Positions 1 through 64,000 of a stretch of 64,000 nt of DNA are shown here, piece after piece. The notes beneath the pieces are model-generated. The model was not told the DNA's origin. It saw only the letters and a list, made by a program, of their open reading frames with translations, and searched no databases. Source of the stretch: Streptomyces erythrochromogenes (GTDB taxonomy: Bacteria > Actinomycetota > Actinomycetes > Streptomycetales > Streptomycetaceae); NCBI RefSeq assembly GCF_036170895.1, contig NZ_CP108036.1, positions 8,281,501-8,345,500 on the forward strand, read 5' to 3'. Made by a program: the position numbers and the translations under genes. Positions within the stretch are counted from its first letter, which is position 1, and each line of letters opens with the position of its first letter.

Positions 1-428
1 AACGAGCGACGCCCGCGCCGGGGCCTCACGCGGAACGTCGATGCGAGGCGCGCCGCTGTGCGACATGGAACCTCCGGAGCGAAGTCGGTCTCGGCGAGAG
101 TCTTGCCTGATCCTCCGTGTCGCACATCGCCCCATCGGGATGACACGCCCACCGCTGCCGACGCGGTCCGCCCGCCCCACCGGTGCCCGCCGCGGGTTGT
201 CGGTACGTATCGAGGCCCGGTTCCTGGTGTCTGCGGTCGAGCAGACCGGAACACGCCATGAGCGCCCATCGGCCGAGGACCGGAACGAGGGGCCCCGGGA
301 GATCACGAAGGCTGCCGTCGGCGGCAGCCGGACGACCCATCACGACGGGGAGTGGTCAAGCCGTCCTCGGTGCGCTCAAGCGGCCGGCCGAACGACAGCA
401 CCAGGTGCCGAGGCCCGGCGCGTCCTCT
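1..428. other. No recognisable gene
   Basis: Several overlapping open frames exist on both strands, as expected at this GC content, but none shows a ribosome binding site, signal peptide or family motif that I recognise. The stretch runs up to the repeat that begins near 430. It may be the decayed body of a gene whose 5' end is the repeat. Confidence 0.4.
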
Positions 429-429
429 G

Positions 430-690
430 GAGCGGTCCTTCGACGCCGGGGCCGGGCCGTTGGGCGGCTTGCCCGTCGGGTCGTGGGGGCTCGCTGTTTC
501 CGGGCCCGCTGCCCTGGGCCTGCGCGACGGCGGCCGCCCGCGCCGCAATGCCCAGCTCCGCCCGCTCATGAGGCCGCGTTGGACGCACGCCGTGCACCGC
601 ACCCGCCTCACCCATGTGAAATACACATCGGCCGATGAGCATCGCACTGCCGCCGACCGGTCGCGGAACGAGATCGTGTAACTCCGTTCA
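430..690. repeat. Diverged copy of the sensor-kinase 5' end and promoter
   Basis: This stretch resembles 5498-5740. The best-conserved part is about 540-684: both copies share the block GTGAAATACACAT, then GCACTGCCGCCG and GAACGAGATCGT. Upstream, both carry a minus-strand start codon (569 here, 5624 there) followed by a similar N-terminus, M-S/N-G-x-x-W-A-x-R-R-G-R. At 5624 this opens the intact histidine kinase; here the reading frame soon loses similarity, so it is a decayed 5' end. On the plus side this copy now lies directly upstream of the ricin-domain gene, and the other lies upstream of a broken serine hydrolase. A duplicated promoter region is the simplest reading. Confidence 0.7.
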
Positions 691-728
691 CGTCCCGGCC
701 CGAAGGCCGACAACGAAAGGACACACAC

Positions 729-1280
729 ATGCCCCGTCGCCTTCTCACCCTCGGCGCCGTTTTGGTCAGCGCCTGGGCGCTCGGCGTCACTCCCGCCTCC
801 GCATCTGCTTCCGGCCCCTCGCACCTGCCCGGCCCCGGACAGTCCACGTCCGATCAGGGCATGTCCGCAGCCGCTGCAGGCGGCTGGCTGATCCACACCT
901 TCAACGGCAAGTGCCTCGAGGTCGAGAACTCCGGGACCGCCAACGGCGCCCGCGTCCAGCAGTGGGCCTGCAACGGACAGGCCGGATCCGGCTGGTACGG
1001 CGAAAAGCACGGCAGCTACGAATACGTCAAGAACTACCACAGCGGCAAATGCCTCGAGGTCGAGAACTCCCGGACCACCAACGGCGCCCGCGTCCAGCAG
1101 TGGGCCTGCAACGGACAGGCCGGATCCAAGTGGTACCCGCTCGACGCCGGCAACGGCTACTACACCCTCAGGAACCCCGCCAGCGGAAAGTGCCTCGAGG
1201 TCGAGAACTCCGGAACCGCCAACGGCGCCCGCGTCCAGCTGTGGGACTGCAAGGGACAGGCCGGTACGAAGCTGTACTAG
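729..1280 (+). CDS. Secreted ricin-type beta-trefoil lectin
   Basis: A 183-residue exported protein starts at ATG 729, with AAAGGA 8 nt upstream. Residues 1-28 form a signal peptide (MPRR, a hydrophobic core, cleavage near ASA). From about residue 55 the protein is one ricin-type carbohydrate-binding domain made of three repeats of about 46 residues. The motif GKCLEVEN recurs at about residues 60, 106 and 153, each followed by the diagnostic Q-x-W (QQW, QQW, QLW). There is no catalytic domain, so it is a free lectin that probably binds sugars outside the cell. The repeats are almost identical at DNA level, which points to recent tandem duplication or gene conversion. Its upstream region is the duplicated block at 430-690. 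Confidence 0.85.
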   Translation: MPRRLLTLGAVLVSAWALGVTPASASASGPSHLPGPGQSTSDQGMSAAAAGGWLIHTFNGKCLEVENSGTANGARVQQWACNGQAGSGWYGEKHGSYEYVKNYHSGKCLEVENSRTTNGARVQQWACNGQAGSKWYPLDAGNGYYTLRNPASGKCLEVENSGTANGARVQLWDCKGQAGTKLY

Positions 1281-1493
1281 ACCGCCTGAACGCACCAGCG
1301 GCCGTGCAGGTGAGTCGGAATCCACGTGCAACGCCGGCTGTCCCCGCCGAACCTGGAGCGCGCCGAGCCCACCGCCCTCCCCGGGCGGACGGCCCGTTGG
1401 CCGCGTCCGAATCCCCGACCGCGGCGCAGCGGTCCTGCCAGCCCCCGCCCCCCGGGCTCGCAGCACGCTGCCCCACCAGCACGAATGCCCTGT

Positions 1494-1735
1494 GAGTCAA
1501 TCAGGCTCACAGGGCATCCGCCATACCCGGACGGGTCTGGACGGCGACGTCGATGCAGTCCATGTCCGTGAACTCCACCAGCAGGCCCTTGGCCCGTCCA
1601 CCTCCTTGAAGTACCACTCCTGGAGTCTTTCGGCGGCGAGCGCCTGGGAGGGCTCGCAAACGGCCTCACCGGCCCGCGAGGTAGAAGATCCAGACATTGA
1701 TGCCCGTGCTGAACGAATGATGTTGCACAAATGTA
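1494..1735 (-). pseudogene. Decayed gene fragment, family not recognised
   Basis: Read on the minus strand, three short stretches look protein-like but lie in different frames: INVWIFYLAGR, then EAVCEPSQALAAERLQEWYF, then KGLLVEFTDMDCIDVAVQTR before a stop at about 1494. They probably belong to the C-terminal part of one protein interrupted by two small indels. I do not recognise the family. The fragment sits between the lectin gene and the promoter of the TAT-exported protein. Confidence 0.45.
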
Positions 1736-1749
1736 CTTCTGCACAACAT
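1720..1749. promoter_or_regulatory. Imperfect 30-bp palindrome, candidate operator
   Basis: The outer arms are ATGTTG and CAACAT, and the dyad centre is GTAC at 1733-1736. Roughly 13 of the 15 positions per arm pair. It ends 64 nt upstream of ATG 1813 in a locally AT-richer stretch, a plausible place for an operator of the secreted-protein gene. The regulator is unknown. Confidence 0.45.
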
Positions 1750-1812
1750 TGTTGATGACTCGTCAGCCGTACGACCTCACACACGACCGGGTTTGAAGAG
1801 GGGAAGTTCTTC

Positions 1813-2811
1813 ATGAGCACCGACGGTTCAGCGAAGCGCGCCACCAGCCGACGCGGGTTCCTCAAGACGGGTGCAGGCGTCGCCGCCGCCGTGGTGGGCG
1901 GCGCCGCACTTCCCCTCTTCACGGCTTCCCCCGCGAGCGCGGTCGTGCCCGACTCGCCACGGTTCAAGCTCGACGGATCCGGCGGCAATCCGATATGGAA
2001 GAAGCCGCTCCATGCCAACTGGGTGATGCAGTCCTTCGGATACGACAACGTTCACCGGCACGTGTACTTCCTGCAGACGAAGACGGGGAGCACCAACGGC
2101 GACCTGTGGGTCACCCAGACCGACACGGGGGGCAACCAGCTGGGGTCCATGGCCCTCCACGGCTTCGGCCACGGCGTATCGATCGCGGTGGAGCCGTACG
2201 GCGGTCAGGTCCACCTGTGGACCGAGTGGAAGACGAGTGCCAGCGGATTCGGTACGCGGATCGGCCGGTTCCCGTTCGTCAACGGGGCCGTACTGGAGCA
2301 GGACGACCCCTCGGTCCAGGACCGCACGCCCTCGATCGGCGACACGATGATCAACCCGCAGCCCGTGATCGACCCGTCCACGGACCGTCTGCTCGTGCGC
2401 TACAACGTCGGAACCGACCAGCGCCGCATCGTCGCCTTCACACTGAACGATGCCCGCGCCGGGCGGCTCACCAGCGCGCACCGGCTGGTGGAGCGGGCCC
2501 TGCCGGCCCGCGGCGACTGGGGCAAGGCCAACCCTTTCCAGGGCTTCGCCGCCTACGGCCGGTACGCCTACCTGCTGGAAGGCCCCGTGGGAAACCCCTC
2601 GTACATCACCACGGTCGACCTGAACGACGTCGGGAACTCCACGGTGGTGGACCGCTTCGCAACGACGGCCGGCCAGTCCCTGCCGGGCCGCGAACCGCAG
2701 GGCATGGCGATCTGGCAGTCCCCGGGCGGGCCGCGGCTTGCCTTCGGCTTCCACTCGAACACATCGGGAGCCCGCCACGCGAGCGTCTTCTACAAGAGCG
2801 AGTTCGTGTAG
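1813..2811 (+). CDS. TAT-exported protein, baseplate/helveticin-J-like fold
   Basis: The product has 332 residues. The N-terminus carries a twin-arginine signal: S-R-R-G-F-L-K at about residues 13-19, a hydrophobic stretch, and an A-S-A cleavage site near residue 44. The mature part begins near PRFKLDGSGG and has repeated strand-like segments with Trp, Gly and Asn (VMQSFGYDNVHRHVYF, HGFGHGVSIAVEP, LWTEWKTSASGFGTR). This pattern recalls secreted streptomycete proteins annotated as phage baseplate, teichoic-acid protein C or helveticin-J-like, which are predicted beta-propellers. That assignment is from memory of the family and is tentative. No catalytic motif was seen. A GAAGAGGGGAAGTTCTTC purine-rich stretch precedes the ATG. 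Confidence 0.65.
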   Translation: MSTDGSAKRATSRRGFLKTGAGVAAAVVGGAALPLFTASPASAVVPDSPRFKLDGSGGNPIWKKPLHANWVMQSFGYDNVHRHVYFLQTKTGSTNGDLWVTQTDTGGNQLGSMALHGFGHGVSIAVEPYGGQVHLWTEWKTSASGFGTRIGRFPFVNGAVLEQDDPSVQDRTPSIGDTMINPQPVIDPSTDRLLVRYNVGTDQRRIVAFTLNDARAGRLTSAHRLVERALPARGDWGKANPFQGFAAYGRYAYLLEGPVGNPSYITTVDLNDVGNSTVVDRFATTAGQSLPGREPQGMAIWQSPGGPRLAFGFHSNTSGARHASVFYKSEFV

Positions 2812-3057
2812 GCCGAGCCCGGAAGGAACCGCCCGGACGCAGGGTCGTCCGGCGCCGTCCCGTGGACCGTACGACCACCGACGCCGGACATCCCGTCAGC
2901 AGCGGGTTCCGGCGCCCGGCGGGTTCGGCGAGGTGGACGGCAGACACGTCCAGCGGGATCAATGCAGCGTCCTGAAGCATGTGTTGCGGTTGCCACGGAG
3001 CATCCCGGCGGGCCGAGCCCTTCCGCCGTCGGCCGTTACGATCTTCCGGGAGGGACA

Positions 3058-3666
3058 GTGATCCGCATTCTGCTGGCCGAGGACATGCACATGATCCGAG
3101 GGGCGCTGGCCGCCCTGCTGGGCATGGAACCTGACATGGAGGTCGTGGCCGAGGTGGCTCGCGGCGACGCCGTCGTACCCGCCGCCCTCGCCCACCACCC
3201 CACCGTCGCGGTACTCGACCTGAACATGCCCGGCGCCGACGGCCTCACCGCCGCCCGCGACCTCCGCGCCGTGCTTCCCGACTGCCGGATCCTGATCCTC
3301 ACCGCTCTGGGCCGGCCCGAGGCGCTGAGGTCGGCACTCGCCGCCCGGGTGGGCGGGTTCATGCTCAAGGACGCCCAGCCCGATCGGCTCGCCGCCGCGA
3401 TCCGCAGTGTCGCCGTGGGGGAGCACGTCATCGATCCGAAGCTGGCAGCTGCGGCGCTCACCGCCCAGGAGAGCCCCCTCACCTCCCGCGAAACCGATGT
3501 GCTGCGGCTGGCCGCCACCGGCGCTGAGCTCGACGAGATCGCCGGCGAGTTGCACCTCACGCAGGGCACCGTACGGAACTACCTCGGTGCCGCCGTCACC
3601 AAGCTCGGCGCCCGCAACCGGCTCGACGCGGTGCGGATCGCCCGGGAGCACGGCTGGCTGGAGTGA
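3058..3666 (+). CDS. NarL/LuxR-family response regulator
   Basis: This 202-residue protein starts at GTG 3058, just after a GGGAGGGAC ribosome binding site. Residues 1-118 form a receiver domain with acidic residues in LLAEDMHM, the phospho-acceptor Asp near residue 54 (VAVLDLNMPGADG), and the conserved Lys in FMLKDAQP near residue 103. Residues 140-200 form a LuxR-type helix-turn-helix (LTSRETDVLRLAATG through GTVRNYLGAAVTKLGARNR). It converges with the kinase gene, with only 8 nt between stop codons. The two are very likely cognate partners even though they are not co-transcribed. Confidence 0.92.
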   Translation: MIRILLAEDMHMIRGALAALLGMEPDMEVVAEVARGDAVVPAALAHHPTVAVLDLNMPGADGLTAARDLRAVLPDCRILILTALGRPEALRSALAARVGGFMLKDAQPDRLAAAIRSVAVGEHVIDPKLAAAALTAQESPLTSRETDVLRLAATGAELDEIAGELHLTQGTVRNYLGAAVTKLGARNRLDAVRIAREHGWLE

Positions 3667-3674
3667 CACGGAGT

Positions 3675-5624
3675 TCACCCGACGACGGGGACGGGAACGG
3701 ATTCCAGACGGACGGTCAGGACGTAGCCGCGGCCGTGCGGAGCCGGCCCGGCGTCCAAGACCCCGCCGAGTGCGCCCGCGCGCTCACGCAGATTCCTCAG
3801 CCCGTTGCCACCGGGACCCGCGGCGCAGCCTCGCCCCGGTGAGGGCGGAGGAACCGCACGGCCGTCGTCCGCCACCCGCAGCAGCCTCGGGCCGAAATCC
3901 ACCTCGCACCGGCGGGCTCCCGCCGCGTGTCGCAGCACGTTCGCCACGGCCTCCCGCAACACCGTGGCGAACAGTGCCTCCGACGCGCCCTCCACCTCGT
4001 CCGCATCGCCCCGCACCTGCACGGCGACGCCCGCGGCAGCCAGGATCTTCCGGGCGGAGTCCACTTCCTCGGCCAGGGAGATCTCCGTGCTTTCCCCCGG
4101 GATCGCCCGAAGGTCCGCCAGAGCCCGTTCGGCCAGCGCTGCCACATCCGCGAGATGTCGATCGGCCCGCTCCCGGTCGGGGTCGCGGACTGCCAGCTCG
4201 CCCTTCAGGACGATCGCGGACAGCCCGTGGCCCAGCAGGTCGTGGACGTCCCGGGCGATGCGCCGCCGCTCTCGCGCCACGGCCAGCGCTGCCAGTGCTC
4301 CGCGGGCCTCCCGCACCTGGCGGACGAGGCGGGTGAGCAGGGCAAGGCCGTAGAAGACCGAAGCGATCACCACTACGTCCAGCAGGAGGAGAACGGTGCC
4401 TCCAGCCCCCGGCCCATCCGTCCGCAGCAACATTGCGATCGCTGCCAGCGCGGTCGTCGCCCCGACCGCCGGCCAGGCGGTGCGCCCGGGAAGGACGATC
4501 AGCACGGAGGCGGCCGCGAAACCCACCAGCTGGGGGTACGGCCCGTCGGGAGCGGCCAGCATGCCCAGGGCGAGGATGAGCTGCGCGCCCAGCGTCCACG
4601 CGACGTACGGGGGACGCATGCCCGGGAGACGCGGCATGGAGTGGTACGCCTGCAGTGCGACCACCGCCCCCAGTGCGGCCGCGTAGGCGACGACCCGCCC
4701 GCCCGGGACCCCGGCACCGAGCAGGAACGCAGTGCCCACGACGAGGTACTCGACGTGGGTGGCGACCACGATGGGCCACACCAGCCGGGGCGACAGGGCA
4801 CCAGGAAGGACGTCCGCCCCGCCGGCCGACTGCGCGGGCGGCGCGGCGCGCACGCGCTCGGTCGCCGCCCGCGCGACCGTCACGAGTCGCCGCGCCGCAT
4901 GCGTACCCTGCCCGGCCAGCCGGGCGATCTCCGCCAGGGCCGTACCCAGCACCGCGTCCAGACTGCGCCCGGCGCGTTCCCGCTCGGCGGTGACCAAGGC
5001 CTCCGCCAGTGCGCCACGGGTGGCGCGGAGCTCGGTGTACAGGTCGGTGAGCCGGGTCAGCGCATAGATGACCAATCCGTGGGCGAGCGCGTTGCCGATA
5101 CCGTTGAGGACGGAATGGACACCGCCGTCGCCGGGCGCGAGCGGCCCCGCAGCCAGCACGACGCCCGTGAACAAGGCCCACCGGAAGCGCCGTTCGACGA
5201 CCAGCAGGACGGAGGCGCCGAGGAAACCGGGCAGCCCGGACCAGGGCGTGAGCAGGACCTGCGCGCAGAGGGTCCAGGCCCCGCGCAGCCGCCGCGCCGA
5301 AGGCAGGCAGGTGGCCAACTGGAGCAGCAGCATCGGCACGGCGGCCGGGCGCGGCAGGGCGACACCGGGTTCGAAGGAAAAGCCGAGCACGACGACGACG
5401 AGGATCCCCGATACGACCGCCGGCGCCGGACCGGCGTCGGGGCCGGCATCCGTAGCGGCATCGGCATCCGTGCCGGCCGAAGGGCCGGCTCCCCAGGAGC
5501 GACCTTCCGGAGCCGGGCCGGCGACCGGCTCGCCCGGCCGACCCCCAACGCTCCCGATTCCCGGCTCGGCGCCTCCGGGCCCGATTCCCCGCCCGCGCCG
5601 AAATGCCCAGCCCCACCCATTCAT
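3675..5624 (-). CDS. Membrane sensor histidine kinase with a duplicated core
   Basis: The product has 649 residues. After a Pro/Ala/Asp-rich cytoplasmic stretch there are about five hydrophobic segments (residues 65-190), then a helical stretch at about 215-245 (ERERAGRSLDAVLGTALAEI) that resembles a HisKA_3 dimerisation helix without its histidine. A second set of hydrophobic segments (about 285-430) is followed by the working H-box ERRRIARDVHDLLGHGLSAI near residue 455, the N-box EAVANVLRHA, and a G-box GGNGLRNLRERAGALGG. The layout suggests two kinase-like halves, only the second catalytically complete. It is convergent with the response regulator at 3058, its probable substrate. Confidence 0.88.
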   Translation of the reverse strand: MNGWGWAFRRGRGIGPGGAEPGIGSVGGRPGEPVAGPAPEGRSWGAGPSAGTDADAATDAGPDAGPAPAVVSGILVVVVLGFSFEPGVALPRPAAVPMLLLQLATCLPSARRLRGAWTLCAQVLLTPWSGLPGFLGASVLLVVERRFRWALFTGVVLAAGPLAPGDGGVHSVLNGIGNALAHGLVIYALTRLTDLYTELRATRGALAEALVTAERERAGRSLDAVLGTALAEIARLAGQGTHAARRLVTVARAATERVRAAPPAQSAGGADVLPGALSPRLVWPIVVATHVEYLVVGTAFLLGAGVPGGRVVAYAAALGAVVALQAYHSMPRLPGMRPPYVAWTLGAQLILALGMLAAPDGPYPQLVGFAAASVLIVLPGRTAWPAVGATTALAAIAMLLRTDGPGAGGTVLLLLDVVVIASVFYGLALLTRLVRQVREARGALAALAVARERRRIARDVHDLLGHGLSAIVLKGELAVRDPDRERADRHLADVAALAERALADLRAIPGESTEISLAEEVDSARKILAAAGVAVQVRGDADEVEGASEALFATVLREAVANVLRHAAGARRCEVDFGPRLLRVADDGRAVPPPSPGRGCAAGPGGNGLRNLRERAGALGGVLDAGPAPHGRGYVLTVRLESVPVPVVG

Positions 5625-5740
5625 GAGGTCACGTTAGACGCACGCCAGTGCGCCGCACGGGTGTGAAATACACATTGGCCGATGTGCCTCGCACTGCCGC
5701 CGGACGGTCCCCGAACGAGATCGTCGATGTATGCGCACGA
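5498..5740. repeat. Second copy of the kinase 5'-end/promoter repeat
   Basis: This is the partner of the repeat at 430-690. It contains the first codons of the intact histidine kinase on the minus strand and the divergent promoter region toward the serine hydrolase remnant. Similarity is strongest from the kinase start codon outward to about 5735. Confidence 0.7.
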
Positions 5741-6532
5741 CGTCGATACGGCGGCCCCTCACCTCGATGGCCGCCACGATCACGATCACCTCCGCCGCGC
5801 GGCTCTCCCTCGCGGCACCCGCTCGCGCGGCCGCTCCGCCCCGTCTCGACTCCCTCGTCGACGCCGCCGTAGCCGACTACCTGGATGACGATCGCATTTC
5901 CGGCGCGGCCGTCACCGTCGCATCCGGCGGCCGGACCGTCCTGGCCAAGGGCTACGGCGTCGCGGACGTCCGTACCCGAACTCCGGTCGACCCGCGCGAC
6001 CCTGGCCTTCGCCAAGGGCGTTTTCGTCTCGTCGGCGGTCCCGTCGACCACCTACGAGAAGCTGGCCCGGCGCCAGTCGCCGGCCCTGTACCTGGGACTG
6101 CTCGGCACCAGTACGGGCGTGCTGGTACTTGCCGCGCCGGCTTACCCCGTAACCGCCCTGGTGCGCTGGCAGCGGGGCCGAAGCGTGCACCCCCGCGCAG
6201 CACGGGCCGCACGCTCCACGGCCTCGGCGACCGGGCTGATCGCGGCCGCGTTCACGGCCGCACTCGGCGCGGCCGTCCGGGACGGCAACGCGATGATGGA
6301 AATGGTGCCGCTCGGAGCGCCGCTGCTGTCCACCATCATGATGCTGGGCACGGCGCTCGTGGCGTTGACGCCTGGTGTCGTGGCCTGGGCGATCGCGGCC
6401 TGGCTCCGCAGCTGGTGGAGCGTGACCGGCTGCATCCTGTTCACCGTCACGGCCGTGGCCGCGGTCACGATGACGAGCATGCTGCTCAAGTACCACCTGG
6501 TGGGCTGCCCGTTCGCCTGGCCGGCCCAGTGA
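5731..6532 (+). pseudogene. Serine hydrolase (beta-lactamase family), internally deleted
   Basis: Residues 1-85 of the first frame (start 5731) give a signal peptide followed by LDSLVDAAVADYL and [20 protein letters not shown], typical of the N-terminus of penicillin-binding-protein-like serine hydrolases. Near 5990 similarity moves to another frame, which reads LAFAKGVFVSSAVPSTTYEK and then four hydrophobic helices ending at 6532. These match the C-terminal membrane part of large streptomycete serine hydrolases. The central catalytic domain with its SxxK motif is missing. The locus is therefore a deletion-plus-frameshift pseudogene and cannot be an active hydrolase. Confidence 0.75.
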
Positions 6533-6604
6533 ACTCCCCGCACGCCGCAGCACGGTCACACGACGCGGCGGTCTGTGCGTTTCCGGCAAGAAGAGGAGCA
6601 GATC

Positions 6605-7510
6605 ATGAACACGTGGACCAGGCGCGGTCTTCTGACCGCCGGCACGGCGACGGCAGCTCTCGCGCTCATCGGAGCCGGCTCGCCGTCGCGGGGGCCGGAG
6701 CCGCTCGACATCGTGACCGGCGAGGACGGTTTCAGCACGCCGGCGACCGCGGTCGCCGGCGCGGTGACCTTCCGGGTACGGACGACCAGTACCCGTACCG
6801 GCATCGTCGGTATCGCCCGACTCCGCCGGGGCATCGGTGAGGCGTCCTTCCGCAGGCACCTGCGCGACGTCTTCGAGAAGGAGAGTCCGCAGGGCGTCAT
6901 CGAGGCGTCCAAGGCGCTGATGGCCGATGCCGAGCTGTACGGCGGCGCCATGGCGGTCCCCGGTTCGCAGTCGTCCTTCACGGCGTGGCTGCCGCCCGGC
7001 CCGTACCTCGTGCTGGAGTACAAGGACTTCGAGGGTCCCATCGGACGCGGTCCCCTCCCCGGCGCAGAGTACGTCAGCCCGCTCCTCCTCCACGCGGCCG
7101 AGGAGGCCGGAGCCGGGCGCACCTGTCCGTCCGCCACCGCCACCGTCACCGCCGTCGACACGGCGCGGGGCCCGCGCTTCGTCCTCGACGGGCGCATCCG
7201 CCGGGACCGGCCCTTGCGCTACGTGAACGCGATGCGAGGACAGGTTGACGAGCTCGCGGTGTACCCGCTCACCGACGACTCCGTCACCGATGCCGACGTC
7301 CAGAGGTTCTTCCAGGACACTCGGCAGACGCCCAGGCCCTTCGACCTCGCCGCGCAGCTGGGGACGCCACCGCTCTCCCCGGGCCGGAGCGCGGTCATCG
7401 GGATGCCCCTCGCCCGGGGCCGGTACGCCCTCACCAGCTGGGTCGCCGGTATGGAGGACGCGCAACACCTGTCCGCACACGGCCAGGTGCTCATCATCAC
7501 CGTTCCCTGA
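6605..7510 (+). CDS. Secreted protein of unknown function
   Basis: The protein has 301 residues and an AAGAGGAG ribosome binding site upstream of ATG 6605. The N-terminus MNTWTRRGLLTAGTATAALA has a twin arginine and a hydrophobic core, so TAT export is likely. There is no obvious lipobox Cys. The mature part is of mixed alpha/beta character with Asp/Arg-rich loops (RRHLRDVFEKE, DADVQRFFQDT) and repeated GxY/PGxY turns in the last third (PGPYLVLEYKDFEG, ARGRYALTSWVAG). No enzyme motif was recognised. It follows the broken serine hydrolase after 72 nt and may once have been co-expressed with it. Confidence 0.7.
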   Translation: MNTWTRRGLLTAGTATAALALIGAGSPSRGPEPLDIVTGEDGFSTPATAVAGAVTFRVRTTSTRTGIVGIARLRRGIGEASFRRHLRDVFEKESPQGVIEASKALMADAELYGGAMAVPGSQSSFTAWLPPGPYLVLEYKDFEGPIGRGPLPGAEYVSPLLLHAAEEAGAGRTCPSATATVTAVDTARGPRFVLDGRIRRDRPLRYVNAMRGQVDELAVYPLTDDSVTDADVQRFFQDTRQTPRPFDLAAQLGTPPLSPGRSAVIGMPLARGRYALTSWVAGMEDAQHLSAHGQVLIITVP

Positions 7511-7569
7511 CCCGGTCGCGGCCCGCGATGGCCGCCACGTTCTACTTGGCGGCCGCTGACGCCGGAAGG

Positions 7570-8118
7570 TCAGGTCCTCCCCAGCAATGCGGCGTAGGCC
7601 CGCTCGATTCCCTGCGCGTAGCCGGTCCCCAACTCGACGTAGACGTGCCCGGAGGCGGCACACGCCTCGCGCAGAGCGGAGCTCCGATCCCTCACCCACG
7701 CGGCGATCTCCCGGTAGGTGGTGTCATCGGCTGCCTCGAGCCAGTCCGGTGCGGCCCGCAGGTGCTCGGGGGACAGTTTCGTGTTTCCGAGGAAGACGGA
7801 GGTCAGCGGTATCCCGAGCTCGGCGGCGGTCGTGGCCGCCACCGGTGTGACGATGTCGCCCTCGATCACATAGCCGTCATGGGGATCGGAGTCGTCGAGA
7901 GCCTCTGCAACTGCGCGGATGAACTCGATGAGGAACGGCTGGGCGAACACTGCCTTGTCCGGATGCGTACCATGCCGCACGCCGTGCTCGGGGGCAGCGT
8001 GTTGCAGCATCGACACCAGGGCATCGGTCGGGCATCCCGGGAGGCCCTCCCGCTCGAGCAGCATCCACGCCAGGGTGCTCTTACCCACCCGGGGTGGGCC
8101 GCCGATCAGGTAGATCAC
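7570..8118 (-). CDS. P-loop kinase-like ATP-binding protein
   Basis: The product has 182 residues if it starts at GTG 8118, chosen because the Walker A motif follows at once (YLIGGPPRVGKST). The frame is open further upstream to 8175, but those codons look non-coding. After the P-loop come an acidic strand (GYVIEGDIVTP), TSVFLGNTKLSPEHLR, and a helical C-terminus. This resembles AAA-type small-molecule kinases such as uridine or 2-phosphoglycerate kinase homologues. The substrate cannot be inferred. The gene stands alone, facing the end of the secreted protein gene. Confidence 0.72.
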   Translation of the reverse strand: MIYLIGGPPRVGKSTLAWMLLEREGLPGCPTDALVSMLQHAAPEHGVRHGTHPDKAVFAQPFLIEFIRAVAEALDDSDPHDGYVIEGDIVTPVAATTAAELGIPLTSVFLGNTKLSPEHLRAAPDWLEAADDTTYREIAAWVRDRSSALREACAASGHVYVELGTGYAQGIERAYAALLGRT

Positions 8119-8227
8119 ATGAAGACCGTACCCCGGGCCCGGAGGCGTGGTGGCCGAGTCGACGGGTTGGCGCACTCGGAACGGGTATCCGAGACACGGC
8201 CCGGAATGCCGCGACTCGGCACACGGA

Positions 8228-8443
8228 TCACTGCGGTTCGCGGTCCGTGTCTTCGTCCGGGAAGAAGAGGTCCTCGATCGGTTCGCCGAACAAGGAGGCG
8301 ATCTTGAACGCGAGCGGCAGGCTGGGGTCGTAGCGACCCGTTTCGATGGCGTAGACGGTTTGCCGTGAGACGTCGAGGCGGTCAGCGAGGTCGACCTGAC
8401 TCCAACGGTGCACCGCCCGCAGCTCCCTGAGCCGGTTCTTCAC
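8228..8443 (-). CDS. XRE-family DNA-binding regulator
   Basis: This 71-residue protein is almost entirely a Cro/C1 helix-turn-helix: RLRELRAVHRWSQVDLADRL, VSRQTVYAIETGRYDPSLPL, then AFKIASLFGEPIEDLFF and an acidic tail. The start is GTG 8443, which overlaps the TGA of the upstream membrane gene (GTGA), so the two are translationally coupled. This size, and the pairing with a small integral membrane protein, are typical of a widespread Gram-positive/actinobacterial family. The likely target is its own promoter (see 8867-8905). Confidence 0.88.
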   Translation of the reverse strand: MKNRLRELRAVHRWSQVDLADRLDVSRQTVYAIETGRYDPSLPLAFKIASLFGEPIEDLFFPDEDTDREPQ

Positions 8444-8859
8444 CGGGTGCGCGGGGTCTTGAACAGCAGGGCCGCGATCCAGATCAGGATGCTTCCGAGG
8501 AAGCTGATCTGGACCAGCTGGCGCAGGTCGCCCACCCCGGCCGTCTGGAGGAGCCCGACGGCGAAGATCGACATGAGCAGCACGCCGAACCCGATCGCCA
8601 GAGCCTCGAGCTGGCCGCGACGCTGGTACTCGTCGGCGCGGCGCAAGCTCCTGACCACGGCCCGGACGATCCACAGGCCCGGGGCGAGGTTCAGCAGCGA
8701 CCAGAACAGCTTCCACGAATCCGCCGAGCCGAAGAGGCCGAACTCTGCGATCAGGCTGAGCAGCCCGAGGGCGATGACCGCCGGCAACCAGTCGAGGAAC
8801 CACGCTCGGGTGCGGGCCGTGTCGCTTCGGCTCTGGCGATTCTCTGGTGTTCTCCTCAT
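8440..8859 (-). CDS. Small integral membrane protein coupled to XRE regulator
   Basis: The product has 139 residues and four predicted membrane helices: about 24-42 (LPAVIALGLLSLIAEFGLF), 52-68 (LFWSLLNLAPGLWIVRAV), 88-106 (EALAIGFGVLLMSIFAVG) and 118-133 (ISFLGSILIWIAALLF), with a basic loop between helices 2 and 3. It is the first gene of a two-gene operon with the XRE regulator and overlaps it by 4 nt. It may sense membrane state and control the regulator, but that is inference. The 5' leader is short, because the tandem repeat ends 8 nt from the start codon. Confidence 0.8.
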   Translation of the reverse strand: MRRTPENRQSRSDTARTRAWFLDWLPAVIALGLLSLIAEFGLFGSADSWKLFWSLLNLAPGLWIVRAVVRSLRRADEYQRRGQLEALAIGFGVLLMSIFAVGLLQTAGVGDLRQLVQISFLGSILIWIAALLFKTPRTR

Positions 8860-8866
8860 GAGGGCA

Positions 8867-8905
8867 ATGTAAAGGGGCCTTGTCTAGATGTAAATGGTCC
8901 TTGTC
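8867..8905. promoter_or_regulatory. Tandem 18-bp direct repeat, probable XRE operator
   Basis: Two direct repeats lie at 8867-8884 (ATGTAAAGGGGCCTTGTC) and 8888-8905 (ATGTAAATGGTCCTTGTC). They match at 16 of 18 positions with a period of exactly 21 bp, two helical turns. They fill the space just upstream of the membrane-protein/XRE operon, which is where an autorepressor would bind. Confidence 0.7.
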
Positions 8906-9346
8906 AAACAGGTGTGGGCAGTTGACGATCCGTCATCGATTCAAGGCGTCGGCGGCCGTCCGTCCCGGACGTCGGTCCGGCTCGGCGATCGATCGCCCGC
9001 ACCTCACGCCGAGCTGCGGAACGGTCTGGAAGCAAATGATCGAACAGGCCCTGGACGAGGGGAGGCGGGCGGCGAGGAATCAGAGCTGGGGTGCGGTGGG
9101 TCGGTGAGGCGGCGGGCCTGTCGCACGGGGGCTCCGTTTCGCACGGTTCCCGGACGCGGGACACCGTGGGCTTCCCGGACCACACCAGGGGCAGCCCCGG
9201 CAGAGGCCGAGGCGAAGCCCGCCCTGCAGGGCGGGGGCATGCCCGCATCGCGGGGCGTGGGTGCGGCCTGCCATCACCCCGGAGGGGCGGCAGGTCGGGG
9301 CAGGCCGGCCGACCCTGAGAATGGGGCGGTGAATTCGAAGACGTGT
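8906..9346. other. Intergenic region between divergent genes
   Basis: No gene was recognised. It includes an 18-bp perfect palindrome, CCCGCCCTGCAGGGCGGG, at 9218-9235, about 110 nt upstream of the SDR gene, which could be a hairpin or an operator. The SDR reading frame is open across this stretch, but its codons there do not look coding. Confidence 0.4.
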
Positions 9347-10783
9347 ATGGACAGCGAGTCGGTGGAGAACCTGCTGGCGCTACTCAAGCAGGCCGCCGAA
9401 CTGCCGGCGGAGGACGCGCAGCGGCGCCGCATCGAGGGAGCCGCCAAGAACCTCCTCCGGCGCGGCCGTCGCGATCGCAGGGCCCGAGCACGCGTAAGGG
9501 ACCGGGAGTTCGACGCCGCGCTCCTCGCCGCCACCGTCACCGGATCACGCGACCGGATCATGGACACCGCCCTCCCCACCCGGCTGCCCGGCCCGCAGCA
9601 GCTGACAGAAGCCGGACCCGACTCCGAGCCGTCCGCAGGCGGGCCGACGGCCGCCGCGCAGAAGCCGGCGGTCCTGGGCACCCTGCGCCGCGGTCAACGG
9701 TGCTACATCTGCAAGGACCATTACAGGGAAGTGCACCCCTTCTACCACCACCTGTGCATGACCTGCGCCACCTCCAACCTCGACCAGCGCACTGCACGCA
9801 CCGACCTCACCGGACGCCGCGCGCTGCTGACCGGCGGCCGAGTCAAGATCGGCCACGAACTCGCCCTGATGCTGCTGCGCGACGGCGCCGACCTGACCGT
9901 CACCACCCGCTTCCCCCGCGATGCCGCAGCCCGATTCGCCGCCGCCCCAGACCGTGACCGCTGGTGGAACCGGCTGACCGTAGCCGCGCTCGACCTGCGG
10001 GACCCGCGGCAGGTACTGGCCTTCACCGAGCAGGAGTTGGCACGCGCCCGCCCGCTGGACATCCTCATCAACAACGCAGCCCAGACCCTGCGCCGCGCAC
10101 CCGAGACATACGCGGCCCTGGCCGCCACCGAAGCGGCCGGGCTTCCGGCCGCACGTCACTGGGTGGCCCCGGGCTTCGTCGTGCCCGGCCATCCCCACCG
10201 CGCCCTGACCACAGGCGGCACCCCGGCCGCGACCGCACTCGACATACCCGCGGACACAGGGGGCGCGGTCGATGCGGCAGGACTGCTGCCCGATACCGCC
10301 CCGATGAACTCCTGGACCCTGCAGCTCGGCCAGATCAGTGCCGCGGAACTCATCGAGGTGCAACTCGTCAATGCCGTCGCCCCGTTCCTTCTCGCCGACC
10401 GACTGCTGCCGCTGATGGAGGCTTCGCCCCACCCCACCCGCTACCTGATCAACGTCTCGGCGGTGGAGGGCCAGTTCGGCGCGCTCAACAAGTCGCCCGA
10501 CCATCCGCACACCAACATGGCCAAGGCCGCCCTGAACATGCTCACCCGCACCAGCGCCTCCGCTCTCGCCTCACGGGGAATCCACTGCTGCTCAGTCGAC
10601 ACCGGCTGGGTCACGGACGAGAAGCCCGCAGCCGCACGGGCGCGACACGCAGCGACAGGATGGAGGCCTCCGCTGGACGTCGTCGACGGCGCGGCACGTA
10701 TCTACCACCCCATTCGCGAGGGTGAGGCGGGCCGGCCCCTGCACGCGGTGTTCCTCAAGGACTACCGCCCTGCAGCCTGGTAG
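9347..10783 (+). CDS. SDR-fold protein with Cys/His-rich N-terminal domain
   Basis: The product has 478 residues from ATG 9347 (GTG 9329 is an in-frame alternative). Residues 1-100 are helical and charged. Residues about 120-145 hold a Cys/His cluster (CYICKDHYREVHPFYHHLC, then C-A-T), probably a zinc site. A short-chain dehydrogenase fold follows: TGRRALLTGGRVKIGHELAL (nucleotide binding), DILINNAAQT, and RYLINVSAVEGQF. The usual catalytic YxxxK is replaced by N-M-A-K in HTNMAKAALNMLTRTSASAL, so the Tyr is missing. TGWVTDEKP follows. The fold is clear, but classical oxidoreductase activity is doubtful. The gene stands alone. Confidence 0.8.
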   Translation: MDSESVENLLALLKQAAELPAEDAQRRRIEGAAKNLLRRGRRDRRARARVRDREFDAALLAATVTGSRDRIMDTALPTRLPGPQQLTEAGPDSEPSAGGPTAAAQKPAVLGTLRRGQRCYICKDHYREVHPFYHHLCMTCATSNLDQRTARTDLTGRRALLTGGRVKIGHELALMLLRDGADLTVTTRFPRDAAARFAAAPDRDRWWNRLTVAALDLRDPRQVLAFTEQELARARPLDILINNAAQTLRRAPETYAALAATEAAGLPAARHWVAPGFVVPGHPHRALTTGGTPAATALDIPADTGGAVDAAGLLPDTAPMNSWTLQLGQISAAELIEVQLVNAVAPFLLADRLLPLMEASPHPTRYLINVSAVEGQFGALNKSPDHPHTNMAKAALNMLTRTSASALASRGIHCCSVDTGWVTDEKPAAARARHAATGWRPPLDVVDGAARIYHPIREGEAGRPLHAVFLKDYRPAAW

Positions 10784-11124
10784 CCGTACAAGGCCGAGGT
10801 GAGGTGCTCGACCTCCTGTAGCCGGTATCGCCCGGTCACGTCACATTGCCTGAGGTGATCAGGTCGCCCGGAAGCAGCCGGTCTGGTGGTCGAGGGCCGG
10901 ATCGGTGGGACCGCAGTGCAGTACGCCGATCCTGGGCCAGACGGTGACGGGATCCTAAGGGCTGCTGCGAAAGGGCTGGTCACGGGCTATGACCTGGTGC
11001 GCAAACTGGGTAGCTCCCCAGTTTCCGGCACGGGTATCGTCCGGTTGCAGACCGGCCGTACCAGCGGCCTCCCGGATTCGGAGACCGGCCTCGAGGAGCT
11101 GGCCCTGGTCCGCGAGCTGAACTG
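10784..11124. other. No recognisable gene
   Basis: Short open frames only. The plus-strand text around 11040-11110 (IVRLQTGR and SETGLEELALVREL) may be the decayed upstream part of the fragment at 11125, but the frames do not join. Confidence 0.3.
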
Positions 11125-11280
11125 GCGCGCTTGGCCGCCTCGGCGGAGTTCTTGAGCCGGTACCCCGTCCAGCAGGCGGGCGGGCGCACGATCATCGAGT
11201 TGTGGGTACCGGCCGAGGAGCTGGACGACTTCAACGCTCACACTGTCGGCGAGATCCAGGTGGTCCACGAGTTTCGCTGA
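11125..11280 (+). pseudogene. C-terminal fragment of a small conserved protein
   Basis: The frame ending at TGA 11278-11280 reads LARLAASAEFLSRYPVQQAG, then TIIELWVPAEELDDFNAHTV and GEIQVVHEFR. This composition looks like the C-terminus of a real protein of about 80-150 residues of unknown function. There is no start codon or ribosome binding site in that frame, so it is a 5'-truncated remnant. A hairpin follows immediately. Confidence 0.5.
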
Positions 11281-11284
11281 GCCA

Positions 11285-11313
11285 GGGCGGCTTGCCGACG
11301 GGGCAGGCCGCCC
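11285..11313. terminator. Hairpin after the fragment
   Basis: GGGCGGCTTGCC and GGCAGGCCGCCC pair at 11 of 12 positions around a short loop. It has no U-tract, as is common for streptomycete terminators. It lies 5 nt after the stop codon at 11280. Confidence 0.45.
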
Positions 11314-11559
11314 CGCTGCGACGATGCTGCGCGGCTGATGTGATCGCGGCGTCGACGCCGCCCAGGGCGTGCTGGGGAGGCGAAACAGAACGGAAGAGCT
11401 GGAATGCGATCCTCCGAGATCGAATCAGGATGCCGGGCCCATGACTGAAACACCATCGCCCATGCAGATGGTCTCCTTTTGCGGCCTGGCGGGACGGCAT
11501 TCCTCACTCGGGCTGCCGGGCTGACCGGCGCTACGTCACCCTGGCTGAGCTCCTGGTTC

Positions 11560-11844
11560 GGGCTGGGGGAGTTACGGACTCGGGCTGAGATGGAAGGTGC
11601 AGATCTTCGACGAACCGGCGCACCCGGCTTTCGCTCAGGTGCTGAAGGCTTCAGCCGGCACCGGAAAATCCCCACCCTTGAGTTGCTGGCCATGGAGGCG
11701 CCGCACATACAGGCGGTCGACGCAGACTTCGACGGCTGCGCGGGAGGCGAACTGATGCTGACGCTGAGAGAGTTCGACAGTTCCAGCTGGGATGTCCGCA
11801 CGGCCGACACGTGGGTGCTGAGTGAGGCTCGTGTCCACGACTGA
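11560..11844 (+). pseudogene. Frameshifted remnant, family not recognised
   Basis: One frame begins with VQIFDEPAHPAFAQVLKASA (about 11600-11660). Similarity in composition then passes to another frame reading LELLAMEAPHIQAVDADFDG and LMLTLREFDSSSWDVRTADT, ending at TGA 11842-11844. The pieces are consistent with one small acidic protein split by an indel near 11670. I cannot name the family. Confidence 0.4.
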
Positions 11845-12401
11845 CCCCAACTGAGCGCGTTCACGTGTACCGGCGTGAGCGCATTCGGGGGGTGTGCCGA
11901 CAGCGGTCCGACACCGATCCGGGGTGGGCGCACGCGGCGCGGCAAGATGCCGACGTCCTCATAGCGGCATGCCGGACATTCCGGTTCGTGTGATCCTCCT
12001 GACCGCCAACGGCACCCGGGTGGGAGGAGTCCACGAAACGCAAGCTCCCTCCGGAATGCGTTGCCGTCGCGCACAAGAGCGGAGGCCGCGCCGATCGATC
12101 CTGTTCTCATCGCCTCTCAGGAATCAAAAGCGCAGCTCCAACAGGCTCCATTTGTACTCTAGTTGGGACGCGATGACGCATCGCGCCGCATCGGGAGCCA
12201 GGTTGGCCGACCGGGTTGCTGCAGTCGTCCGGCCCGCGTCGGCCGGCGCCGTCCGCACCTCGCGCCGACGACGCCCCGTTTGCTTGCAGCCGAGCGACGG
12301 TGCATGCTTGCGCGAATTCCGGTCGGGCGCAGCGTCGCACCCCTGACAGACGTACCCGGATCCGACGCCCGGGTCACCAGCAAGCCACACGGGAGCGCGT
12401 G
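11845..12401. other. Intergenic region upstream of the sigma-lectin gene
   Basis: There is no convincing gene. Open frames exist on both strands but lack ribosome binding sites and family motifs. The last 300 nt presumably hold the promoter of the sigma-factor fusion gene; no consensus could be assigned. Confidence 0.4.
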
Positions 12402-14027
12402 TTGAGTACACCGGGGACCCCCCGTCAGCAGCAACTTCGAAGCCTCAGCGACGGGGAGCTCTGTGCCCTGCTGCGTGGGCACACCTCGGAGCCCGACGCG
12501 GCGGTCGGCGACGTGATGGACGAGGTGTTCGCCCGTCACCACTCCTCGGTGCTCGCCTACGCCCGCACGTGCTGCCGAGACCTGTCCACCGCCCAGGACC
12601 TCGCTGCCGAGGCCTTCGCCCGTACCTACCGGGCCATCGCCTGGGGTGCCGGCCCCGAGTACGCCTGGCGGCCCTACCTGCTGACCTGTGTGCGCCGTCT
12701 GGCGGCCACATGGGCGCGGGAGGCCGCCCGTACCCGGCTGTCGGACGACTTCGAGGAATGGGCCGCGCAACTCTCGGACGGCCAGGACGCCGAGGACGCC
12801 GTGTTCACGGCGGAAGAAGGATCGCTGGTCCTGCGTGCCTACGAGTCGCTGCCGGAGCGCTGGCAGGCCGTGCTGTGGCACTCCGTCGTCGAAGGCGAGC
12901 CGGCGGCCGAGACCGCGGCACGCCTCGGGATATCGGCGGGAGGCGTCGGCTCACTGGTCGCGCGGGCACGGGAAGGCCTGAAGGAGGCGTACCTGCGCGC
13001 CCATCTGGACCAGAGCGCGAGCGACGAGTGCCGGCACTACGGGGGGCAGATCGCCGCCAGGCTGCGCCGGCCGGGCAAACGCCTCACCCGGGACCTGAGC
13101 CGCCACCTCCAGGGGTGCGACGACTGCGCACGGGCCGAGCGTGACCTGCGCGACGTCAACGGCCGTCTGGGCGTGCTGTTGCTGGGTGGAATCCTGCTGT
13201 GGAACCCCGCCTCCTTCCTGTCGGCCCTGGGCGGGAACGGCACACATCTCGCCGCGGCCACACTGAACGGGACGCAGCTCGCCGCAGCGAAGGCCGGCGC
13301 CGTGAAATGGGTGGCTGCGGCAGCCGTGGTGGGAACGGCGGCCACCGCGGCCGTCCTGCTGCCGGCCGACTCCGGGAGCAACGGTTCCGGCAGGGCCGCA
13401 GCCCCCGCCGCAACCCCCGCGGCTCCGGGCAGCAGCCCGCTCCCGGAGGCAGCACCGATCATGGCCATCGGATCGGCGGCCTTCGCCACGGCCCCCGCCA
13501 CGGGTCTCCCGTCCGCCTCCCCGTCCGCCTCTGCGTCCGCCGCGCCGACCTCGGCTTCGCCCTCGCCGGACCACGCCGGAGCCGCCCTGGTCAACGTGGC
13601 CTCGGGCCTGTGCGTCGGCCTTGGCGACGGCGGTTCCGACGGCTCGTTGCAGTTGGAGAAGTGCACCGGAAAGGCCGACCAGGGGTGGCAGCGGCTCCCG
13701 GCCCACCAGAACACGTACCAGCTCCGCAACGCGGACACCGGCACCTGCCTCGACGGAACCACCCGCGGCGGGAATCTCGCCGAGGTCACCCTCCGCGCGT
13801 GCCGGACCGGCGCGGACCGAGTGACGCAACTCTGGCGGTTCGAGCAGGACGCACGATACGGCGCGTACCGCGTCTGGTTCGTGCCGAAGGTCCCGCACAG
13901 CGACTACGCCGACCATCTTCTGGGCCCGCGGAACTGGCCGAAGGCCGACCCTCCGCGTCCGGGATCGGAGATGGTGCACCTGCCCAACTACTACAACTCG
14001 GTCAACCTGCTCTTCGCTCTGAGGTGA
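12402..14027 (+). CDS. ECF sigma factor fused to zinc finger, TM and lectin-like domain
   Basis: The product has about 541 residues. TTG 12402 is chosen because GGGAG lies 6 nt upstream; GTG 12399 is the alternative. Residues 30-205 are a sigma-70 ECF core: region 2 (HHSSVLAYARTCCRDLSTAQ) and region 4 (ERWQAVLWHSVVEGEPAAET, AARLGISAGGVGSLVARARE). Residues 205-250 hold an anti-sigma-type zinc finger with C-x3-H near ECRHY and H-x3-C-x2-C in HLQGCDDCARAE. Hydrophobic segments follow (LLLGGILLWNPASFLSAL; WVAAAAVVGTAATAAVLL), then a Pro/Ser/Ala linker and, from about residue 395, a beta-trefoil-like domain (ASGLCVGLGD, NADTGTCLDGTTRG). This order resembles the actinobacterial ECF52 group as I remember it. 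The likely role is a sigma factor held by its own zinc finger and tuned by an external sugar ligand. Confidence 0.85.
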   Translation: MSTPGTPRQQQLRSLSDGELCALLRGHTSEPDAAVGDVMDEVFARHHSSVLAYARTCCRDLSTAQDLAAEAFARTYRAIAWGAGPEYAWRPYLLTCVRRLAATWAREAARTRLSDDFEEWAAQLSDGQDAEDAVFTAEEGSLVLRAYESLPERWQAVLWHSVVEGEPAAETAARLGISAGGVGSLVARAREGLKEAYLRAHLDQSASDECRHYGGQIAARLRRPGKRLTRDLSRHLQGCDDCARAERDLRDVNGRLGVLLLGGILLWNPASFLSALGGNGTHLAAATLNGTQLAAAKAGAVKWVAAAAVVGTAATAAVLLPADSGSNGSGRAAAPAATPAAPGSSPLPEAAPIMAIGSAAFATAPATGLPSASPSASASAAPTSASPSPDHAGAALVNVASGLCVGLGDGGSDGSLQLEKCTGKADQGWQRLPAHQNTYQLRNADTGTCLDGTTRGGNLAEVTLRACRTGADRVTQLWRFEQDARYGAYRVWFVPKVPHSDYADHLLGPRNWPKADPPRPGSEMVHLPNYYNSVNLLFALR

Positions 14028-14041
14028 GCCCGCACGCGGGC
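14028..14041. terminator. Short GC hairpin after the sigma-lectin gene
   Basis: GCCCG and CGGGC pair around a 4-nt loop directly after the stop codon. It is weak, but correctly placed between convergent genes. Confidence 0.3.
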
Positions 14042-14061
14042 GGGCGTTCGTCGAACCGAGG

Positions 14062-15072
14062 TCACCCCGGGAACCGGCCCGTGGAGCGCAGGTGCCAGCG
14101 CCGCTCGGCGTAGGCCAGGTCGTCCCGCCACAGCCGGGCCGCCGCAGCGCGCATCACCGGGCGAAGGACCGGGGCGGCCCAGCGGGCGAACACGAAGCCC
14201 GGCCGGTCCGAGGCGGCCACCACGGCCTCGGTCACCGCCGTGCGCGGACGGCCGAGTTCGTCCGGCCCGAGGGGGGTCGCATGCGTCTCCACCACCGAGC
14301 CCGCGCCTTCCCCCTCGGTGATGCGCATGACGACGGTACGTGGTTCAGGAGCGGTGAAGACCGCCTGCACGGGTACCACCAGGCGACCGGCCACCTTGAA
14401 GGAGACGCCGACGGTGAAGCCGTCGTCGGCGCCGTCCCCGCCGGGTGAGCCGACGACCGTGAGGTCGACGAACGAATACGGGTGGAACCAGGCACCGTGC
14501 CATGGATCCAGACGATTGGCCACGACATCCTCGGGTTCGCAGCGCCCCCTGCCCTCGTACACCGCGGTCACCCCACGAGCGTGAGCCGGCCGGACCGGCA
14601 CGACGGGGGCGTCCAGCGGTGCCTCCCCGCCGACCTCGTCGAGACGCACCCACAGGAGGATGCCGTCGTCGAAGGCCGGCAGCGGTTCCCAGCCCGCGAA
14701 CGACGAGCCGTCAAGGGCGAGTCCGTGCCAATGACACACCAGCGCTCCGCACCGGACCGGGCTGTCCCCGAGAGGCGCCCCGAGGTGCGGGCAGGCACCC
14801 GGGCCGGCGTGCAGCCGGCCGCCGGCGCCGCGCCAGAGCACGACCTCATGGTCGGCCACGGTACGGGCCAGGGGGCGGTCGCCGCCCAGCGAGGCGGACG
14901 CCCCCACCACGTACCAGTTCCCCGACGGCCGGGCCTGCGCCCGCTTCACTGCTTCCGCGATGAGGCTCGGCCTGGCGTCGCGCCAGGTCGGCCGTTGCCG
15001 CTCCCACGGCACGGGGCTGCGGCGCAGCGAAAGGGGCAGACGGGCGCGCCGTGCCGGCGGTTCGGGATTCAC
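14062..15072 (-). CDS. Rieske [2Fe-2S] protein of the carotenoid operon (DUF5914-like)
   Basis: The product has 336 residues; GTG 15072 overlaps the crtB stop (GTGA). The middle third carries a Rieske cluster motif: C-x-H in [11 protein letters not shown] and C-x2-H in [12 protein letters not shown]. The C-terminal 180 residues ([20 protein letters not shown] onward) match the DUF5914 domain found with carotenoid genes in streptomycetes. In S. griseus the fourth gene of the crtEIBV operon is called crtV; here this Rieske protein takes that position. A role in oxygen-dependent carotenoid tailoring is inferred from context. A second, broken copy of its C-terminal half lies at 58970-59501. Confidence 0.85.
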
Positions 15073-16085
15073 GCGACCTCCTCTGAGACCGGGCGGGCCG
15101 GGTCGACGGGCGGCGTCGGAGGTGTCCGGGCGGGCACCGGCGCGGAGCGCCGGCGGTGGCGCAGCCTGATGGCCGCCAGCTGGGCCAGTGCGCCTGCCGC
15201 GACCGTCGCGCGTCTGCGGCGCGGTACCACGGCGCGCTGGTGCAGCACCGCATAGCCGTCCCGGCTGATCGCGTCCAGGATGCTTCCGTACAGGACGTAC
15301 GCCGTGCGGATGCAGGGAAGGGACACCGGATCGAGCATGGCGAGGCCGGGCCGAGCTTCTCGGTAGACGCCGCGGGTGAGTGCCTCGAACTCCCGCAGGG
15401 CGGCCAGCGCACGGCGGTCCTGGCGGCCCGTCCTCCGGCACCAGTGCATCAGCTCCCGCTCGACCCCGTGCCCGGCCAGAAGGTCCTCCGGCAGGTACAC
15501 GCGCCCGCGGTCGAGGTCCTCGCCGACGTCCCGCAGGAAGTTGGTGAGCTGGAAGGCGACCCCGAGGGCTGCCGCGTACGGCTCGGCTTCCTCTCGCTGC
15601 ACCACCGTGCCCAGCACCGGCAGCATCTGCAGCCCGATCACGGCCGCCGACCCGTGCATGTAGCTGCGCAGGTCCGCATAGGTGGGGTAGGCCGTCACCA
15701 CCAGATCGGACCGCATCGCGGCCATGAAGTCCTCGAAGTGGCCGTGATCGATGGCGTACCGGCGAGCCGTATCGGCGAGGGCCGCCACGACCGGTTCGCC
15801 GCTGTCCCCCCGATGCAGCCCCTCGTCCAGACGCCGCTGCAGCGCCGCCAGCCGCGCACCGCGCAGGCCGTCGTCCGCACCGGGATCCGTCGAGTCGACG
15901 ATGTCGTCGGCCCACCGTGCGAATCCGTACAGCGCGTGCACGGCGGGCCGGCGTTCGGCCGGCAGCAGGCGGGTGGCCAGGAAGTAGGTCCTTCCGTGCG
16001 CCGCATTCAGCTCGCGGCAGCGGCGGTATGCCGCTCGCAGCGCCGGATCGGTGATGCCCGCCGCGTCGAGTTCACGGCGGGTCAT
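15069..16085 (-). CDS. crtB: Phytoene synthase
   Basis: This 338-residue squalene/phytoene synthase condenses two GGPP molecules into phytoene. The first Asp-rich motif is DDIVDSTD near residue 55, and the second is [18 protein letters not shown] near residue 160. YxxxVAGxxG-type positions are represented by [15 protein letters not shown]. The C-terminus is a basic, Pro-rich tail ending EEVA. The start ATG 16085 overlaps the crtI stop (ATGA), and the stop overlaps the start of the Rieske gene. Translational coupling is therefore likely across the whole minus arm. Confidence 0.95.
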
Positions 16086-17602
16086 CGGGCCGCCCCCTCG
16101 GTCCGGCCGGAAGTACGCCGGGCGCCGCCCGTGATCCGGGCCGCCGCCAGCTTCCCCGACACCAGGGCCGTCGGCACGCCCACGCCGGGGGTGGTGCCGC
16201 AGCCGGCCAGGACGGCGTTCTGCGTGCCCCGGACCAGATTGCGGGGCCGGAACGGGCCCGTCTGCAGGAACGTGTGGGCGGCCGAGAAGGGGGTGCCCGC
16301 CGCGTGTCCTTGGCCGAGCCAGTCCGCCGGGGTGACCAGGCATTCGTCCTCGATGGCCTCCTCGATGCCGTCGAGGCCGCGCCGTTCCAGCTCGCGCAGC
16401 AGGTCGGCCCGGTAGCGGGGGCCGAGCTCGCCCCAGGCAGCACCTGCGGGCCCGATCTCGGTGTTGGGGCAGGGGGCGAGGACGTAGTGGAGATGACGGC
16501 CCGGTGGGGCGAGAGCGGGGTCGGTGGCCGTGGGCCGGGTGATGAGGAGGGACGGATCGCTCATCAGCCGTCCCTGCCGGGTGAGTTCGTCGAACGTGGT
16601 CCGCCAGGCGGCACCGAACGAGATCGTGTGGTGGGCCAGTTGCGGCCAGGTGCGGTCCGTGCCCGCGTGCAGCACGACGGCGGAGGGGGAGTGCCGCAGC
16701 TTCACCGGCCTGCGGGGCCGGCGGCCGAGAAGCCGGTAACTGCACGGCAGGTCAGCGGTGAGGACGACCGCGTCGCAGGGGATGCGGTCCTTCGTGGTGA
16801 CGACGGCGGTGATCCGCTCGCCGGAGCGTTCCAGCCCGGTCACCGGCTCGCCGAACCGAAGCTCGGCGCCCGCGTCGGCGGCGGCGTCCGCCATGGCCTG
16901 CGGCAGAGCGTGCATGCCGCCGCGCGGGAAGTACACCCCGGCCACCGTGTCCATGTAGGCGATGACGGCGTAGGCGGCGAGTGCCCGAGCCGGCGGCACG
17001 CCCGCGTACAGGGCCTGGAAGGAGAAGACCCGTTGCAGCCGCTCGTCCTTCAGGAAGCCCGCGATGCGCCGGTCCAGCCGCCCGAATCCGCCGAGCGCCG
17101 CCAGCCGGGCGAGGTCGACGGTCAGCAGGTCCAGGGGCGAGTCGAAGTTCGCGTCGATGAAACGGCGCATCTGAGCCCGGTAGAGCTGCTCCAGCCAGGC
17201 GCGCAGCCGCCGGTAGCCGGCCGCCTCACCGGCTCCGGCGAACCGCTCGACCGCCGAGGCCATCGCCTCGCGGTCGGTGTGCACGTCCAGGGTGCTGCCG
17301 TCCGCGAACGAGGCCCGGTAGGCCGGGTGCAGCGGAATCAGGTCCACCCGCCGGTCCAGGCTGTCCCCGACCGCCGCGAAGGCTTCGTCGGCGAGGTCGG
17401 GCATGGTCAGCACGGTCGGGCCGGTGTCGATCCGGTAGCCGCCCCGCAGCAGGCGACCCGCCCGCCCGCCCGGCAGGTCGTCCCGTTCGACCACGGTGAC
17501 CTGGCGCCCCGCTCCCAGTAGGTGCAGGGCCGCCGACAGGCCGGCCAGGCCCGCCCCGACGATCACCACGTGGTCCGTGGGGCCACTCACCGTACGGGTC
17601 AT
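16082..17602 (-). CDS. crtI: Phytoene desaturase
   Basis: This 506-residue FAD-dependent desaturase introduces the four double bases of desaturation that turn phytoene into lycopene. The N-terminal dinucleotide fold reads [20 protein letters not shown], followed by [20 protein letters not shown] and the substrate-side motif [14 protein letters not shown]. The C-terminal carotenoid motif is [20 protein letters not shown]. It overlaps crtE and crtB by 4 nt each. Confidence 0.95.
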
Positions 17603-18927
17603 CGCCGGCCCTCCGGCGCGTCGGAGCCGGCCGGAGCGGCAGCGGACGCGGGATGTGATCGGGCCGGCGGGGGGTCCGCAGGGCGGCCGGCCGCCTGCGC
17701 GCTCAGCAGCCCGCGCAGGCGGCCCGCGGCGTCCGCGTGGAGAGAGGCGCCGTCGAAGTGACGCAGCCCCTGGGCCGACAGGCGCTCGATCTTCGCCTCG
17801 ACCGCTGCCCGGGCGCCCGTCCGTACCAATACCTCCCGTACCTCGTCGAGACCCGCACGTGTCAGCTCCTCGTTCCCGAGGGCCCGCTCGAGCACCGCCA
17901 GGGCCGGCCGGTCGGCCCTGGCCTTGGCGCGCGCCACCGCCAGCGCCGCCAGATAGGTCGGCTTCCCGCCGCGGATGTCCCCGCCGCAGCTCTTGCCGGT
18001 GTGCCGCGGGTCGCCGAAGACGTCCTCGAGGTCGTCGCGCAACTGGAAGGCCATGCCCACACAGCGCCCGGCCGAGCACAGCGCCCGCATGGTCCGGCCG
18101 TCCGCGCCCGCGACCGCCGCACCCAGCGCCAGGGGCCGTTGAACCGAGTACAGGGCACTCTTGAGGTGGGCGGCGCGCAGCGCCCGCGACGGGGAGCGCG
18201 ACCCGGTCAGCTGCCCCTGGAGGTCGAGGAACTGGCCCGCCACCATCTCGATGCGCATATCGCTCCACACCTCGCGCACCACGGTCGCCGTCCACGGGTC
18301 CAGCGCCGTGTCCGCCACCACGTCATCCGCCCACGCAAGTGCCAGGTCCCCGGCCAGGACCGCAGCCGCCTCCCCGAAACGGGCGGCGCGAGCCGGCGCC
18401 GCGGCGCCGCTGTATCCGTCCCGCACGTCGGCGTGGAGCGCCGGGCGGCCTCGCCGCAGAGCCGACCCGTCCATCACGTCGTCGTGGACCAGGGCACAGG
18501 TCTGGAGCAGTTCGAGCGCCGCGCCGATGCGCAGGGCGGCCGCGGCCGTCGACTCGTCGCCCCCGCCGCAGGCGCGCATCGACCACCAGAGGAGCTGCGG
18601 GCGGGTGAGCTTGCCGCCCTCCCGGGTGAAGCGCGCGACGCGCTCGGCCAATTCACCGGCGAAGTCGGCGTCCAGTACCCCGGCCCGGGTGAGCCGGTCT
18701 GCGAGCACCTGCTCCAGCGCGTGCCCGATCGCGGCGGGCACGTTCGCATCCACCGCCTCGGGTCCGCCCGGCACCATGATGCCGTCCGCGGTCTCCGCGC
18801 CGCGCCCGGCCCCGGCGGCCGCCCGGCCGGCCCGACGGCGCCGCAGAGCGGAACCCGAAGGGGCCACCAGGCGGGGAACGGGCGGCGGTGCGGCCGCGGG
18901 CTGGTCCTTCGCCTGGGTCCGGCGCAT
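17599..18927 (-). CDS. crtE: Geranylgeranyl diphosphate synthase
   Basis: This 442-residue trans-isoprenyl diphosphate synthase supplies GGPP, the C20 precursor. The first Asp-rich motif is in CALVHDDVMDGSALRRGRP and the second in GMAFQLRDDLEDVFGD. An unusually long, Ala/Pro/Arg-rich N-terminal stretch of about 60 residues precedes the fold. The start ATG 18927 has a GAGGAAACC ribosome binding site. It is the first gene of the minus-strand operon crtE-crtI-crtB-DUF5914 and diverges from crtY across 218 nt. Confidence 0.94.
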   Translation of the reverse strand: MRRTQAKDQPAAAPPPVPRLVAPSGSALRRRRAGRAAAGAGRGAETADGIMVPGGPEAVDANVPAAIGHALEQVLADRLTRAGVLDADFAGELAERVARFTREGGKLTRPQLLWWSMRACGGGDESTAAAALRIGAALELLQTCALVHDDVMDGSALRRGRPALHADVRDGYSGAAAPARAARFGEAAAVLAGDLALAWADDVVADTALDPWTATVVREVWSDMRIEMVAGQFLDLQGQLTGSRSPSRALRAAHLKSALYSVQRPLALGAAVAGADGRTMRALCSAGRCVGMAFQLRDDLEDVFGDPRHTGKSCGGDIRGGKPTYLAALAVARAKARADRPALAVLERALGNEELTRAGLDEVREVLVRTGARAAVEAKIERLSAQGLRHFDGASLHADAAGRLRGLLSAQAAGRPADPPPARSHPASAAAPAGSDAPEGRR

Positions 18928-19145
18928 CCCGGTTTCCTCTCGTCGTGGTGTCGATCGCTCGGCACGTGTGTCTTCGGTCCCTTCCCGTGATACGGATGCA
19001 GTCCGGAGCGGATACCCGAACGCGCGGGAATGCCATCGTGCGGACGCACCTGACCAGGTGACGCCGGCACAAGACCGCATCCGATTCCGTGCCGTGGCAG
19101 GAAACCCCCGCGCGTACACGCCGATGCGGAAGGGAGACAACAACC
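18928..19145. promoter_or_regulatory. Divergent crtE/crtY promoter region
   Basis: This intergenic region must drive both carotenoid arms. An inverted repeat, CACCTG-AC-CAGGTG, lies at 19047-19060, roughly mid-way. No sigma consensus could be assigned. No LitR/LitS-type light regulators lie nearby, although such genes adjoin the crt cluster in some streptomycetes. Confidence 0.5.
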
Positions 19146-20333
19146 GTGCTGAAGACGGACGTGGCGGTCATCGGGGCGGGAGCCGCCGGCTTGTCCCTGG
19201 CCCACCGGCTGAACGGACGCGCGCCCGCAGCACCGGCCCCGTCCGTCATCCTCCTCGATGCTCCGCCCGGCCCGTTGCGCCCCGCCCCGCGCACGTGGTG
19301 CTTCTGGGGGGCCGGCCGCGGCCGCTTCGACGCCGCGGTGCGCTCACAATGGCGCCACCTGCGGGTACGGCCGCCCGCCGGCCCCGCGATCCAGGGGGAC
19401 ATCGCACCGCTGCGGTACAAGATGATCCGCTCCGACGACTTCGAGACCCTCGTCGCCCGGGACCTCGCGCGCAGCCCCAACGTCCGCCGCCTGGAGGCGA
19501 TCGTGGACACGGTGGAAGAGACCCCCTCCGGCCCCCGGGTGCTGATGACCCGGCCCGACGGCAGCCTCGACGCACTCGAGGCCCGGTGGGTGTTCGACTC
19601 GCGTCCCCTGGGAAGCCTCCCGGCCGCCCGCACCACCGTGCTCCAGCACTTCCACGGCTGGTTCGTCCGGACCGCTCGGCCCGCCTTTGACACCGGGACC
19701 GCCGACCTGATGGACTTTCGCACACCACAGCCCGCCGACGGGCTCTCCTTCGGCTACGTTCTGCCCACAGGCCCGTGCGAAGCCCTCGTCGAGTACACCG
19801 AGTTCTCCCCGCACGTGCTGACGGACAGCGGCTACGAGGCGGCGCTGCGGCACTACGCCGCAGACGTCCTGTCTCTCGGCGACCTGGACATCGTCGCGAC
19901 CGAGACCGGCCTGATCCCCATGACGGACGCCCCCATGCCACAACGGGTCGGTGCGTCGGTGTTCCGGATCGGCGCCGCCGGCGGTGCGACCCGTCCGTCC
20001 ACCGGATACACCTTCGCCGGACTCCAGCGCCAGACACGGGCCGCCGCCGCCGCGCTGCGGCAGGGCCGCGATCCGGTACCTCCGGCCGCCCATTCCGTGC
20101 GGGCCCGCACCATGGACGCGGTACTCCTGCGCGCGCTGGACAGCGGCCGGATCGACGGCCCCGACCTGTTCTGCCGACTCTTCGCCCGCGTCCCGCCGGC
20201 CCGGCTGCTGCGCTTCCTCGACGGGCGCACGAACCTGCTCGAAGACCTGGCCGTCGGCCGCCACGCCCCGGTCGGCCCCATGCTGCGCACCGCCGTCGAG
20301 CTGCCCTGGCTACCGCGCCGTCCCTTCCCCTGA
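19146..20333 (+). CDS. crtY: Lycopene beta-cyclase, CrtY type
   Basis: The 395-residue product starts at GTG 19146 with GGGAG upstream. The N-terminal nucleotide-binding fold is VAVIGAGAAGLSLAHRLNG. The family landmarks PRTWCFWG, KMIRSDDFETLVARDLA, VFDSRPLGSLP and FRIGAAGGATRPSTGYTF are present. It cyclises both ends of lycopene to beta-carotene, the substrate of CrtU. It begins the plus-strand arm crtY-crtT-crtU. Confidence 0.92.
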   Translation: MLKTDVAVIGAGAAGLSLAHRLNGRAPAAPAPSVILLDAPPGPLRPAPRTWCFWGAGRGRFDAAVRSQWRHLRVRPPAGPAIQGDIAPLRYKMIRSDDFETLVARDLARSPNVRRLEAIVDTVEETPSGPRVLMTRPDGSLDALEARWVFDSRPLGSLPAARTTVLQHFHGWFVRTARPAFDTGTADLMDFRTPQPADGLSFGYVLPTGPCEALVEYTEFSPHVLTDSGYEAALRHYAADVLSLGDLDIVATETGLIPMTDAPMPQRVGASVFRIGAAGGATRPSTGYTFAGLQRQTRAAAAALRQGRDPVPPAAHSVRARTMDAVLLRALDSGRIDGPDLFCRLFARVPPARLLRFLDGRTNLLEDLAVGRHAPVGPMLRTAVELPWLPRRPFP

Positions 20334-20370
20334 CCCCTCCACCGCGATTCCACCAGTCCCTGGAGACCGT

Positions 20371-21090
20371 ATGACCCTGCTGCGCGACGAGGACCTCGCC
20401 GCCGCGTTCGACCATGCCTCCCACACCTACGACGCACTGGTCGCCGCGAACCCCGGCTACCACGCACATCTGCGGCGCTCGGTGCGCCGCCTCGGCCTGC
20501 CCGCACACGGGGAGGGGCTGCGGGTCTTGGACCTCGGCTGCGGTACCGGAGCCTCGACAGCCGCGATCCGGTCCGTCCTCCCAGCCGCCGAGATCACGGC
20601 CGTCGACGCCTCGGCCGGCATGCTGGCGAGAGCCGCCGCCAAACCGTGGGGCGACGGCGTGCGCTTCGTCCACGCCCCGGCCGAGTTCCTGACGGATGCG
20701 GGCGTCCACGGACCCTTCGACGCGGTATTCGCCGCATACCTCTTCCGCAATCTCACCGATCCCGAGGCCGTCCTCGCCACCGTGCACAGCGTGCTGGGAC
20801 CGGGCGGCCGGCTCGCCGTGCACGAATACAGCCTCAGCGGCCGCCGCGCCGACCGGGCAGTGTGGACGCTGGTGTGCCGCGGCATCGTCCAGCCGGCCGC
20901 CACCCTGTTGGGGGACGGGCCCCTGTACCGCCACCTGTGGCGCAGCGTCGTCGACTTCGACCAGGCCGACCGCTTCGCCGCCCGGATCCGCGGGGCCGGC
21001 TTCGACAAGGTCCGTACCCTGCCCCTACCGGGCTGGCAGACCGGCATCACCCACACCTTCGTGGCCACGCGCACGGGAGCCTCCCGGTGA
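20371..21090 (+). CDS. crtT: Carotenoid-cluster SAM methyltransferase
   Basis: This 239-residue class I methyltransferase has the SAM motif VLDLGCGTGASTAAIRSV near residue 52, AVDASAGMLARAAAKPWG (motif II), and FDAVFAAYLFRNLTDPEAVL and GPGGRLAVHEYSLSG (motifs post-I and III). The overall pattern is that of UbiE/MenG-like enzymes. In streptomycete clusters the gene between crtY and crtU is called crtT; its exact substrate is not settled. ATG 20371 follows CTGGAGACC, and its stop overlaps the GTG of crtU. Confidence 0.88.
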   Translation: MTLLRDEDLAAAFDHASHTYDALVAANPGYHAHLRRSVRRLGLPAHGEGLRVLDLGCGTGASTAAIRSVLPAAEITAVDASAGMLARAAAKPWGDGVRFVHAPAEFLTDAGVHGPFDAVFAAYLFRNLTDPEAVLATVHSVLGPGGRLAVHEYSLSGRRADRAVWTLVCRGIVQPAATLLGDGPLYRHLWRSVVDFDQADRFAARIRGAGFDKVRTLPLPGWQTGITHTFVATRTGASR

Positions 21091-22661
21091 CCGGATCCGC
21101 CCCCGCGCACGAGCGGCGGCCGGCCCCGCGCCGCGGCAAGGACCGGCGGGCACGCGTCCTGCCCGCCCGACCAGGAGCCCGCCACGCAGCAGGCCGCCCC
21201 ACGGCAGCCGTGATCGGCGGCGGGATCGCCGGCCTCGCCGCCGCCACCGCGCTGGCCGAACGGGGCGTGACGGTGACGCTGTACGAGCGCGAGCCCTACC
21301 TCGGCGGCCGGGTGGGCGGTTGGCCGACCCGGTTGCGCGACGGCAGCACCGTGACGATGAGCCGCGGCTTTCACGCCTTCTTCCGGCAGTACTACAACCT
21401 GCGGGGCCTGTTGCGCCGCACCGATCCCGCCCTGGCCGGCCTCACCGGACTGCCCGACTACCCGCTGCTGCACGCGGACGGGCTGCGCGACAGCTTCCGG
21501 CGCGTGCCGCGCACCCCGCCGTGGAGCGCACTGGGCTTCGTCGCGCTCAGCCCGTCCTTCCGCCTGCGGGACCTGCGCGCCATGAACCCGGTTCCGGCCC
21601 TACCGCTGCTCGACGTCCGCGTCCCCGACGTGTACCACCGGCTCGACGGCACCAGTGCCCACGATTTCCTGGAGGCCATCGGCTTTCCGGAACAGGCTCG
21701 CCACCTGGCTTTCGAGGTCTTCTCCCGGAGCTTCTTCGCCGACCCGCGCCGGCTGTCCGCAGCCGAAATGGCGCTCATGTTCCACATCTACTTCCTGGGC
21801 TCCGCCGAAGGCCTCCTGTTCGACGTGCCCCGCTCGCCCTACCCGGCCGCGCTGTGGGCCCCCCTGGCCGAATACCTCGGGCGGCACGGCGCCGAGGTAC
21901 GCACGGCAAGCCCCGTCGGGCACGTCGAACGCGTCCCCGCGGGTGCGTTCGAGGTGACCGCGGACGGCGCCACGCGACGGTACGACGCCGTGGTCCTCGC
22001 CCTGGACGCCGCCGGCCTGCGGTCCCTGGTCGCCCGTTCCGAGCGGCTGGGCGACCCCGCGTGGCGGGAGCGCGTGGCGCGCCTGCGCACGGCGCCGCCC
22101 TTCCTCGTCACCCGACTCTGGCTCGACCGGCCCGTCGCCCCGGACCGCCCCGGTTTCCTGGGCACCAGCGGCTTCGGAGGCCTCGACAACATCAGCGTGC
22201 TGAACCGATGGGAGGACGAGGCCGCCCGCTGGGCGGCGCGCACCGGAGGATCCGTACTGGAACTCCACGCCTATGCCGTCGATCCGTGCGCTGCGCGCCA
22301 CGACCAGGAGCGGCAACTCCTCCAGCAGCTCCACCGCGTGTACCCGGAGACCCGCGTGGCCCAGGTCGTCGACGTCCGCCACGAATGGCGCGAGGACTGC
22401 CCGCTGTTCTCCGTGGGCGGCTACGACCACCGCCCCACCGTCCGCACCTCCGATGCCCGGCTGGTGGTCGCCGGCGACGTCGTGCGCACCGACCTTCCGG
22501 TCGCGCTGATGGAACGGGCGGCAACAACGGGCTTCCAGGCGGCGAACGCCCTGCTCGAAGGCTGGGGGCTGCACGGGCAGACCCTGTGGACGGTGCCGGA
22601 CCGCGGTCGCGTCGCCGTATTGCGGAAGGCAGCCACCTGGGTGGGACGAGGAGGCACGTGA
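21087..22661 (+). CDS. crtU: Isorenieratene synthase (beta-carotene desaturase/methyltransferase)
   Basis: This 524-residue FAD-dependent enzyme starts at GTG 21087, overlapping the crtT stop. A basic N-terminal extension of about 45 residues precedes the dinucleotide fold AAVIGGGIAGLAAATALAER. Then come TLYEREPYLGGRVGGWPTRL and SRGFHAFFRQYYNLRGLLRR. The C-terminal motif is RLVVAGDVVRTDLPVALMER. CrtU converts beta-ionone rings to aromatic phi-rings with methyl migration, so the predicted end product is isorenieratene. Confidence 0.93.
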   Translation: MTGSAPAHERRPAPRRGKDRRARVLPARPGARHAAGRPTAAVIGGGIAGLAAATALAERGVTVTLYEREPYLGGRVGGWPTRLRDGSTVTMSRGFHAFFRQYYNLRGLLRRTDPALAGLTGLPDYPLLHADGLRDSFRRVPRTPPWSALGFVALSPSFRLRDLRAMNPVPALPLLDVRVPDVYHRLDGTSAHDFLEAIGFPEQARHLAFEVFSRSFFADPRRLSAAEMALMFHIYFLGSAEGLLFDVPRSPYPAALWAPLAEYLGRHGAEVRTASPVGHVERVPAGAFEVTADGATRRYDAVVLALDAAGLRSLVARSERLGDPAWRERVARLRTAPPFLVTRLWLDRPVAPDRPGFLGTSGFGGLDNISVLNRWEDEAARWAARTGGSVLELHAYAVDPCAARHDQERQLLQQLHRVYPETRVAQVVDVRHEWREDCPLFSVGGYDHRPTVRTSDARLVVAGDVVRTDLPVALMERAATTGFQAANALLEGWGLHGQTLWTVPDRGRVAVLRKAATWVGRGGT

Positions 22662-22715
22662 CTGCGTCCCGACCTCATGGTGGTGAAAGTGGATTTTGTT
22701 GGTTGATGATCACTC

Positions 22716-22935
22716 GTCGTGGGACGTGGAGATCTGACGAACGTGCCGGAAGGCGACGTTTCGTGGGACCGGATCTCCGACCTGTTCCGGCGCCGGCAGC
22801 GGGACGGACCCGGGTCCGGATCGTCGCCCAGCTCCAGGCCGAAGCCGACGTGAAGGGTCTGATCGCCTGGGACGTGAACGCTGATTCCGCGGCCTGCCGG
22901 GCTCAACGGCACGCCGCCGGATCACGGCCGGTCAG
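22716..22935 (+). pseudogene. IS5-family transposase remnant, internally deleted
   Basis: The plus strand reads VGRGDLTN, the common start of actinobacterial IS5 transposases. After a short unrelated join it continues with RRRQRDGTRVRIVAQLQAEA and GLIAWDVNADSAACRAQRHA, which correspond to the region before the first catalytic Asp. About 60 residues between these blocks and everything downstream are missing. No terminal repeats were found. Confidence 0.6.
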
Positions 22936-23261
22936 CGAGGCGACTCCGTGCAGTTCGAGCCTGTCCTGGAAGCGGTCAGGGTGCCGTGGCCGGGCCTGGT
23001 GCGGGACTCGCGAGGCGGTCGGCCGCCGAAGTTCGTGCCGGGGTGGACGGCGGTGCGGAAGATGTAGGCGCCACCACCGTGGCTCAGTGCGTTGGTCGCG
23101 AGCTCGGAGACGACCCGGGCGACCGTGTCGGCCTGGTCCCGGGCCGATGGCCGATGGCCGACTGCCCGAGGGGTCAGAGGAACGCCTGGTCGGCCTGGCG
23201 CGCCTCGCCGACGGGCGGACAGGGAACGAAGGGCTGTTCGCTCGGCGCTCATCGTGGTCAT
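22932..23261 (-). pseudogene. Anti-sigma-factor-type ATPase remnant
   Basis: The minus-strand frame from ATG 23261 contains DQADTVARVVSELATNALSHGGG. The VSELATNALSHG part is the N-box of RsbW/SpoIIAB-like ATP-binding regulators (HATPase_c_2). The sequence before it is shortened, and after it (HPGTNFGGRPPRES) similarity stops, so the fold is incomplete. Another broken member of the family lies at 59640-60008. Confidence 0.55.
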
Positions 23262-23269
23262 CGTGCGCT

Positions 23270-24041
23270 CCGGGCCTGTTGTCGGGATCCGGCCCCGCCT
23301 GCCCGATCCTCGTGCCCCCGCCCCGCAGTCGCTCAAACCCGGCAGCACCCGATTACCTCAGGGACACGCACGCGAAAATCTATGTCGGCCAGAGTAGACA
23401 TTGAGTCGTGGTGTGGTTATGGTTTCTCTCGTAGCCCAGTCAAGAAGGGCCCGGCAGACACGAACTGCCGGGCAGCAGTACCGCAGTTGCAGTTGTGGGA
23501 CGGTGCGGCGGTGGAGTTTCGAAGCCAGAGCGGTTGCAGGACGGCGACGGGACTGACGGCCGGACCGGGTGGCCCGCAGTCATCAGGGGCCGCCGCAGTG
23601 GTTGCAGCACCCCGCAGTGAAGCAAGTGAGCAGCACCTCGGTGAAGGCGTCGGCTGCGGGCGCGCGCACCGGGAAGTTCGGTAGTGGGGTTCTAAGCCGG
23701 AGCAGACGCAGGATGGGCGACGGGGCTGGCTGCCGGAGCGTGGCGCTTGGTCAGGCCACAAGCAGTAAAGAAGTACGCAGTACCCGTAGTACCGAGTGGA
23801 GCAGTTCGCATTTCCCCGCTCGGCAAGCAGTTGATCATCCGAGGGATGAACGGAGGAATCAGGCGCCATCAGGATCGCCCGGGCGGAAGTCCGAGCCCGG
23901 GTACCGCAGGACATCGATAGTGAGGTGGTCTCCGGTCAAGCAACCGCGATCCCCGCAGCTCCCGTCCCCCTTGGGACGGATCAGCGGATAACAGAAGGCC
24001 GGCGCAGTATCAGGGCCGGCAGATGGTGTAGTAGTTCCTTC
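23270..24041. other. Long region without a recognisable gene
   Basis: No open frame here has both a ribosome binding site and recognisable motifs. Base composition around 23700-23900 is less GC-rich than the neighbours. The last part presumably carries the promoter and leader of the MerR-like gene at 24099. Confidence 0.4.
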
Positions 24042-24073
24042 GGGGCCCTGGTGCCGTACGGCACCAGGGCCCC
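24042..24073. terminator. Perfect 32-nt palindrome upstream of merR-like gene
   Basis: Each arm is GGGGCCCTGGTGCCGT (16 nt) and the arms meet at a central GTAC, so the 32 nt are perfectly self-complementary. It ends 25 nt before ATG 24099. It could be a terminator insulating the gene, or a leader hairpin that affects expression. An operator is also possible. Confidence 0.6.
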
Positions 24074-24098
24074 TCCACGTGTTCCACAGAGAGGTTCA

Positions 24099-24437
24099 AT
24101 GACAGCAGACGACTCGTTCGGCCGTCTCGATGACGACGACTACCCCGCCTACACGATGGGCCGGGCCGCCGAGATGCTCGGCACCACCCAGGGCTTCCTC
24201 CGCGCCATCGGCGAAGCGCGCCTGATCACCCCGCTCCGCTCCGCCGGCGGCCACCGCCGCTACTCCCGCTACCAGCTGCGCATCGCCGCCCGCGCCCGGG
24301 AACTCGTCGACCAGGGCACCCCCATCGAGGCCGCCTGCCGCATCGTCATCCTCGAAGACCAGCTCGAAGAAGCCCAGCGCATCAACGCCGAGTACCGCCG
24401 CGCCGCCAAAGCGTCGAATCCACCGGCCGCGGCCTGA
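24099..24437 (+). CDS. MerR-like DNA-binding regulator linked to cold-shock gene
   Basis: The product has 112 residues with GAGAGG upstream of the ATG. Residues 16-70 form a MerR-type winged helix (YTMGRAAEMLGTTQGFLRAI, GHRRYSRYQLRIAARARELV), followed by a short coiled coil (VILEDQLEEAQRINAEYRRA). It lacks an effector-binding C-terminal domain. Genes of this size next to a cspA-type gene are a recurrent pair in Streptomyces, so it probably regulates the cold-shock gene 240 nt downstream. That link is inferred from context. Confidence 0.85.
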   Translation: MTADDSFGRLDDDDYPAYTMGRAAEMLGTTQGFLRAIGEARLITPLRSAGGHRRYSRYQLRIAARARELVDQGTPIEAACRIVILEDQLEEAQRINAEYRRAAKASNPPAAA

Positions 24438-24567
24438 GGCAGGGCGAGCCTGCCGTACTGGCGGGCCCCCACCAAAGTCTGGGGTGGGACGCGCAGGTTT
24501 CCTGTGGTGACAGGGTGTACGGGCGTGTAGCGTCTGCGTCAGCTGTCGTGGTTCGGAAGTTCCCTTT

Positions 24568-24590
24568 GCCCACGCCTCGGCGTGGGCGTT
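24568..24590. promoter_or_regulatory. Leader hairpin upstream of the cold-shock gene
   Basis: GCCCACGCC and GGCGTGGGC are separated by only 2 nt and followed by GTTTT. It lies 88 nt upstream of the cspA-type start codon. It may be an attenuator or the terminator of the MerR-like gene. The U-run makes it look like an intrinsic terminator. Confidence 0.5.
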
Positions 24591-24677
24591 TTGCTGTGCT
24601 GTGCCGCAGGAACCAGGGCGATCACCTCCGCCTTCCGCGCGTCGTGGGAGGCGTTCATCGACTGGAAGGCATAAAAG

Positions 24678-24881
24678 ATGGCTACGGGAACTGTGAAGTG
24701 GTTCAACGCGGAGAAGGGCTTCGGCTTCATCGCGCAGGACGGCGGCGGCCCGGACGTCTTCGCCCACTACTCCGCGATCAACTCCTCGGGCTTCCGCGAG
24801 CTCCAGGAAGGCCAAGCCGTGACGTTCGACGTCACCCAGGGCCAGAAGGGCCCCCAGGCCGAGAACATCAACCCGGCCTGA
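24678..24881 (+). CDS. Cold-shock protein, CspA family
   Basis: This 67-residue single cold-shock domain has RNA-binding motifs RNP1 (KGFGFIAQ) and RNP2 (VFAHYSAI). It opens with [17 protein letters not shown], standard for the family. It binds single-stranded RNA/DNA and acts as an RNA chaperone. The leader of at least 88 nt after the hairpin at 24568 is long, as is usual for post-transcriptionally controlled csp genes. Streptomycetes carry several paralogues, so I give no specific symbol. Confidence 0.95.
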
Positions 24882-24961
24882 CCTCCACCACCCCGCCCGC
24901 CGGCACCGCAGCCGGGCGCGTAAGGATGGACTTGTCCGGCGCGTAGGCGGGATCTGAGACA

Positions 24962-25006
24962 CACAGAATCAGGGCTGTGCAGCTGCTGCGCGGCCCTGAT
25001 TCTGTG
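24962..25006. terminator. Strong terminator hairpin after cspA-type gene
   Basis: A 14-bp perfect stem, CACAGAATCAGGGC with GCCCTGATTCTGTG, encloses a 17-nt loop. It lies 81 nt after the cold-shock stop codon. Confidence 0.7.
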
Positions 25007-25415
25007 CGGGGACCGGAGTCCGCGCCGGCCATCACCAGTGGCAGCGTGCGGGCTTCGCGGCGTGGGCCTGCAGCGTGCGAACTCCGGACAGCGCCGTATG
25101 CCCCCAGCCGCATCTCCGGCTGGGTCGTCAGGCCGAGCTGCGCAGGCCGACAGGCCTCCTGACAGTGCCGCTGTGGTCGTTGCCGGGGCCCGGTGTCCGC
25201 CCTGCTGCCCGGTGAGCAGCAGGGCAGCAGGGCCCTACGGCTCACTGCTTGGCGAGGACTCGGCCTGTTGGGCCAGCCCTTCCCCGCAATCGGGTGAGAG
25301 ACGTGCGACGCCGCACTGTGTGCGGACGGATCGCCGCGTCCGAGCTCCTGGCGTGGCGAGTCGGTGAACGGTGCCGGCCGGATTGCCGCCCGCAAGACTC
25401 ATGTGCCTCACCACA
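25007..25415. other. No recognisable gene
   Basis: Only shadow frames were seen. The stretch separates the csp terminator from the palindrome and gene that follow. Confidence 0.35.
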
Positions 25416-25441
25416 TGGACACCGTCTTAAGACGGTGTCCA
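25416..25441. promoter_or_regulatory. Perfect 26-bp palindrome
   Basis: The arm TGGACACCGTCTT meets its exact complement at a central TTAA. It ends 48 nt upstream of ATG 25489. An operator for the following gene or a terminator are both possible. The AT centre and the distance from the start favour an operator. Confidence 0.55.
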
Positions 25442-25488
25442 CGACGGGCACGGCTTCGGGCCGCCGCTGGGGGTGGAATGCTGACCGT

Positions 25489-26331
25489 ATGGCGAAGAGC
25501 TTCATTAGGGCCGACCGGTATGTCCCTGTCGAGTACGCGCAGTTCACGCTCCACGACTACGCGGCCGGTGATGAGGAGCAGCCGCCCCTGAACGAGGACC
25601 AGAGCATCGGTGTCGGGCATCGGAGCCTGCGTGTGATGAGCCTCGCGCACACCCACGAAGCGGACGTGGCCGTGGAGGTGTGGGACGAAGAACCGCTGGC
25701 CCCGGCCATGCCGGTTGTGGAGCAGGTGTCGGTGACGCTGCGGTCCGGGATCCTCATCGTGGCCGGTCTGACGGGCGGACCTGCGGACCACCCGATTCCG
25801 GTGGGGAACCCGGGCGTGTACGCGGTGAGGGTGTGCCGGGAGGTTCTCTTCGATGGGCGGCCGCCGGAAGGCGTGCACGAGAATCTGGAGCGGTACCTGA
25901 TCCAGCTCTGGCGCATCGCGGAGGAGGCGGCCGCGAGAACGATCGTCGTGTGCCGCCCGGACCGCGGTGTGATGTGGCTGGCCGTTCCCGGCTACGAGGG
26001 CCAGTTGCCCGATGCGCCACCCGCCGACGAGGCGTTCCGGGTGTTCGGGCGCGGCGGCGCTGTGGCCATCGGAGCGGAAGCGGGCCACGAGGTCGTGGTG
26101 TCGATAGAAGTCGTCGACGTCGAGACGATCGGCGGGGACGGCACGTTCCTCGGCTACGGAGAGCTCCTGATCGGCGAGGAGCGCGCGGTGGTACTGCTGC
26201 GCGGCAAGTACGTTCCGGTTGACGGGTCCGTCGTGCCAGTGCCAGAGGCCGGCCGGTACGGGGTCCGTGGGTGGCGCAAGCGCACCACGGAGGACCGGTA
26301 CCAGTTGCGCATGTGGCGGCTAGGCAAGTGA
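25489..26331 (+). CDS. Conserved-looking cytosolic protein, function unknown
   Basis: This 280-residue acidic protein has no signal peptide or membrane segment. GGGGGTGGAATG precedes the ATG 25489 region. It has an internal repeat-like layout: an N-terminal half with SIGVGHRSLRVMSLAHTHEA, VSVTLRSGILIVAGLTGGPA and NPGVYAVRVCREVLFDGRPP, and a C-terminal half with GGAVAIGAEAGHEVVVSIEV, LIGEERAVVLLRGKYVPVDG and EAGRYGVRGWRKRTTEDRYQ. Both halves end in a G-x-Y-x-V-R segment. A duplicated beta-sandwich is possible. I do not recognise the family. A perfect palindrome lies just upstream. Confidence 0.7.
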   Translation: MAKSFIRADRYVPVEYAQFTLHDYAAGDEEQPPLNEDQSIGVGHRSLRVMSLAHTHEADVAVEVWDEEPLAPAMPVVEQVSVTLRSGILIVAGLTGGPADHPIPVGNPGVYAVRVCREVLFDGRPPEGVHENLERYLIQLWRIAEEAAARTIVVCRPDRGVMWLAVPGYEGQLPDAPPADEAFRVFGRGGAVAIGAEAGHEVVVSIEVVDVETIGGDGTFLGYGELLIGEERAVVLLRGKYVPVDGSVVPVPEAGRYGVRGWRKRTTEDRYQLRMWRLGK

Positions 26332-26481
26332 CCGGGGCGCCTCGCCCCCACCGACGCCGGCCAAGCCGTCGCCCACTTCCTAGGCCAAACGGAGCGGCGC
26401 CGCGAGGATGGCGGGTCCGGTCAGGCGGGGAGAAGGAACTCGGCCCAGTGGTGGACGACGTACGGCTAGCCAGGAGCCGGA

Positions 26482-27069
26482 GCGCTGGCCCGCCAGGTCG
26501 TCAAGCAGCTGACCCGCGCCGACTGGCAGCTCATCAAGCGCGGCTTCGCCCCCTGGGGCCGGATCTACTGGCCCGCCAAGGGCTCCGACCGGCAGTGCGT
26601 CCAACTGTGCATCCCCTCGTGGAACGCGCTGGACACCCGCCACTGGGGCACGGCCGGACAGCTGGCGCCGGCGGAACTCGCCCGGCTCCTGGGCATGTAC
26701 GCGACCCGGGTGATGACGCCGCGCGGCTCCACCGCCGTCACCGGCCTGGAGCTGATGACCGCCCTGCACCCGCCGACCTGCGCCGTGCGGGACGAGGAGA
26801 CCGGCGCCCTGCGCCAGGCCGACGAGAAGACCCCCGGCTCGCTGGGCAAGGACCCGGTGGACTGCGCGCCGTGCGAGGCCCCGGACGGGCACCCGCTACT
26901 CAAGGACCTCGGGCGCTTCCACGTCCGCGGCCCCGCCGAGCGGCTCTTTGAGGAGGCGTACGACTGGGCGCGGCCCATGACCGACGCCCAGTGCACCCTG
27001 CGGTACTTGGTCGGAAGGTGGGTGCGAACCCCCGAGGCACGGGAAGACGGCGGGATCCGATGGCCTTAG
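26482..27069 (+). pseudogene. tap: Fragment of telomere-associated protein Tap
   Basis: The frame reads ALARQVVKQLTRADWQLIKR, RQCVQLCIPSWNALDTRHWG, ELARLLGMYATRVMTPRGST, AVTGLELMTALHPPT and CAPCEAPDGHPLL. As I remember the family, this matches the central region of streptomycete Tap, a protein of roughly 700 residues that recruits the terminal protein to linear chromosome ends. The N-terminal helix-turn-helix part is absent. The C-terminal part breaks off at CTLRYLVG and is replaced by an unrelated tail (RWVRTPEAREDGG). No ribosome binding site precedes the frame. It is a truncated relic; the family call is by eye. Confidence 0.7.
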
Positions 27070-27151
27070 GCGCGATCTACGTCGGTCGGAGCCGACGCGA
27101 CGGCCGCAGACATGGGCCCGACCTGCTCCGCACGGCTCAAACGGGCGAGCC

Positions 27152-27421
27152 CTAACCGGGTGCAACATCTTCGAACGGGTCTTCAGCATGTTCGTGCAGG
27201 TCTTCGCCGTCTTCGTACTGGGCGAGTGCCAGGCCGAGACCGAACCAGGTCGCCGGCCACGTAGCGACGAAGATCCCCCACCGGTCCGCCCGGTCGATAC
27301 CCGCCGGTTCCACCTTCAGCGACGTCACCCAAGAGGCGACGGACAACCCGATGGTCAGACAGGCAACGGTATACGCGTGCTCGCTGCGCAGGCCCTTGTC
27401 GTGCAGCAACTTGACGATCAT
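27152..27421 (-). CDS. Small membrane protein
   Basis: The product has 89 residues with a GAGGAG ribosome binding site before ATG 27421. It has two predicted membrane helices (AYTVACLTIGLSVASWVTSL and WGIFVATWPATWFGLGLALA) and an acidic cytoplasmic tail (YEDGEDLHEHAEDPFEDVAP). It points toward the end of the Tap relic. The function is unknown, but the strong ribosome binding site supports a real gene. Confidence 0.7.
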   Translation of the reverse strand: MIVKLLHDKGLRSEHAYTVACLTIGLSVASWVTSLKVEPAGIDRADRWGIFVATWPATWFGLGLALAQYEDGEDLHEHAEDPFEDVAPG

Positions 27422-27485
27422 GGCGCTCCTCGGGATCCGACTGCGTAGCCTCCACCGTCCCCCACACGCCAGCATCGCGCATCTG

Positions 27486-28058
27486 CTACTGGTGCAGACG
27501 GCCTGTCGCAGATCCTGGGAAAGGTGCCGCTGGGCGATCTGCTGTGGGGGCGCCGTACCGGAGCGGGGAGCTGGGACCGGGCCGGCGGCGACCGGAGAAA
27601 AGCGGCGCTCCCGTGGCCGTGCCCGTGCGCTTGCCGGCCGGGGCCGGGGCCATGAGTGGTTGGGAGGCGGCGGCGGTCTTTGCTCCGGGGGTGGCGGCCG
27701 CGCATCGGGAGCAGCACTCCATGGCTTGCCACCAGGGGCGTTTCGGGTCGGTGATCACGGCGATGACGACTGGGCCGCCGCATCGGCAGGGTTGCGCGCG
27801 TGGACGGCCGGTGTCGCGCAGATGGGTGCGACAACCCTCGGCCCGGCAGGCGCAGTACGCCCCAGCCCGCGGGGCGGGGGCGGCGCGCAGGTGGGCCTTG
27901 ATGTGGGCGACAGCGCCGACACGGCCGGCGGCCGCGGACGGCAGACGCTGCTCGGCACAGGCAGGGGCGGCAAGTAGCAGCGTCACGCGGCTGGCCGCAT
28001 CCGCAGGCAGCCTACGGCCCCGGCCCCGCTGCACGCTGGTACCGGACAGGGGCGCCAC
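27486..28058 (-). CDS. Cys-rich putative zinc-binding protein
   Basis: The frame from ATG 28058 encodes up to 190 residues, but the true start is uncertain; the first 50 residues look like leader. The core has paired cysteines: YCACRAEGC, PCRCGG, and after VVIAVITDPKRPWWQAMECC another SRCAA. This spacing suggests two zinc ribbons. Similar small Cys-rich proteins are common in streptomycete arms and plasmids, but no function is known to me. The basic, Pro/Arg-rich C-terminus may be partly out of frame. Confidence 0.45.
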   Translation of the reverse strand: MAPLSGTSVQRGRGRRLPADAASRVTLLLAAPACAEQRLPSAAAGRVGAVAHIKAHLRAAPAPRAGAYCACRAEGCRTHLRDTGRPRAQPCRCGGPVVIAVITDPKRPWWQAMECCSRCAAATPGAKTAAASQPLMAPAPAGKRTGTATGAPLFSGRRRPGPSSPLRYGAPTADRPAAPFPGSATGRLHQ

Positions 28059-28242
28059 CCGTGCGGGTCCGTCGCGGCGTGACCGCCATGGCCTCGCCGA
28101 GACCGGCTTGCGAGACTCTCTGCGCTGGATGTCAGCTTGGGCAGTAGCGTTTCACCCGGTCGACCTCGTGCCCACCCGGTTCGCCGCCGGGTGCAGGGAT
28201 ACACGCAACGAAACCCTGCACCCACCCCAAGGATCCGATGCC

Positions 28243-28530
28243 GTGGAAGCCCTTCCCCGTCCCGGTACAACCCGCCGTGACGCCCAGTGGTCCACCCTGG
28301 CCGACCAGTGCCTGCCCCGCGCTCGACGCCCCATCCGATGGCCGGTCCGATTCTCCTACCGCAGCACCGACCCGCTGTGCGTACAGGCCGTCTTCCACTG
28401 CTCAGGCGGAGACGTCGTCTGGACCCTCGGCCGAGACCTCCTCGCCGACGGATGCCGCACCCTCAGCGGCACCGGCGACGTACAGGCATGGCACGACATC
28501 CCGAAAAGTCAGCAACGCGCTTCCGGCTCA
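28243..28530 (+). pseudogene. SsgA-like protein, C-terminally broken
   Basis: The frame reads RPIRWPVRFSYRSTDPLCVQ, AVFHCSGGDVVWTLGRDLLA and DGCRTLSGTGDVQAWHD. This is the N-terminal two thirds of an SsgA-like protein (SALP), a family that directs septum placement and wall remodelling in sporulating actinomycetes. A possible start is GTG 28243. After residue 90 the text becomes IPKSQQRASGSPRRG, and the usual C-terminal strand and helix (IALSSP-type) are absent in all frames. It looks truncated. Confidence 0.6.
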
Positions 28531-28596
28531 CCCCGCCGCGGTGTGGGCCCTCGGGCGGGCTTTGGGTCGGCCCGTGCTGGGGTTGCTGGAGATGCT

Positions 28597-28794
28597 TCAG
28601 ATCTCGTCGCCCTCCGGAGCCGGTTGTGCCGGCGGCCCGGCGGCCAGCAGTCGTTCGACGGCGGCCGTGACGTGGGCGGCGAGGCCGGCAGTATCCGTTG
28701 CCGCGGCATCGTCGAGGTAATTCGCGATCGCGGCTTCGATGACCGCGCGCAGGGCTTCGCTGTCGAGAGCGGTCGTGGAGGTGGGGTCGTTCAT
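28597..28794 (-). CDS. Small acidic helical protein
   Basis: This 65-residue protein has a good GAGGAG ribosome binding site before ATG 28794. The sequence is Ala-rich and helical (SEALRAVIEAAIANYLDDAA, GLAAHVTAAVERLLAAGPP). No family was recognised. Its 3' end abuts the broken SsgA-like gene, in convergent orientation. Confidence 0.6.
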   Translation of the reverse strand: MNDPTSTTALDSEALRAVIEAAIANYLDDAAATDTAGLAAHVTAAVERLLAAGPPAQPAPEGDEI

Positions 28795-28859
28795 GGGCTG
28801 CTCCTCTCGCCGCGGGACAGGGCCGGGCGGGTCGGGCGGGGTCGAGCATCGTGCCCATC

Positions 28860-29514
28860 CTCCCCCACGCTCAGTGGGTGAGCGCCGCGTCGGCACAGGT
28901 TTCATGTCCGGACTGCCCGGCTGTTTTGATGATGCGGTTGAGCGGTCCGCGCTGGCCGGGTTTCCAACGACTGATCACCGAACGGGCCGAGCGCGCCCAG
29001 GACCTCGCCGTACGCGACCCGGTCTGTGCGGTAACCGCTGGTCGCGTTTAAGCCCTCGCGGACCTTGCGGTACGTCATCGCCCAGACCGGCCAGGACGCC
29101 GCGTACGAACTCGGTGCCCGCGCTGTGCCGGTCAAGGGGGTGGCGACCGCACTCAGCACGAGCAAGCCTGCGGCCCGCAACTCTGGAGAAAACGCTGGTC
29201 GGCGGTCCCGGCCGGCGACGGTCCGAGACGGCGTCACCCCGGATGCCTTGAGCCACCGGCGCGGAAACCTGGGCATGGAGATCCTGCTGTATGCCGCGGA
29301 ACTGGACAGCTCAAGCCGGCGGCGGGCACTGGGGTGCTCAGCGACGACTTCGGTATGCACCTGCGGGCCCAGGCGCTGGTTCTGCAGGCCGTGCGGCGCC
29401 TCCCGCTGGCTACCGCAAGGGGCTCCGACAGCCTGCGGTTGAGCGCGGCCCCGGGAGCGAAGTGGGGGAGAATGAGCCCCCTTACCATCAAGATCATTCC
29501 GGAAGGGTGGTCCC
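28860..29514. other. No secure gene; probable decayed DNA
   Basis: Plus-strand text such as LRYVIAQTGQDAAYELGARA (about 29060-29120) and the later LGMEILLYAAELDSSSRRRA looks protein-like but lies in different frames and has no start signals. I cannot name the family. Confidence 0.35.
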
Positions 29515-29790
29515 ATGTCGGACCCGAACACCTCCGCCTTCGAGCCCCTGGACGGCGATGAGGACCAGCTCGCACGTGACGCCGTGCGGGAGGTCATCGC
29601 CTTCTACAACGCCCGCATCACCGCCGAGCGCCGGGAGCCTGTCCCCGATGACGAACACATCGAGCAGCTGAAGGCCGCCCGGCAGGCCGCGATCGACGAC
29701 CAGACGCGCCTGGACACCGCCGGCCCCGGCGATGCCGCCCGTATCGCAGCCGACTACGCGGCTCGCCTCAAGGGACTCACCCAGTCGTAG
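29515..29790 (+). CDS. Small acidic helical protein, function unknown
   Basis: The product has 91 residues; GGAAGGGTGG lies upstream of ATG 29515. The sequence is charged and helical (EDQLARDAVREVIAFYNARI, DEHIEQLKAARQAAIDDQTR, AARIAADYAARLKGL). Small proteins of this type occur on streptomycete arms and mobile elements, but no function is known to me. Its end overlaps the convergent frame below by 14 nt. Confidence 0.65.
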   Translation: MSDPNTSAFEPLDGDEDQLARDAVREVIAFYNARITAERREPVPDDEHIEQLKAARQAAIDDQTRLDTAGPGDAARIAADYAARLKGLTQS

Positions 29791-30077
29791 CGGCCACCAG
29801 GCGGCAGTGGCAGCGGCCACACCTTCGGGCGGGGCGGCCGATCCGCAGCGGCTGGATCCGGGCCGGGCGCAACGGCCGGGCCATCCCCGCGATCTCGTCC
29901 AGCTCCCGGCGCCGGTGTCGCGGCAGCGCCTCGCGCAGCATCCGGTGCAACGCCAGGAACGCGGCCGCCTCCGCCTCGGTGTATGGGCGGGCGCATTCCG
30001 CGGCATACCCGGGCCAGCTGGGTGCTGCCGTGCTCGGAGCACAGCAGGGCCTGGCCGTCACTGCGGACCGGGGTCAC
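29777..30077 (-). pseudogene. Small Cys-motif protein, probably frameshifted
   Basis: The frame ending at 29777 reads YTEAEAAAFLALHRMLREAL, RRRELDEIAGMARPLRPARI and RIGRPARRCGRCHCRL, convincingly protein-like with a terminal C-x2-C-x-C. The natural N-terminus (SDGQALLCSEHGSTQLARV, start about 30077) is in another frame, and the two meet near 30010. One indel there would restore a protein of about 100 residues. The family is unknown to me. Confidence 0.45.
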
Positions 30078-30466
30078 GGCCGAGATCGCCGGATGGCCGG
30101 CAGCAAGGTCGGCGATGTCGGTGAGGGCGTGGAAGCACTGGTCGTGCCCGGCGCGGGAGGTGAAGCGCCCGTTGATGCCGAGCTTTGGAGCGCGGTCGTA
30201 GCGCAGGGCGGTGGCGAGGCGGCTGTCAGCTTTCCCAGAAGGGATTCTGGTGGCGCGGCTGAGTCGCTGGTTCGGTCGCTCGAAAAAGAGCCGGTGTGGC
30301 CACAGCTCCGGGGCGCCTCACCGGAGCGCGTCACGATCATGGAGTAGCGGTCCACAGAATGAGCTCTTTCCAACTTCACGCTGAGCTGGTCAGATTTAGG
30401 GCGAGGACGGCTTGGACGAGTGCGGTGATGCGGAACGGACGGCGGCGTGCACGAGCGCCGAGTTAG

Positions 30467-31048
30467 TCACGGGCGGACGCCCGACTGCGCAGCCAGATAC
30501 TCGACGCCGCGGTGGCCGGACTGCTTGGACACGTGGACGTGGACCGCGTGCCGGCCGGACGGCAGTGCAGGGTCGGCGTGGTCGCCGCGGAAGGCGACCT
30601 GTACCGCGTCGTGGCGGGAGCCGTGCAGGCCGTGCTCGGGTCTATCCGGCCAGCGGCCCGGCCATACGAGGAAGACCGCGCTGCCGCTGTCGCCCAGTGC
30701 CGCGATAACCCGGTCCTCGGCCGTCCCCCGTGCGAACCGTGCCGACATTTCGAGCGGCAGGTGTGCCTCCAGTTCACGGTCGTCCATGACCGGCACGTCC
30801 GGTTCGCAGCCGCCGGCGCCGCAAGAGGGCCGGGCGCCAGGGTAAGGGTGGTGCACAAAACGGGAGTTCGGCAGCGCCGCCGCCATTCGGCGGACCTCGT
30901 CGACGCTCTCCAGGTGCGTCAGCAGTTCCGCCTCTTCGCCGCGGTGTTCCATCAGAGCGCACAGCCGCATGGCCTGGCGGTACGCGTCGGCGGCATCAGT
31001 GGTGACGTGGACACAGTGTGTGTAGCTGGCCAGGCAGTCTTCGCACAT
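30467..31048 (-). CDS. Unknown protein carried between IS ends
   Basis: The product has 193 residues from ATG 31048. The N-terminus MCEDCLASYTHCVHV is Cys/His-rich and may bind a metal. The middle is helical (AYRQAMRLCALMEHRGEEAE, LLTHLESVDEVRRMAAALP). The C-terminal half has strand-like text (RVIAALGDSGSAVFLVWPGR, GRHAVHVHVSKQSGHRGVEY). No family was recognised. The gene lies between inverted copies of an IS end and is oriented away from the transposase. Confidence 0.6.
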   Translation of the reverse strand: MCEDCLASYTHCVHVTTDAADAYRQAMRLCALMEHRGEEAELLTHLESVDEVRRMAAALPNSRFVHHPYPGARPSCGAGGCEPDVPVMDDRELEAHLPLEMSARFARGTAEDRVIAALGDSGSAVFLVWPGRWPDRPEHGLHGSRHDAVQVAFRGDHADPALPSGRHAVHVHVSKQSGHRGVEYLAAQSGVRP

Positions 31049-31137
31049 GGCCGAATGATGCCACCCGCTGGTCCGGACTGTCGCCCGGAATATCGGCGGA
31101 CTCCGATGGCGAGGGGCGGCCGTCGGCATGACTCCCG

Positions 31138-31300
31138 CGATGCCTTGACGAGCAGGGCGTACAAGCGGTGCAGATTGATGGTGTCGAGGTGGAGAAAGTC
31201 TGTCGCGAGCAGGCCGCCGACCTGGGTCTTGAGGAACTGAGTCGACTCCAACCCGGATGATGCGTAGGCCAGTTGGACTGACAGACAGTCGAAGTCCCTG
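31138..31300 (-). pseudogene. Integrase-core (DDE) transposase fragment
   Basis: The minus-strand text FLKTQVGGLLATDFLHLDTI, NLHRLYALLV matches the start of the rve/DDE catalytic core of integrase-type transposases, where the first Asp lies in the ATDF/VDT-type block. About 55 residues remain and both ends are lost. Confidence 0.6.
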
Positions 31301-31347
31301 CTAGACGGGTCTTCGACCAAGGAATCCGTCTTCTCCAGAGGTTTCGC

Positions 31348-32115
31348 GTGCTTGTATACCCGTCCGGGGTCGACGTGTCCAGCTCTGCCCTGCGCTTCCT
31401 GTCCGCCAAGCTCCGCCAACACCGCCGGGAGCACGGCACCCGGTGGCGACGCCTGAGCCCAGGGCCGGCAGGCCCTGCTTACACTCGCCCACCTCCGCAA
31501 CGGCCACCCCTACGCCCAGCTCGCGGCCGGGTTCGGCGTCGGCACCACGACCGCCTACCGGTACGTCGCCGAGGCTGTCGACCTCTTGGTCGCACTCGCC
31601 CCGACCCTTGAGGAGGCTGCCCGTGCGGCATCGAGGAAGCGTTCGTACTGCTGGACGGCACCCTGTTGCCGATCGGCCGCATCGCCGCGGAGCGTCCCTT
31701 CTACTCCGGCAAGCACAAGAAACACGGGATGAACGTGCAGATCCTGGCCGACCCCTCCGGCCGGCTGCTGTGGGCCTCACCTGCCCTGCCCGGAGCCGTC
31801 CACGACGTCCGGGCCGCCCGCGACCAGGGCATCGTCCGCATGCTCACGGACGCCGGCATCAAGTACTGGGCCGATAAGGGATACCGAGGCGCCGGAGGCA
31901 CGGTCCGCATCCCGTACTGGGGACGCCGGGAAACACTCTCCCAAGGTCAGAAGGCCGTCAACCGGTCCCATGCCAAAATCCGAGCCCTCGTCGAGCAGGC
32001 CGTCGCCACCCTCAAGTCCTGGCGACTCCTCCGCAAACTGCGGTGCTCGACCGCCCGCATCACAAGCCTGGTCCAAGCCGTCCTGACCCTGTATTTGGCC
32101 AGCTCAGAACGATGA
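31348..32115 (+). pseudogene. IS5-type (DDE_Tnp_4-like) transposase, frameshifted
   Basis: Three frames together give one transposase of about 255 residues. They start at about 31348 with LVYPSGVDVSSSALRFLSAK and TRWRRL, continue in a second frame (RQALLTLAHLRNGHPYAQLA, VGTTTAYRYVAEAVDLLVAL), and finish in a third (IGRIAAERPFYSGKHKKHGM, AVHDVRAARDQGIVRMLTDA, RSHAKIRALVEQAVATLKSW). Indels lie near 31455 and between 31620 and 31660. The helix-turn-helix and the DDE domain are both recognisable, but the protein cannot be made intact unless frameshifting occurs twice. Confidence 0.8.
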
Positions 32116-32210
32116 TGGAAAGAGCTCAATGGCCACGTCGTGACAACTGAGTGCCGCCGTCCCAAGGACTGGACGGCGGCACCCATAGACGCATCCGACG
32201 CCGGGACTCA

Positions 32211-32381
32211 TCAGGTCAGGGCGTCCTTGGCCTTCTGGCCGGCTTGCTTGGCGTCAGCCGCCGTCTGTTCGGCCTTTCCCTTCAGCTCCAGGCTCTCGTT
32301 ACCGACGGCCTTGCCGGCCGTTTCCTTGACTTTCCCCTTCACGCTCTTTCCGGTGTTCTTGATCTTCTTACCCGTGGCCAT
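32211..32381 (-). CDS. CsbD-like stress protein
   Basis: This 56-residue, Lys/Ala-rich protein shows the CsbD pattern (KSVKGKVKETAGKAVGNESL, ELKGKAEQTAADAKQAGQKA). The family is small, hydrophilic and induced by general stress; its biochemical role is unknown. GGAGGTGAGC precedes the ATG. It closely resembles the protein at 42933, with the shared core GKAVGNESLE-KG. A SigB-like promoter lies 50-76 nt upstream. Confidence 0.88.
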   Translation of the reverse strand: MATGKKIKNTGKSVKGKVKETAGKAVGNESLELKGKAEQTAADAKQAGQKAKDALT

Positions 32382-32433
32382 CCTGCTCACCTCCGTGCCC
32401 TCACCCATGCCGCTGCCCCGTCTCCCACCACCT

Positions 32434-32457
32434 ATACCTCCACAGGTGAAAGAAGTC
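32434..32457 (-). promoter_or_regulatory. SigB-like promoter for csbD-type gene
   Basis: On the minus strand: GACT, 14 nt, AGGTAT. The streptomycete SigB-type consensus is GNNT-N14-16-GGGTAC/T, so one -10 base differs. It is correctly placed upstream of the gene at 32211. Confidence 0.45.
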
Positions 32458-32741
32458 TCAGCGCTGAGCAGAGGTGAAGGGCACAGATGAGACGCCTGAG
32501 CACCCCAAAAGAAGCACCGACCACCGACAGGGCGCAGGGCGGCCCTCAGGGACGTGGCGCCTTGCCGCTGCCGCGGAGTGGCGGGGGTCGGCCTCGAGGC
32601 GTTGGACCCCCGGCCTGATGCGGCGGCCTGAGCCCGGCGGGTTGGCTTGCGGCTGGGTCGGCAGCGGCGCGACCATCGAATCCGGGCCAGCTGCGGCCTA
32701 GATCCGTGCAGGCATGCATTAGTGCGGCGAGGCGGGACGAC

Positions 32742-33080
32742 ATGGATTTCCGTGTGATGCCGAGGCGCTACGGGCCAACGGTGCATCTCGCACCGGCCGG
32801 TGAACTGGACCTGGAGACCCGGGCCGCTCTCGACGAGCTCTACATCAGCGCCGACGGTCCCACCATCGTGGCCTGCGACATGCGGCACCTCACCTTCAGC
32901 GCGACGCCACCACCGCCCACCGCGCCGCCTGAGCGGCCCGGGCCCGACACCACGCAGCGGGGTCGGGACCGCGCAGGGACAGAGCCGGCGGGGCTCTTGC
33001 TCCTTCCAAGGGCGGGTGCCATGCGGGCCAAGCGCCCGCGACCTGTTGGGTGGCGAGCTGCGGTCGATCACCGCCCTTGA
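32742..33080 (+). pseudogene. STAS-domain (anti-anti-sigma) fragment
   Basis: The first 52 residues read VHLAPAGELDLETRAALDEL and TIVACDMRHLTF, the start of a STAS domain of the anti-sigma-factor-antagonist type. The serine-containing motif that should follow (D-S-x-G) is absent. From SATPPPPTAPPERP the frame is low-complexity and unrelated. It is thus a truncated member of a partner-switching system. Confidence 0.6.
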
Positions 33081-33180
33081 CGGCGGCGAAGACGGCGCCC
33101 TGCAGCGTTGCGGCGATCTCCCTCCACGTGCGGTCCTGTGTCGGTGGCGGGTCGGCGCGTCTTCCTGATCTTCAACGCAT

Positions 33181-33318
33181 TCACATGTGCCTCCGCTCCG
33201 TGATCTGCCAGAGCACCAGCCCCGCGATGCACAGCCCGCCCAGGACCACGAGACCCCGCTTGCGCCGATCACCAGGGCGGCGCACTTCGGACCATGTGGG
33301 ATCGCTGGTTGAAGCCAT
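33181..33318 (-). CDS. Short single-pass membrane protein
   Basis: The product has 45 residues with AGGTGAG upstream of ATG 33318. It has a basic N-terminal half (EVRRPGDRRKRG) and one membrane helix (LVVLGGLCIAGLVLWQI), ending ERRHM. Small proteins like this are often missed. The ribosome binding site and clean topology support it. Confidence 0.55.
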   Translation of the reverse strand: MASTSDPTWSEVRRPGDRRKRGLVVLGGLCIAGLVLWQITERRHM

Positions 33319-33797
33319 CAGACTCACCTGCCTTCGAGTTCGGCCCGTCGGCTTCCCTTCCGGCACCTGCCCCGCGGCGCGCGGGGTCAGTCCTGTGTTT
33401 CCCCCTGGGGTGATGGTCCTCCACCTTGAGGATGTTCCGCAGCTCAGGCCTCTTGACCAGTCGAAAGTCAGGCCCCCGGCACCCCTTCTTTGCCCGATCA
33501 TGGATGAGAGGTAGCGGATGGATAGGCGAGACGGGGCGGGGCGACGTCAATAGAGGTCGACGACGCGGACTCGGGAGGATCGCGACAGCGGCGCAGCTGT
33601 GGACCCTGAGGTGTCCGGGGACCGCGGATCCGGTACCAGTTCGGGGCGGCTGGGACTTGAAGGCCGGCGGGCTCGGGTGTCGGCGGAGACGACATCGCGG
33701 GTGCAGGGCGGGAGGACCACGGAGAAGCTGAGGTCGCTGACCCCGTCCGGGCTGGAAGCCGCCGCGCATGTGCTGGAACGGCCGGTCAAAGGAGATG

Positions 33798-34073
33798 GGC
33801 GGGACGGGGCGGGCCGCAGCGGCGTCAGGCGCCAAACACGCTCTCAAGGTCACCGAGACACTGGCCGCGTTCGTGCAGCAGCCCGTACGGCGCAGCCCGG
33901 CCGAGAAACAGGCCGCGGTCCACAAGACGGCCGCGGAACAGGCGCGGGCGGCCTCCCGCTCGCCGTGCCCGGACTGCGGCAAGCCAGTCCACCCAGGTCA
34001 GCGGGGCGCGGACGTGCCCTGGAGCGCCTGCTACGAGTGCCAGCGGGCGGCGGCCGCGAGCGCGAGCTCGTGA
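33798..34073 (+). CDS. Small zinc-ribbon protein
   Basis: The product has about 91 residues from ATG 33798; an upstream ATG at 33768 is possible. A helical N-terminus (ALKVTETLAAFVQQPVRRSP, AEKQAAVHKTAAEQARA) leads to two CxxC knuckles, SPCPDCGKPVHPGQ and SACYECQRA, so one zinc site is likely. The function is unknown. Confidence 0.5.
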   Translation, partial: GGTGRAAAASGAKHALKVTETLAAFVQQPVRRSPAEKQAAVHKTAAEQARAASRSPCPDCGKPVHPGQRGADVPWSACYECQRAAAASASS

Positions 34074-34422
34074 CCCCGCGCAACTGGTGGCCGAGCAGGA
34101 GGAGCCGGAGCGCCAACGGCACCGGGACGGTTGGCTCGGCTTGGCACCAGGGGCGGCCGCCGCCGGGCCCGATACCATCCGGCTCCCGCACCACCTTCAC
34201 CAGCTTCGCGACCCGGTCGACCACAAGCCCGTGAACGAGCTGGGCAACCTCGCCGGTGATCTCGCCGCCTGCCCACCTGTGAACTGGCAGGATGCCATCG
34301 ACGCCCCGCTGAGCCTTGTGGCGCCCCACGATGTCGAGGTCACAGTGGATCGGTTCGCGTGAATCGTTTGCGAGCCGCCCGGGCGGACATATGCATAGCG
34401 TAAGAACGTTTAAGGGGGCGAC

Positions 34423-34593
34423 ATGGGCGCTGGTGAGAAAGCGAAGGCTGAGATAGAGCGAGTTGCGGGAAGGGCTGTAAAGAAAGCAGCCCATGCCATG
34501 GGTAAGGAGACGCTGGCCGCCAAGGGCGCAGCTCTGGAAGCCCGGGGCAATGCCCGGCGCGTCAAGGAGAAGGGCAAGGATGCGTTGAGTTGA
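34423..34593 (+). CDS. CsbD-like small stress protein (second type)
   Basis: This is a 56-residue Lys/Ala-rich helical protein (MGAGEKAKAEIERVAGRAVK, KETLAAKGAALEARGNARRV, ending KDALS). GGGGGCG lies upstream of the ATG. It resembles the protein at 50214 more than the CsbD proteins at 32211 and 42933, so the window has two subtypes. It lies 132 nt upstream of the GlsB-like gene. Confidence 0.75.
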   Translation: MGAGEKAKAEIERVAGRAVKKAAHAMGKETLAAKGAALEARGNARRVKEKGKDALS

Positions 34594-34623
34594 CCGCATC
34601 GGATCCTTGGTCGTTGGCGAGTG

Positions 34624-34647
34624 GTTGAAGGCGTTGGCACAGGTAAA
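34624..34647 (+). promoter_or_regulatory. Weak SigB-like promoter candidate for glsB-type gene
   Basis: GTTG, 14 nt, GGTAAA. It deviates from GNNT-N14-16-GGGTAC/T but is correctly placed 79 nt upstream of ATG 34726. Confidence 0.25.
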
Positions 34648-34725
34648 GGCTCGATGGCTGCGACAATAGCACGGAATCGGAATTAGGTTGCATCGCTCAT
34701 TTATGTGACGAGACAGGAAGGGATC

Positions 34726-34989
34726 ATGGGCATACTTGCTTGGATTCTTATCGGGCTGTTCGCGGGCATCATCGCCAAAATGCTGATGCCCGGGAAGGAC
34801 CCGGGCGGCATTATCGTCACCATATTGATAGGCATCGCGGGCGGCCTGCTCGGTGGGTGGCTCGGTAAGGTGATTTTCGGAGTCGACTCCGTTGACGGCT
34901 TCTTCGAGATCTCGACGTGGGTCGCCGCCATCGTCGGCTCCCTCATTCTCCTCGGCGTCTTCCGCCTTTTCAGGAGTGCTAGGCACTAG
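34726..34989 (+). CDS. GlsB/YeaQ/YmgE-family membrane stress protein
   Basis: The product has 87 residues with AGGAAGGG upstream of the ATG. It has three hydrophobic helices: MGILAWILIGLFAGIIAKML, IIVTILIGIAGGLLGGWLGK and WVAAIVGSLILLGVFRLF. This is the transglycosylase-associated/GlsB family of small membrane proteins linked to general stress. The codons are slightly less GC-rich than the neighbours. A clear terminator follows. Confidence 0.9.
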   Translation: MGILAWILIGLFAGIIAKMLMPGKDPGGIIVTILIGIAGGLLGGWLGKVIFGVDSVDGFFEISTWVAAIVGSLILLGVFRLFRSARH

Positions 34990-35027
34990 CAGGAAACGGC
35001 AACCGGACGCCGGTCCCATTGATAGGC

Positions 35028-35064
35028 GAAACGGCTTCCCTGCGTGAGCAGGCGAAGCCGTTTC
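35028..35064. terminator. Terminator after glsB-type gene
   Basis: GAAACGGCTTC and GAAGCCGTTTC form a perfect 11-bp stem around a 15-nt loop, 39 nt after the stop codon. Confidence 0.75.
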
Positions 35065-35069
35065 TCCGT

Positions 35070-35604
35070 TCACCGCAAGCATGGCTGACTGTGACCGGGT
35101 AAGGCCCGCGCTGCGAGGGGCTGCTCCCAGCTGGCGGACGCAATCACGGCATCCACGCCCGAGCGTATGCGCCTGTAACCTATGCAGGACGCGCTTCATC
35201 TTGCGGCGCAGCGCCCACCGAGCGGCCCGCACCGTCACTCGCAAACCCCATGCTGTCAGTCGCAAGAGGATCCCAGCGAGAGGTCGTCGCATCCAGCCGA
35301 CAATCATCCGGCGCCGTCTCCATTTGTGTCCGTGCCGCCCCAGGATGAACTTCACGCTTGCCTCCCGCAGCTACGGGCCGCGTTTTTGTCGTCGGCACGA
35401 CCAATTCCCGAATCAATGGGAGAAACCCTATGTGAGTCCCTGTGTGCACCTACCCGGTTTAAAACAACGAACGCTACAGCCGCCGACATCGTTGAGGATG
35501 CGCGCGGACCAGGCCGACCATGTGCCCACGACCGCATGGCCAAGGCGAGGCCGTCGACCCGCAGCGTGCCTAAGCGAAACCACGCGGATGGCATGCCCGG
35601 CGGG
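35070..35604. other. Intergenic; one uncertain basic frame
   Basis: No secure gene. A minus-strand frame starting at GTG 35355 behind GGGAGGCAAGC is very basic (VKFILGRHGHKWRRRR, then RWALRRKMKRVLHRLQ), but it runs on across the terminator and the GlsB gene without a stop. I do not call it. Confidence 0.3.
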
Positions 35605-35967
35605 CTACACGGTGCGCGTGACGGTGACCACAACGGTGACGCCCGCCGCCCTGCCTTGTTGGGCCAGGTGGGAGATGATGGCCGTCCGCACGCTTTCGCG
35701 GACCCGTCGGGCGACGTCGACGACGCGGTGGTCCTTGTCCAGGATGCAGCGCACCTCCACGTGCCAAACGCCGACCGGGGTGAGTTCGCAGCGGACACCG
35801 GCCGCCTCGGGGTGCCCGGTGGCACCTGCGGCCACGGCTTCGTACATGCGGGAGGCTGCGAGCGCCAGCCGGTCGGCGAGCGCGGGCTGGAGAGCGAGTA
35901 CGCCGGGTACGTCGAGGGCGGCCCGGGCTGCCGCTCGGTGGAGGTTCTCGCGGTGGGAGGCGTTCAT
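35605..35967 (-). CDS. Asp23/Gls24-like envelope-stress protein
   Basis: The 120-residue product starts at ATG 35967, overlapping the upstream stop (ATGA). The text DVPGVLALQPALADRLALAA, VWHVEVRCILDKDHRVVDVA and RRVRESVRTAIISHLAQQ matches the Asp23/Gls24 fold: strands followed by a long helix. Asp23 proteins gather at the membrane through AmaP-type anchors in firmicutes and answer cell-wall stress. This is the third gene of the minus arm sigma - zinc-finger/Asp23 - Asp23. Confidence 0.75.
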   Translation of the reverse strand: MNASHRENLHRAAARAALDVPGVLALQPALADRLALAASRMYEAVAAGATGHPEAAGVRCELTPVGVWHVEVRCILDKDHRVVDVARRVRESVRTAIISHLAQQGRAAGVTVVVTVTRTV

Positions 35968-36650
35968 CGTTCGCTCAGTTCGCACCGCTCGTCACCATGC
36001 ACGCGGGGGGCTCCCAGTACGGCGTTGACTTCCACGTCGACGGTGGTGACGGCGAGACCGAGGACGTGTTCGGCCGCGTGGAGGACGGCTTGGCGTACTG
36101 CCTCGGCCCGCCCTCGCAGCGGCTGGTCGAGCGTGGCTGCCACCGTGATGACGACGATATGGACGGCCTGGACGTGGGCGTCTTTCGCCGTGGCCACGCG
36201 GCAGCTGGCGGCGCGGACGCCGGGGACGGTGTCGGCGGCCCGACGCAGCACCTTCGCGGCCGCGCTCTCGGCGATCCGCAGGTCGTGATCGGGGTCGTCG
36301 AGCAGCAACATGGTGCCGAGCCGTACCTCGCTGCGGACCGCATTGATGACACGTGTGGCGAGGCGGTGACCGTCGGGTTGTTTCTCGCCGCGCAGAGCAC
36401 GGGTTGCCCGGTCCAGGGCTGTCAGCCCATCGATGGCCTCGCGGCAGTGGGGACAGCGGCTGCTGTGCGGGTCTGCTGCGCCGGCCGCGCTGCGGGCCTG
36501 TTGCCAGGCATGCCCGAGGGGGCGCCCGCAGGGCAAAAGTTCCGCACCCGCCAGCAGCTCCGCGTCGGGATGTAGCGACGCTTCAGCCGCTACGGCGTGC
36601 ACGCCTGCGGGCTCGTCGCCTGAGGCGGGGTGCGGGTCGTCTAGCGCCAT
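35964..36650 (-). CDS. Zinc-finger/Asp23 fusion, putative anti-sigma factor
   Basis: The product has 228 residues; ATG 36650 overlaps the sigma-factor stop by 10 nt. Residues 1-75 include LLPCGRPLGHAWQQARS and H-S-S-R-C-P-H-C (PHSSRCPHCREAIDGLTALD), resembling the H-x3-C-x2-C of zinc-binding anti-sigma domains. Residues 95-220 are Asp23-like (LATRVINAVRSEVRLGTMLL, VRQAVLHAAEHVLGLAVTTV). Being second in an operon behind an ECF sigma gene is the classic place for an anti-sigma factor. The combination with an Asp23 domain suggests the envelope scaffold itself controls the sigma factor. That role is inference. Confidence 0.75.
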   Translation of the reverse strand: MALDDPHPASGDEPAGVHAVAAEASLHPDAELLAGAELLPCGRPLGHAWQQARSAAGAADPHSSRCPHCREAIDGLTALDRATRALRGEKQPDGHRLATRVINAVRSEVRLGTMLLLDDPDHDLRIAESAAAKVLRRAADTVPGVRAASCRVATAKDAHVQAVHIVVITVAATLDQPLRGRAEAVRQAVLHAAEHVLGLAVTTVDVEVNAVLGAPRVHGDERCELSER

Positions 36651-37285
36651 GGGCGCATCGCCTCCATCAGAGCGCGTCGTGCGCGAAAGAGTCTGCCGCG
36701 CACCGTTTGTTCACTGCTGCCCACCACGTGGGCGATCTCTTCGTAGTGCAGGCCGTGCAGTTCCCGCAGCACCCAGCACACCCGGAGCTCGGGGCCCAAT
36801 GCCAGGAGCGCTTGCGTCAGGGCGGCTGCTGCCGCGTCCGTCTCGGCCACCTTGGGTGGTGAGCTGTTCGCATCCACGGCAGCCGGTTCGGGGACGGTGT
36901 CCAGGGGCAACGGATGGGGCCGGCGGCGCAGAGTGTTGAGGCAGCGGTTCGTCACGATGCGATACATCCAGGTGCTGAACGAGGCACTGTGCCGGAATTC
37001 CGGCAGCCGCCGCCAAGCGCTGATGAAGGCGTCTTGGACCGCGTCCTCTGCGTCTGCTCGGTTGCCGAGCAGATGCTGGGCGAGGGCGAGCAGGCGGCTG
37101 CTGTGCCGGCGGACCAGGACGGCGAAGGCGTCTTCGTCCCCTTCCGAGGCTCGTATCGCCAGCACGCTGTCGTCCAGTGCGCCTACAGCGTCCTGCTCCG
37201 TGGCGACGCCGCCGATCGGCACCGCTACCGGTCGCAGGGGGAGGTTTGCGCCAGGCTGGCGGGAGGGGTCGGTCCGGTTGCGCAT
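36641..37285 (-). CDS. ECF-type RNA polymerase sigma factor
   Basis: The 214-residue product starts at ATG 37285; upstream in-frame ATGs lack a ribosome binding site. Region 2 is FAVLVRRHSSRLLALAQHLL, NRADAEDAVQDAFISAWRRL and SFSTWMYRIVTNRCLNTLRR. Region 4 is LGPELRVCWVLRELHGLHYE and EIAHVVGSSEQTVRGRLFRA. It is followed without a gap by the zinc-finger/Asp23 gene and is divergent from the larger Asp23 operon, which is a likely target. Confidence 0.92.
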   Translation of the reverse strand: MRNRTDPSRQPGANLPLRPVAVPIGGVATEQDAVGALDDSVLAIRASEGDEDAFAVLVRRHSSRLLALAQHLLGNRADAEDAVQDAFISAWRRLPEFRHSASFSTWMYRIVTNRCLNTLRRRPHPLPLDTVPEPAAVDANSSPPKVAETDAAAAALTQALLALGPELRVCWVLRELHGLHYEEIAHVVGSSEQTVRGRLFRARRALMEAMRPWR

Positions 37286-37448
37286 CGGCCACTCGCTTCC
37301 TGCCGAAGACACTCGTTGCGGCCTGCTAGGTACTCCTCGATGGTAGGCGGGCTGCCCCGCACGAGCCGCGTGAGGAATGTCCACGCGAGGTGTCCTAAGC
37401 ATGAGGGCGCCGCACCGGCGCCCGGACATTCACCCTGGGGAGGTCCTC
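37286..37448. promoter_or_regulatory. Divergent promoter region of the Asp23/sigma module
   Basis: These 163 nt must hold promoters for both arms. The plus side has GGGGAGG 4 nt before ATG 37449. A GGAAT block at 37374 is a possible ECF-type -35, but no convincing -10 is spaced from it. Confidence 0.4.
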
Positions 37449-37928
37449 ATGTCGGACACCATCAACCCCACCTCAGGCGGAGGCGAGTCACGTCCTGCGG
37501 GCAAGGCCCTCGCGGGCCCCACCGGCGCCGGAACCGCACCCGAGTCGCGGGGCAAGACGACCATCGCCGACAGCGTGGTGGAGAAGATCGCAGGAATGGC
37601 CACCCGCGAGGTGCCGGGCATCCACAGCCTCGGCTCCGGCATGGCCCGCACGCTCGGGGCGGTGACCGACAAGGTCCCCGGCGGCCGTCCCAGCGTGAGC
37701 CGCGGCGTGAAGGTCGAGGTGGGCGAACGGCAGGCCGCCATCGATCTCGACGTCGTCGTGGAGTACGGCGTCGCCATCGTGGACATCGCCGCCGACGTCC
37801 GTACCAGCGTCATCACGGCGGTCGAACGCATGACCGGCCTTGAGGTCGTCGAGGTGAACATCGCCGTCGACGATGTCCACCTGCCCGACGAGGAGGACGA
37901 CCAGGAAGGCGAGGGACGCGTGCAATGA
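37449..37928 (+). CDS. Asp23/Gls24-family envelope-stress protein
   Basis: The product has 159 residues. After a Gly/Pro-rich N-terminus of about 40 residues comes the Asp23 fold: TTIADSVVEKIAGMATREVP, GVKVEVGERQAAIDLDVVVE, VDIAADVRTSVITAVERMTG and LEVVEVNIAVDDVHLPDEED. The C-terminus is acidic. It is the first and most canonical Asp23 gene of the plus arm, and its 3' end is within 66 nt of the next gene. Confidence 0.9.
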   Translation: MSDTINPTSGGGESRPAGKALAGPTGAGTAPESRGKTTIADSVVEKIAGMATREVPGIHSLGSGMARTLGAVTDKVPGGRPSVSRGVKVEVGERQAAIDLDVVVEYGVAIVDIAADVRTSVITAVERMTGLEVVEVNIAVDDVHLPDEEDDQEGEGRVQ

Positions 37929-37990
37929 CTCCTCGCAGCCCCCGGACTCGGCGGCCGCGAAACAACCGACGCGAAATTCAGGTGAGTGAA

Positions 37991-38170
37991 ATGAGCGCAG
38001 CAACTGTGGGCCTGCTTGCCGGCATGGCCCTTGGCTTCGCCGCATTTTTCGGCGGCTTCTGGGCGTTCCTGCTCGTGGCGTTCCTGGGCCTGGTGGGCCT
38101 GATCATCGGCCGCATGTTGCAGGGTGACCTGGAGCTGTCCGACTTCACGCGTTCCCGGAACCGGCAGTGA
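37991..38170 (+). CDS. Small membrane protein of the Asp23 operon (DUF2273-like)
   Basis: The 59-residue product starts at ATG 37991. Two hydrophobic helices (TVGLLAGMALGFAAFFGGFW and AFLLVAFLGLVGLIIGRML) are followed by a polar tail (QGDLELSDFTRSRNRQ). Small two-helix proteins of this kind accompany Asp23/AmaP genes. It overlaps the next gene (GTGA). Confidence 0.8.
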   Translation: MSAATVGLLAGMALGFAAFFGGFWAFLLVAFLGLVGLIIGRMLQGDLELSDFTRSRNRQ

Positions 38171-38571
38171 CCCCGCAAGCTGAGCCTGCGCCGCACGGGG
38201 GTGCGGCAGCCCCCACCCCGCCGGTGCTACCGGCGGCCGAACGGGGGGCCACGGTGATCCCGGACAAGGTGGTCGCCCGCATCGCGGCCCGCGCCGCAAA
38301 AGAGGCACTGGCCACGCACACGGACACCTCGATCGCTCACGCGAAACTGGCCGGTCCACGCGCCTCGGCCACCGTCGGCAGCGGCACGGCCCGGTTGGGA
38401 CTGACTCTGGACCTGCCCTACCCGGCGGACCTCGCCGGCGTCTCCCGTCGGCTGCAGGACTACGTCAGTGAGCGGGTGGCTCATTTGACCGGTATGCGCG
38501 TCACAGAAGTCACCCTTGCCATCGAGCACCTGATTCCCGCCGAGGGCCTGGAGCACCGCCGCGTGCAGTGA
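38167..38571 (+). CDS. Second Asp23/Gls24-like protein of the plus arm
   Basis: The 134-residue product starts at GTG 38167. It has a Pro-rich N-terminus, then IPDKVVARIAARAAKEALAT, ASATVGSGTARLGLTLDLPY, LAGVSRRLQDYVSERVAHLT and MRVTEVTLAIEHLIPAEGL. It is more divergent than the first Asp23 protein but has the same strand-helix order. Confidence 0.82.
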   Translation: MTPQAEPAPHGGAAAPTPPVLPAAERGATVIPDKVVARIAARAAKEALATHTDTSIAHAKLAGPRASATVGSGTARLGLTLDLPYPADLAGVSRRLQDYVSERVAHLTGMRVTEVTLAIEHLIPAEGLEHRRVQ

Positions 38572-38606
38572 ACCGGACCGCATTCCCACCGGGAAGGAGA
38601 GCCGGC

Positions 38607-39254
38607 ATGGAACGCGAGCAAGATCCCCTGGCCGAGAAGGGGCCCACCGAGACGGACGAGGCCACCTACCGCACGGTGGGGCTGCTGGACGAGCGGCCTC
38701 CGGCCAGACCACATTCTGCTGCGCGGCGCCCATGGTCCGCGCGCCGTATACCCGCCGCGCTCACAGCCCTGATCATCGCGGTCGCGGCGGGATCCCTCCT
38801 GTTCGACGTCATCAGGGTCCGTGCCGGCCAGGCCGCCGCAGGCTGGCGCATACGGCTGGCCGACGAACTGGCTGCCCGCCCGCTGGATGACCCGGCGCTA
38901 CAGATCGGGGCCGCCGTCATCGCCGTTATCGGCCTCTGGCTGATCATCCTGGCCCTGAGCCCGGGCCTTCGCCACCAGCTGCCCCTTGAGACTCCCGACG
39001 CGGAGATGCGCGCCGTACTGGACCGCGAGGCCGCGGAACTGAAGCTGCGGGATGCCGCGATGCGCGTCCCCGGGGTCAGTGCTGCCAAGGTCCGGTTCTT
39101 CCGGCATCGCATCAAGGCGCGCGCGGATGTGCGATTCCGCGCCCCCGTCGACGTCAAGGCCGATCTCCTGGTCGCTCTGCAAGAGGCCCTCGACCGGCTC
39201 GACCTCGCACGCCCTCCGTCGCTGGACGTCCGGGTACGCCCACGTCACAAGTAG
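38607..39254 (+). CDS. DUF6286-like membrane protein
   Basis: The 215-residue product starts at ATG 38607 behind GGGAAGGAGA; an upstream GTG at 38568 overlaps the previous stop but has a poorer signal. Two membrane helices (ALTALIIAVAAGSLLFDVIR and IGAAVIAVIGLWLIILALSP) are followed by a cytoplasmic domain of about 90 residues (LRDAAMRVPGVSAAKVRFFR, RVDVKADLLVALQEALDRLD type text). This matches the DUF6286 proteins that sit between Asp23 and AmaP genes in streptomycetes. It probably takes part in anchoring or organising the Asp23 layer. Confidence 0.8.
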   Translation: MEREQDPLAEKGPTETDEATYRTVGLLDERPPARPHSAARRPWSARRIPAALTALIIAVAAGSLLFDVIRVRAGQAAAGWRIRLADELAARPLDDPALQIGAAVIAVIGLWLIILALSPGLRHQLPLETPDAEMRAVLDREAAELKLRDAAMRVPGVSAAKVRFFRHRIKARADVRFRAPVDVKADLLVALQEALDRLDLARPPSLDVRVRPRHK

Positions 39255-39301
39255 TAACGCCGGTGATGTCCGCCGCCGAGCAGAAGACAGAAGGGGATCC
39301 G

Positions 39302-39904
39302 ATGAAAAGGAAATCCGCAGTCAACCGAGTTCTGCTGGCCGTGGCAGGCTTTGTCCTACTCGGCACAGGCCTCATGATCCTGGCGGGTGCCTTCGACCTT
39401 TATCGACGCTGGTCACTGGCACCACCCGACGGCTGGCCCCTTGCCACTCCCCGCGATGTCCTGCTCGCTGACGCCGACCGTACCCGCTGGGCAGACGAAG
39501 GATGGTGGTGGCCCGCAGTCATCGCCGTTTTGGCCATCGTCACCCTGCTCGCCGTGTGGTGGCTGCTGGCGCAGCTGCGCCGCACTCACCCCGGCGCCCT
39601 GTCCGTGGGCGGAGCCCACGCCGTTGATGGAGTGGAACTGCGCGAGGGTGCCCTCGGCGACGCTCTGGCCGCCGACGCCCGGCACCTGCCCGGTGTTCAC
39701 CAGGCCCGCGCACGAATGGACGGCTCGTCGAGCCGTCCCGAAGCCCATGTCGCCCTCACCCTCACACCCGACGCCGAGCCCGGCCCCGTCCTGCAGGCGC
39801 TGCGCGACGGGCCGCTGGAACGCGCCCGCCGGTCCACGGACCGGACGCTGCCTGCGAGGGCGCACCTGCGGTTGACCCAGCACAAACCCCACCGTGCCCA
39901 ATAG
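39302..39904 (+). CDS. amaP: AmaP-like Asp23 membrane anchor
   Basis: The 200-residue product starts at ATG 39302 with AGAAGGGGATC upstream. An N-terminal helix (VLLAVAGFVLLGTGLMILAG), a short external loop and a second helix (WWWPAVIAVLAIVTLLAVWW) form a hairpin, followed by a cytoplasmic domain (ELREGALGDALAADARHLPG, VHQARARM, HVALTLTPDAEPGPVLQALR). In firmicutes, AmaP holds Asp23 at the membrane. It ends the operon, 83 nt before the IS481 insertion. Confidence 0.8.
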   Translation: MKRKSAVNRVLLAVAGFVLLGTGLMILAGAFDLYRRWSLAPPDGWPLATPRDVLLADADRTRWADEGWWWPAVIAVLAIVTLLAVWWLLAQLRRTHPGALSVGGAHAVDGVELREGALGDALAADARHLPGVHQARARMDGSSSRPEAHVALTLTPDAEPGPVLQALRDGPLERARRSTDRTLPARAHLRLTQHKPHRAQ

Positions 39905-39987
39905 GGACCCTGTCCGCGGTCGAGAGTGCGAGCTTACTGCGGGTGCGTTGGGCTCTCACCGGACACCAGAGGAACCGGCGCACTAGG

Positions 39988-41043
39988 TGTATTGATCACG
40001 AGCGTTGTTGACACTCGGCAGGTCTTGAACATGGCGAAGACCTCCGGTGTGGTGGGAGCTGTCTAGGAACCCATTGCGCGACGGAGGTCTTCGTGTCCCA
40101 CCGTAATGCCCGGCTGACCGTCTTCGGTAGGCGACTGCTGGTTGAACGTGTCGCATCGGGCCGTCCGATCGCCCATGTCGCCGCCGAGATGGGTATATCG
40201 CGGGCCACCGCCCACAAATGGGTGCGGCGGTGGCGGACCGAGGGCGAGGCCGGCCTGGCCGATCGGTCCTCCCGGCCGCGGACAACCCCGCACCGAACTG
40301 CCGCCGCGATCGAGGCCCGAGTGTGTGACCTGCGGCGGGACCGCAAGCTCGGCCCCGCCCGGATCGGCCCCATCGTGGGCCTGCCCGCCTCGACCGTCCA
40401 CCGCATCCTGACCCGGCACCGCCTGCACCGACTCGCCTGGATGGACCGCCCGACCGGCACCGTGATCCGCCGCTACGAACGCGACCGGCCAGGCGAGCTC
40501 ATCCACGTGGACGTGAAGAAACCGGCCGGATACCCACCGGCGGCGGCCACAAGGCCCTGGGCCGCGAAGCCGGCCGCAGCAAGAAGTCCGGCGTGGGATT
40601 CGACTATGTCCACTCCGCAGTCGACGACCACAGCCGCCTGGCCTACAGCGAGATCCACCCCGACGAGAAGGTCGCCACCTGCGCAGACTTCCTCGCCCGC
40701 GCCGCCGCGTTCTTTCACACTCAGGGCATCACCCGCATCGAACGCGTCCTCACCGACAACGCGTGGGCCTACCGCAAGGGCCTGGCCTGGAAGGCCGTCC
40801 TGAGCGACATCGGCGCCGCCGGCAAGCTCACCCGTGCCTACCGGCCCCAGACCAACGGCAAGGTCGAACGCTTCAACCGCACCCTGCTCGAGGAATGGGC
40901 GTACCTACGGCCCTACACCTCCAACGACGAGCGGACAGCAGCCCTGGCAGACTTCCTCCACACCTACAACCACCACCGCTGCCACACCGCACTGGGCGGA
41001 CACCCGCCCATCAGCCGCGTGAACAACGCTGCGGGTCAATACA
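39988..41043 (+). mobile_element. IS481-family insertion sequence with intact target duplication
   Basis: The element is 1056 bp and starts TGTATTGATCACGAGCGTTG, ending with the inverted counterpart GCGTTGTT-type block (41018-41043, ...GGGTCAATACA). It is flanked by a perfect 6-bp direct repeat, ACTAGG, at 39982-39987 and 41044-41049. TG...CA ends and a 6-bp duplication fit the IS481 family. The transposase is interrupted by a single-base frameshift, so the copy is probably inactive on its own. Confidence 0.88.
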
Positions 41044-41048
41044 ACTAG
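40093..41048 (+). pseudogene. IS481-family transposase, one frameshift
   Basis: The first frame has the N-terminal helix-turn-helix (RLLVERVASGRPIAHVAAEM, GISRATAHKWVRRWRTEGEA), then RPGELIHVDVKK. At about 40523 one base is missing, and the second frame continues GFDYVHSAVDDHSRLAYSEI, RVLTDNAWAYRKGLAWK and YRPQTNGKVERFNRTLLEEW. The DDE triad is recognisable: D in HVDVKK, D in LTDNA, E in VERFNR. The reading frame crosses the element's right end, and its stop codon TAG (41046-41048) lies inside the target-site duplication. Confidence 0.88.
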
Positions 41049-41101
41049 GCCCTGTCCGATGGGTCGGGTGACTCGTCTGCAGGTGGATCGTTTCGAGTCT
41101 T

Positions 41102-41980
41102 ATGGGGCGGGGCGATCCTTCGGATAACGAGTGGGCTTCGTTGGAACCACACCTGCCAAAGAACCACGGACGAGGCGGGCGTGGGCAGTGTCATCGCAGA
41201 GTGATCACGGGATTCTGTGCCGGCAGCGGACCGGCCTCCCTTGGAGGGACCTGCCGCCGAGCTTCGGGAATTGGAAGACGGTTCATGGCCGTCATCGCAG
41301 GTGGTCAGCGGACGGAACATGGGAGAAGGTCCTGCGGGCGATTCAGGCCGCGGCCGACGCTGAAGGCCGGATCGGCTGGAGCATGGTCAGCGTGGACTCC
41401 AATTCCTGCCGCGGCCATCAGCACGCAGTAGGCGCTCGCTCAAGCCCAGCAAGAATCCCGGGAGAGCACAGCAGATCGGCCCAGCACCGAGTGGATGAGG
41501 CCCTGGGGCGTTCACGGGGTGGACTGACTTGCACGATCCACCTGGCCGGCGAGGGCGGGCGGCGCCCGCTCGCCTTCATCATCACACCCGGTCAGTGGGG
41601 GATGCCCCGCAGATGATCCCGTGCTTGAGCAGATCCGAGTTCCTCGGCCAGGCGGTGGACACCCACGCACTCAGCCCGACCACCTCGGTGGAGACAAGGC
41701 CTATTCCTCTCGCCGCAACCGTCATTACCTGCGGCGACGCCAGATCAAGCACATCATTCCGGAGAAGCGGGACCAACGCGCCAACCGCCGACGCCGAGGC
41801 AGCAAGGGCGGCCGACCGACCGGCTTCGATTGGGCGATCTATCGGCGTCGCAACGAAGTGGAGCGGATGATCAACCGACTCAAGAGCTTTCGAGCCGCGG
41901 CGACCCGCTACGACAAGAGAGCCTACGTTTTCCACGGCACGGTCACCGCTGCCGTGATCCGAATGTGGCTCCGCTCGTAG
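41102..41980 (+). pseudogene. IS5-family transposase, multiply frameshifted
   Basis: Pieces in three frames give a transposase of about 290 residues: MGRGDPSDNEWASLEPHLPK, RTGLPWRDLPPSFGNWKTVH, AEGRIGWSMVSVDSNSCRGH, GGLTCTIHLAGEGGRRPLAF, then RNEVERMINRLKSFRAAATR and YDKRAYVFHGTVTAAVIRMW. At least two indels (about 41160-41200 and about 41600-41620) break it. The stop at 41978-41980 is only 7 nt from the end of the convergent gene, so the usual 3' tail and inverted repeat are missing there. Confidence 0.85.
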
Positions 41981-41987
41981 TCGTGGC

Positions 41988-42689
41988 TTAACGCATGACC
42001 GGACGGTTGGCGGATGTGTACTCGTCCGCGACGGTGAAGACGCTGGCACAGCGCGGACATTCCGCTCCACCGAACAGGTGGGCAATTCCGTTGGCCAGTG
42101 CCTCCTGCCCGTCGCGGACAGTGATCCCATACATCCATCGGCCGGTTGCGGTGAGTTCCTCGGAGGCCGCCGGCCGCAGGTCCCGTCGGACCTCCTCACC
42201 CCCGTCACGCCCCTGCGAGTAGCATCCGAAGCCGCCGATGACGATCGTCACGGCCGCGCCACAGTGGGGACAGCCCACGCCCATGATGTCGTCCGTGAAG
42301 CCCTCCAGAGCGTTCGCCCAGTGGTACTCCTCTTCAACCGCGAGCAGGGCACGGAAGCACACGAGGTAGTCAGCCGGCCGCGACCGCAGGTGCCCGTCCA
42401 GCACCTCACGGAACTCCTCGATCGCCTCGGCGCAGTCAGCCAGCAGGCCATCGCAGCCGTGCCGCCCTGCCGCGCGCCCAAGGATCTTCCCGGCCAGGCC
42501 GCGCGCCTCCGCGCTGCGGGGCGCGAGACGAACCAGGCGCGGGAAGGCGGCGAAACTGGCCGGAGACAGCAGATCGTGCTCAAGGACGAGCCGCCAACCC
42601 AGCTCCTTCCACGCTTCAGGGTCGTCCTCGCGCTCCACCCGCTCCAAGAGCTCAGGAACGCGATCGACCTCGAACCAGCAGTCGCGCAT
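41988..42689 (-). CDS. Unknown protein with C-terminal CxxC pairs
   Basis: The product has 233 residues from ATG 42689. The frame is open further upstream (SPLAALGGFNAQVVDWTQ), so the true start may be a GTG near 42700, and the 5' end may have been cut by the IS end at 42783. The N-terminal half is helical and repeat-like (WFEVDRVPELLERVEREDDP, SFAAFPRLVRLAPRSAEARG). The C-terminal part holds two CxxC knuckles, VGCPHCGAAVTI and AECPRCASVFTV, about 75 residues apart, which could share a zinc ion. No function was recognised. Confidence 0.65.
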   Translation of the reverse strand: MRDCWFEVDRVPELLERVEREDDPEAWKELGWRLVLEHDLLSPASFAAFPRLVRLAPRSAEARGLAGKILGRAAGRHGCDGLLADCAEAIEEFREVLDGHLRSRPADYLVCFRALLAVEEEYHWANALEGFTDDIMGVGCPHCGAAVTIVIGGFGCYSQGRDGGEEVRRDLRPAASEELTATGRWMYGITVRDGQEALANGIAHLFGGAECPRCASVFTVADEYTSANRPVMR

Positions 42690-42856
42690 CTGTGTCCAGT
42701 CCACCACCTGGGCATTGAACCCTCCCAAGGCCGCCAGGGGCGACTCGGCCTTCGCACGAGTGTCGTGGTGACAGCTCCTGGAGACCCATCGGACAGGCCC
42801 AAGATGGGCCGTGCAGCCGCCACATCCTCCCCCTTTCATCCCGGATGCGGCGAAAT

Positions 42857-42881
42857 GCCTATCGGTTCTCTCGGCGGGTAG
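42857..42881 (+). promoter_or_regulatory. SigB-like promoter for csbD-type gene
   Basis: GCCT, 15 nt, GGGTAG. This fits GNNT-N14-16-GGGTA and lies 51 nt upstream of ATG 42933. Confidence 0.5.
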
Positions 42882-42932
42882 GGGCTGAGCAGGCTTGTAC
42901 TGCCGAGCGCGAGCTGCCGGGAGGTGAGAGAA

Positions 42933-43106
42933 ATGGGCGCAGGTAAGAAGGTCAAGAACGTCGCCAAGACGACCAAGGGCAAGGTGAAGGAAACCACGGG
43001 CAAGGCAGTGGGGAACGAGAGCCTGGAGGCCAAGGGGCAGAGGGAGCAGATGCTGGGTGATGCGAAGCAGACAGCCCAGAAGGCCAAAGACACACTGAAG
43101 CACTGA
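42933..43106 (+). CDS. CsbD-like stress protein
   Basis: This 57-residue Lys-rich protein reads MGAGKKVKNVAKTTKGKVKE, TTGKAVGNESLEAKGQ and KDTLKH. GGGAGGTGAGAG precedes the ATG. It is a near-twin of the protein at 32211. It is followed by a perfect 34-nt palindrome that separates it from the convergent gas-vesicle-associated genes. Confidence 0.9.
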   Translation: MGAGKKVKNVAKTTKGKVKETTGKAVGNESLEAKGQREQMLGDAKQTAQKAKDTLKH

Positions 43107-43144
43107 CACGCCGAGGTGAGCTGGTACGCGAGGTGGCATGGGGG

Positions 43145-43178
43145 TGAGGGCCGGCGGGAGATCTCCCGCCGGCCCTCA
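43145..43178. terminator. Perfect 34-nt palindromic terminator
   Basis: The arm TGAGGGCCGGCGGGAGA meets its exact complement with no loop bases left over. It sits between the convergent csbD-like and SRPBCC genes, so it can act in both directions. Confidence 0.75.
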
Positions 43179-43213
43179 CACGTGTCAATCGCTCCTGCTT
43201 CAAAGGGACGGCT

Positions 43214-44278
43214 TCACGCGGGCTGCCGGTGCCGGCGTCGGCGAGGCGGAGCTGGCTCGTCGTCTTCCTCCTCCCCAGGTTCCTCGTCTTCCTCCTCCTC
43301 AGGTTCTTCTTCTTCCTCTTCGAGTTCCTCGTTGCTGTACTGGGCGTCCTCGTCCGCATCGCCTTCTTCGTCCTGCTCCTGGCCGTCCGCGTACTCCTCC
43401 TCGTCGTCCTCGGAGCCGCCGTCCTCGTACTCGCCTTCCTCCGGCTCTTCGGCTTGTTCTTCTTCGAGTGCTTCTTCGTGTGTCTGGACGACCTCGCCGT
43501 CGCGGATTTCGCCGCGCCAGCCTTCCGGCTCGTCGGTGGTGAGCATGGCGTGGCGCAGGAAGTTCTTCAGATCCAGGCGCAGTCGGCGGCCCTGGGCACG
43601 CCACAGATTGCCGGTCTTCTCGAACAGACCGGAGGGGTAGTACTCGACGACGATGACGATGCGGGTCAGCGACGGGGCGAGTTCGTGGAAGGTGACGCAG
43701 CCGCGGGTCGTTCCCTTGGCGCCCTGAGAGGTCCACACGATGCGGTCGTCGGGTACCTGTTCCTGGACCGTTGCCTTGAAGCTTCGTGTCGAGGGACCGA
43801 CCTTGACCTTCCAGTCGCTGGTGGTGTCGTCGTCGCGGGAGACGTCGCGGACGCCTTTGGTGAATCCGCTGAAGTTCTCGTACTGCGTCCAGTGGTCGTA
43901 GACCGTGCGCAACGGCAGGCCGACGTCGAGGGCCTCGACGATGTTGACGACTTTGCCCCCGCTGCTCTTGCGGCCCTTGCCTTTGCCGCCACCGAACGCT
44001 TCAGTGACCTTGTCCTTGAGGTTGCCGAGCTTCTGGCCGGCGAACGCTTTCAGGGGGGAGTCGCCCTGCAGCATCCGACTGCCGATGCCGGCGACGTCCG
44101 AGAGGCTGCCCTTGTTGTCGGCGACGTCGTAGAGCTGGTCGGTGACGTCGGAGAGCTTGTCGGTCGCCTTGTCGGCCAGTTGGTCGGCCTGGGCGGCGAG
44201 GTATCCCGTGAGTTCCTTGAGCAGCTTGTCCATCCCGGAGGGGGATTCCGACGAGCCTGTGCGGTCTGAGGTTGCCAT
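43214..44278 (-). CDS. SRPBCC-fold protein with acidic tail, gas-vesicle associated
   Basis: The product has 354 residues. Residues 15-100 are amphipathic helices (MDKLLKELTGYLAAQADQLA, DKLSDVTDQLYDVADNKGSL). Residues 110-250 form a SRPBCC/polyketide-cyclase-like domain (VVNIVEALDVGLPLRTVYDH, WTQYENFSGFTKGVRDVS, YYPSGLFEKTGNLWRAQGRR). Residues 265-345 are an almost pure Glu/Asp tail, and the last ten residues are basic. In S. coelicolor the extra gvp genes Y and Z lie between gvpG and gvpJ; this and the next gene may be their counterparts, moved to the other side. That equivalence is inference from memory. Confidence 0.8.
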   Translation of the reverse strand: MATSDRTGSSESPSGMDKLLKELTGYLAAQADQLADKATDKLSDVTDQLYDVADNKGSLSDVAGIGSRMLQGDSPLKAFAGQKLGNLKDKVTEAFGGGKGKGRKSSGGKVVNIVEALDVGLPLRTVYDHWTQYENFSGFTKGVRDVSRDDDTTSDWKVKVGPSTRSFKATVQEQVPDDRIVWTSQGAKGTTRGCVTFHELAPSLTRIVIVVEYYPSGLFEKTGNLWRAQGRRLRLDLKNFLRHAMLTTDEPEGWRGEIRDGEVVQTHEEALEEEQAEEPEEGEYEDGGSEDDEEEYADGQEQDEEGDADEDAQYSNEELEEEEEEPEEEEDEEPGEEEDDEPAPPRRRRHRQPA

Positions 44279-44281
44279 GGC

Positions 44282-45355
44282 CTACCTCCGCGTGGACGGC
44301 TTGCGCGCCGCCGTCTTCTTGGCGGCCGTCTTGCGTGCCGGGCTGCGGCCTGTGGTCTTCTTGGCGGTGGCCTTGGTGGCAGCGCTCTTGCGTGCCGGGC
44401 TCTGAGCTGTGCTCCTCTTGCGCGGCGGGGCGCTGGTCTTCTTCGCAGCCGCCGTGCGCGGGGCGCTCTTCTTGGCGGGCGCTGCCTTCTTTGCCGGCCG
44501 GGCCGCGCCGCCGGTCTTCTTCGCTGTCGGCTTCCTGGCGGGGGAGGACTTCTTCGCCGCGGCCTTCTTCGCGGGTGCGGCCTCCCCGGCGGGCGCTGCC
44601 TTCTTCGTGGGCGTCCTCCTTGCGGGGGCGGCCTTCTTTGCGGGCGCCGGCTTCTTCGCAGGTGCTGACTCCTTCGCCGGGGTGGGACGCCGCGCGGTCT
44701 TTCGGGCGGGCGCCGCGGGCTTGCTGCTGCGTGCGCGAACCGGGGTGCGCTTCCGGCGCGGTCGCGGGGGAGGCTCCTCTTCTTCTGCTTCCTCCTCCGG
44801 CTCTTCTTCCTCGGGCTCTTCTTCCTCCTCGGGTTCCTCTTGCTCGGGTTCCTCCTCCTCCTCTTCGGCCTCTTCGGCCTCCGCCTCCGGTCCCTGCTCG
44901 CCCTCTTCCTCGTCTTCCTCCTCTTCGTCTTCTTCGACCTCGTCATCGGGCTCGGCGTAGGCCTCCTCGTCCTCTCCCGCGTAGTCCTCGGCTTCCTCTT
45001 CTTCGTACGGTTCCTCGTCCTGCTCCTCCTCGTCCCGACCGCTGCGGGTGAGCTCGAGGGTGCGCTCGTGCAGTACGCCGGCGAGGTCGGCAAGCTTTCG
45101 GTTGGCTGCGACAGTCAGCGCTTGCTTGCCGGCGTCGAGGGCTTCTCCGCGCAGTTGCTCGGCAAGTTCTTCGAACTGTGGCATCTCCTTGAGTCGGGAG
45201 GCGCCTTCCTTGAGCAGCTGTCCGGGTTCGAGGCCGAAGCGGCGACCGGCGAGATAGGTCGCCACGGTGAAGGCCAGGCGGCCCTTCTTCGTTCGGCCGA
45301 GTAGGTATCCGCCAGCCACAGCGGCTGCGAGCGCGATCTTGGTGGTGTCCTCCAT
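44282..45355 (-). CDS. Glu-rich/Lys-rich histone-H1-like protein at the gvp locus
   Basis: The product has 357 residues; ATG 45355 is preceded by AGGGG. The first 100 residues are ordered, with a hydrophobic helix (KIALAAAVAGGYLLGRTKKG) and GLEPGQLLKEGASRLKEMPQ. Residues 105-200 are an extreme acidic block (about 70% Glu/Asp). Residues 205-357 are an Ala/Lys/Pro block with PAKK, AKKAA and ARKT repeats like bacterial histone-H1-type tails. Such proteins are sometimes mis-annotated as DNA primase. It shares a 200-nt divergent promoter region with gvpO and is followed after 3 nt by the SRPBCC gene. Confidence 0.75.
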   Translation of the reverse strand: MEDTTKIALAAAVAGGYLLGRTKKGRLAFTVATYLAGRRFGLEPGQLLKEGASRLKEMPQFEELAEQLRGEALDAGKQALTVAANRKLADLAGVLHERTLELTRSGRDEEEQDEEPYEEEEAEDYAGEDEEAYAEPDDEVEEDEEEEDEEEGEQGPEAEAEEAEEEEEEPEQEEPEEEEEPEEEEPEEEAEEEEPPPRPRRKRTPVRARSSKPAAPARKTARRPTPAKESAPAKKPAPAKKAAPARRTPTKKAAPAGEAAPAKKAAAKKSSPARKPTAKKTGGAARPAKKAAPAKKSAPRTAAAKKTSAPPRKRSTAQSPARKSAATKATAKKTTGRSPARKTAAKKTAARKPSTRR

Positions 45356-45381
45356 GATCATCCCCTGCCAGGGCGCTTTCG

Positions 45382-45407
45382 GTCTGGGTGGTGTCGCCCG
45401 GGGGTAG
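45382..45407 (+). promoter_or_regulatory. SigB-like promoter candidate upstream of gvpO
   Basis: GTCT, 16 nt, GGGTAG, about 150 nt upstream of ATG 45556. This would give a long leader, so a nearer promoter is also possible. Confidence 0.35.
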
Positions 45408-45555
45408 TGGATCGCCATGTGCGCACTGCCCGCCGACGAGATGGAGGTCCGGCCGGAGGCCGTCCCCGAAAAGGCTTCTGCCCCGATATTGGGCTTATAG
45501 CTGGGTTTGGTGACATTCTAGTTTCTGTGAGGCCGTCTCCCCAAGGGAGGGCCGT

Positions 45556-45930
45556 ATGGCCGCAGCGGAACCTGCACGCCCCCGGCGGGGCTCTTCGCAC
45601 GCCGCCGGTGACGGCGAAGGGCAGGACAGGGAAGGACCCAGGCGCACTGCGCCCCGGCGTCGTTCCGGAACGACGGGTGCGGCGGCGGCGATGCGTGCCG
45701 CAGCGCAGCAGCTTGCTGAACTGCTGGGCCGGCTTCCCGATTCCGTCTCCTCGCTCCAGCCGACCGAGGACGGCTGGGAGGCGCAGGTGGAAGTGGTGGA
45801 GCTGGAACGCATTCCGGACACCACCAGTGTGATGGCCAGCTATCGGGTCGCGCTGGACGAGGACGGCGAGTTGATCTCCTACAAACGCACCCGCCGCTAC
45901 ACCCGCGGCATGATCGACCGGCCAACCTGA
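45556..45930 (+). CDS. gvpO: Gas vesicle protein GvpO
   Basis: The product has 124 residues with AAGGGAGGG before the ATG. A basic, low-complexity N-terminal half precedes the GvpO domain ([60 protein letters not shown]). GvpO is an accessory or regulatory protein, first in streptomycete gvp operons. It begins the operon gvpO-A-F-G-J-L-S-K. Confidence 0.92.
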
Positions 45931-45959
45931 GCGCAGGCCGACCGGCGGAAGGAGGCGCC

Positions 45960-46412
45960 ATGACCATGGTGCCGCAGGGCGGTGGCCCCGTCGCCCGAGG
46001 GCAAGGAGGCGGCACGAGCAGCCTCTACGACGTCCTGGAACTCATCCTCGACCGCGGGCTGGTCATCGACGTCTTCGTCCGCGTCTCCCTGGTGGGCATC
46101 GAACTCATCAAGATTGACGCGCGGATCGTCGTGGCCAGCGTCGACACCTACCTCCGCTTTGCCGAGGCCTGCAACCGCCTCGACCTCGAAGCAGGCCGCA
46201 AGGCCCCAGCCCAGCTTCCCGACGTCATGGGGAACATGATGGAAGGAGGGGCCCGCGGGAAGACCAGGGGAGCCATCGGCGGAGCCGTTGAGGCCGTCAC
46301 CGATTCCCTGACCGGTAAGTCCTCCAAGTCGAGCGAGCCGGAGGAAGAGGAAGAGGCACCCAGGAGACGCCGCCCTGCCGCCCGGCGCCCTGTACGGCGG
46401 GAGAAGGAGTAA
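45960..46412 (+). CDS. gvpA: Gas vesicle shell protein, GvpA family
   Basis: The product has 150 residues with GGAAGGAGG before ATG 45960. Residues 18-80 are the GvpA core ([59 protein letters not shown]), which builds the hydrophobic beta-hairpin shell. Unlike the short archetypal GvpA it carries a 70-residue C-terminal extension with Gly, then Glu-, then Arg-rich text. Streptomycete GvpA proteins are known to be long. Two more GvpA-type genes follow in the operon. Confidence 0.92.
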
Positions 46413-46415
46413 CCG

Positions 46416-47135
46416 ATGCCGCTCTATGTGTACTCCATTGCCGCGAAGGACCACCCCCTCCGGCTGGACGGCGTCAGCGGCGTCGGCGCCGAGCCCAACG
46501 CGCTGCGCACGGTCACTGCAGGCTCGCTGTGCGCGGTGGTCAGCGACATCGCCGAGGAGATCCGGCCCAAGCGCCGCGACCTGAACACCCACCAACGGGT
46601 CCAGGAGCTGCTGATGGCCGACGGGGTCATCCTGCCGCTGCAATTCGGGTACATTGCCACCGACGATCTCGCCGTCCGCCAGGCCCTCGAGTCCAACGAG
46701 GAGAGCTACCTCGGTGCGCTGGGGCGCCTAGAGGGGTGCGCCGAGTACCACGTGAGGGCCTCGCAGGCCGATGAGGCACCACTGCTGCAGCAGATTCTTC
46801 AGGATGTGCCCGAAGCGAGCGACCTCAACGACCGTATCCGCAGCGGAGACCGGGACCCGAGCCTGCCCCTTGCCCTGGGCGAAATAATCGCCCGCGAGGT
46901 GCAGGTACGGCAGGAGGCCCTGGCGGCCGGCCTGACTGAGGCGCTCGTCCCCTTCTCCCGCGAATACCTGGCCCACCCGCCCTCGGGGAGCGACTTCCTC
47001 AACCTCTCCCTCCTCGTGCACGACGAGCACAAGGAGGCTCTGCGTACCGCGGAAGCAAACCTGGCACGGGAGATCGGCAGCGACATCGACCTGCGCTTTT
47101 CCGGACCGCTGCCCCCATACAGCTTCGTCCAATAA
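46416..47135 (+). CDS. gvpF: Gas vesicle protein GvpF
   Basis: This 239-residue GvpL/GvpF-family protein opens with LYVYSIAAKDHPLRLDGVSG, then TVTAGSLCAVVSDIAEEIRP, HQRVQELLMADGVILPLQFG, and ends in the typical SGPLPPYSFVQ. GvpF binds GvpA and helps shell assembly. It starts 3 nt after gvpA. Confidence 0.92.
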   Translation: MPLYVYSIAAKDHPLRLDGVSGVGAEPNALRTVTAGSLCAVVSDIAEEIRPKRRDLNTHQRVQELLMADGVILPLQFGYIATDDLAVRQALESNEESYLGALGRLEGCAEYHVRASQADEAPLLQQILQDVPEASDLNDRIRSGDRDPSLPLALGEIIAREVQVRQEALAAGLTEALVPFSREYLAHPPSGSDFLNLSLLVHDEHKEALRTAEANLAREIGSDIDLRFSGPLPPYSFVQ

Positions 47136-47163
47136 CCCACCCCACCCACGGAAGGGGAACGCT

Positions 47164-47412
47164 ATGGGACTCCTGACCTACCTGCTGACGCTCCCCGTAG
47201 CACCGGTACGCGCTGTCACCTGGGTCGCCCAGCGCGTGGTCGACCAGGCGGAAGAGGAGTACTACGACCCCGCTCCGATCTGGCGGGGGCTGGCGGATCT
47301 GGAGCGGCAGCTGCTGTGCGGAGAGATCGATCAGGAGACTTTCGACCGCCAGGAGGACGAGCTGATCGACCGGCTGGAAGAGATCGCAGCGTTCCGGCAG
47401 CAGCTTTCCTGA
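47164..47412 (+). CDS. gvpG: Gas vesicle protein GvpG
   Basis: The product has 82 residues with GGAAGGGGAACG before the ATG. It reads MGLLTYLLTLPVAPVRAVTW, VAQRVVDQAEEEYYDPAPIW and QETFDRQEDELIDRLEEI, the standard GvpG pattern of an amphipathic N-terminus plus a charged helix. It is required for vesicle assembly. Confidence 0.92.
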   Translation: MGLLTYLLTLPVAPVRAVTWVAQRVVDQAEEEYYDPAPIWRGLADLERQLLCGEIDQETFDRQEDELIDRLEEIAAFRQQLS

Positions 47413-47433
47413 GTCGAAGAATGAGGGGCCACC

Positions 47434-47853
47434 GTGACCGAACCTCTGCCCGGCCGACCCGGAAGCTTCGCCTCCCGCGCGCCGATGCCATACGGGCAGT
47501 CCGCCACCTCCAGCCTCGCCGACATCCTCGAGCGTGTCCTGGACAAGGGGATCGTCATCGCCGGCGACATCCGCATCAACCTTCTCGACATCGAGCTGTT
47601 GACCATCAAGCTCCGCATCCTGATCGCGTCCGTGGACAAGGCCAAGGAGATGGGCATCGACTGGTGGGAGCACGACCCCTCCCTGTCGTCCCGGCACACG
47701 GGCAGTCCGCTGGAACAGGAGAACCGCCGACTGCGCGCCGAACTCGACGCCCTTCGCGGCCGACTCGAACCCGGCGCGTACGACGAAGAAGAGGTCCCGG
47801 GTGAGGAACAAGGTGGCCGACCGGCTGGCCGACGACGGAAGAGCCCTCCGTGA
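47434..47853 (+). CDS. gvpJ: Gas vesicle protein GvpJ (GvpA-type)
   Basis: The 139-residue product starts at GTG 47434. The GvpA/J/M core is SSLADILERVLDKGIVIAGD, IRINLLDIELLTIKLRILIA and SVDKAKEMGIDWWEHDP. A coiled-coil stretch (LEQENRRLRAELDALRGRLE) and a basic tail follow. It probably nucleates or caps the shell. It overlaps the next gene by 4 nt. gvpG and gvpJ are adjacent here, without the gvpY/gvpZ pair that separates them in S. coelicolor. Confidence 0.88.
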   Translation: MTEPLPGRPGSFASRAPMPYGQSATSSLADILERVLDKGIVIAGDIRINLLDIELLTIKLRILIASVDKAKEMGIDWWEHDPSLSSRHTGSPLEQENRRLRAELDALRGRLEPGAYDEEEVPGEEQGGRPAGRRRKSPP

Positions 47854-48689
47854 ACACCCCCGGCAGCCTTACCTACGTCTATGCAGTCACCCACCGGACC
47901 GGCCCGCTGGGCGACGCCCTCGCCGGCCTGCACGGCATCGGCCAGGCGCCGCTCAGGTTTCTTCCTCTCACCGCCGGCACCGAGCCCGCCCCCAGTACGT
48001 CGCTCGCGTTGCTCGCCTTCGTGGCCAGCGACGTGCCTGAACAGGACTTCAACGAGACCGCCCTCAAGAACCACTTCGAGGACCTGGACTGGCTCGAGTA
48101 CGTCGCGCGCACCCATCACGATGTCGTCCAGGCCGTCGCCGCCCGGGCCCCCGTCCTGCCCCTGCGCATGGCCACCGTCTACCAGGACGACCACCGGGCT
48201 CTGCAAGCGCTCGCCGCCCAAGAGGACGTCTTCATCCAGCGTCTCGACCAGCTGCGCGACCACACCGAGTACGGGGTGAAGATTTACCTCACGACCGAGG
48301 CCACGCAGCCCCCTGCCGCGGCCCCCGCCCCGGCTGCCAGCCCGGGCAAGGCCTATCTGCAGGCACGCAGGGCCCAGCGCCACTCCCGCGACGCCGTCTA
48401 CCAGCAGGCAGAACAGGCTGCCGAGACCATCGAGACCATCGCCTCGCGCCATGCCACCCAGCGTGTGCGCCACGCACCCCAGCGCGGCGAACTCACAGGC
48501 ACCCAGGAGAACGTCGTCAACTACGCCTACCTCATCCCCGACGACCAGGCGGGGCCGTTCCAGGCTGCCATCGCCGACGCCGCCCAGCACTTCCCCGACC
48601 TGCGCATCGAGGTGACCGGCCCCTGGGCTCCTTACTCCTTCGCCATGCCGGCGGCCGGCCCGACCGACGCTCCCGAGCCGCCACCATGA
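47850..48689 (+). CDS. gvpL: Gas vesicle protein GvpL
   Basis: The 279-residue GvpL/GvpF-family protein starts at GTG 47850. Landmarks are LTYVYAVTHRTGPLGDALAG, DDLDWLEYVARTHHDVVQAV-type text, RAPVLPLRMATVYQDDHRAL, and the end ITGPWAPYSFAMP-like motif (VTGPWAPYSFA). An Ala/Pro-rich insert (QPPAAAPAPAASPGKAY) and a coiled coil distinguish it from GvpF. Confidence 0.9.
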   Translation: MNTPGSLTYVYAVTHRTGPLGDALAGLHGIGQAPLRFLPLTAGTEPAPSTSLALLAFVASDVPEQDFNETALKNHFEDLDWLEYVARTHHDVVQAVAARAPVLPLRMATVYQDDHRALQALAAQEDVFIQRLDQLRDHTEYGVKIYLTTEATQPPAAAPAPAASPGKAYLQARRAQRHSRDAVYQQAEQAAETIETIASRHATQRVRHAPQRGELTGTQENVVNYAYLIPDDQAGPFQAAIADAAQHFPDLRIEVTGPWAPYSFAMPAAGPTDAPEPPP

Positions 48690-48907
48690 CCGTCAGCGAA
48701 CACGGCGAACCCTTGCCCGGCCGCCAGGTCGCCCTCGTCGACCTCCTCGACCGGCTCCTGAGCGGCGGAGTCGTCCTCACCGGCGACATCGTCCTGTCCA
48801 TCGCCGACATCGACCTCGTCCGTATCTCCCTGCGTGCCCTCATCGTCTCAGTCAGCTCCGAGATCGCCCCCGCCGGGGAGCAGGAGGGCGGACACGATGA
48901 GCCATGA
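48686..48907 (+). CDS. gvpS: Gas vesicle protein GvpS (GvpA-type)
   Basis: The 73-residue product starts at ATG 48686, overlapping the gvpL stop. The GvpA-type core is VALVDLLDRLLSGGVVLTGD, IVLSIADIDLVRISLRALIV and SVSSEI. It is the third GvpA paralogue of the operon and probably a minor shell component. It overlaps gvpK by 11 nt. Confidence 0.88.
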   Translation: MTVSEHGEPLPGRQVALVDLLDRLLSGGVVLTGDIVLSIADIDLVRISLRALIVSVSSEIAPAGEQEGGHDEP

Positions 48908-49301
48908 ACACCTCCCGTCTCCACACTCCCGGCCCGGCCGAGTCCAAGACCTGGGCGACAGCCTCTCCCAGGCCTTCCGGCTCATCCAGGCGCCCCCCGC
49001 CCCTCACGACAAACCCGCCCGCCCTGCCCACCGCCTGACAACCGACCCGGACGCCGTCGGGGAAGACCTTCTGAAGCTCGTCCTCACCATCATCGAGCTC
49101 CTGCGCCAACTCATCGAACGTCAAGCCCTGCGCCGCGTCGATGCCGGTGATCTCACCGACGAACAGGAGGAGGAACTCGGTGCCACCCTCCTTGCCCTCC
49201 ATGACAGCCTTGCCGACCTTTGCGAGGAACACGGCTACGCCCTGGAGGACCTCAACATCGACCTCGGCCCCCTCGGCCCCCTCCTTCCGCCCCGCGGCTG
49301 A
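48897..49301 (+). CDS. gvpK: Gas vesicle protein GvpK
   Basis: The 134-residue product starts at ATG 48897 behind GGAGGGCGG. GvpK landmarks are RLTTDPDAVGEDLLKLVLTI, IELLRQLIERQALRRVDAGD, LTDEQEEELGATLLALHDSL and YALEDLNIDLGPLG. It ends the gvp operon and converges on the TetR gene. Confidence 0.92.
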   Translation: MSHEHLPSPHSRPGRVQDLGDSLSQAFRLIQAPPAPHDKPARPAHRLTTDPDAVGEDLLKLVLTIIELLRQLIERQALRRVDAGDLTDEQEEELGATLLALHDSLADLCEEHGYALEDLNIDLGPLGPLLPPRG

Positions 49302-49381
49302 TGCCCTGACCACCGCAAGCGCGGCGGCCCCGCAGGGCCACTTCCTTGACACCCGAGCTGAACGGGCAGGCTCTGGGGCGC

Positions 49382-50032
49382 TCAGTGGGACGCGAGCAGG
49401 TCCAGCTCGGCCTGGTACAGCAGGGCCGGGTCGTATTCCATTCCGGCGAAGTGACCGCTGAGTTCCAGGGAGAGCACCCCGTGCAGCCGGGTCCGGAAGG
49501 AGATGGCCAGGCGCTGCGCCACTGCCGCCTCGGCCCGCCCTACCGCCCGCCCAGGGCCACTCCCCAGTGGGGTCTCGGGCGTCATCGCGGGCGCGTCGGG
49601 TACGTCGGCGCAGGCATCGATGAGTATGTCCATGATCTCCGCCGCCCACGCGGCGACGTCAGCGGAGGCGCGGTAGGCCGGCACCGGAGGTCCGTAGACG
49701 AGGAAATACCGCTGCGGGTCGTCGAGCGCCCATATTCGCAGGGCCTGTCCGAGGCCTGCAAGACCCCCTTTTCCCTGGGCAGCCGCAGTCCTGAGTGTCC
49801 CCACCAAACTCTGGTAGGCGTCATGAACCAATTCTGTGAGCAATTCGTCACGGCTCGTGAAATATCGGTAGAGCCCGGTGCCGCTCAGGCCCATAAGTCT
49901 GGCGATCCCGTTGAGGGAGAGCGCGGATGTTCCGGCAGCGGTGATCTGCTCCCAGGCCCGTTCTTTGATCTCTGCCCGAACCTGCTGTCGGTACCGCTCA
50001 CGGGGGGTAGTCGCCGAAGCTGTTTCACCCAT
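49382..50032 (-). CDS. TetR-family repressor (WHG-type C-terminal domain)
   Basis: The product has 216 residues. The N-terminal helix-turn-helix is RERYRQQVRAEIKERAWEQI, ALSLNGIARLMGLSGTGLYR and YFTSRDELLTELVHDAYQSL. The C-terminal ligand domain has RIWALDDPQRYFLVYGPPVP, of the WHG (TetR_C_33) type. No divergent partner gene lies close by: the next gene upstream is the CsbD-like gene on the same strand. It may be autoregulated through the repeats at 50045-50073. Confidence 0.9.
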   Translation of the reverse strand: MGETASATTPRERYRQQVRAEIKERAWEQITAAGTSALSLNGIARLMGLSGTGLYRYFTSRDELLTELVHDAYQSLVGTLRTAAAQGKGGLAGLGQALRIWALDDPQRYFLVYGPPVPAYRASADVAAWAAEIMDILIDACADVPDAPAMTPETPLGSGPGRAVGRAEAAVAQRLAISFRTRLHGVLSLELSGHFAGMEYDPALLYQAELDLLASH

Positions 50033-50044
50033 GACAGCCTCCTC

Positions 50045-50073
50045 CTCGCGAGTTACACCCTATCGCTCGCGAG
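50045..50073. promoter_or_regulatory. Paired CTCGCGAG sites, probable TetR operator
   Basis: The 8-bp palindrome CTCGCGAG occurs at 50045-50052 and 50066-50073, 21 bp apart (two helical turns), 13 nt upstream of the tetR start. The pair is also a larger dyad. A TetR dimer pair could bind here. Confidence 0.65.
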
Positions 50074-50213
50074 GGATTGCTGTGCTTTCCGGCCGCCATG
50101 TCTCCGGCAAGGAAACAGCCCCGCCTCCATGGGTTCTCGATCGACCCGTCGGGCATCGCCGGTCCGAGCGGGCGCGCACACGCCGGACCGCGCCGGCTTG
50201 CTCCACACGGGCT

Positions 50214-50399
50214 TCAGCCCTTGAACCTGTCCTTCGTCTCTTCCTTCAGATGCCGGGCCTTGCCCCGTGCTCCCAAGGCTGTGCCCTTGGCGGCCGTGGT
50301 CTTGTGCCCCGTGGCCTGTCCCGTCTCCTTCATCGCCCGGCCGAGCACCTGCTCGGCCGCTGCCTTCATCTTCTCTTTCGCGCCCATCTTCGCCCCCAT
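50214..50399 (-). CDS. CsbD-like small stress protein (second type)
   Basis: The product has 57-61 residues; ATG 50387 and ATG 50399 are both possible. It reads MGAKEKMKAAAEQVLGRAMK, ETGQATGHKTTAAKGTALGA and HLKEETKDRFKG. It is a paralogue of the protein at 34423. It has the best SigB-like promoter in the window. Confidence 0.8.
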   Translation of the reverse strand: MGAKMGAKEKMKAAAEQVLGRAMKETGQATGHKTTAAKGTALGARGKARHLKEETKDRFKG

Positions 50400-50434
50400 T
50401 GCTTGTCCACTGAGCTTCTCTTCAAAATGGGCTT

Positions 50435-50458
50435 CTACCCGTCTGCCCCAGCGGAAAC
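50435..50458 (-). promoter_or_regulatory. SigB-like promoter, near-consensus
   Basis: On the minus strand: GTTT, 14 nt, GGGTAG. It matches GNNT-N14-16-GGGTA and lies 36 nt upstream of ATG 50399. Confidence 0.6.
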
Positions 50459-50710
50459 GGCCCCACCCAAACGCGTCGTGCCGGTTTCGCTGGCGACCGA
50501 GCCGGAATACGACACGAGAGCCGACACCCGACGGATCGCGGCAGTGTGCCCAAAACATGGGAAGCTGGTTTGGTCGCTCCCCATGCACGCCGATGCGAGG
50601 AGCGGCCACCATGGCTGCGGCCCGACCTAGGTGTTTCGACGATTCAGCCTCCCAGGGATCGGCGACAGCAGAGACCCGGGCCCGCAAGCCCGGAGGCGCG
50701 GGAGGGCGAC

Positions 50711-51151
50711 ATGCCGAACGACCCCGGCCTGAAGATCGGAGCGAGGCTGTACGACGCGGCCTACTACCAGGGGAACGCCATCACAGTGCGCCCCGATGCA
50801 TGGGACAGGGGCGAGGGTGCCGTCGTGTACTCCCTCGCCTACCTCGGGTTGCGGCGCCTCGGTTCCCTGCAAGCCCCCATCGAGGCCTCTGCCTCCGACA
50901 ACCCGTTCCGCCAGGCCATCGGCCGCGTCACCCACGTCACCGTGTGGGCATACCGGCCGGACACCTGGCCGGATCACCTGGACGAGCACGGAACGACCTG
51001 GCAGCAGTTCAGCGCTGATACCGCCGACCTCGGCACCTGGGCGGCGCGAACCAATTACGTACGTGTCTGGCAGCAGGCCAATGACGGAGTACGCGACTTG
51101 GACCTGCTTGCCGAGGACAGCTTCAGGGCTCCGGTCACGATCATGGAGTGA
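50711..51151 (+). CDS. Conserved-looking small protein, function unknown
   Basis: The 146-residue product starts at ATG 50711 behind GGAGGGCG. There is no signal peptide. It reads LKIGARLYDAAYYQGNAITV, GAVVYSLAYLGLRRLGSLQA, ASASDNPFRQAIGRVTHVTV, WAYRPDTWPDHLDEHG and ends FRAPVTIME. The same last codons (ERVTIME before a stop) occur at 30327-30347, suggesting another, lost copy there. The family is not recognised. Confidence 0.65.
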   Translation: MPNDPGLKIGARLYDAAYYQGNAITVRPDAWDRGEGAVVYSLAYLGLRRLGSLQAPIEASASDNPFRQAIGRVTHVTVWAYRPDTWPDHLDEHGTTWQQFSADTADLGTWAARTNYVRVWQQANDGVRDLDLLAEDSFRAPVTIME

Positions 51152-51368
51152 CAAGGAGCCTCTCCACTCAATACGTGCCTTCGGGTGACCTTTCGGTATG
51201 TGACCAGAACTCGGCTTGACCGTGATAACAATCCAGGAAGATCAATCCAGGTCTGCGTGCGCTCCATGGCCAGAAGGCCGTACGTGAATACAGCACCCCA
51301 GACCTCCTCGCCCGCGCTTCCAGCCGGCGCAGGGCGCCCAGGACGTCGGGCGTCCCCCTCGTGCCTCC

Positions 51369-51842
51369 TCAAACGAACTGGTCGTAGCCGCCGGTGATGG
51401 GGATCCTGCGCGGCTTGGATTCGCCCGACTTGGAGATGCGGACCGTCAGGACGCCCCTGTCGAGAGTGGCTTCGGTCCTGTCGCTGTCGATACCCCCGGA
51501 CAGTCTGGCGCGGTAGCAGAACCTGCCCCTGCGCTGGGCGAGCACCTTGTCGGACCTATTGTCGAACTCGCCCGTGATGCACAGATCGTTGCCGTCCATC
51601 TCCACGGTGATGTTCTCGCGGGGTATGCCGGGCATTTCGGCCTTGACCACGTACGCGTCCTCGGTCTCTTCCTCTTCGGTCAAGGGCGTCCACCCTTGAC
51701 CGGCCTGTGTGAGGGCGGCCTGCTCCAGGTAGTGGCCCACTTGGTGGCGCATGGATCCGAAAGGATGCCGGGGATCCAACCAGCCCGGGCTGGGGCGGCG
51801 CCACATGCTGTCGCCGAAACTCCGTCGAACCGAGAAGGTCAT
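51369..51842 (-). CDS. Hsp20/alpha-crystallin small heat-shock protein
   Basis: The product has 157 residues. A variable N-terminus (RRSFGDSMWRRPSPGWLDPR) precedes the alpha-crystallin domain (DAYVVKAEMPGIPRENITVE, DNDLCITGEF-type strand, GRFCYRARLSGGIDSDRTEA, TLDRGVLTVRISKSGESKPR) and the C-terminal I-P-I motif. It is an ATP-independent holdase chaperone. An inverted repeat in its promoter suggests repression in the absence of heat. Confidence 0.92.
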   Translation of the reverse strand: MTFSVRRSFGDSMWRRPSPGWLDPRHPFGSMRHQVGHYLEQAALTQAGQGWTPLTEEEETEDAYVVKAEMPGIPRENITVEMDGNDLCITGEFDNRSDKVLAQRRGRFCYRARLSGGIDSDRTEATLDRGVLTVRISKSGESKPRRIPITGGYDQFV

Positions 51843-51866
51843 GACAGTATCCCCGTTCCCTCGTCA

Positions 51867-51890
51867 CTCTTGGTATATACACACCAAGAG
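51867..51890. promoter_or_regulatory. Inverted repeat in the hsp20 promoter
   Basis: CTCTTGGT and ACCAAGAG are separated by 8 AT-rich nt, 24 nt upstream of the hsp20 start. It differs from the HAIR/HspR and RheA sites that I know. A dedicated repressor is possible. Confidence 0.55.
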
Positions 51891-51999
51891 GGTGGGTAAC
51901 GCTATTTTCATGACAATACGCCTGCCCTGATCTCCGGCCGTCATGCGTGGCAGAGCGAGCCAGGACGATCGGCGAGGCGGCCGCGAAACGCCTGAGCAG

Positions 52000-52460
52000 G
52001 GGCGGTGTCCGTGGTCGGGGGCAGGACTGCCCGCAGGCATCGGCGGGATGGAGACTGGAGAAGGCCTTTCGTGGGTACTTGCCGTCTGCAGCCAAAGTGC
52101 AGTGCCCGACCGATGTTGCCGGCTGCAGTTGGTGGCGGGCGGATCAGACGCCCTTCTTGACGAACCCGGTCGTCCATGATCAATACGCCGCCGTCCGCCG
52201 CGAGATGCTCCAGCGTGAATGAGCGGACCTCATCGCGGACCGCGTCCGCGTCCCAGTCGGCCTGGTTCATAAAGCGCTGCACGCCGTCCGGGCACCGCTC
52301 GCAGGCCTGCTCGGCCATCGTCCAGCCGTTCTTGCGCTCCAGCGGCGACAGCAGCCCCGCAGATACCCGCCCGCCCGACGGCAAGGCCCCGACCTGCGGA
52401 AATGCTGACCGATTCGGTCCTTCAGCACCTCCAGCCCCGCCGCCCAGCCTCGAACATCGT
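52000..52460 (-). pseudogene. IS701-type transposase remnant
   Basis: The minus strand reads GLLSPLERKNGWTMAEQACE, DGVQRFMNQADWDADAVRDE and VRSFTLEHLAADGGVLIMDD, the N-terminal third of IS701-family transposases. At the first catalytic block the frame slips (DDRVRQEG instead of a D-x-G-F-V-K-K-G type motif, which is readable one frame over). The rest is lost or unrecognisable. Confidence 0.7.
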
Positions 52461-52559
52461 CAACCGTGACGCCCCACCCATGTCCCGCTCAGCAAGTGTC
52501 CGACCCACCAGCCGCGCCAAACGCCGTTGCAGTACCAAGAGCCGGCTGCCTCGGCGCCA

Positions 52560-52760
52560 GATCCGGCAGCAAGGGCGCCTACCCCGCCCGGGAACGCGCC
52601 GCGGAAGTGGAAGCCGTCCACCAGGTCCTCACCGCCCTCGGCCGCCAGCTGACCGGTACCGAACGCGGCGACCTCGCGCAGTGCCTGCCGGTCGAGGCCG
52701 CCCTCGCTCTCACCGCCGCAGCGCCCCGGGCGCCTTCGAGCGGTCTCGCCGCGCGAGGCG
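52560..52760 (+). pseudogene. DUF2267-like fragment
   Basis: The frame reads GAYPARERAAEVEAVHQVLT, ALGRQLTGTERGDLAQCLPV and EAALALT. This resembles one repeat of the DUF2267 fold, in which helical hairpins contain a conserved L-x-x-L-P segment. There is no start signal and the following text is unrelated. Confidence 0.45.
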
Positions 52761-53189
52761 AAGGCCCGGTCAGGCGCATAACGGGTCGGCGGCCGGACTC
52801 ACCCTCCGGCGCACGGGCAGGCGTTGCGCCTGCATGGACGAAATGTTGGACGTGCTCCTCGACGCCGAGCCTCGCCCGAAGCTGATCAGCTACGTCCTCT
52901 TCCCCCGGAAGTGGGGCCGCAGTGCCCACTCGACGGAGACGGTGGAAGGCGTCGTCCAAAGCCTCGGTCCCACCCGGCGGATCACCATGGACGCGCTTCG
53001 ATCCTCCCGTCCGCTGCGAGACGGGAGGATCTGGCCCCCGCCTCGCCGTCCCGGCCCACAGCGCGACGGCCGTACCCGGTCCGGCTGGCCTCCGTACCCG
53101 GAGACGGCCCGGGCAGCGCCGAATCGCGCCCCGAAGCCCGATTCAGCCCCCAGCCGGCCCTGGAAATGTGTCGTGGCACGCTCCACCGC
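52761..53189. other. No recognisable gene
   Basis: Overlapping open frames with no ribosome binding sites or motifs. It lies between two gene fragments and is probably decayed DNA. Confidence 0.35.
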
Positions 53190-53366
53190 GTGACCGCCCT
53201 TAGCGCCCTGGCCCAGTTCGGTTCCACCGCAGCCATCGGCCCGCTGCACTGCGGCGCCCCTCTCAATGAGATCGTGGCGGCGCTCGGGCCGCTCTGGGAT
53301 GTCGGCCGGACACCGACCGGGCGGAGCGCCACCTGTCCTACGCGCAGTGGGAGGCGGACCGAGTGA
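53190..53366 (+). pseudogene. N-terminal fragment of a small conserved protein
   Basis: From GTG 53190 the frame reads TALSALAQFGSTAAIGPLHC, GAPLNEIVAALGPLWDVGRT and then slips into PTGRSATCPTRSGRRTE. An alternative frame (ERHLSYAQWEADRV) looks like the natural continuation. It is therefore a frameshifted remnant. The family is unknown to me, although the AIGPL-x-G-x-PL pattern recurs in streptomycete proteins. Confidence 0.5.
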
Positions 53367-53513
53367 CGCAGCCGCGTCCGCCCAGGCAGCAGCAGGCTGC
53401 GTGCCCGGTACTGCGCGGTCGCATCCTGAAGGTGGACAGCATCCCCGTCGCCCGGTAAGCCGCCTGGCCCGGTGGCCCGGGACAAGAGCAGTGATCGACC
53501 GCCGGGCGGGGCG

Positions 53514-55208
53514 TCACCTTCCGTCCGTCAGACTGCGGTCGAGGACGCCAATGAGCCGCGCTCCCGCACGGTCGGTCCCGCGCTGTCCCCGCCCGGCACC
53601 CGCCGAAGCCCGCTCCAGCCGCAGCCGCGCCGTACGCCCGCGCAGTGTCAGCGTCATCAACTGGTTGCCGAACCACGGGCCACCGGTGCGCTCCCACCGG
53701 ACCGCCGGTCTCGCGACCCGCCCGTGGCGGGCGAGGAGATGTCCGATCCCCCTGGCGAACCGGCTCCAGCCGAAACGGAATCCGGCCCGTATGGCTGCGG
53801 GCACCGAGTTGTGCAGCGGCGAGCAGGTGAACTGGAAGACACGGGAGCGCGGCTGTTGTCCGGTGGTCCAGACGGGCTCCGCCACATACGCGTGGTGTAC
53901 GTCCCCGGAAAGCACGCACACCGTCGCCGGGGCGGCGTCGCCCCTCCCCACCTCGGCGACCGTCTCCGTCAGCCCTTCGAACGACGACGTGAACGCCGCC
54001 CAGTGCTCCAAGTCCGCCCGTCGGCGCAACCACTCTCCGAAGCGCGCCCAGCGCGGCCCCCGTTCGCCCCGGCAGAGCGCCGCGTGCCAACCCTCTGCGA
54101 AGTGGACCATCGGGGGCAGCAGCCACGGGAGCGAGGTTCCGACCAGCAGATGGTCGACGCTGCCGGGGTCGTCGAACGCTTGCGTCCGCAGCCAGGCCGC
54201 CTCTTCGGCGTCCAGCATCGACCGGTGCTCCTCCTCCAGCACCCGTGCGGCCCGGGTGTCCACCATCAGCAGTCGGGTGCGGCCGAAGTCCCTACGGTAG
54301 CTCCAGCGCGCCGCCGTCGGGTCGGCGTCGGCACGTTCGGCAAACGCGCGCAGCACCTCCGTGCCGTCGTCGGCCGCCCGCACCGCCGCGTACAGCTCGT
54401 CCTCGGCGAGCTCGGCGGGGGAGAGGTTCCCGAGGTGCTGGTAGACCCAGTACGACATCAGGCCGCTGGTGATCCGCTCGTGCCACCAGGGTGTCGCCCG
54501 CATGTCGGCCACCCAGGCGGCGCTGGTGTTCCAGTCGTCGATGACGTCGTGGTCGTCGAAGATCATGCAGCTGGGGATGGTTGAGAGCAGCCAGCGCAGC
54601 TCGGGATCGCCCCAGGACTCGTCGTAGAGGTGGGCGTACTACTCGTAGTCGGCGACTTGGTCCGGCGGGGCGGCGGAGCCGGTGCCGGCGGCCCGCCGGT
54701 GCCGGGCGATCCAGGCGCGGGTGTCGGCGGACGTCTCGTCCGCGTACACCTGGTCGCCCAGGAGGAGGAGAACGTCCGGACGCTCGGCCTCCGGGTCGGC
54801 GGCGAGACGGGCGGAGAGGGTGTCGAGGACATCGGGGCCCACCGGATCGGGCTCGCCCACAGCAGGCGACGCCCACCGGCACGAGCCGAAGGCGACCACC
54901 GCGCCCGTCGCCGGGACCGGCGGCGTATGGATGGTACTGGGCGCGTGGGGCGAGTCCGCGAGGGGCCACACCCGCTCGCCGTCGAGCAGCACCTCGTACG
55001 GTGTGGCGGACGCAGGGGCGAGTCCCGTGACGACCACCAGTGCGTAGTGGTGGCCGACGACGCAGAACGTGGACGCCGAACCCCCGCCGCCGCCCGCGCA
55101 CCGGACCTCCACCGTGCACGCTCGGTCGCTCTCCACCCACACCGTCGCGCTCGTGCCCGATTCCCAGTCCACGTGTCGCAGGAGTGGGCCCAGCCTAAGA
55201 CCGGCCAT
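53514..55208 (-). pseudogene. phoD: PhoD-type alkaline phosphatase interrupted by one amber codon
   Basis: The two open parts, 54639-55208 and 53514-54638, are in the same frame and together encode about 563 residues. The only interruption is a TAG at 54639-54641, after the codons for VADYE and before YAHLYDESWGDPELRWLL. The metal-binding motifs are intact: LLLLGDQVYADE in the first part; DDHDVIDDWNTSAAW and VCVLSGDVHHAYVAEP in the second. The N-terminus lacks a clear signal peptide. The enzyme would hydrolyse phosphodiesters/monoesters. It is a very recent nonsense mutation, a sequencing error, or a read-through stop. Confidence 0.8.
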
Positions 55209-55479
55209 CGCGAGTCCCCTTCCGGTGCTCCGTACGGTACGGAACGGCCGCTCCGTACGGTACTGAACGACGGCGGCAACGGCGCCGTCGTGCCACGCGG
55301 GGCTCTTGCCCGGACCAGCGCGTCAGCGGCAGACGCCGACCGGCGGAGGGGTGCGAGAGGCACCACGGGGAGTCAAGCGGGCCGCTCCAGTCCCGTGGCG
55401 ATGTCAACCGCGGGCAGGATCCTGGCCGCCGTCCCAACCAGAGGCGTCGTCGGGCTGTCATGGGGTGAGCCGGGCACGG

Positions 55480-56260
55480 TGTACTTCGAGGAATCCACAG
55501 CAGCGTTGTCCTGCTCAGTGGACCTGATCGCGGATGTGACCGGCTACTTCGACCGTTCGGCCGCCGGACGCTACACCTCGCTGAACCCGGTTCGCTTCGT
55601 CGACACCCGCGTAGGCCTTGGCGCGGCGCGCGGGCAGGTTGCCGGACAGGGCACCTTCGCAGTCCAGATCACGGGCAGGAGCGGCATCCCGTCGGGCGCG
55701 ACCGCCCTGGCACTCAACGTGACCGTCACCAACCCGAAGCAGGCCGGCCACCTGACGGTCTTCCCCCGCGGTCAGGCGGCCCGGCCACCTCCAGCCTGAA
55801 CTTCACCCCTGGCCAGACGGTCGCCAACTCGGTCATCGTCCCCGTCGGCGCCGACGGAAAGATCAGCGTCCACGACGGCGCCTCAGTCGGGACCGACGTG
55901 ATCATCGACGTCGTTGGCTACTGCGGCGCCGGCAGCAAGGCGGTTTGTTCCGTCACATCGACACCAGGGGCCTGCCGCCCAACAGCTGGCCCTGCCTCGC
56001 CGGCGGCTACTACCTCCAACACCTGAATTCAGGGAACCACGGCGAGCTCCCGATAGAGGCCTACGCCACGAACCTCACCGTCACGACCACGACCGGAGCG
56101 GGACACCTCTGTGTCGCACCCGACCCGAACTCCGCCCACGCGTACAAGTACGGGTACGTGGTCAAGCCGCCCCGCCCCACCACCTCCGCGCTGAACTGGA
56201 CTGCGGGCAAGGACGTCTCCAACCTGGGCATAGCCGCCCCCCGGTACCGCCCGGCGCGGT
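55480..56260 (+). pseudogene. Fragment of a secreted VDTR-repeat protein
   Basis: The text [13 protein letters not shown] is followed by [36 protein letters not shown] and HLTVFPRGQ. After a slip near 55783 come [30 protein letters not shown], then [20 protein letters not shown] and PTTSALNWTAGKDVSNLGIA. These are two and a half beta-repeats of a large streptomycete exported protein in which each repeat has a D-T-R-x-G-x-G and a D-V-x-G-Y-F. Start, signal peptide and end are missing, and at least two frameshifts are present. Confidence 0.65.
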
Positions 56261-56625
56261 CAGGACGTGGGTGCCAACTGCCGTTCGCGCCGCCGACACC
56301 GGGGCCTGGTTGCTGGACCGGCGGAAGCCTGTCACGGCGTACCGCTCACCGGTGGCAGTGCGGGCTCCGGGGATACCGGCGATGTGGGCCAGGCATTGTT
56401 GGGGCTGCGGCTGCCACCCGGTGACCAGGACGCGCAGGCCCCGCCGCTCGGCGCGCCGGTGGGCGTCGAGGAGGTGCAGCAGGCCGTCGCGGTCCATGAC
56501 CGCGACCCTGTGCAGGTCCACCAGGAGGTCCCGTACCCCCCGGTGACGCTGTCCACCGCTGCGCGCAGGGGCTCACCCGCGTGCTCGTCGAGATCGCCGC
56601 GGGGCGGCGCCGACACACCCCTCAA
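56255..56625 (-). pseudogene. STAS-domain protein, frameshifted
   Basis: The N-terminal part (RGDLDEHAGEPLRAAVDSV) is in one frame. Across a G-run near 56535 the natural continuation VRDLLVDLHRVAVMDRDGLL, HLLDAHRRAERRGLRVLVTG and WQPQPQQCLAHIAGIPGART is in the next. Together they form a complete STAS fold of the anti-anti-sigma type, except that the usual phospho-acceptor D-S-S/T-G is D-R-D-G. Its 3' end runs into the VDTR-repeat fragment. Confidence 0.65.
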
Positions 56626-56661
56626 GGGGCGCCGGCGCCGCCCCGCACCTGCAAGAGGGGA

Positions 56662-57030
56662 TCAGGCCGGGCGGCCTCCGAAAGGAGCGCCGGTGCCGTA
56701 GTAGGTGCCCAGTTCCTGTCGGTAGCCAGCATCGCCGAGATGCTTGTCCCGGTGGAACTCAGGAGCGTCCTTGATCTGTTCCTTGGTGAGGTCGATGTAG
56801 ACCTTCTCCTCCTCCTCGTCGATCCGGACCACCGTGCTCGCCGGCAGCAGGACTTCCTTGCCGAAAATCCACACGCCGGTGTCGACGACCAGGTAGGCAT
56901 CTCCGACCTCGTCGGAATGCTTGTCGACCTTGCCGATAGTCCCGTCGGTCGCCTCGACCTTGTAACCGGTGAGGTTCGTGGTGGTCAGACGGCCTGCGGT
57001 CGGCTTGTAACTCCACACGTTCTCGGTCAT
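56662..57030 (-). CDS. PRC-barrel domain protein
   Basis: The product has 122 residues with GAGGAG 9 nt upstream of ATG 57030. The PRC-barrel core is LTTTNLTGYKVEATDGTIGK, VGDAYLVVDTGVWIFGKEVL, LPASTVVRIDEEEEKVYIDL. A helix then carries QIKDAPEF. Stress-linked PRC-barrel proteins of this form are widespread; the role is unclear. It appears intact amid pseudogenes. Confidence 0.88.
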   Translation of the reverse strand: MTENVWSYKPTAGRLTTTNLTGYKVEATDGTIGKVDKHSDEVGDAYLVVDTGVWIFGKEVLLPASTVVRIDEEEEKVYIDLTKEQIKDAPEFHRDKHLGDAGYRQELGTYYGTGAPFGGRPA

Positions 57031-57522
57031 GGAAAGCAACTCCTCAGAGGTTCTCGAGGGCGGGAAGAGACCGATCCCGACCCCCACGTTCCTGCAGTGG
57101 TCTGTTCGCCCGTGCCCTTGTTGGACGGGTTCATTCACCGGTTCTGGAACTACTGGGCGGGCGGCGACCAGGTGGCCAAGAGAGGTCTGACTGGGCCAGA
57201 CCAGCTCAATGGGAGCCAGCACGACGTCCGGCGTGCAGGCTGGTTCCCAGCTCGGCGCGTTGCGTCGGACCGGCGGGTGCGGCCAGGTGCGGAAGAGCCT
57301 CACGGGCACCCCATGCCCCGCTCGCATGCGAGCCGCCGGGAAAGCCGCTTCGGGGCTGATGCCCATCCGCGACACCGACCACAAGCTGCGCGGCCCTCCG
57401 GCTGGCAGCTGCCGCCCCCGATCGGGTGAGAAGCCCGACGCGGCCGGGCGACTTCGAGTCATGCAGGGAAGCGATCGGGGCGGGCCCGGAGCGGCCCCAC
57501 CCCGAACACGCATGGAGGCGAC
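57031..57522. other. Intergenic region between divergent PRC-barrel and hemerythrin genes
   Basis: No recognisable gene. The region presumably carries both promoters. No GGGTA-type -10 was found on either strand near the genes. Confidence 0.4.
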
Positions 57523-58083
57523 ATGGGACACGGCGGGAATGTGATCGACGAGCTGATGGCCGACCACCGGGAGGTGGAGGAGATGTTCGCCCGTCTCCAG
57601 GCCATGACCGGCGGCGGGCAGGAGCTCCGTGATCTCATCGACGAGATCACCATCGAGCTGGTGCGGCACTCGGTCGCCGAGGAGCAGTACCTCTACCCCG
57701 CGGTACGCGAGCACGTCGAGGGCGGCGACCGGATGGCTGACAAGGAGATCGACGACCACAGCCGCGTCGAGAAGATCCTCAAGCAGTTGGAGAAGACGAG
57801 CACCGACGACGCGCAGATCAGCCCGCTCATGCAGCAGCTCATGGACGAGGTCGCCGCCCATGTCCAGGACGAGGAGAGCAACCTGTTTCCGATGCTGCAG
57901 CGCGCCTGCACCCCGCAACAACTCGACGATCTCGGCGACAAGATCCGCCGTGCCAAGGCCATGGCACCCACCCGCCCACACCCCGCCGCGCCGAGCAGCC
58001 CCACTGCCAGCAAGCTCCTCGCTCCGGGCGCCGGCCTGGTGGACCGCGCACGCGACTTCGTGACCGGCCGCGGCAAGTCCTGA
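57523..58083 (+). CDS. Hemerythrin-domain (HHE) protein
   Basis: The product has 186 residues with GGAGGCG before the ATG. Iron ligands of the HHE fold are visible: MADHREVEEMF, LVRHSVAEEQYLYP, EIDDHSRVEKILKQLE and AAHVQDEESNLFPML. A Pro/Ala linker and a basic C-terminus follow. Such proteins bind a di-iron centre and take part in oxygen, NO or redox sensing. Confidence 0.9.
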   Translation: MGHGGNVIDELMADHREVEEMFARLQAMTGGGQELRDLIDEITIELVRHSVAEEQYLYPAVREHVEGGDRMADKEIDDHSRVEKILKQLEKTSTDDAQISPLMQQLMDEVAAHVQDEESNLFPMLQRACTPQQLDDLGDKIRRAKAMAPTRPHPAAPSSPTASKLLAPGAGLVDRARDFVTGRGKS

Positions 58084-58281
58084 CCCACCCCCCTCCAGGG
58101 CGGCGGTCCTCCCAGATAACGGTTCCCGTGTCCGCCGCCCTGGACGGACGGTGACGTGCGTCATGCCGCACACCAGCCGCTGCGGGCTACGCTGCCTGCT
58201 CCGAGCGGAGCGGCGCAGCTTCGCGCCGCAGCTCGCAGACCCGGCACAGGCCAGAGCGAGCACGCCCCCGAGGAAGCCGCC

Positions 58282-58788
58282 GTGCCCGCCGACCTTGCAC
58301 CCGTCATAGCCGCCGGCACCCGCTGGCTGCTGACCGCCTTCCCGCCCGCCCCGGGCGCTTTCAGCCGGGCGGTGGCCGAAGCCCAGGCCCGGCAGGCCGT
58401 CACCCTCGCGGCCGACCTGCGATACCGCACCCCCCTCGACGCCGAGATCCTGCACCTCCTCGGCCCGGGCGGAAGCGCCCGGCTCGACTGGCTGACCGGC
58501 GCCGACCACGGCCGCGACGCAGACGTTGACTGGCGGACCTGGGTCGACGAAACCGTCATCAGCTGGGCTGCCTGTCTCCTCGCCGCCCCCGCGCTCGCCG
58601 TCGAGGCTCACCGCCTCGTAGACCGCGGCCAGACCGGTGAGGTCACCCGCCTCACCCGCCCCGGCGACCGTGAACAAGACGCCGCGCCCCTGCTGCGCCA
58701 CCCCGACCTGCTCGAACCGGTCGCCGCCCTGCATCGGGACCTGCTGATGGACCTGCTGCTGGACAACGAGAACGCCGCCCTGGGTTAG
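58282..58788 (+). CDS. Helical protein of unknown function
   Basis: The 168-residue product starts at GTG 58282, with GAGGAAG upstream; the frame is open further upstream without a signal. It is Ala/Leu-rich and helical (LAPVIAAGTRWLLTAFPPAP, RAVAEAQARQAVTLAADLRY, WRTWVDETVISWAACLLAAP, LHRDLLMDLLLDNENAAL). No family was recognised. Confidence 0.6.
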   Translation: MPADLAPVIAAGTRWLLTAFPPAPGAFSRAVAEAQARQAVTLAADLRYRTPLDAEILHLLGPGGSARLDWLTGADHGRDADVDWRTWVDETVISWAACLLAAPALAVEAHRLVDRGQTGEVTRLTRPGDREQDAAPLLRHPDLLEPVAALHRDLLMDLLLDNENAALG

Positions 58789-58969
58789 TTGCAGCACCCC
58801 CGGCACGCCCGGCGGGCCGCTTCACCCCTCACCAACATCAGATGTCCAGCACGATGGCGTAGGCCAGTGAGGGGGCGCATACCAAGGCCACCAGGCAGAT
58901 CACCAATGAGGGGGCCTCTACCCCAGCCGCGGGGGAGGGGACGGGTTCGCGCCCGAACCCGTCGTGCCG

Positions 58970-59501
58970 GCCCGGCCGACACCGGCCAATGGGGTGACTG
59001 CTGTGCATGAGGGCACCGGGCGCTGCGAACCCGAGGACGTCGTGGCCAACTGGCTGGATCCGTTGCACGGGGCCTGGTTCCACCCTCATTCGTTCCTCGA
59101 CCTCACGGTCACCGCTCGCCCGGCGGGGACGACGCCGAGGACGGTTTCACCGTCGACGTCTCCTTCCAGGTGGCCGGACCGCTCGTGGTACCCGTGCAGG
59201 CGGTCTTCACCGCTCCTGGGCCTCGCACCGTCGTCGTGCGCATTACCGAGGGGGAGGGCGCGGGTTCGGTGGTGGAGACCCACGCGACCGCCCTCGGGCC
59301 GGACGAGCTCGGTCGCCCGCGGACGGCTGTGACCGAAGCCGTGGGGCCGCCTCCGACCGCCCGGGCTTCGCGGGCGCCCGCTGGGCCGCGCCGATCCTCC
59401 GCCCGGTGATGCGCCATGCGGCCGCCCGGCTGTGGCGGGACGAGCTTCCCTACGCCGAGCGCCGCCGGCAGCTGCGCTCCACGGGCCGATTCCCCGGCTG
59501 A
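58970..59501 (+). pseudogene. Broken second copy of the carotenoid-cluster DUF5914 gene
   Basis: Three consecutive frames reproduce the C-terminal half of the protein at 14062-15072. They are [20 protein letters not shown] with GAWFHPHSFLDLTVT, then [20 protein letters not shown] with [16 protein letters not shown], then ARWAAPILRPVMRHAAARLW to LRSTGRFPG and a stop. Slips lie near 59125 and 59345. Over the best 58 residues the two copies agree at 54. The Rieske half is absent. The strand is opposite to the intact copy. Confidence 0.88.
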
Positions 59502-59639
59502 CTCCGACCGAACGAATTCGCCGGGCGAGGGGAGCCCTGTGTGCAGGCTCCCGGGTGATTGTGGCGCTCGTCTGCTCATGGCGGGTCGGCACCCACAACG
59601 TCTCCGGGGGGCAGAGTGCGGGTGGGGGGCCGGCGGGGG
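59502..59639. other. Junction region, no gene recognised
   Basis: Short spacer between the DUF5914 relic and the ATPase relic. No motif seen. Confidence 0.3.
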
Positions 59640-60008
59640 TTGGGAGGGCGGCGATGATGGTTTTGCCGCTGCGGTGGGACCGGACGTAGGTGCTGGGGCG
59701 AGGGTCTTCACCACCCGCCATCCGAAGCCGCCGGGCGTGTGCGGGGAGGGCGGCCGGAGGTGAGGCAGGAGAGCCGAGCGGTCGGACACCTCGATGATGA
59801 CCTGGCCGGCCCGGACGGCGATCTGGAAGTCCGTGACGCCTCCTGCGTGTCTCACGGCGTTTGAGACGAGTTCGCTCACCACCGTCAAAACGTCGGCGAC
59901 CAGGACCGGAGGCACTTCTTGCTCGGCCAGGGCACGGCGGGCGGTATCCCGCGCCTGCGCACAGGTCATCCCTGTCGGCACCTTCGGTGTGCCTGATCGC
60001 GGCGTCAT
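59640..60008 (-). pseudogene. Anti-sigma-type ATP-binding protein, frameshifted
   Basis: From about ATG 60008 the frame gives CAQARDTARRALAEQEVPPV, VADVLTVVSELVSNAVRHAG (N-box) and GQVIIEVSDRSALLPHLRP with PGGFGWRVVKTLA (G-box region). The expected last strand (TYVRSHRSGKTIIAALPTPA) is present but one frame over, after an indel near 59705. It belongs to the RsbW/HATPase_c_2 family. In this state the C-terminal strand would be lost. Confidence 0.65.
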
Positions 60009-60193
60009 ACTCCTCGGCTGCCCCAGCCGCAGCAAGAGATTCCGGCCGCGCGTCTGCCGTAGGGCGCCCCGCGTGGCAGTGGCGTGCTCGCCGCGCGATA
60101 CGTAGACGGGCCATTTGCTGCCGCTTGAAGGTACGCCACCTTCCCATGATGGCGTCGCTACACGTTGTCTTTCGTGCGTGCGCCCCAACCGGA

Positions 60194-60376
60194 CTAACGG
60201 TCATCGACCCCGTTGCGCATACCGTCGAAGGATGCCTGACGGTCTTCCTCTCCGAGGCGCCCCTTCAGTCCGTCCTGAGGTTCCTGGCCGTGCTGCTCGG
60301 TGGCCTCCTTCTCACCGGTATCCATGACCCCCTTGGCTGCTTCCTTGAGCCTTTTGCCCTTGTCGTTCATTCCCAT
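60194..60376 (-). CDS. Small hydrophilic stress-type protein
   Basis: This 60-residue, charged protein has GGAGAGAG just before ATG 60376 (MGMNDKGKRLKEAAKGVMDT, EATEQHGQEPQDGLKGRLGE). Composition and size recall CsbD-like proteins, but the family match is weak. Confidence 0.5.
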   Translation of the reverse strand: MGMNDKGKRLKEAAKGVMDTGEKEATEQHGQEPQDGLKGRLGEEDRQASFDGMRNGVDDR

Positions 60377-60600
60377 GGCTCTCTCCTTGCGTTGGGGCAA
60401 GCGGGCCCGCTCCAAAGAACACAGAGAGCAGCCCGGACTGCACCAAGCCGTTCGCCGCCCCGTCTTGCGACTGCCCGAGACCGGGCGGCTGACCCGCGGG
60501 ACTCCCTGGGGATAGGGCAGCAGGCGGTGGGTAGGTGCCGACCGGTCCCGTCGGTCTCCCGGGGAGGCAGACGCTGAATGCGCCGAGGGGAGTCGGTCCT

Positions 60601-60905
60601 ATGAGACGCATCGCCACGGTCGGCGTCTACGGACTCACGGTCGCGGACTTCCTCGACGAACTCGTCGCCAAGCGCGTGAGGCTGTTGTTCGACCTCCGCC
60701 AGCGTCGCGGCGTTCGGGGTCATGACCATGCCTGGGCGAACGCCGCCTGCCTCCAGCGCGCGCTCGCCGCGGCCAACATCGACTACCGACACCTGAAAGC
60801 GTTGGCACCGACGACAGAGCTGCGTCAGCTCCAGCATCGCGAGGACGATCGCCAGGGCGTGGGCAAACGCAACCGCGAGGCACTGGCACCGGAGTACGTC
60901 ACGCG
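60601..60905 (+). pseudogene. DUF488-domain protein, C-terminally broken
   Basis: From ATG 60601: IATVGVYGLTVADFLDELVA, VRLLFDLRQRRGVRGHDHAW, LQRALAAANIDYRHLKALAP and REALAPEYVTRV. This is the N-terminal two thirds of a DUF488 protein. The usual Cys motif (CxExxPxxCHR) is missing; after 60905 the frame is low-complexity and unrelated. Confidence 0.65.
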
Positions 60906-61461
60906 TGTCGCCGTAAGGCCGCCCTCAAGGCCGACCAAGTCTTCGGTGCCGAAACCATGTCCCGCGAGACTGTCAACGGCGTCCCCGCGGTGGTGGCCGC
61001 CCCGGCGCTCCGGCAACGCTGCCTCCCCAACGTCCTGCCGGGCCCCGGGGGCGCATCCCGTTGCGGTGCAGGCGGCGCTGCGTGTGCTGGAGCGTGGCGC
61101 ACAGCACCGTGCGAGGGTGCTGGGGCCCCGCCCCCGCACGTACGCCGGTACCGTGCTCGGTCTCGCGCTGTGCGCCGTGGGCTGGGCCGTTCACCACTAC
61201 AGCGCCCCCCTATGCCGACTCGGGGGACGGGGTGCGCGCCGCCCGGCCGCGTGGACGCCGGCCCGCATGGCCATCGGCCCCGGCAGGCTCCGGGTTCATG
61301 CTCCGGGCCGCAGGTGCCGGAGTCGGAGGAGGTCCGCACGTACGCCGCGAAATCCCGAGGGCCAGAGGCTTCAGGAATGACTGGCCCCGGCCCCCACCCG
61401 GTCGGCGCCCGCTGTCTGGCAGGCGTTGCGGTAGGGGCACGGCTCCTTCCCGCGGGTTCTG
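60906..61461. other. No recognisable gene
   Basis: Long overlapping frames of Arg/Pro/Gly-rich text on both strands. A plus-strand stretch, VQAALRVLERGAQHRARVLG then VLGLALCAVGWAVHHYS, might be part of a small protein, but it lacks start and end signals. Confidence 0.3.
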
Positions 61462-61881
61462 TCATCGGAGGTCTTGGCGGGTGCGACTGATCTTGTCGAT
61501 CATGTGGCGGGCGTCATCAGTGGGGGTGTCGAGGCCGGCCAGGCCGTGGTCGGCGGCCTGGCCGCCGGAGCTGAATAGTGGCACTGGGGAGGTGTAGTCG
61601 ACCACAGCCTGGTATGTGGCGCTGTCCACACGACCTTGGAGGACTGCCAGGCGCAGACCGAGCAGGCTGTCGCTGTCGTGGCATCCGGCCCAGCCGGCGC
61701 AGATCCGTCTGCTGTCGTGGCCTGCGTCGCTCTGGTGGCACTGGAAGATGCGGGGTGTCGGCGTCGTAGCGCCGCCGGAGCTTGTCGTACTCCTCGCTCG
61801 CCCAGATGCCGGCTGGTACATCGCGCCTGTAGGGGCAGCTTTCGCACGGACGCGGTGCCGGGGGGCGGATCGAGGATGCCA
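61462..61881 (-). pseudogene. DUF6283-like protein, frameshifted
   Basis: ATG 61881 begins MASSIRPPAPRPCESCPYRR, DVPAGIWASEEYDKLRRRYD. After a slip near 61755 the next frame continues FQCHQSDAGHDSRRICAGWA, GCHDSDSLLGLRLAVLQGRV and DDARHMIDKISRTRQDLR with a stop at 61462. This matches the DUF6283 family, with its CxxC and C-H pairs suggesting a metal site. One indel would restore it. Confidence 0.65.
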
Positions 61882-62355
61882 TGCGCCCCAGTATCGATGG
61901 CGGGGGCGCGAGCACGTTTCGTTCGCTGGGAGAAGGCTGTCCGACGATCGCCGGCCCTGTCCACGGCCGGGTCGCGGTTGCCTTTATCCGTGATGGTGGA
62001 GCGCTATGGAGAGGGGGCAGGGGCGGGGTGTGGGGTTCGTGAACTGGTTCACGGAGCCGATGCGGGGGTGGCGGCAGGCGCGTGGCGCTCGGGCGCCCTG
62101 CACCTGCCGCGCCCCCGCTCCGCTGGCGCCGGACACCGAGCGGCGGCCGGGGAACTCAACCGGCCAGGACGCGGACCGGGAGCGGCGGCAGTGCCTGCTG
62201 CAGGTGATCGTCGAAGCTGTCGCCAACAACGTGGGCGTGGTGGGGGAGTGGCCGGAGTTCGAGTGGATTGTCCTCCAGGGCGTCGCCGGGCTTCCCGGCC
62301 GCGAGTCCCCGCCGCCGGGCCACGGCTGCCCGCGCTCGATGCTGGTTGGAGCGGT

Positions 62356-62571
62356 ATGCGAAAGGTGATCCATGTACTCACCGCGGCGGCCGTCGTGTTC
62401 GCCGCAGCGCCCGCTCACGCCGATGTGAAGGCCGGCGACGGCCGCGTGGGCCTGTCGGCCTGGGGCGAAGGCCTGCGTGTGAGCAGCGTCGGCGCGCCCA
62501 TGGACGGCCACGGGACGGGCGTCCGCGCCCGCCTCATCACGTACACGCTGGGGGCTGCCGGTCCGAGCTGA
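62356..62571 (+). CDS. Short secreted protein, possibly truncated
   Basis: The 71-residue product has a clear signal peptide (MRKVIHVLTAAAVVFAAAPA, cleavage at AHA), then DVKAGDGRVGLSAWGEGLRV and VRARLITYTLGAAGPS. The following text in another frame (ELTGWRDATPVPA) looks like a continuation, so an indel near 62560 may have shortened it. The function is unknown. Confidence 0.5.
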   Translation: MRKVIHVLTAAAVVFAAAPAHADVKAGDGRVGLSAWGEGLRVSSVGAPMDGHGTGVRARLITYTLGAAGPS

Positions 62572-63048
62572 CCGGCTGGAGGGACGCCACCCCCGTCCCG
62601 GCCGCCGTGGCGGGAGCGATTGATCTTGCGTTGAGCTGCTGCCGTCGGTCCGTCGCCCGGGGGCCGGTGATCTGACCGCTTGTGACCTGGCGGGGATTGT
62701 CGGCAGGCCCGCCCTGGCGGCGGGGGAGGAGGTCGGGGTGTGGGTGTCCGGGTGCTGTATGGGTCCGGGTGGCAGCCCGTGGTGCGGGCGGGCTTGCCCC
62801 ATGAGCCGGGGGGGGCGTCACGGGGGCGGGGCCCGTTCCGGGAGCCCACTCCCCACGGCGAGACCTCCGGCAGGTACGCGTCTGACGCGGCGCCTCCTCC
62901 CTCAGCGCTGTTTCCGCAGCAGTTCTGAGAGGACGTCACGTTTTGCTGCTCTCGGGGCGCCTGCGGGGCTGCTTCATTGCTGGTCGGCGTGCGGGAGGGG
63001 GCTTGCATCCGGATGCCGTGCAGCGCGGGGCGCCGCAGGCTGGGGTGT
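62572..63048. other. No recognisable gene
   Basis: Only shadow frames were seen. Confidence 0.3.
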
Positions 63049-63273
63049 ATGGCGGATCAGACGGAGATCGTGATCCATCCCGTGTCGCCGCAGGGCGGGC
63101 GGAAGGTCACCGTGCACGCCCTCGGCGTGGACGCTGACCTTGGTCGGGCGTTCACGTCCGGGGATGTGTCGGAGTTCCTGCGCCGGGCCGGCCTGGAGGA
63201 CGTGGACCTGTCCGAGGACGGGCCGATCCGGTGGGAGGGCGGCGGCCCCGAGGTGTGGACCGGCGACATCTGA
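63049..63273 (+). CDS. Small acidic protein, function unknown
   Basis: The 74-residue product starts at ATG 63049. It reads MADQTEIVIHPVSPQGGRKV, TVHALGVDADLGRAFTSGDV, SEFLRRAGLEDVDLSEDGPI and ends WEGGGPEVWTGDI. The alternation of strand-like and helical text suggests a folded domain. The family is not recognised. Confidence 0.6.
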   Translation: MADQTEIVIHPVSPQGGRKVTVHALGVDADLGRAFTSGDVSEFLRRAGLEDVDLSEDGPIRWEGGGPEVWTGDI

Positions 63274-63717
63274 CTGCCGGGCTGGGTGCTGACAGGCCGA
63301 GCCCGTGTCTGAGGTGTGAAGGCGGCTGTTGGGGCCTTCCCTGTTCTGGCCACTGTCGTTGTTGAACCGGTAGTCCCGGGCCGCCAGGTAGCGGCAGGGG
63401 CGGCTGTTCTGCGGGGGCGGCCCGGCGGCGACGGCCCGCTTCCCGTTCTCGGCCGGGGCACCGGCGGGAAGCGCGGCCGCGGTGGGGTCCGTGCGCAGGG
63501 TGCGCTCCAGCATGTGAATCCTGCTCCTGACGGCGCGGGGAAGGGTGGGTGGGTGCGCTCGTCCTCGGCACCCCGGGCTCGTGACGCATCCGCATCGGCC
63601 GCCGCTCACCCTTCCGCCACGATACGTAGCCGAAATAGTGCGGGATGTGACTCTTGGTGTCAGTGTGGCGGAGGAAGTGCCAACCCCCCCCACCTCACGC
63701 ATCGAGGAGTTGCCGTC
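63274..63717. other. No recognisable gene
   Basis: Only shadow frames were seen. The stretch is slightly less GC-rich near 63610-63680, where the promoter of the last small gene may lie. Confidence 0.3.
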
Positions 63718-63909
63718 ATGGGCGGTATGCAGGACAAGCGCCAGGAACCGGGCAAGGGCCGCGAAGAACAGCAGCGCCCCCAGCGCCCGCAGCGGCCCGG
63801 TCAGGACCCGGCCCACCCCGAGCCCGGCACCCCCTCCCGCGGTGGCCAGCGCCCCGAGGAGATGGAGCGGCGCCGCGACGAGCACGACGACCTGCGCGAG
63901 GACTTCTGA
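63718..63909 (+). CDS. Small disordered Gln/Pro/Glu-rich protein
   Basis: The 63-residue product has GAGGAG before ATG 63718. The sequence is highly charged and Pro/Gln-rich (KRQEPGKGREEQQRPQRPQR, EEMERRRDEHDDLREDF) and predicted to be disordered. It is reminiscent of small streptomycete stress proteins. No function is known to me. Confidence 0.55.
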   Translation: MGGMQDKRQEPGKGREEQQRPQRPQRPGQDPAHPEPGTPSRGGQRPEEMERRRDEHDDLREDF

Positions 63910-64000
63910 CCCCAGGCGGTACCCCACGCACGCAGAGCCCGGCCAGGCGCCTGTAGTCATCCCGGCCGGGCTCTGTTCATGCCACCGCCCGGCCAGGCGC

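Follow-up and report, generated by a model that had tools for sequence, protein, structure and literature searches.

The window, by which we mean the whole stretch of 64,000 nucleotides of Streptomyces erythrochromogenes DNA analyzed here, holds a two-armed locus of eight genes. A check of the sequence confirmed all eight in the order and on the strands given in an earlier note on this DNA. The minus strand carries S, an ECF sigma factor gene (maximal frame, 36641 to 37429); F, which encodes a fusion protein of 228 amino acids that is a putative anti-sigma factor (35964 to 36650); and B, which encodes a small, soluble Asp23-like protein of 126 amino acids (35605 to 35985; Pfam Asp23 E 0.0016, 19.2 bits, below the cut-off of 28). 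The three genes were said to adjoin without gaps, and S and F indeed overlap by 10 bases and F and B by 22. B also adjoins F in many of the sigma loci found in other genomes.

The divergent, plus-strand arm reads A1-M-A2-D-P and contains the genes previously described for it: Asp23 genes, a small membrane protein, a DUF6286 protein, and an AmaP-like anchor. A1 (37449 to 37928) is the Asp23 scaffold protein, with 107.1 bits against Pfam Asp23, over the family cut-off. M (37925 to 38170) is a small, DUF2273-like membrane protein with a hydrophobic segment (24.9 bits; cut-off, 25.4). The second Asp23-like protein, A2 (38167 to 38571), scored 25.9 bits against Pfam Asp23 (cut-off, 28) and 126 bits against a family profile built here that includes A2 itself. 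D (38568 to 39254; Pfam DUF6286, 98.8 bits) and P (39263 to 39904) each have two transmembrane-like segments. Since P reached 50.2 bits against the NCBIfam AmaP family, below the cut-off of 55, we term it AmaP-like only; a P homologue on a named plasmid is annotated AmaP.

Several start sites required a choice. For A1, the most likely start is 37449, with GGGGAGG just upstream; the alternative at 37377 was rejected because it falls inside the promoter element described below and because GGGGAGG precedes 37449. Judged by eye, an inner ATG near 37991 is the probable start of M. The matches of S relatives begin at residues 39 to 89 of the 262-amino-acid frame and an annotated relative has 198 amino acids, so that S probably starts nearer 37240 than 37429. 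Two possible satellite genes lie on the plus strand outside the module. One encodes a GlsB-like (Transgly_assoc) membrane protein (34705 to 34989; Pfam, 36 bits), and a gene of this kind is also near the module in loci L184, L185, L175, L182, and L051. The other encodes a CsbD-like protein (42924 to 43106; Pfam CsbD, 54.5 bits); such a gene closely follows P in L184, L185, and L186, and in the window, transposase-like frames lie between it and P.

The claim that the module has its own sigma factor was borne out. S matched Pfam Sigma70_r2 with 74.1 bits and r4_2 with 40.0 bits, both over their cut-offs, and it matched ECF sigma factors in the PDB down to an E value of 7e-26. Among the six Pfam families listed for S, there was none for region 3, which fits an ECF sigma factor (sigma70 group IV).

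The neighboring F protein had been called a zinc-finger/Asp23 fusion. Both parts are recognizable, and neither reached a Pfam cut-off for a zinc finger or for Asp23. The N-terminal part (about 36444 to 36530) has the motif C41-x20-H62-x3-C66-x2-C69, and its three cysteines do not vary in an alignment of 17 sequences; this is the Cys..His-x3-Cys-x2-Cys motif of the Class I, or ZAS, type, here in a gene adjoining a sigma gene. A Pfam search with F returned no zinc-finger family over the cut-off, and a match to zf-HC2, weak with a best E value of 0.019, was seen in only 2 of 37 F members. In a PDB search with the zinc part, a known anti-sigma domain, 3hug_B, matched weakly (E 0.0028), in third place behind two C2H2 finger proteins, so ordinary C2H2 fingers match this part as well as 3hug_B or better. 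3hug_B, which we take to be RslA, the anti-sigma factor of SigL, was deposited as a membrane protein. F is without a transmembrane-like segment. Its C-terminal domain (about 36027 to 36302) resembles Asp23, AmaP, and DUF6286, with window scores that are all below cut-off (Pfam Asp23, 13.7 bits; Pfam DUF6286, 15.9 bits; NCBIfam AmaP, 23.7 bits); within the 17-sequence family, window included, DUF6286 was matched in 14 members and Asp23 in 13 at an E value of at most 1. What stands of the proposed inhibitor with an Asp23 fold is a putative partner of S that appears to combine a zinc motif of the anti-sigma type with an Asp23/AmaP-like domain.

The earlier note had also suggested surveying genomes for this gene order, and the order proved to be conserved. 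A search with the single protein found 7 Streptomyces loci, and protein matches in plasmids revealed 5 relatives; one has 77% identity and carries the entire module on a linear plasmid. Close copies of the module were seen in S. lavendulae and S. avidinii. Across 150 genomes, 103 F-type matches were listed; leaving out the 24 weakest (one of which lies inside L132), we took 79 loci, all from Streptomycetaceae. S adjoins F in 37 of these and is missing from 42, so the idea that all Asp23 loci of these genomes carry a sigma factor was rejected. Of the 37 S loci, 35 have A1 within the stretch, and in 29 it is divergent. The zinc motif is intact in 34/37 S loci (33 counted by script and L046 by reading) versus 0/42 S-less loci, as H-x3-C-x2-C in 29 cases and H-x2-C-x2-C in 5. 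The three remaining S loci are L057 and L060, which lack the motif and have both S and the promoter, and L101, in which F is broken and which was excluded from alignment A3. Zinc ligands are also absent from L177, L178, L180, L181, and L182, and all five keep S. Outside Streptomycetaceae, 20 places in 18 genomes had S with F in every case and A1 in 18; we picked loci whose match extended into the N-terminal half of F, which makes the 20/20 a non-random sample. The window genome itself has a second A1-M-A2-D-P operon at C1:6237232 (L036). This locus lacks F and lies outside the set of 79; neither S nor F was present within the 15 kb examined, and no promoter element was found upstream of its A1 (best score, −4.2 bits).

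That element, a predicted sigma-dependent promoter of the A1 operon, occupies 37370 to 37398 on the plus strand, reads GTGAGGAA-N12-GTGTCCTAA, and ends 50 bases before the A1 ATG. The matrix behind it was trained on 27 A1 upstream regions, with the A1 starts chosen by hand among candidates by start codon and upstream purines. The window element scores 22.2 bits and still 20.8 when left out of training. When each region was left out in turn, 26 of 27 outscored all of 100 shuffles, L037 with a margin of 0.1 bit, and L051 failed. The two blocks are spaced 12 to 13 bases apart in all 27 trained regions, and in 21 of them, 40 to 55 bases separate the element from the chosen start of A1. Sites of at least 13 bits were found upstream of A1 in 30 of the 35 S loci with A1, including five of the eight never used in training (L044, L049 at 13.1, L058, L066, and L132). 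The exceptions were L047, which has a 20.3-bit site further upstream, L051, L061, L063, and L101. None of the 42 S-less loci reached 13 bits upstream of A1, the best scoring 4.6. For the 18 outside-family loci with A1, the A1 side had at least 13 bits in 8 and at least 10 bits in 12, with 6 missing the threshold even at 10 bits. At 13 bits, the matrix has other matches as well: 9 of 40 loci have them within the S gene, and 7 further places lie away from the starts of A1, S, and the STAS gene.

Exact matches occur almost only at the module. The window element is the sole exact match to GTGASG-N14-GTGTCCWA in its 8.6-Mb genome. Across 31 whole genomes, 12 exact matches were found, compared with 1 for a reversed-pattern control. 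The module holds 11 of the 12, of which 7 precede A1, 2 precede S, and 2 precede a STAS gene; 5 of the 11 were absent from the training set. Because a looser pattern with up to two mismatches gave 96 matches in the window genome against 67 for the reversed control, the regulon there may be somewhat wider; we do not claim a wide one. The module had been described as two-sided. For the plus arm, the conserved promoter-like element makes control by S probable. The strand facing S, which was never in training, had at least 13 bits in 7 of 27 divergent loci, and no element was found on it in the window or 11 close relatives (best, 4.2 bits; window S side, 2.7 bits). For this reason, two-sided control and autoregulation of S by the element are unsupported in the window, and we rejected two-sided control there.

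The zinc motif and the promoter element are closely associated with S, and all three are absent together from one clade. The tree includes the F proteins of 41 of the 42 S-less loci, and these form a single clade (SH-aLRT, 99); its position within the F proteins of S-bearing loci has moderate support (92 and 85) under a midpoint root. Since these loci form about one clade, the contrast between S-bearing and S-less loci amounts to roughly one evolutionary event. L127, whose placement is unsure, may be a second event; it was absent from the first tree (score below 70) and included in the second. L101, L167, and L183 are in neither tree. In L068, a sigma-like frame occurs in another part of the stretch, and for the tree we assigned this locus manually to the sigma-less group. 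Fused frames were also seen. In L167, one open frame joins sigma regions 2 and 4 to the Asp23 domain of F; F and B share an open frame in 21 of the 42 S-less loci; and A2 and D are fused in seven S loci, with P joined as well in L062.

We propose, with a probability of about 0.68, that sigma factor and anti-sigma factor form a self-contained circuit in this module, with an Asp23 envelope scaffold as its base, and that freed S would transcribe mainly the scaffold operon. At rest, F would hold S inactive, with the N-terminal zinc motif as the predicted sigma-binding part. We infer that the Asp23/AmaP-like domain of F is the sensor, either sensing or joining the scaffold of A1, A2, B, M, D, and P, and likewise the kind of stress involved. 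A change in the state of the scaffold or membrane would free S, which would then read the promoter at 37370 to 37398 and transcribe A1-M-A2-D-P; the output of the switch would therefore be the structure that it monitors. The feedback could have either sign, as binding to the scaffold might lock F onto S or pull F off it. More tentatively, and on balance doubtfully, F may be an exchangeable subunit of an Asp23 lattice with A1, A2, and B, such that the state of the lattice directly sets the amount of free sigma factor and the lattice operon is almost its only target. If so, a single closed loop would have the scaffold as its sensor, as its product, and as the platform of its inhibitor, and neither a protease nor an anti-sigma factor that spans the membrane would be required.

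Alternatively, S and F may be an ordinary zinc-based, redox-responsive pair of the RsrA/RshA kind. They would then respond to thiol or metal stress by way of the zinc motif, the Asp23-like domain would be a mere stabilizing or localizing appendage, and the scaffold merely a regulon member. The C..H-x3-C-x2-C motif with its invariant cysteines and the soluble nature of F speak for this, as does the description of soluble ZAS anti-sigma factors as normally responding to oxidative stress in a 2022 review (PMC8999054). We nevertheless regard it as unlikely. The five loci without zinc ligands, together with L057 and L060, all keep S and F, and all seven keep the Asp23-like domain, which was itself a condition of being found with F. 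Moreover, 9 of the 12 exact element matches lie before A1 or S and 2 before STAS genes, with no redox gene among these 11.

The presence of S and the promoter in L057 and L060 without the zinc part would also suit a scenario in which F is a scaffold subunit and no anti-sigma factor, the zinc motif has another role, and control of S lies with its own transcription or with some other protein. It also fits this scenario that just 7 of 27 divergent loci have an element facing S. We give this scenario little chance, as the zinc part tracks S (34/37 versus 0/42), F directly follows S and overlaps it in the window, and the two share an open frame in L167. Compatible with either of these alternatives is the idea that the bipartite sequence serves a different regulator as its site and is no promoter read by S. 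The −35 consensus of ECF sigma factors is GGAAC, and the half-site GTGACG is unlike it. This idea is improbable in view of the two-block structure with its 12- to 13-base spacing in all 27 regions, the placement 40 to 55 bases before A1 in 21 of them, the recurrence of the sequence ahead of S in some loci, and its absence at 13 bits from upstream of A1 in all 42 S-less loci. The proposed circuit bears on the role of Asp23 proteins and on how bacteria sense the underside of the membrane. A likely target promoter has been worked out, and the circuit is therefore testable, with the dedicated sigma factor and its short, nearly unique promoter element as a read-out for the scaffold response.

In Staphylococcus aureus, the Asp23-AmaP operon is under the control of SigB. 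Asp23 and an AmaP-type membrane anchor share one operon there, and Asp23, which can assemble into filaments, is located under the membrane (PMC6954212). A pairing of the same kind, with an AmaP-like putative anchor, is seen here; unlike in S. aureus, the operon has as neighbors its own, dedicated ECF sigma factor and the fusion protein that is the putative inhibitor, and further Asp23-like and DUF6286 members are present. RsrA, RshA, and ChrR are soluble zinc anti-sigma factors with H-x3-C-x2-C. F resembles them in this motif, in being soluble, and in being encoded directly downstream of an ECF sigma gene, but differs in its Asp23/AmaP-like C-terminal domain and in the loss of the zinc ligands in some relatives.

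The closest known groups are ECF286 and ECF292 (Casas-Pastor et al. 2021), which the 2022 review (PMC8999054) describes and in which a Streptomyces ECF sigma factor likewise lies beside a soluble, Asp23-family putative anti-sigma factor. ECF286, exemplified by WP_003983642.1 of S. rimosus, is listed there with an unknown mechanism. We liken S to ECF286 by this description of gene neighborhood, the Asp23 match of the window F itself being below cut-off. The pairing of a sigma factor with an Asp23-type anti-sigma factor is thus already in print as a prediction (PMC8999054), which qualifies the earlier note's statement that it knew of no experimental description of such a circuit; the statement as such agrees with the review, and our searches of the open-licence PMC literature listed no experimental study of such a pair. 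The accounts of the two groups in the parts of PMC8999054 cited here are without a fused zinc motif, a target promoter, or an A1-M-A2-D-P target, any of which the original paper may have. What is added here is the fused zinc motif, the target promoter, the local regulon, and their coupled loss, and the module, conserved in actinomycetes, offers a test of group ECF286.

The window covers 8.28-8.35 Mb of an 8.50-Mb contig, close to one end, and most likely lies in a Streptomyces chromosome arm; the closest named relatives found were Streptomyces lavendulae and S. avidinii. On its minus strand, the genes for an ECF sigma factor (S), a fusion of a zinc motif with an Asp23/AmaP-like domain (F, a putative anti-sigma factor), and a small Asp23-like protein (B) follow in that order, with overlaps of 10 bases (S/F) and 22 bases (F/B). 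Running divergently are the genes for an Asp23 protein (A1), a small membrane protein (M), an Asp23-like protein (A2), a DUF6286 protein (D), and an AmaP-like anchor (P). Hydrophobic segments are present in M, D, and P, and no transmembrane-like segment was seen in the F sequence. The same genome has a second S-F pair at C1:817717 (L035), with an F 46% identical and no A1 operon within the 14 kb examined, and another A1 operon, at C1:6237232 (L036), with neither S nor F within the 15 kb examined.

CsbD-like and GlsB-like stress genes flank the module in the window at 32211-32387 (-), 34423-34593 (+), 34705-34989 (+), and 42924-43106 (+). Such neighbors occur in 13 of 107 stretches overall, the window counted, including L173, L175, L176, L180, L181, and L182 outside the family. 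Two transposase-like stretches at window positions 40093-41980, which look like later insertions, separate P from the CsbD gene; in S. lavendulae and S. avidinii this gene lies close behind P.

The N-terminal part of F carries C41..H62-x3-C66-x2-C69, with cysteines invariant in 17 aligned sequences (window among them); a shorter H-x2-C-x2-C motif is found in L058, L061, L063, L066, and L132. The C-terminal part matches the Asp23, DUF6286, and AmaP profiles, weakly for the window protein and better for relatives. Searching F against 150 genomes gave a match in 77, with 103 matches listed; the best 79 of these 103, window included, were taken, and their neighborhoods were annotated with profiles. 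S adjoins F in 37 of the 79 loci, and 35 of these 37 have A1 in the same stretch, divergently in 29; in L049, 2.8 kb lie between the divergent S-F side and A1. Of the 37 S loci, 34 keep an intact zinc motif (33 identified by script, plus L046, which the script overlooked although the motif is evident in the sequence), L057 and L060 lack it, and L101 has a broken F; no locus among the 42 sigma-less ones carries the motif. Judged by eye, the F-position proteins of the sigma-less loci start at about the helix that follows the zinc part, which therefore seems to be a separable unit.

Upstream of A1, we found a recurring two-block, promoter-like element, in matrix form GTGACGAT-N12-GTGTCCAAC. The matrix was trained on 27 A1 upstream regions, in 21 of which the element ends 40 to 55 bases before the chosen A1 start codon; the window element lies at 37370-37398. 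When a locus was scored by a matrix built without it or its near copies, its site outscored all 100 shuffled versions of the region in 26 of 27 cases; L037 did so by 0.1 bit, and L051 failed. An element of at least 13 bits precedes A1 in 30 of the 35 S loci having A1 and in 0 of the 42 sigma-less loci, where the best score was 4.6; 27 of the 35 were training loci. Five of the eight untrained loci passed 13 bits (L044, 16.0; L049, 13.1; L058, 17.1; L066, 23.2; L132, 21.4), and three fell below (L061, 10.3; L063, 12.3; L101, 1.5). All seven named Streptomyces relatives, which are close kin, have the element before A1. The strand of the same region facing S, kept out of training, scored 13 bits or more in 7 of the 27 regions (L048, L050, L052, L053, L055, L062, and L065), and no element was found on it in the window or 11 close relatives (window, 2.7; best, 4.2). 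Shuffling the first 40 stretches left 3 matrix matches in 1.1 Mb; in the unshuffled stretches, further matches fall within the S gene at 9 loci and at 7 stray sites.

The window's genome holds one exact match to GTGASG-N14-GTGTCCWA, the A1 promoter element itself, a pattern written with that site in view; allowing up to 2 mismatches gave 96 matches versus 67 for the reversed pattern. Across 31 other sigma-carrying genomes, GTGASG-N14-GTGTCCAA had 12 exact matches in 10 genomes, compared with 1 for the reversed control. Eleven of the 12 fall within the module (7 before A1, 2 before S, and 2 before a STAS gene at the module edge), 6 being training sites and 5 not; the other is at G148:C1:2599484-2599511 (-). 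The exact pattern is absent from 21 of the 31 genomes and is therefore strict. The near-absence of exact matches elsewhere in these 31 genomes could not arise from training on A1 regions.

Four S loci carry the same promoter-like element where a STAS-domain gene begins: L058:6129-6530 (13.2 bits), L061:7735-8049 (27.7), L064:4740-5153 (19.7), and L066 at about 10774-11148 (22.6). Three of the genes exceed the Pfam STAS cut-off, that of L058 was assigned by a profile built in this analysis, and all four loci belong to the same 19-row group in the F tree. Given this position of the element, S at these loci may make an anti-anti-sigma-like protein.

We built a midpoint-rooted tree of the F Asp23-like domain (102 rows, 128 columns), in which many forks were unresolved. 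Since the 41 sigma-less rows form one clade (SH-aLRT 99) that is nested, under this root, among sigma-bearing rows (support of 92 and 85 on those forks), the sigma gene, zinc part, and promoter most likely disappeared together in a single event. L127, sigma-less and lacking the zinc part and promoter, may be a second case; it sits on a long branch of unsure placement. Among the 42 sigma-less loci, 21 have F running into a B-like domain within one open frame, and A2 and D share a frame in seven S loci (L047, L048, L049, L051, L052, L053, and L062, the last including P).

Of 296 genomes of the class, 107 matched a 17-row F profile, many over the Asp23-like half alone, and these half-length matches may be other Asp23 proteins. 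We fetched 20 places from 18 genomes, selected for a match that extended into F's N-terminal half. S accompanies F at every one of the 20, and A1 is present at 18. An A1-side element scored at least 10 bits at 12 of the 18 and at least 13 bits at 8; the shuffle control, covering 653 kb, gave 15 matches at the 10-bit level. One of the 20, L167:5603-6580 (-), is a single open frame joining sigma regions 2 and 4 directly to the F Asp23-like domain, the zinc part being absent. This sigma factor may be decayed, because its region 2 appears changed on visual inspection and the usual A1-side element was not found. Sigma/Asp23 modules also occur on linear plasmids, one of 583 kb in Streptomyces sp. 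NBC_01276 (L203, all eight genes) and p1 of S. longhuiensis (L204, 202 kb), so they can probably travel.

In the simplest account of these sequences, the zinc part of F would hold the ECF sigma factor S, the Asp23-like part of F would couple it to the scaffold, and the scaffold operon would be the main target of S. We infer S-F binding, transcription by S, and the signal. The main rival would make the zinc motif of F a redox sensor. Against zinc as the sole sensor, the ligands are lost in L177, L178, L180, L181, and L182, where the S-F pair is kept and the remaining N-terminal part still aligns by eye. For a sigma factor coupled to the scaffold, feedback could take either of two signs, and the sequence favors neither.

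AmaP of S. aureus tethers Asp23, which can form filaments (PMC6954212), and an Asp23/Gls24 gene of S. venezuelae is reported to decrease after ethanol shock (PMC9769785). A 2022 review places Asp23-family proteins, predicted to be anti-sigma factors, beside ECF286 sigma factors, gives an S. rimosus example for ECF286, lists the group under unknown mechanism, and describes experimental data as lacking (PMC8999054). Judged by its gene content, the window locus is a probable member of the kind predicted there.
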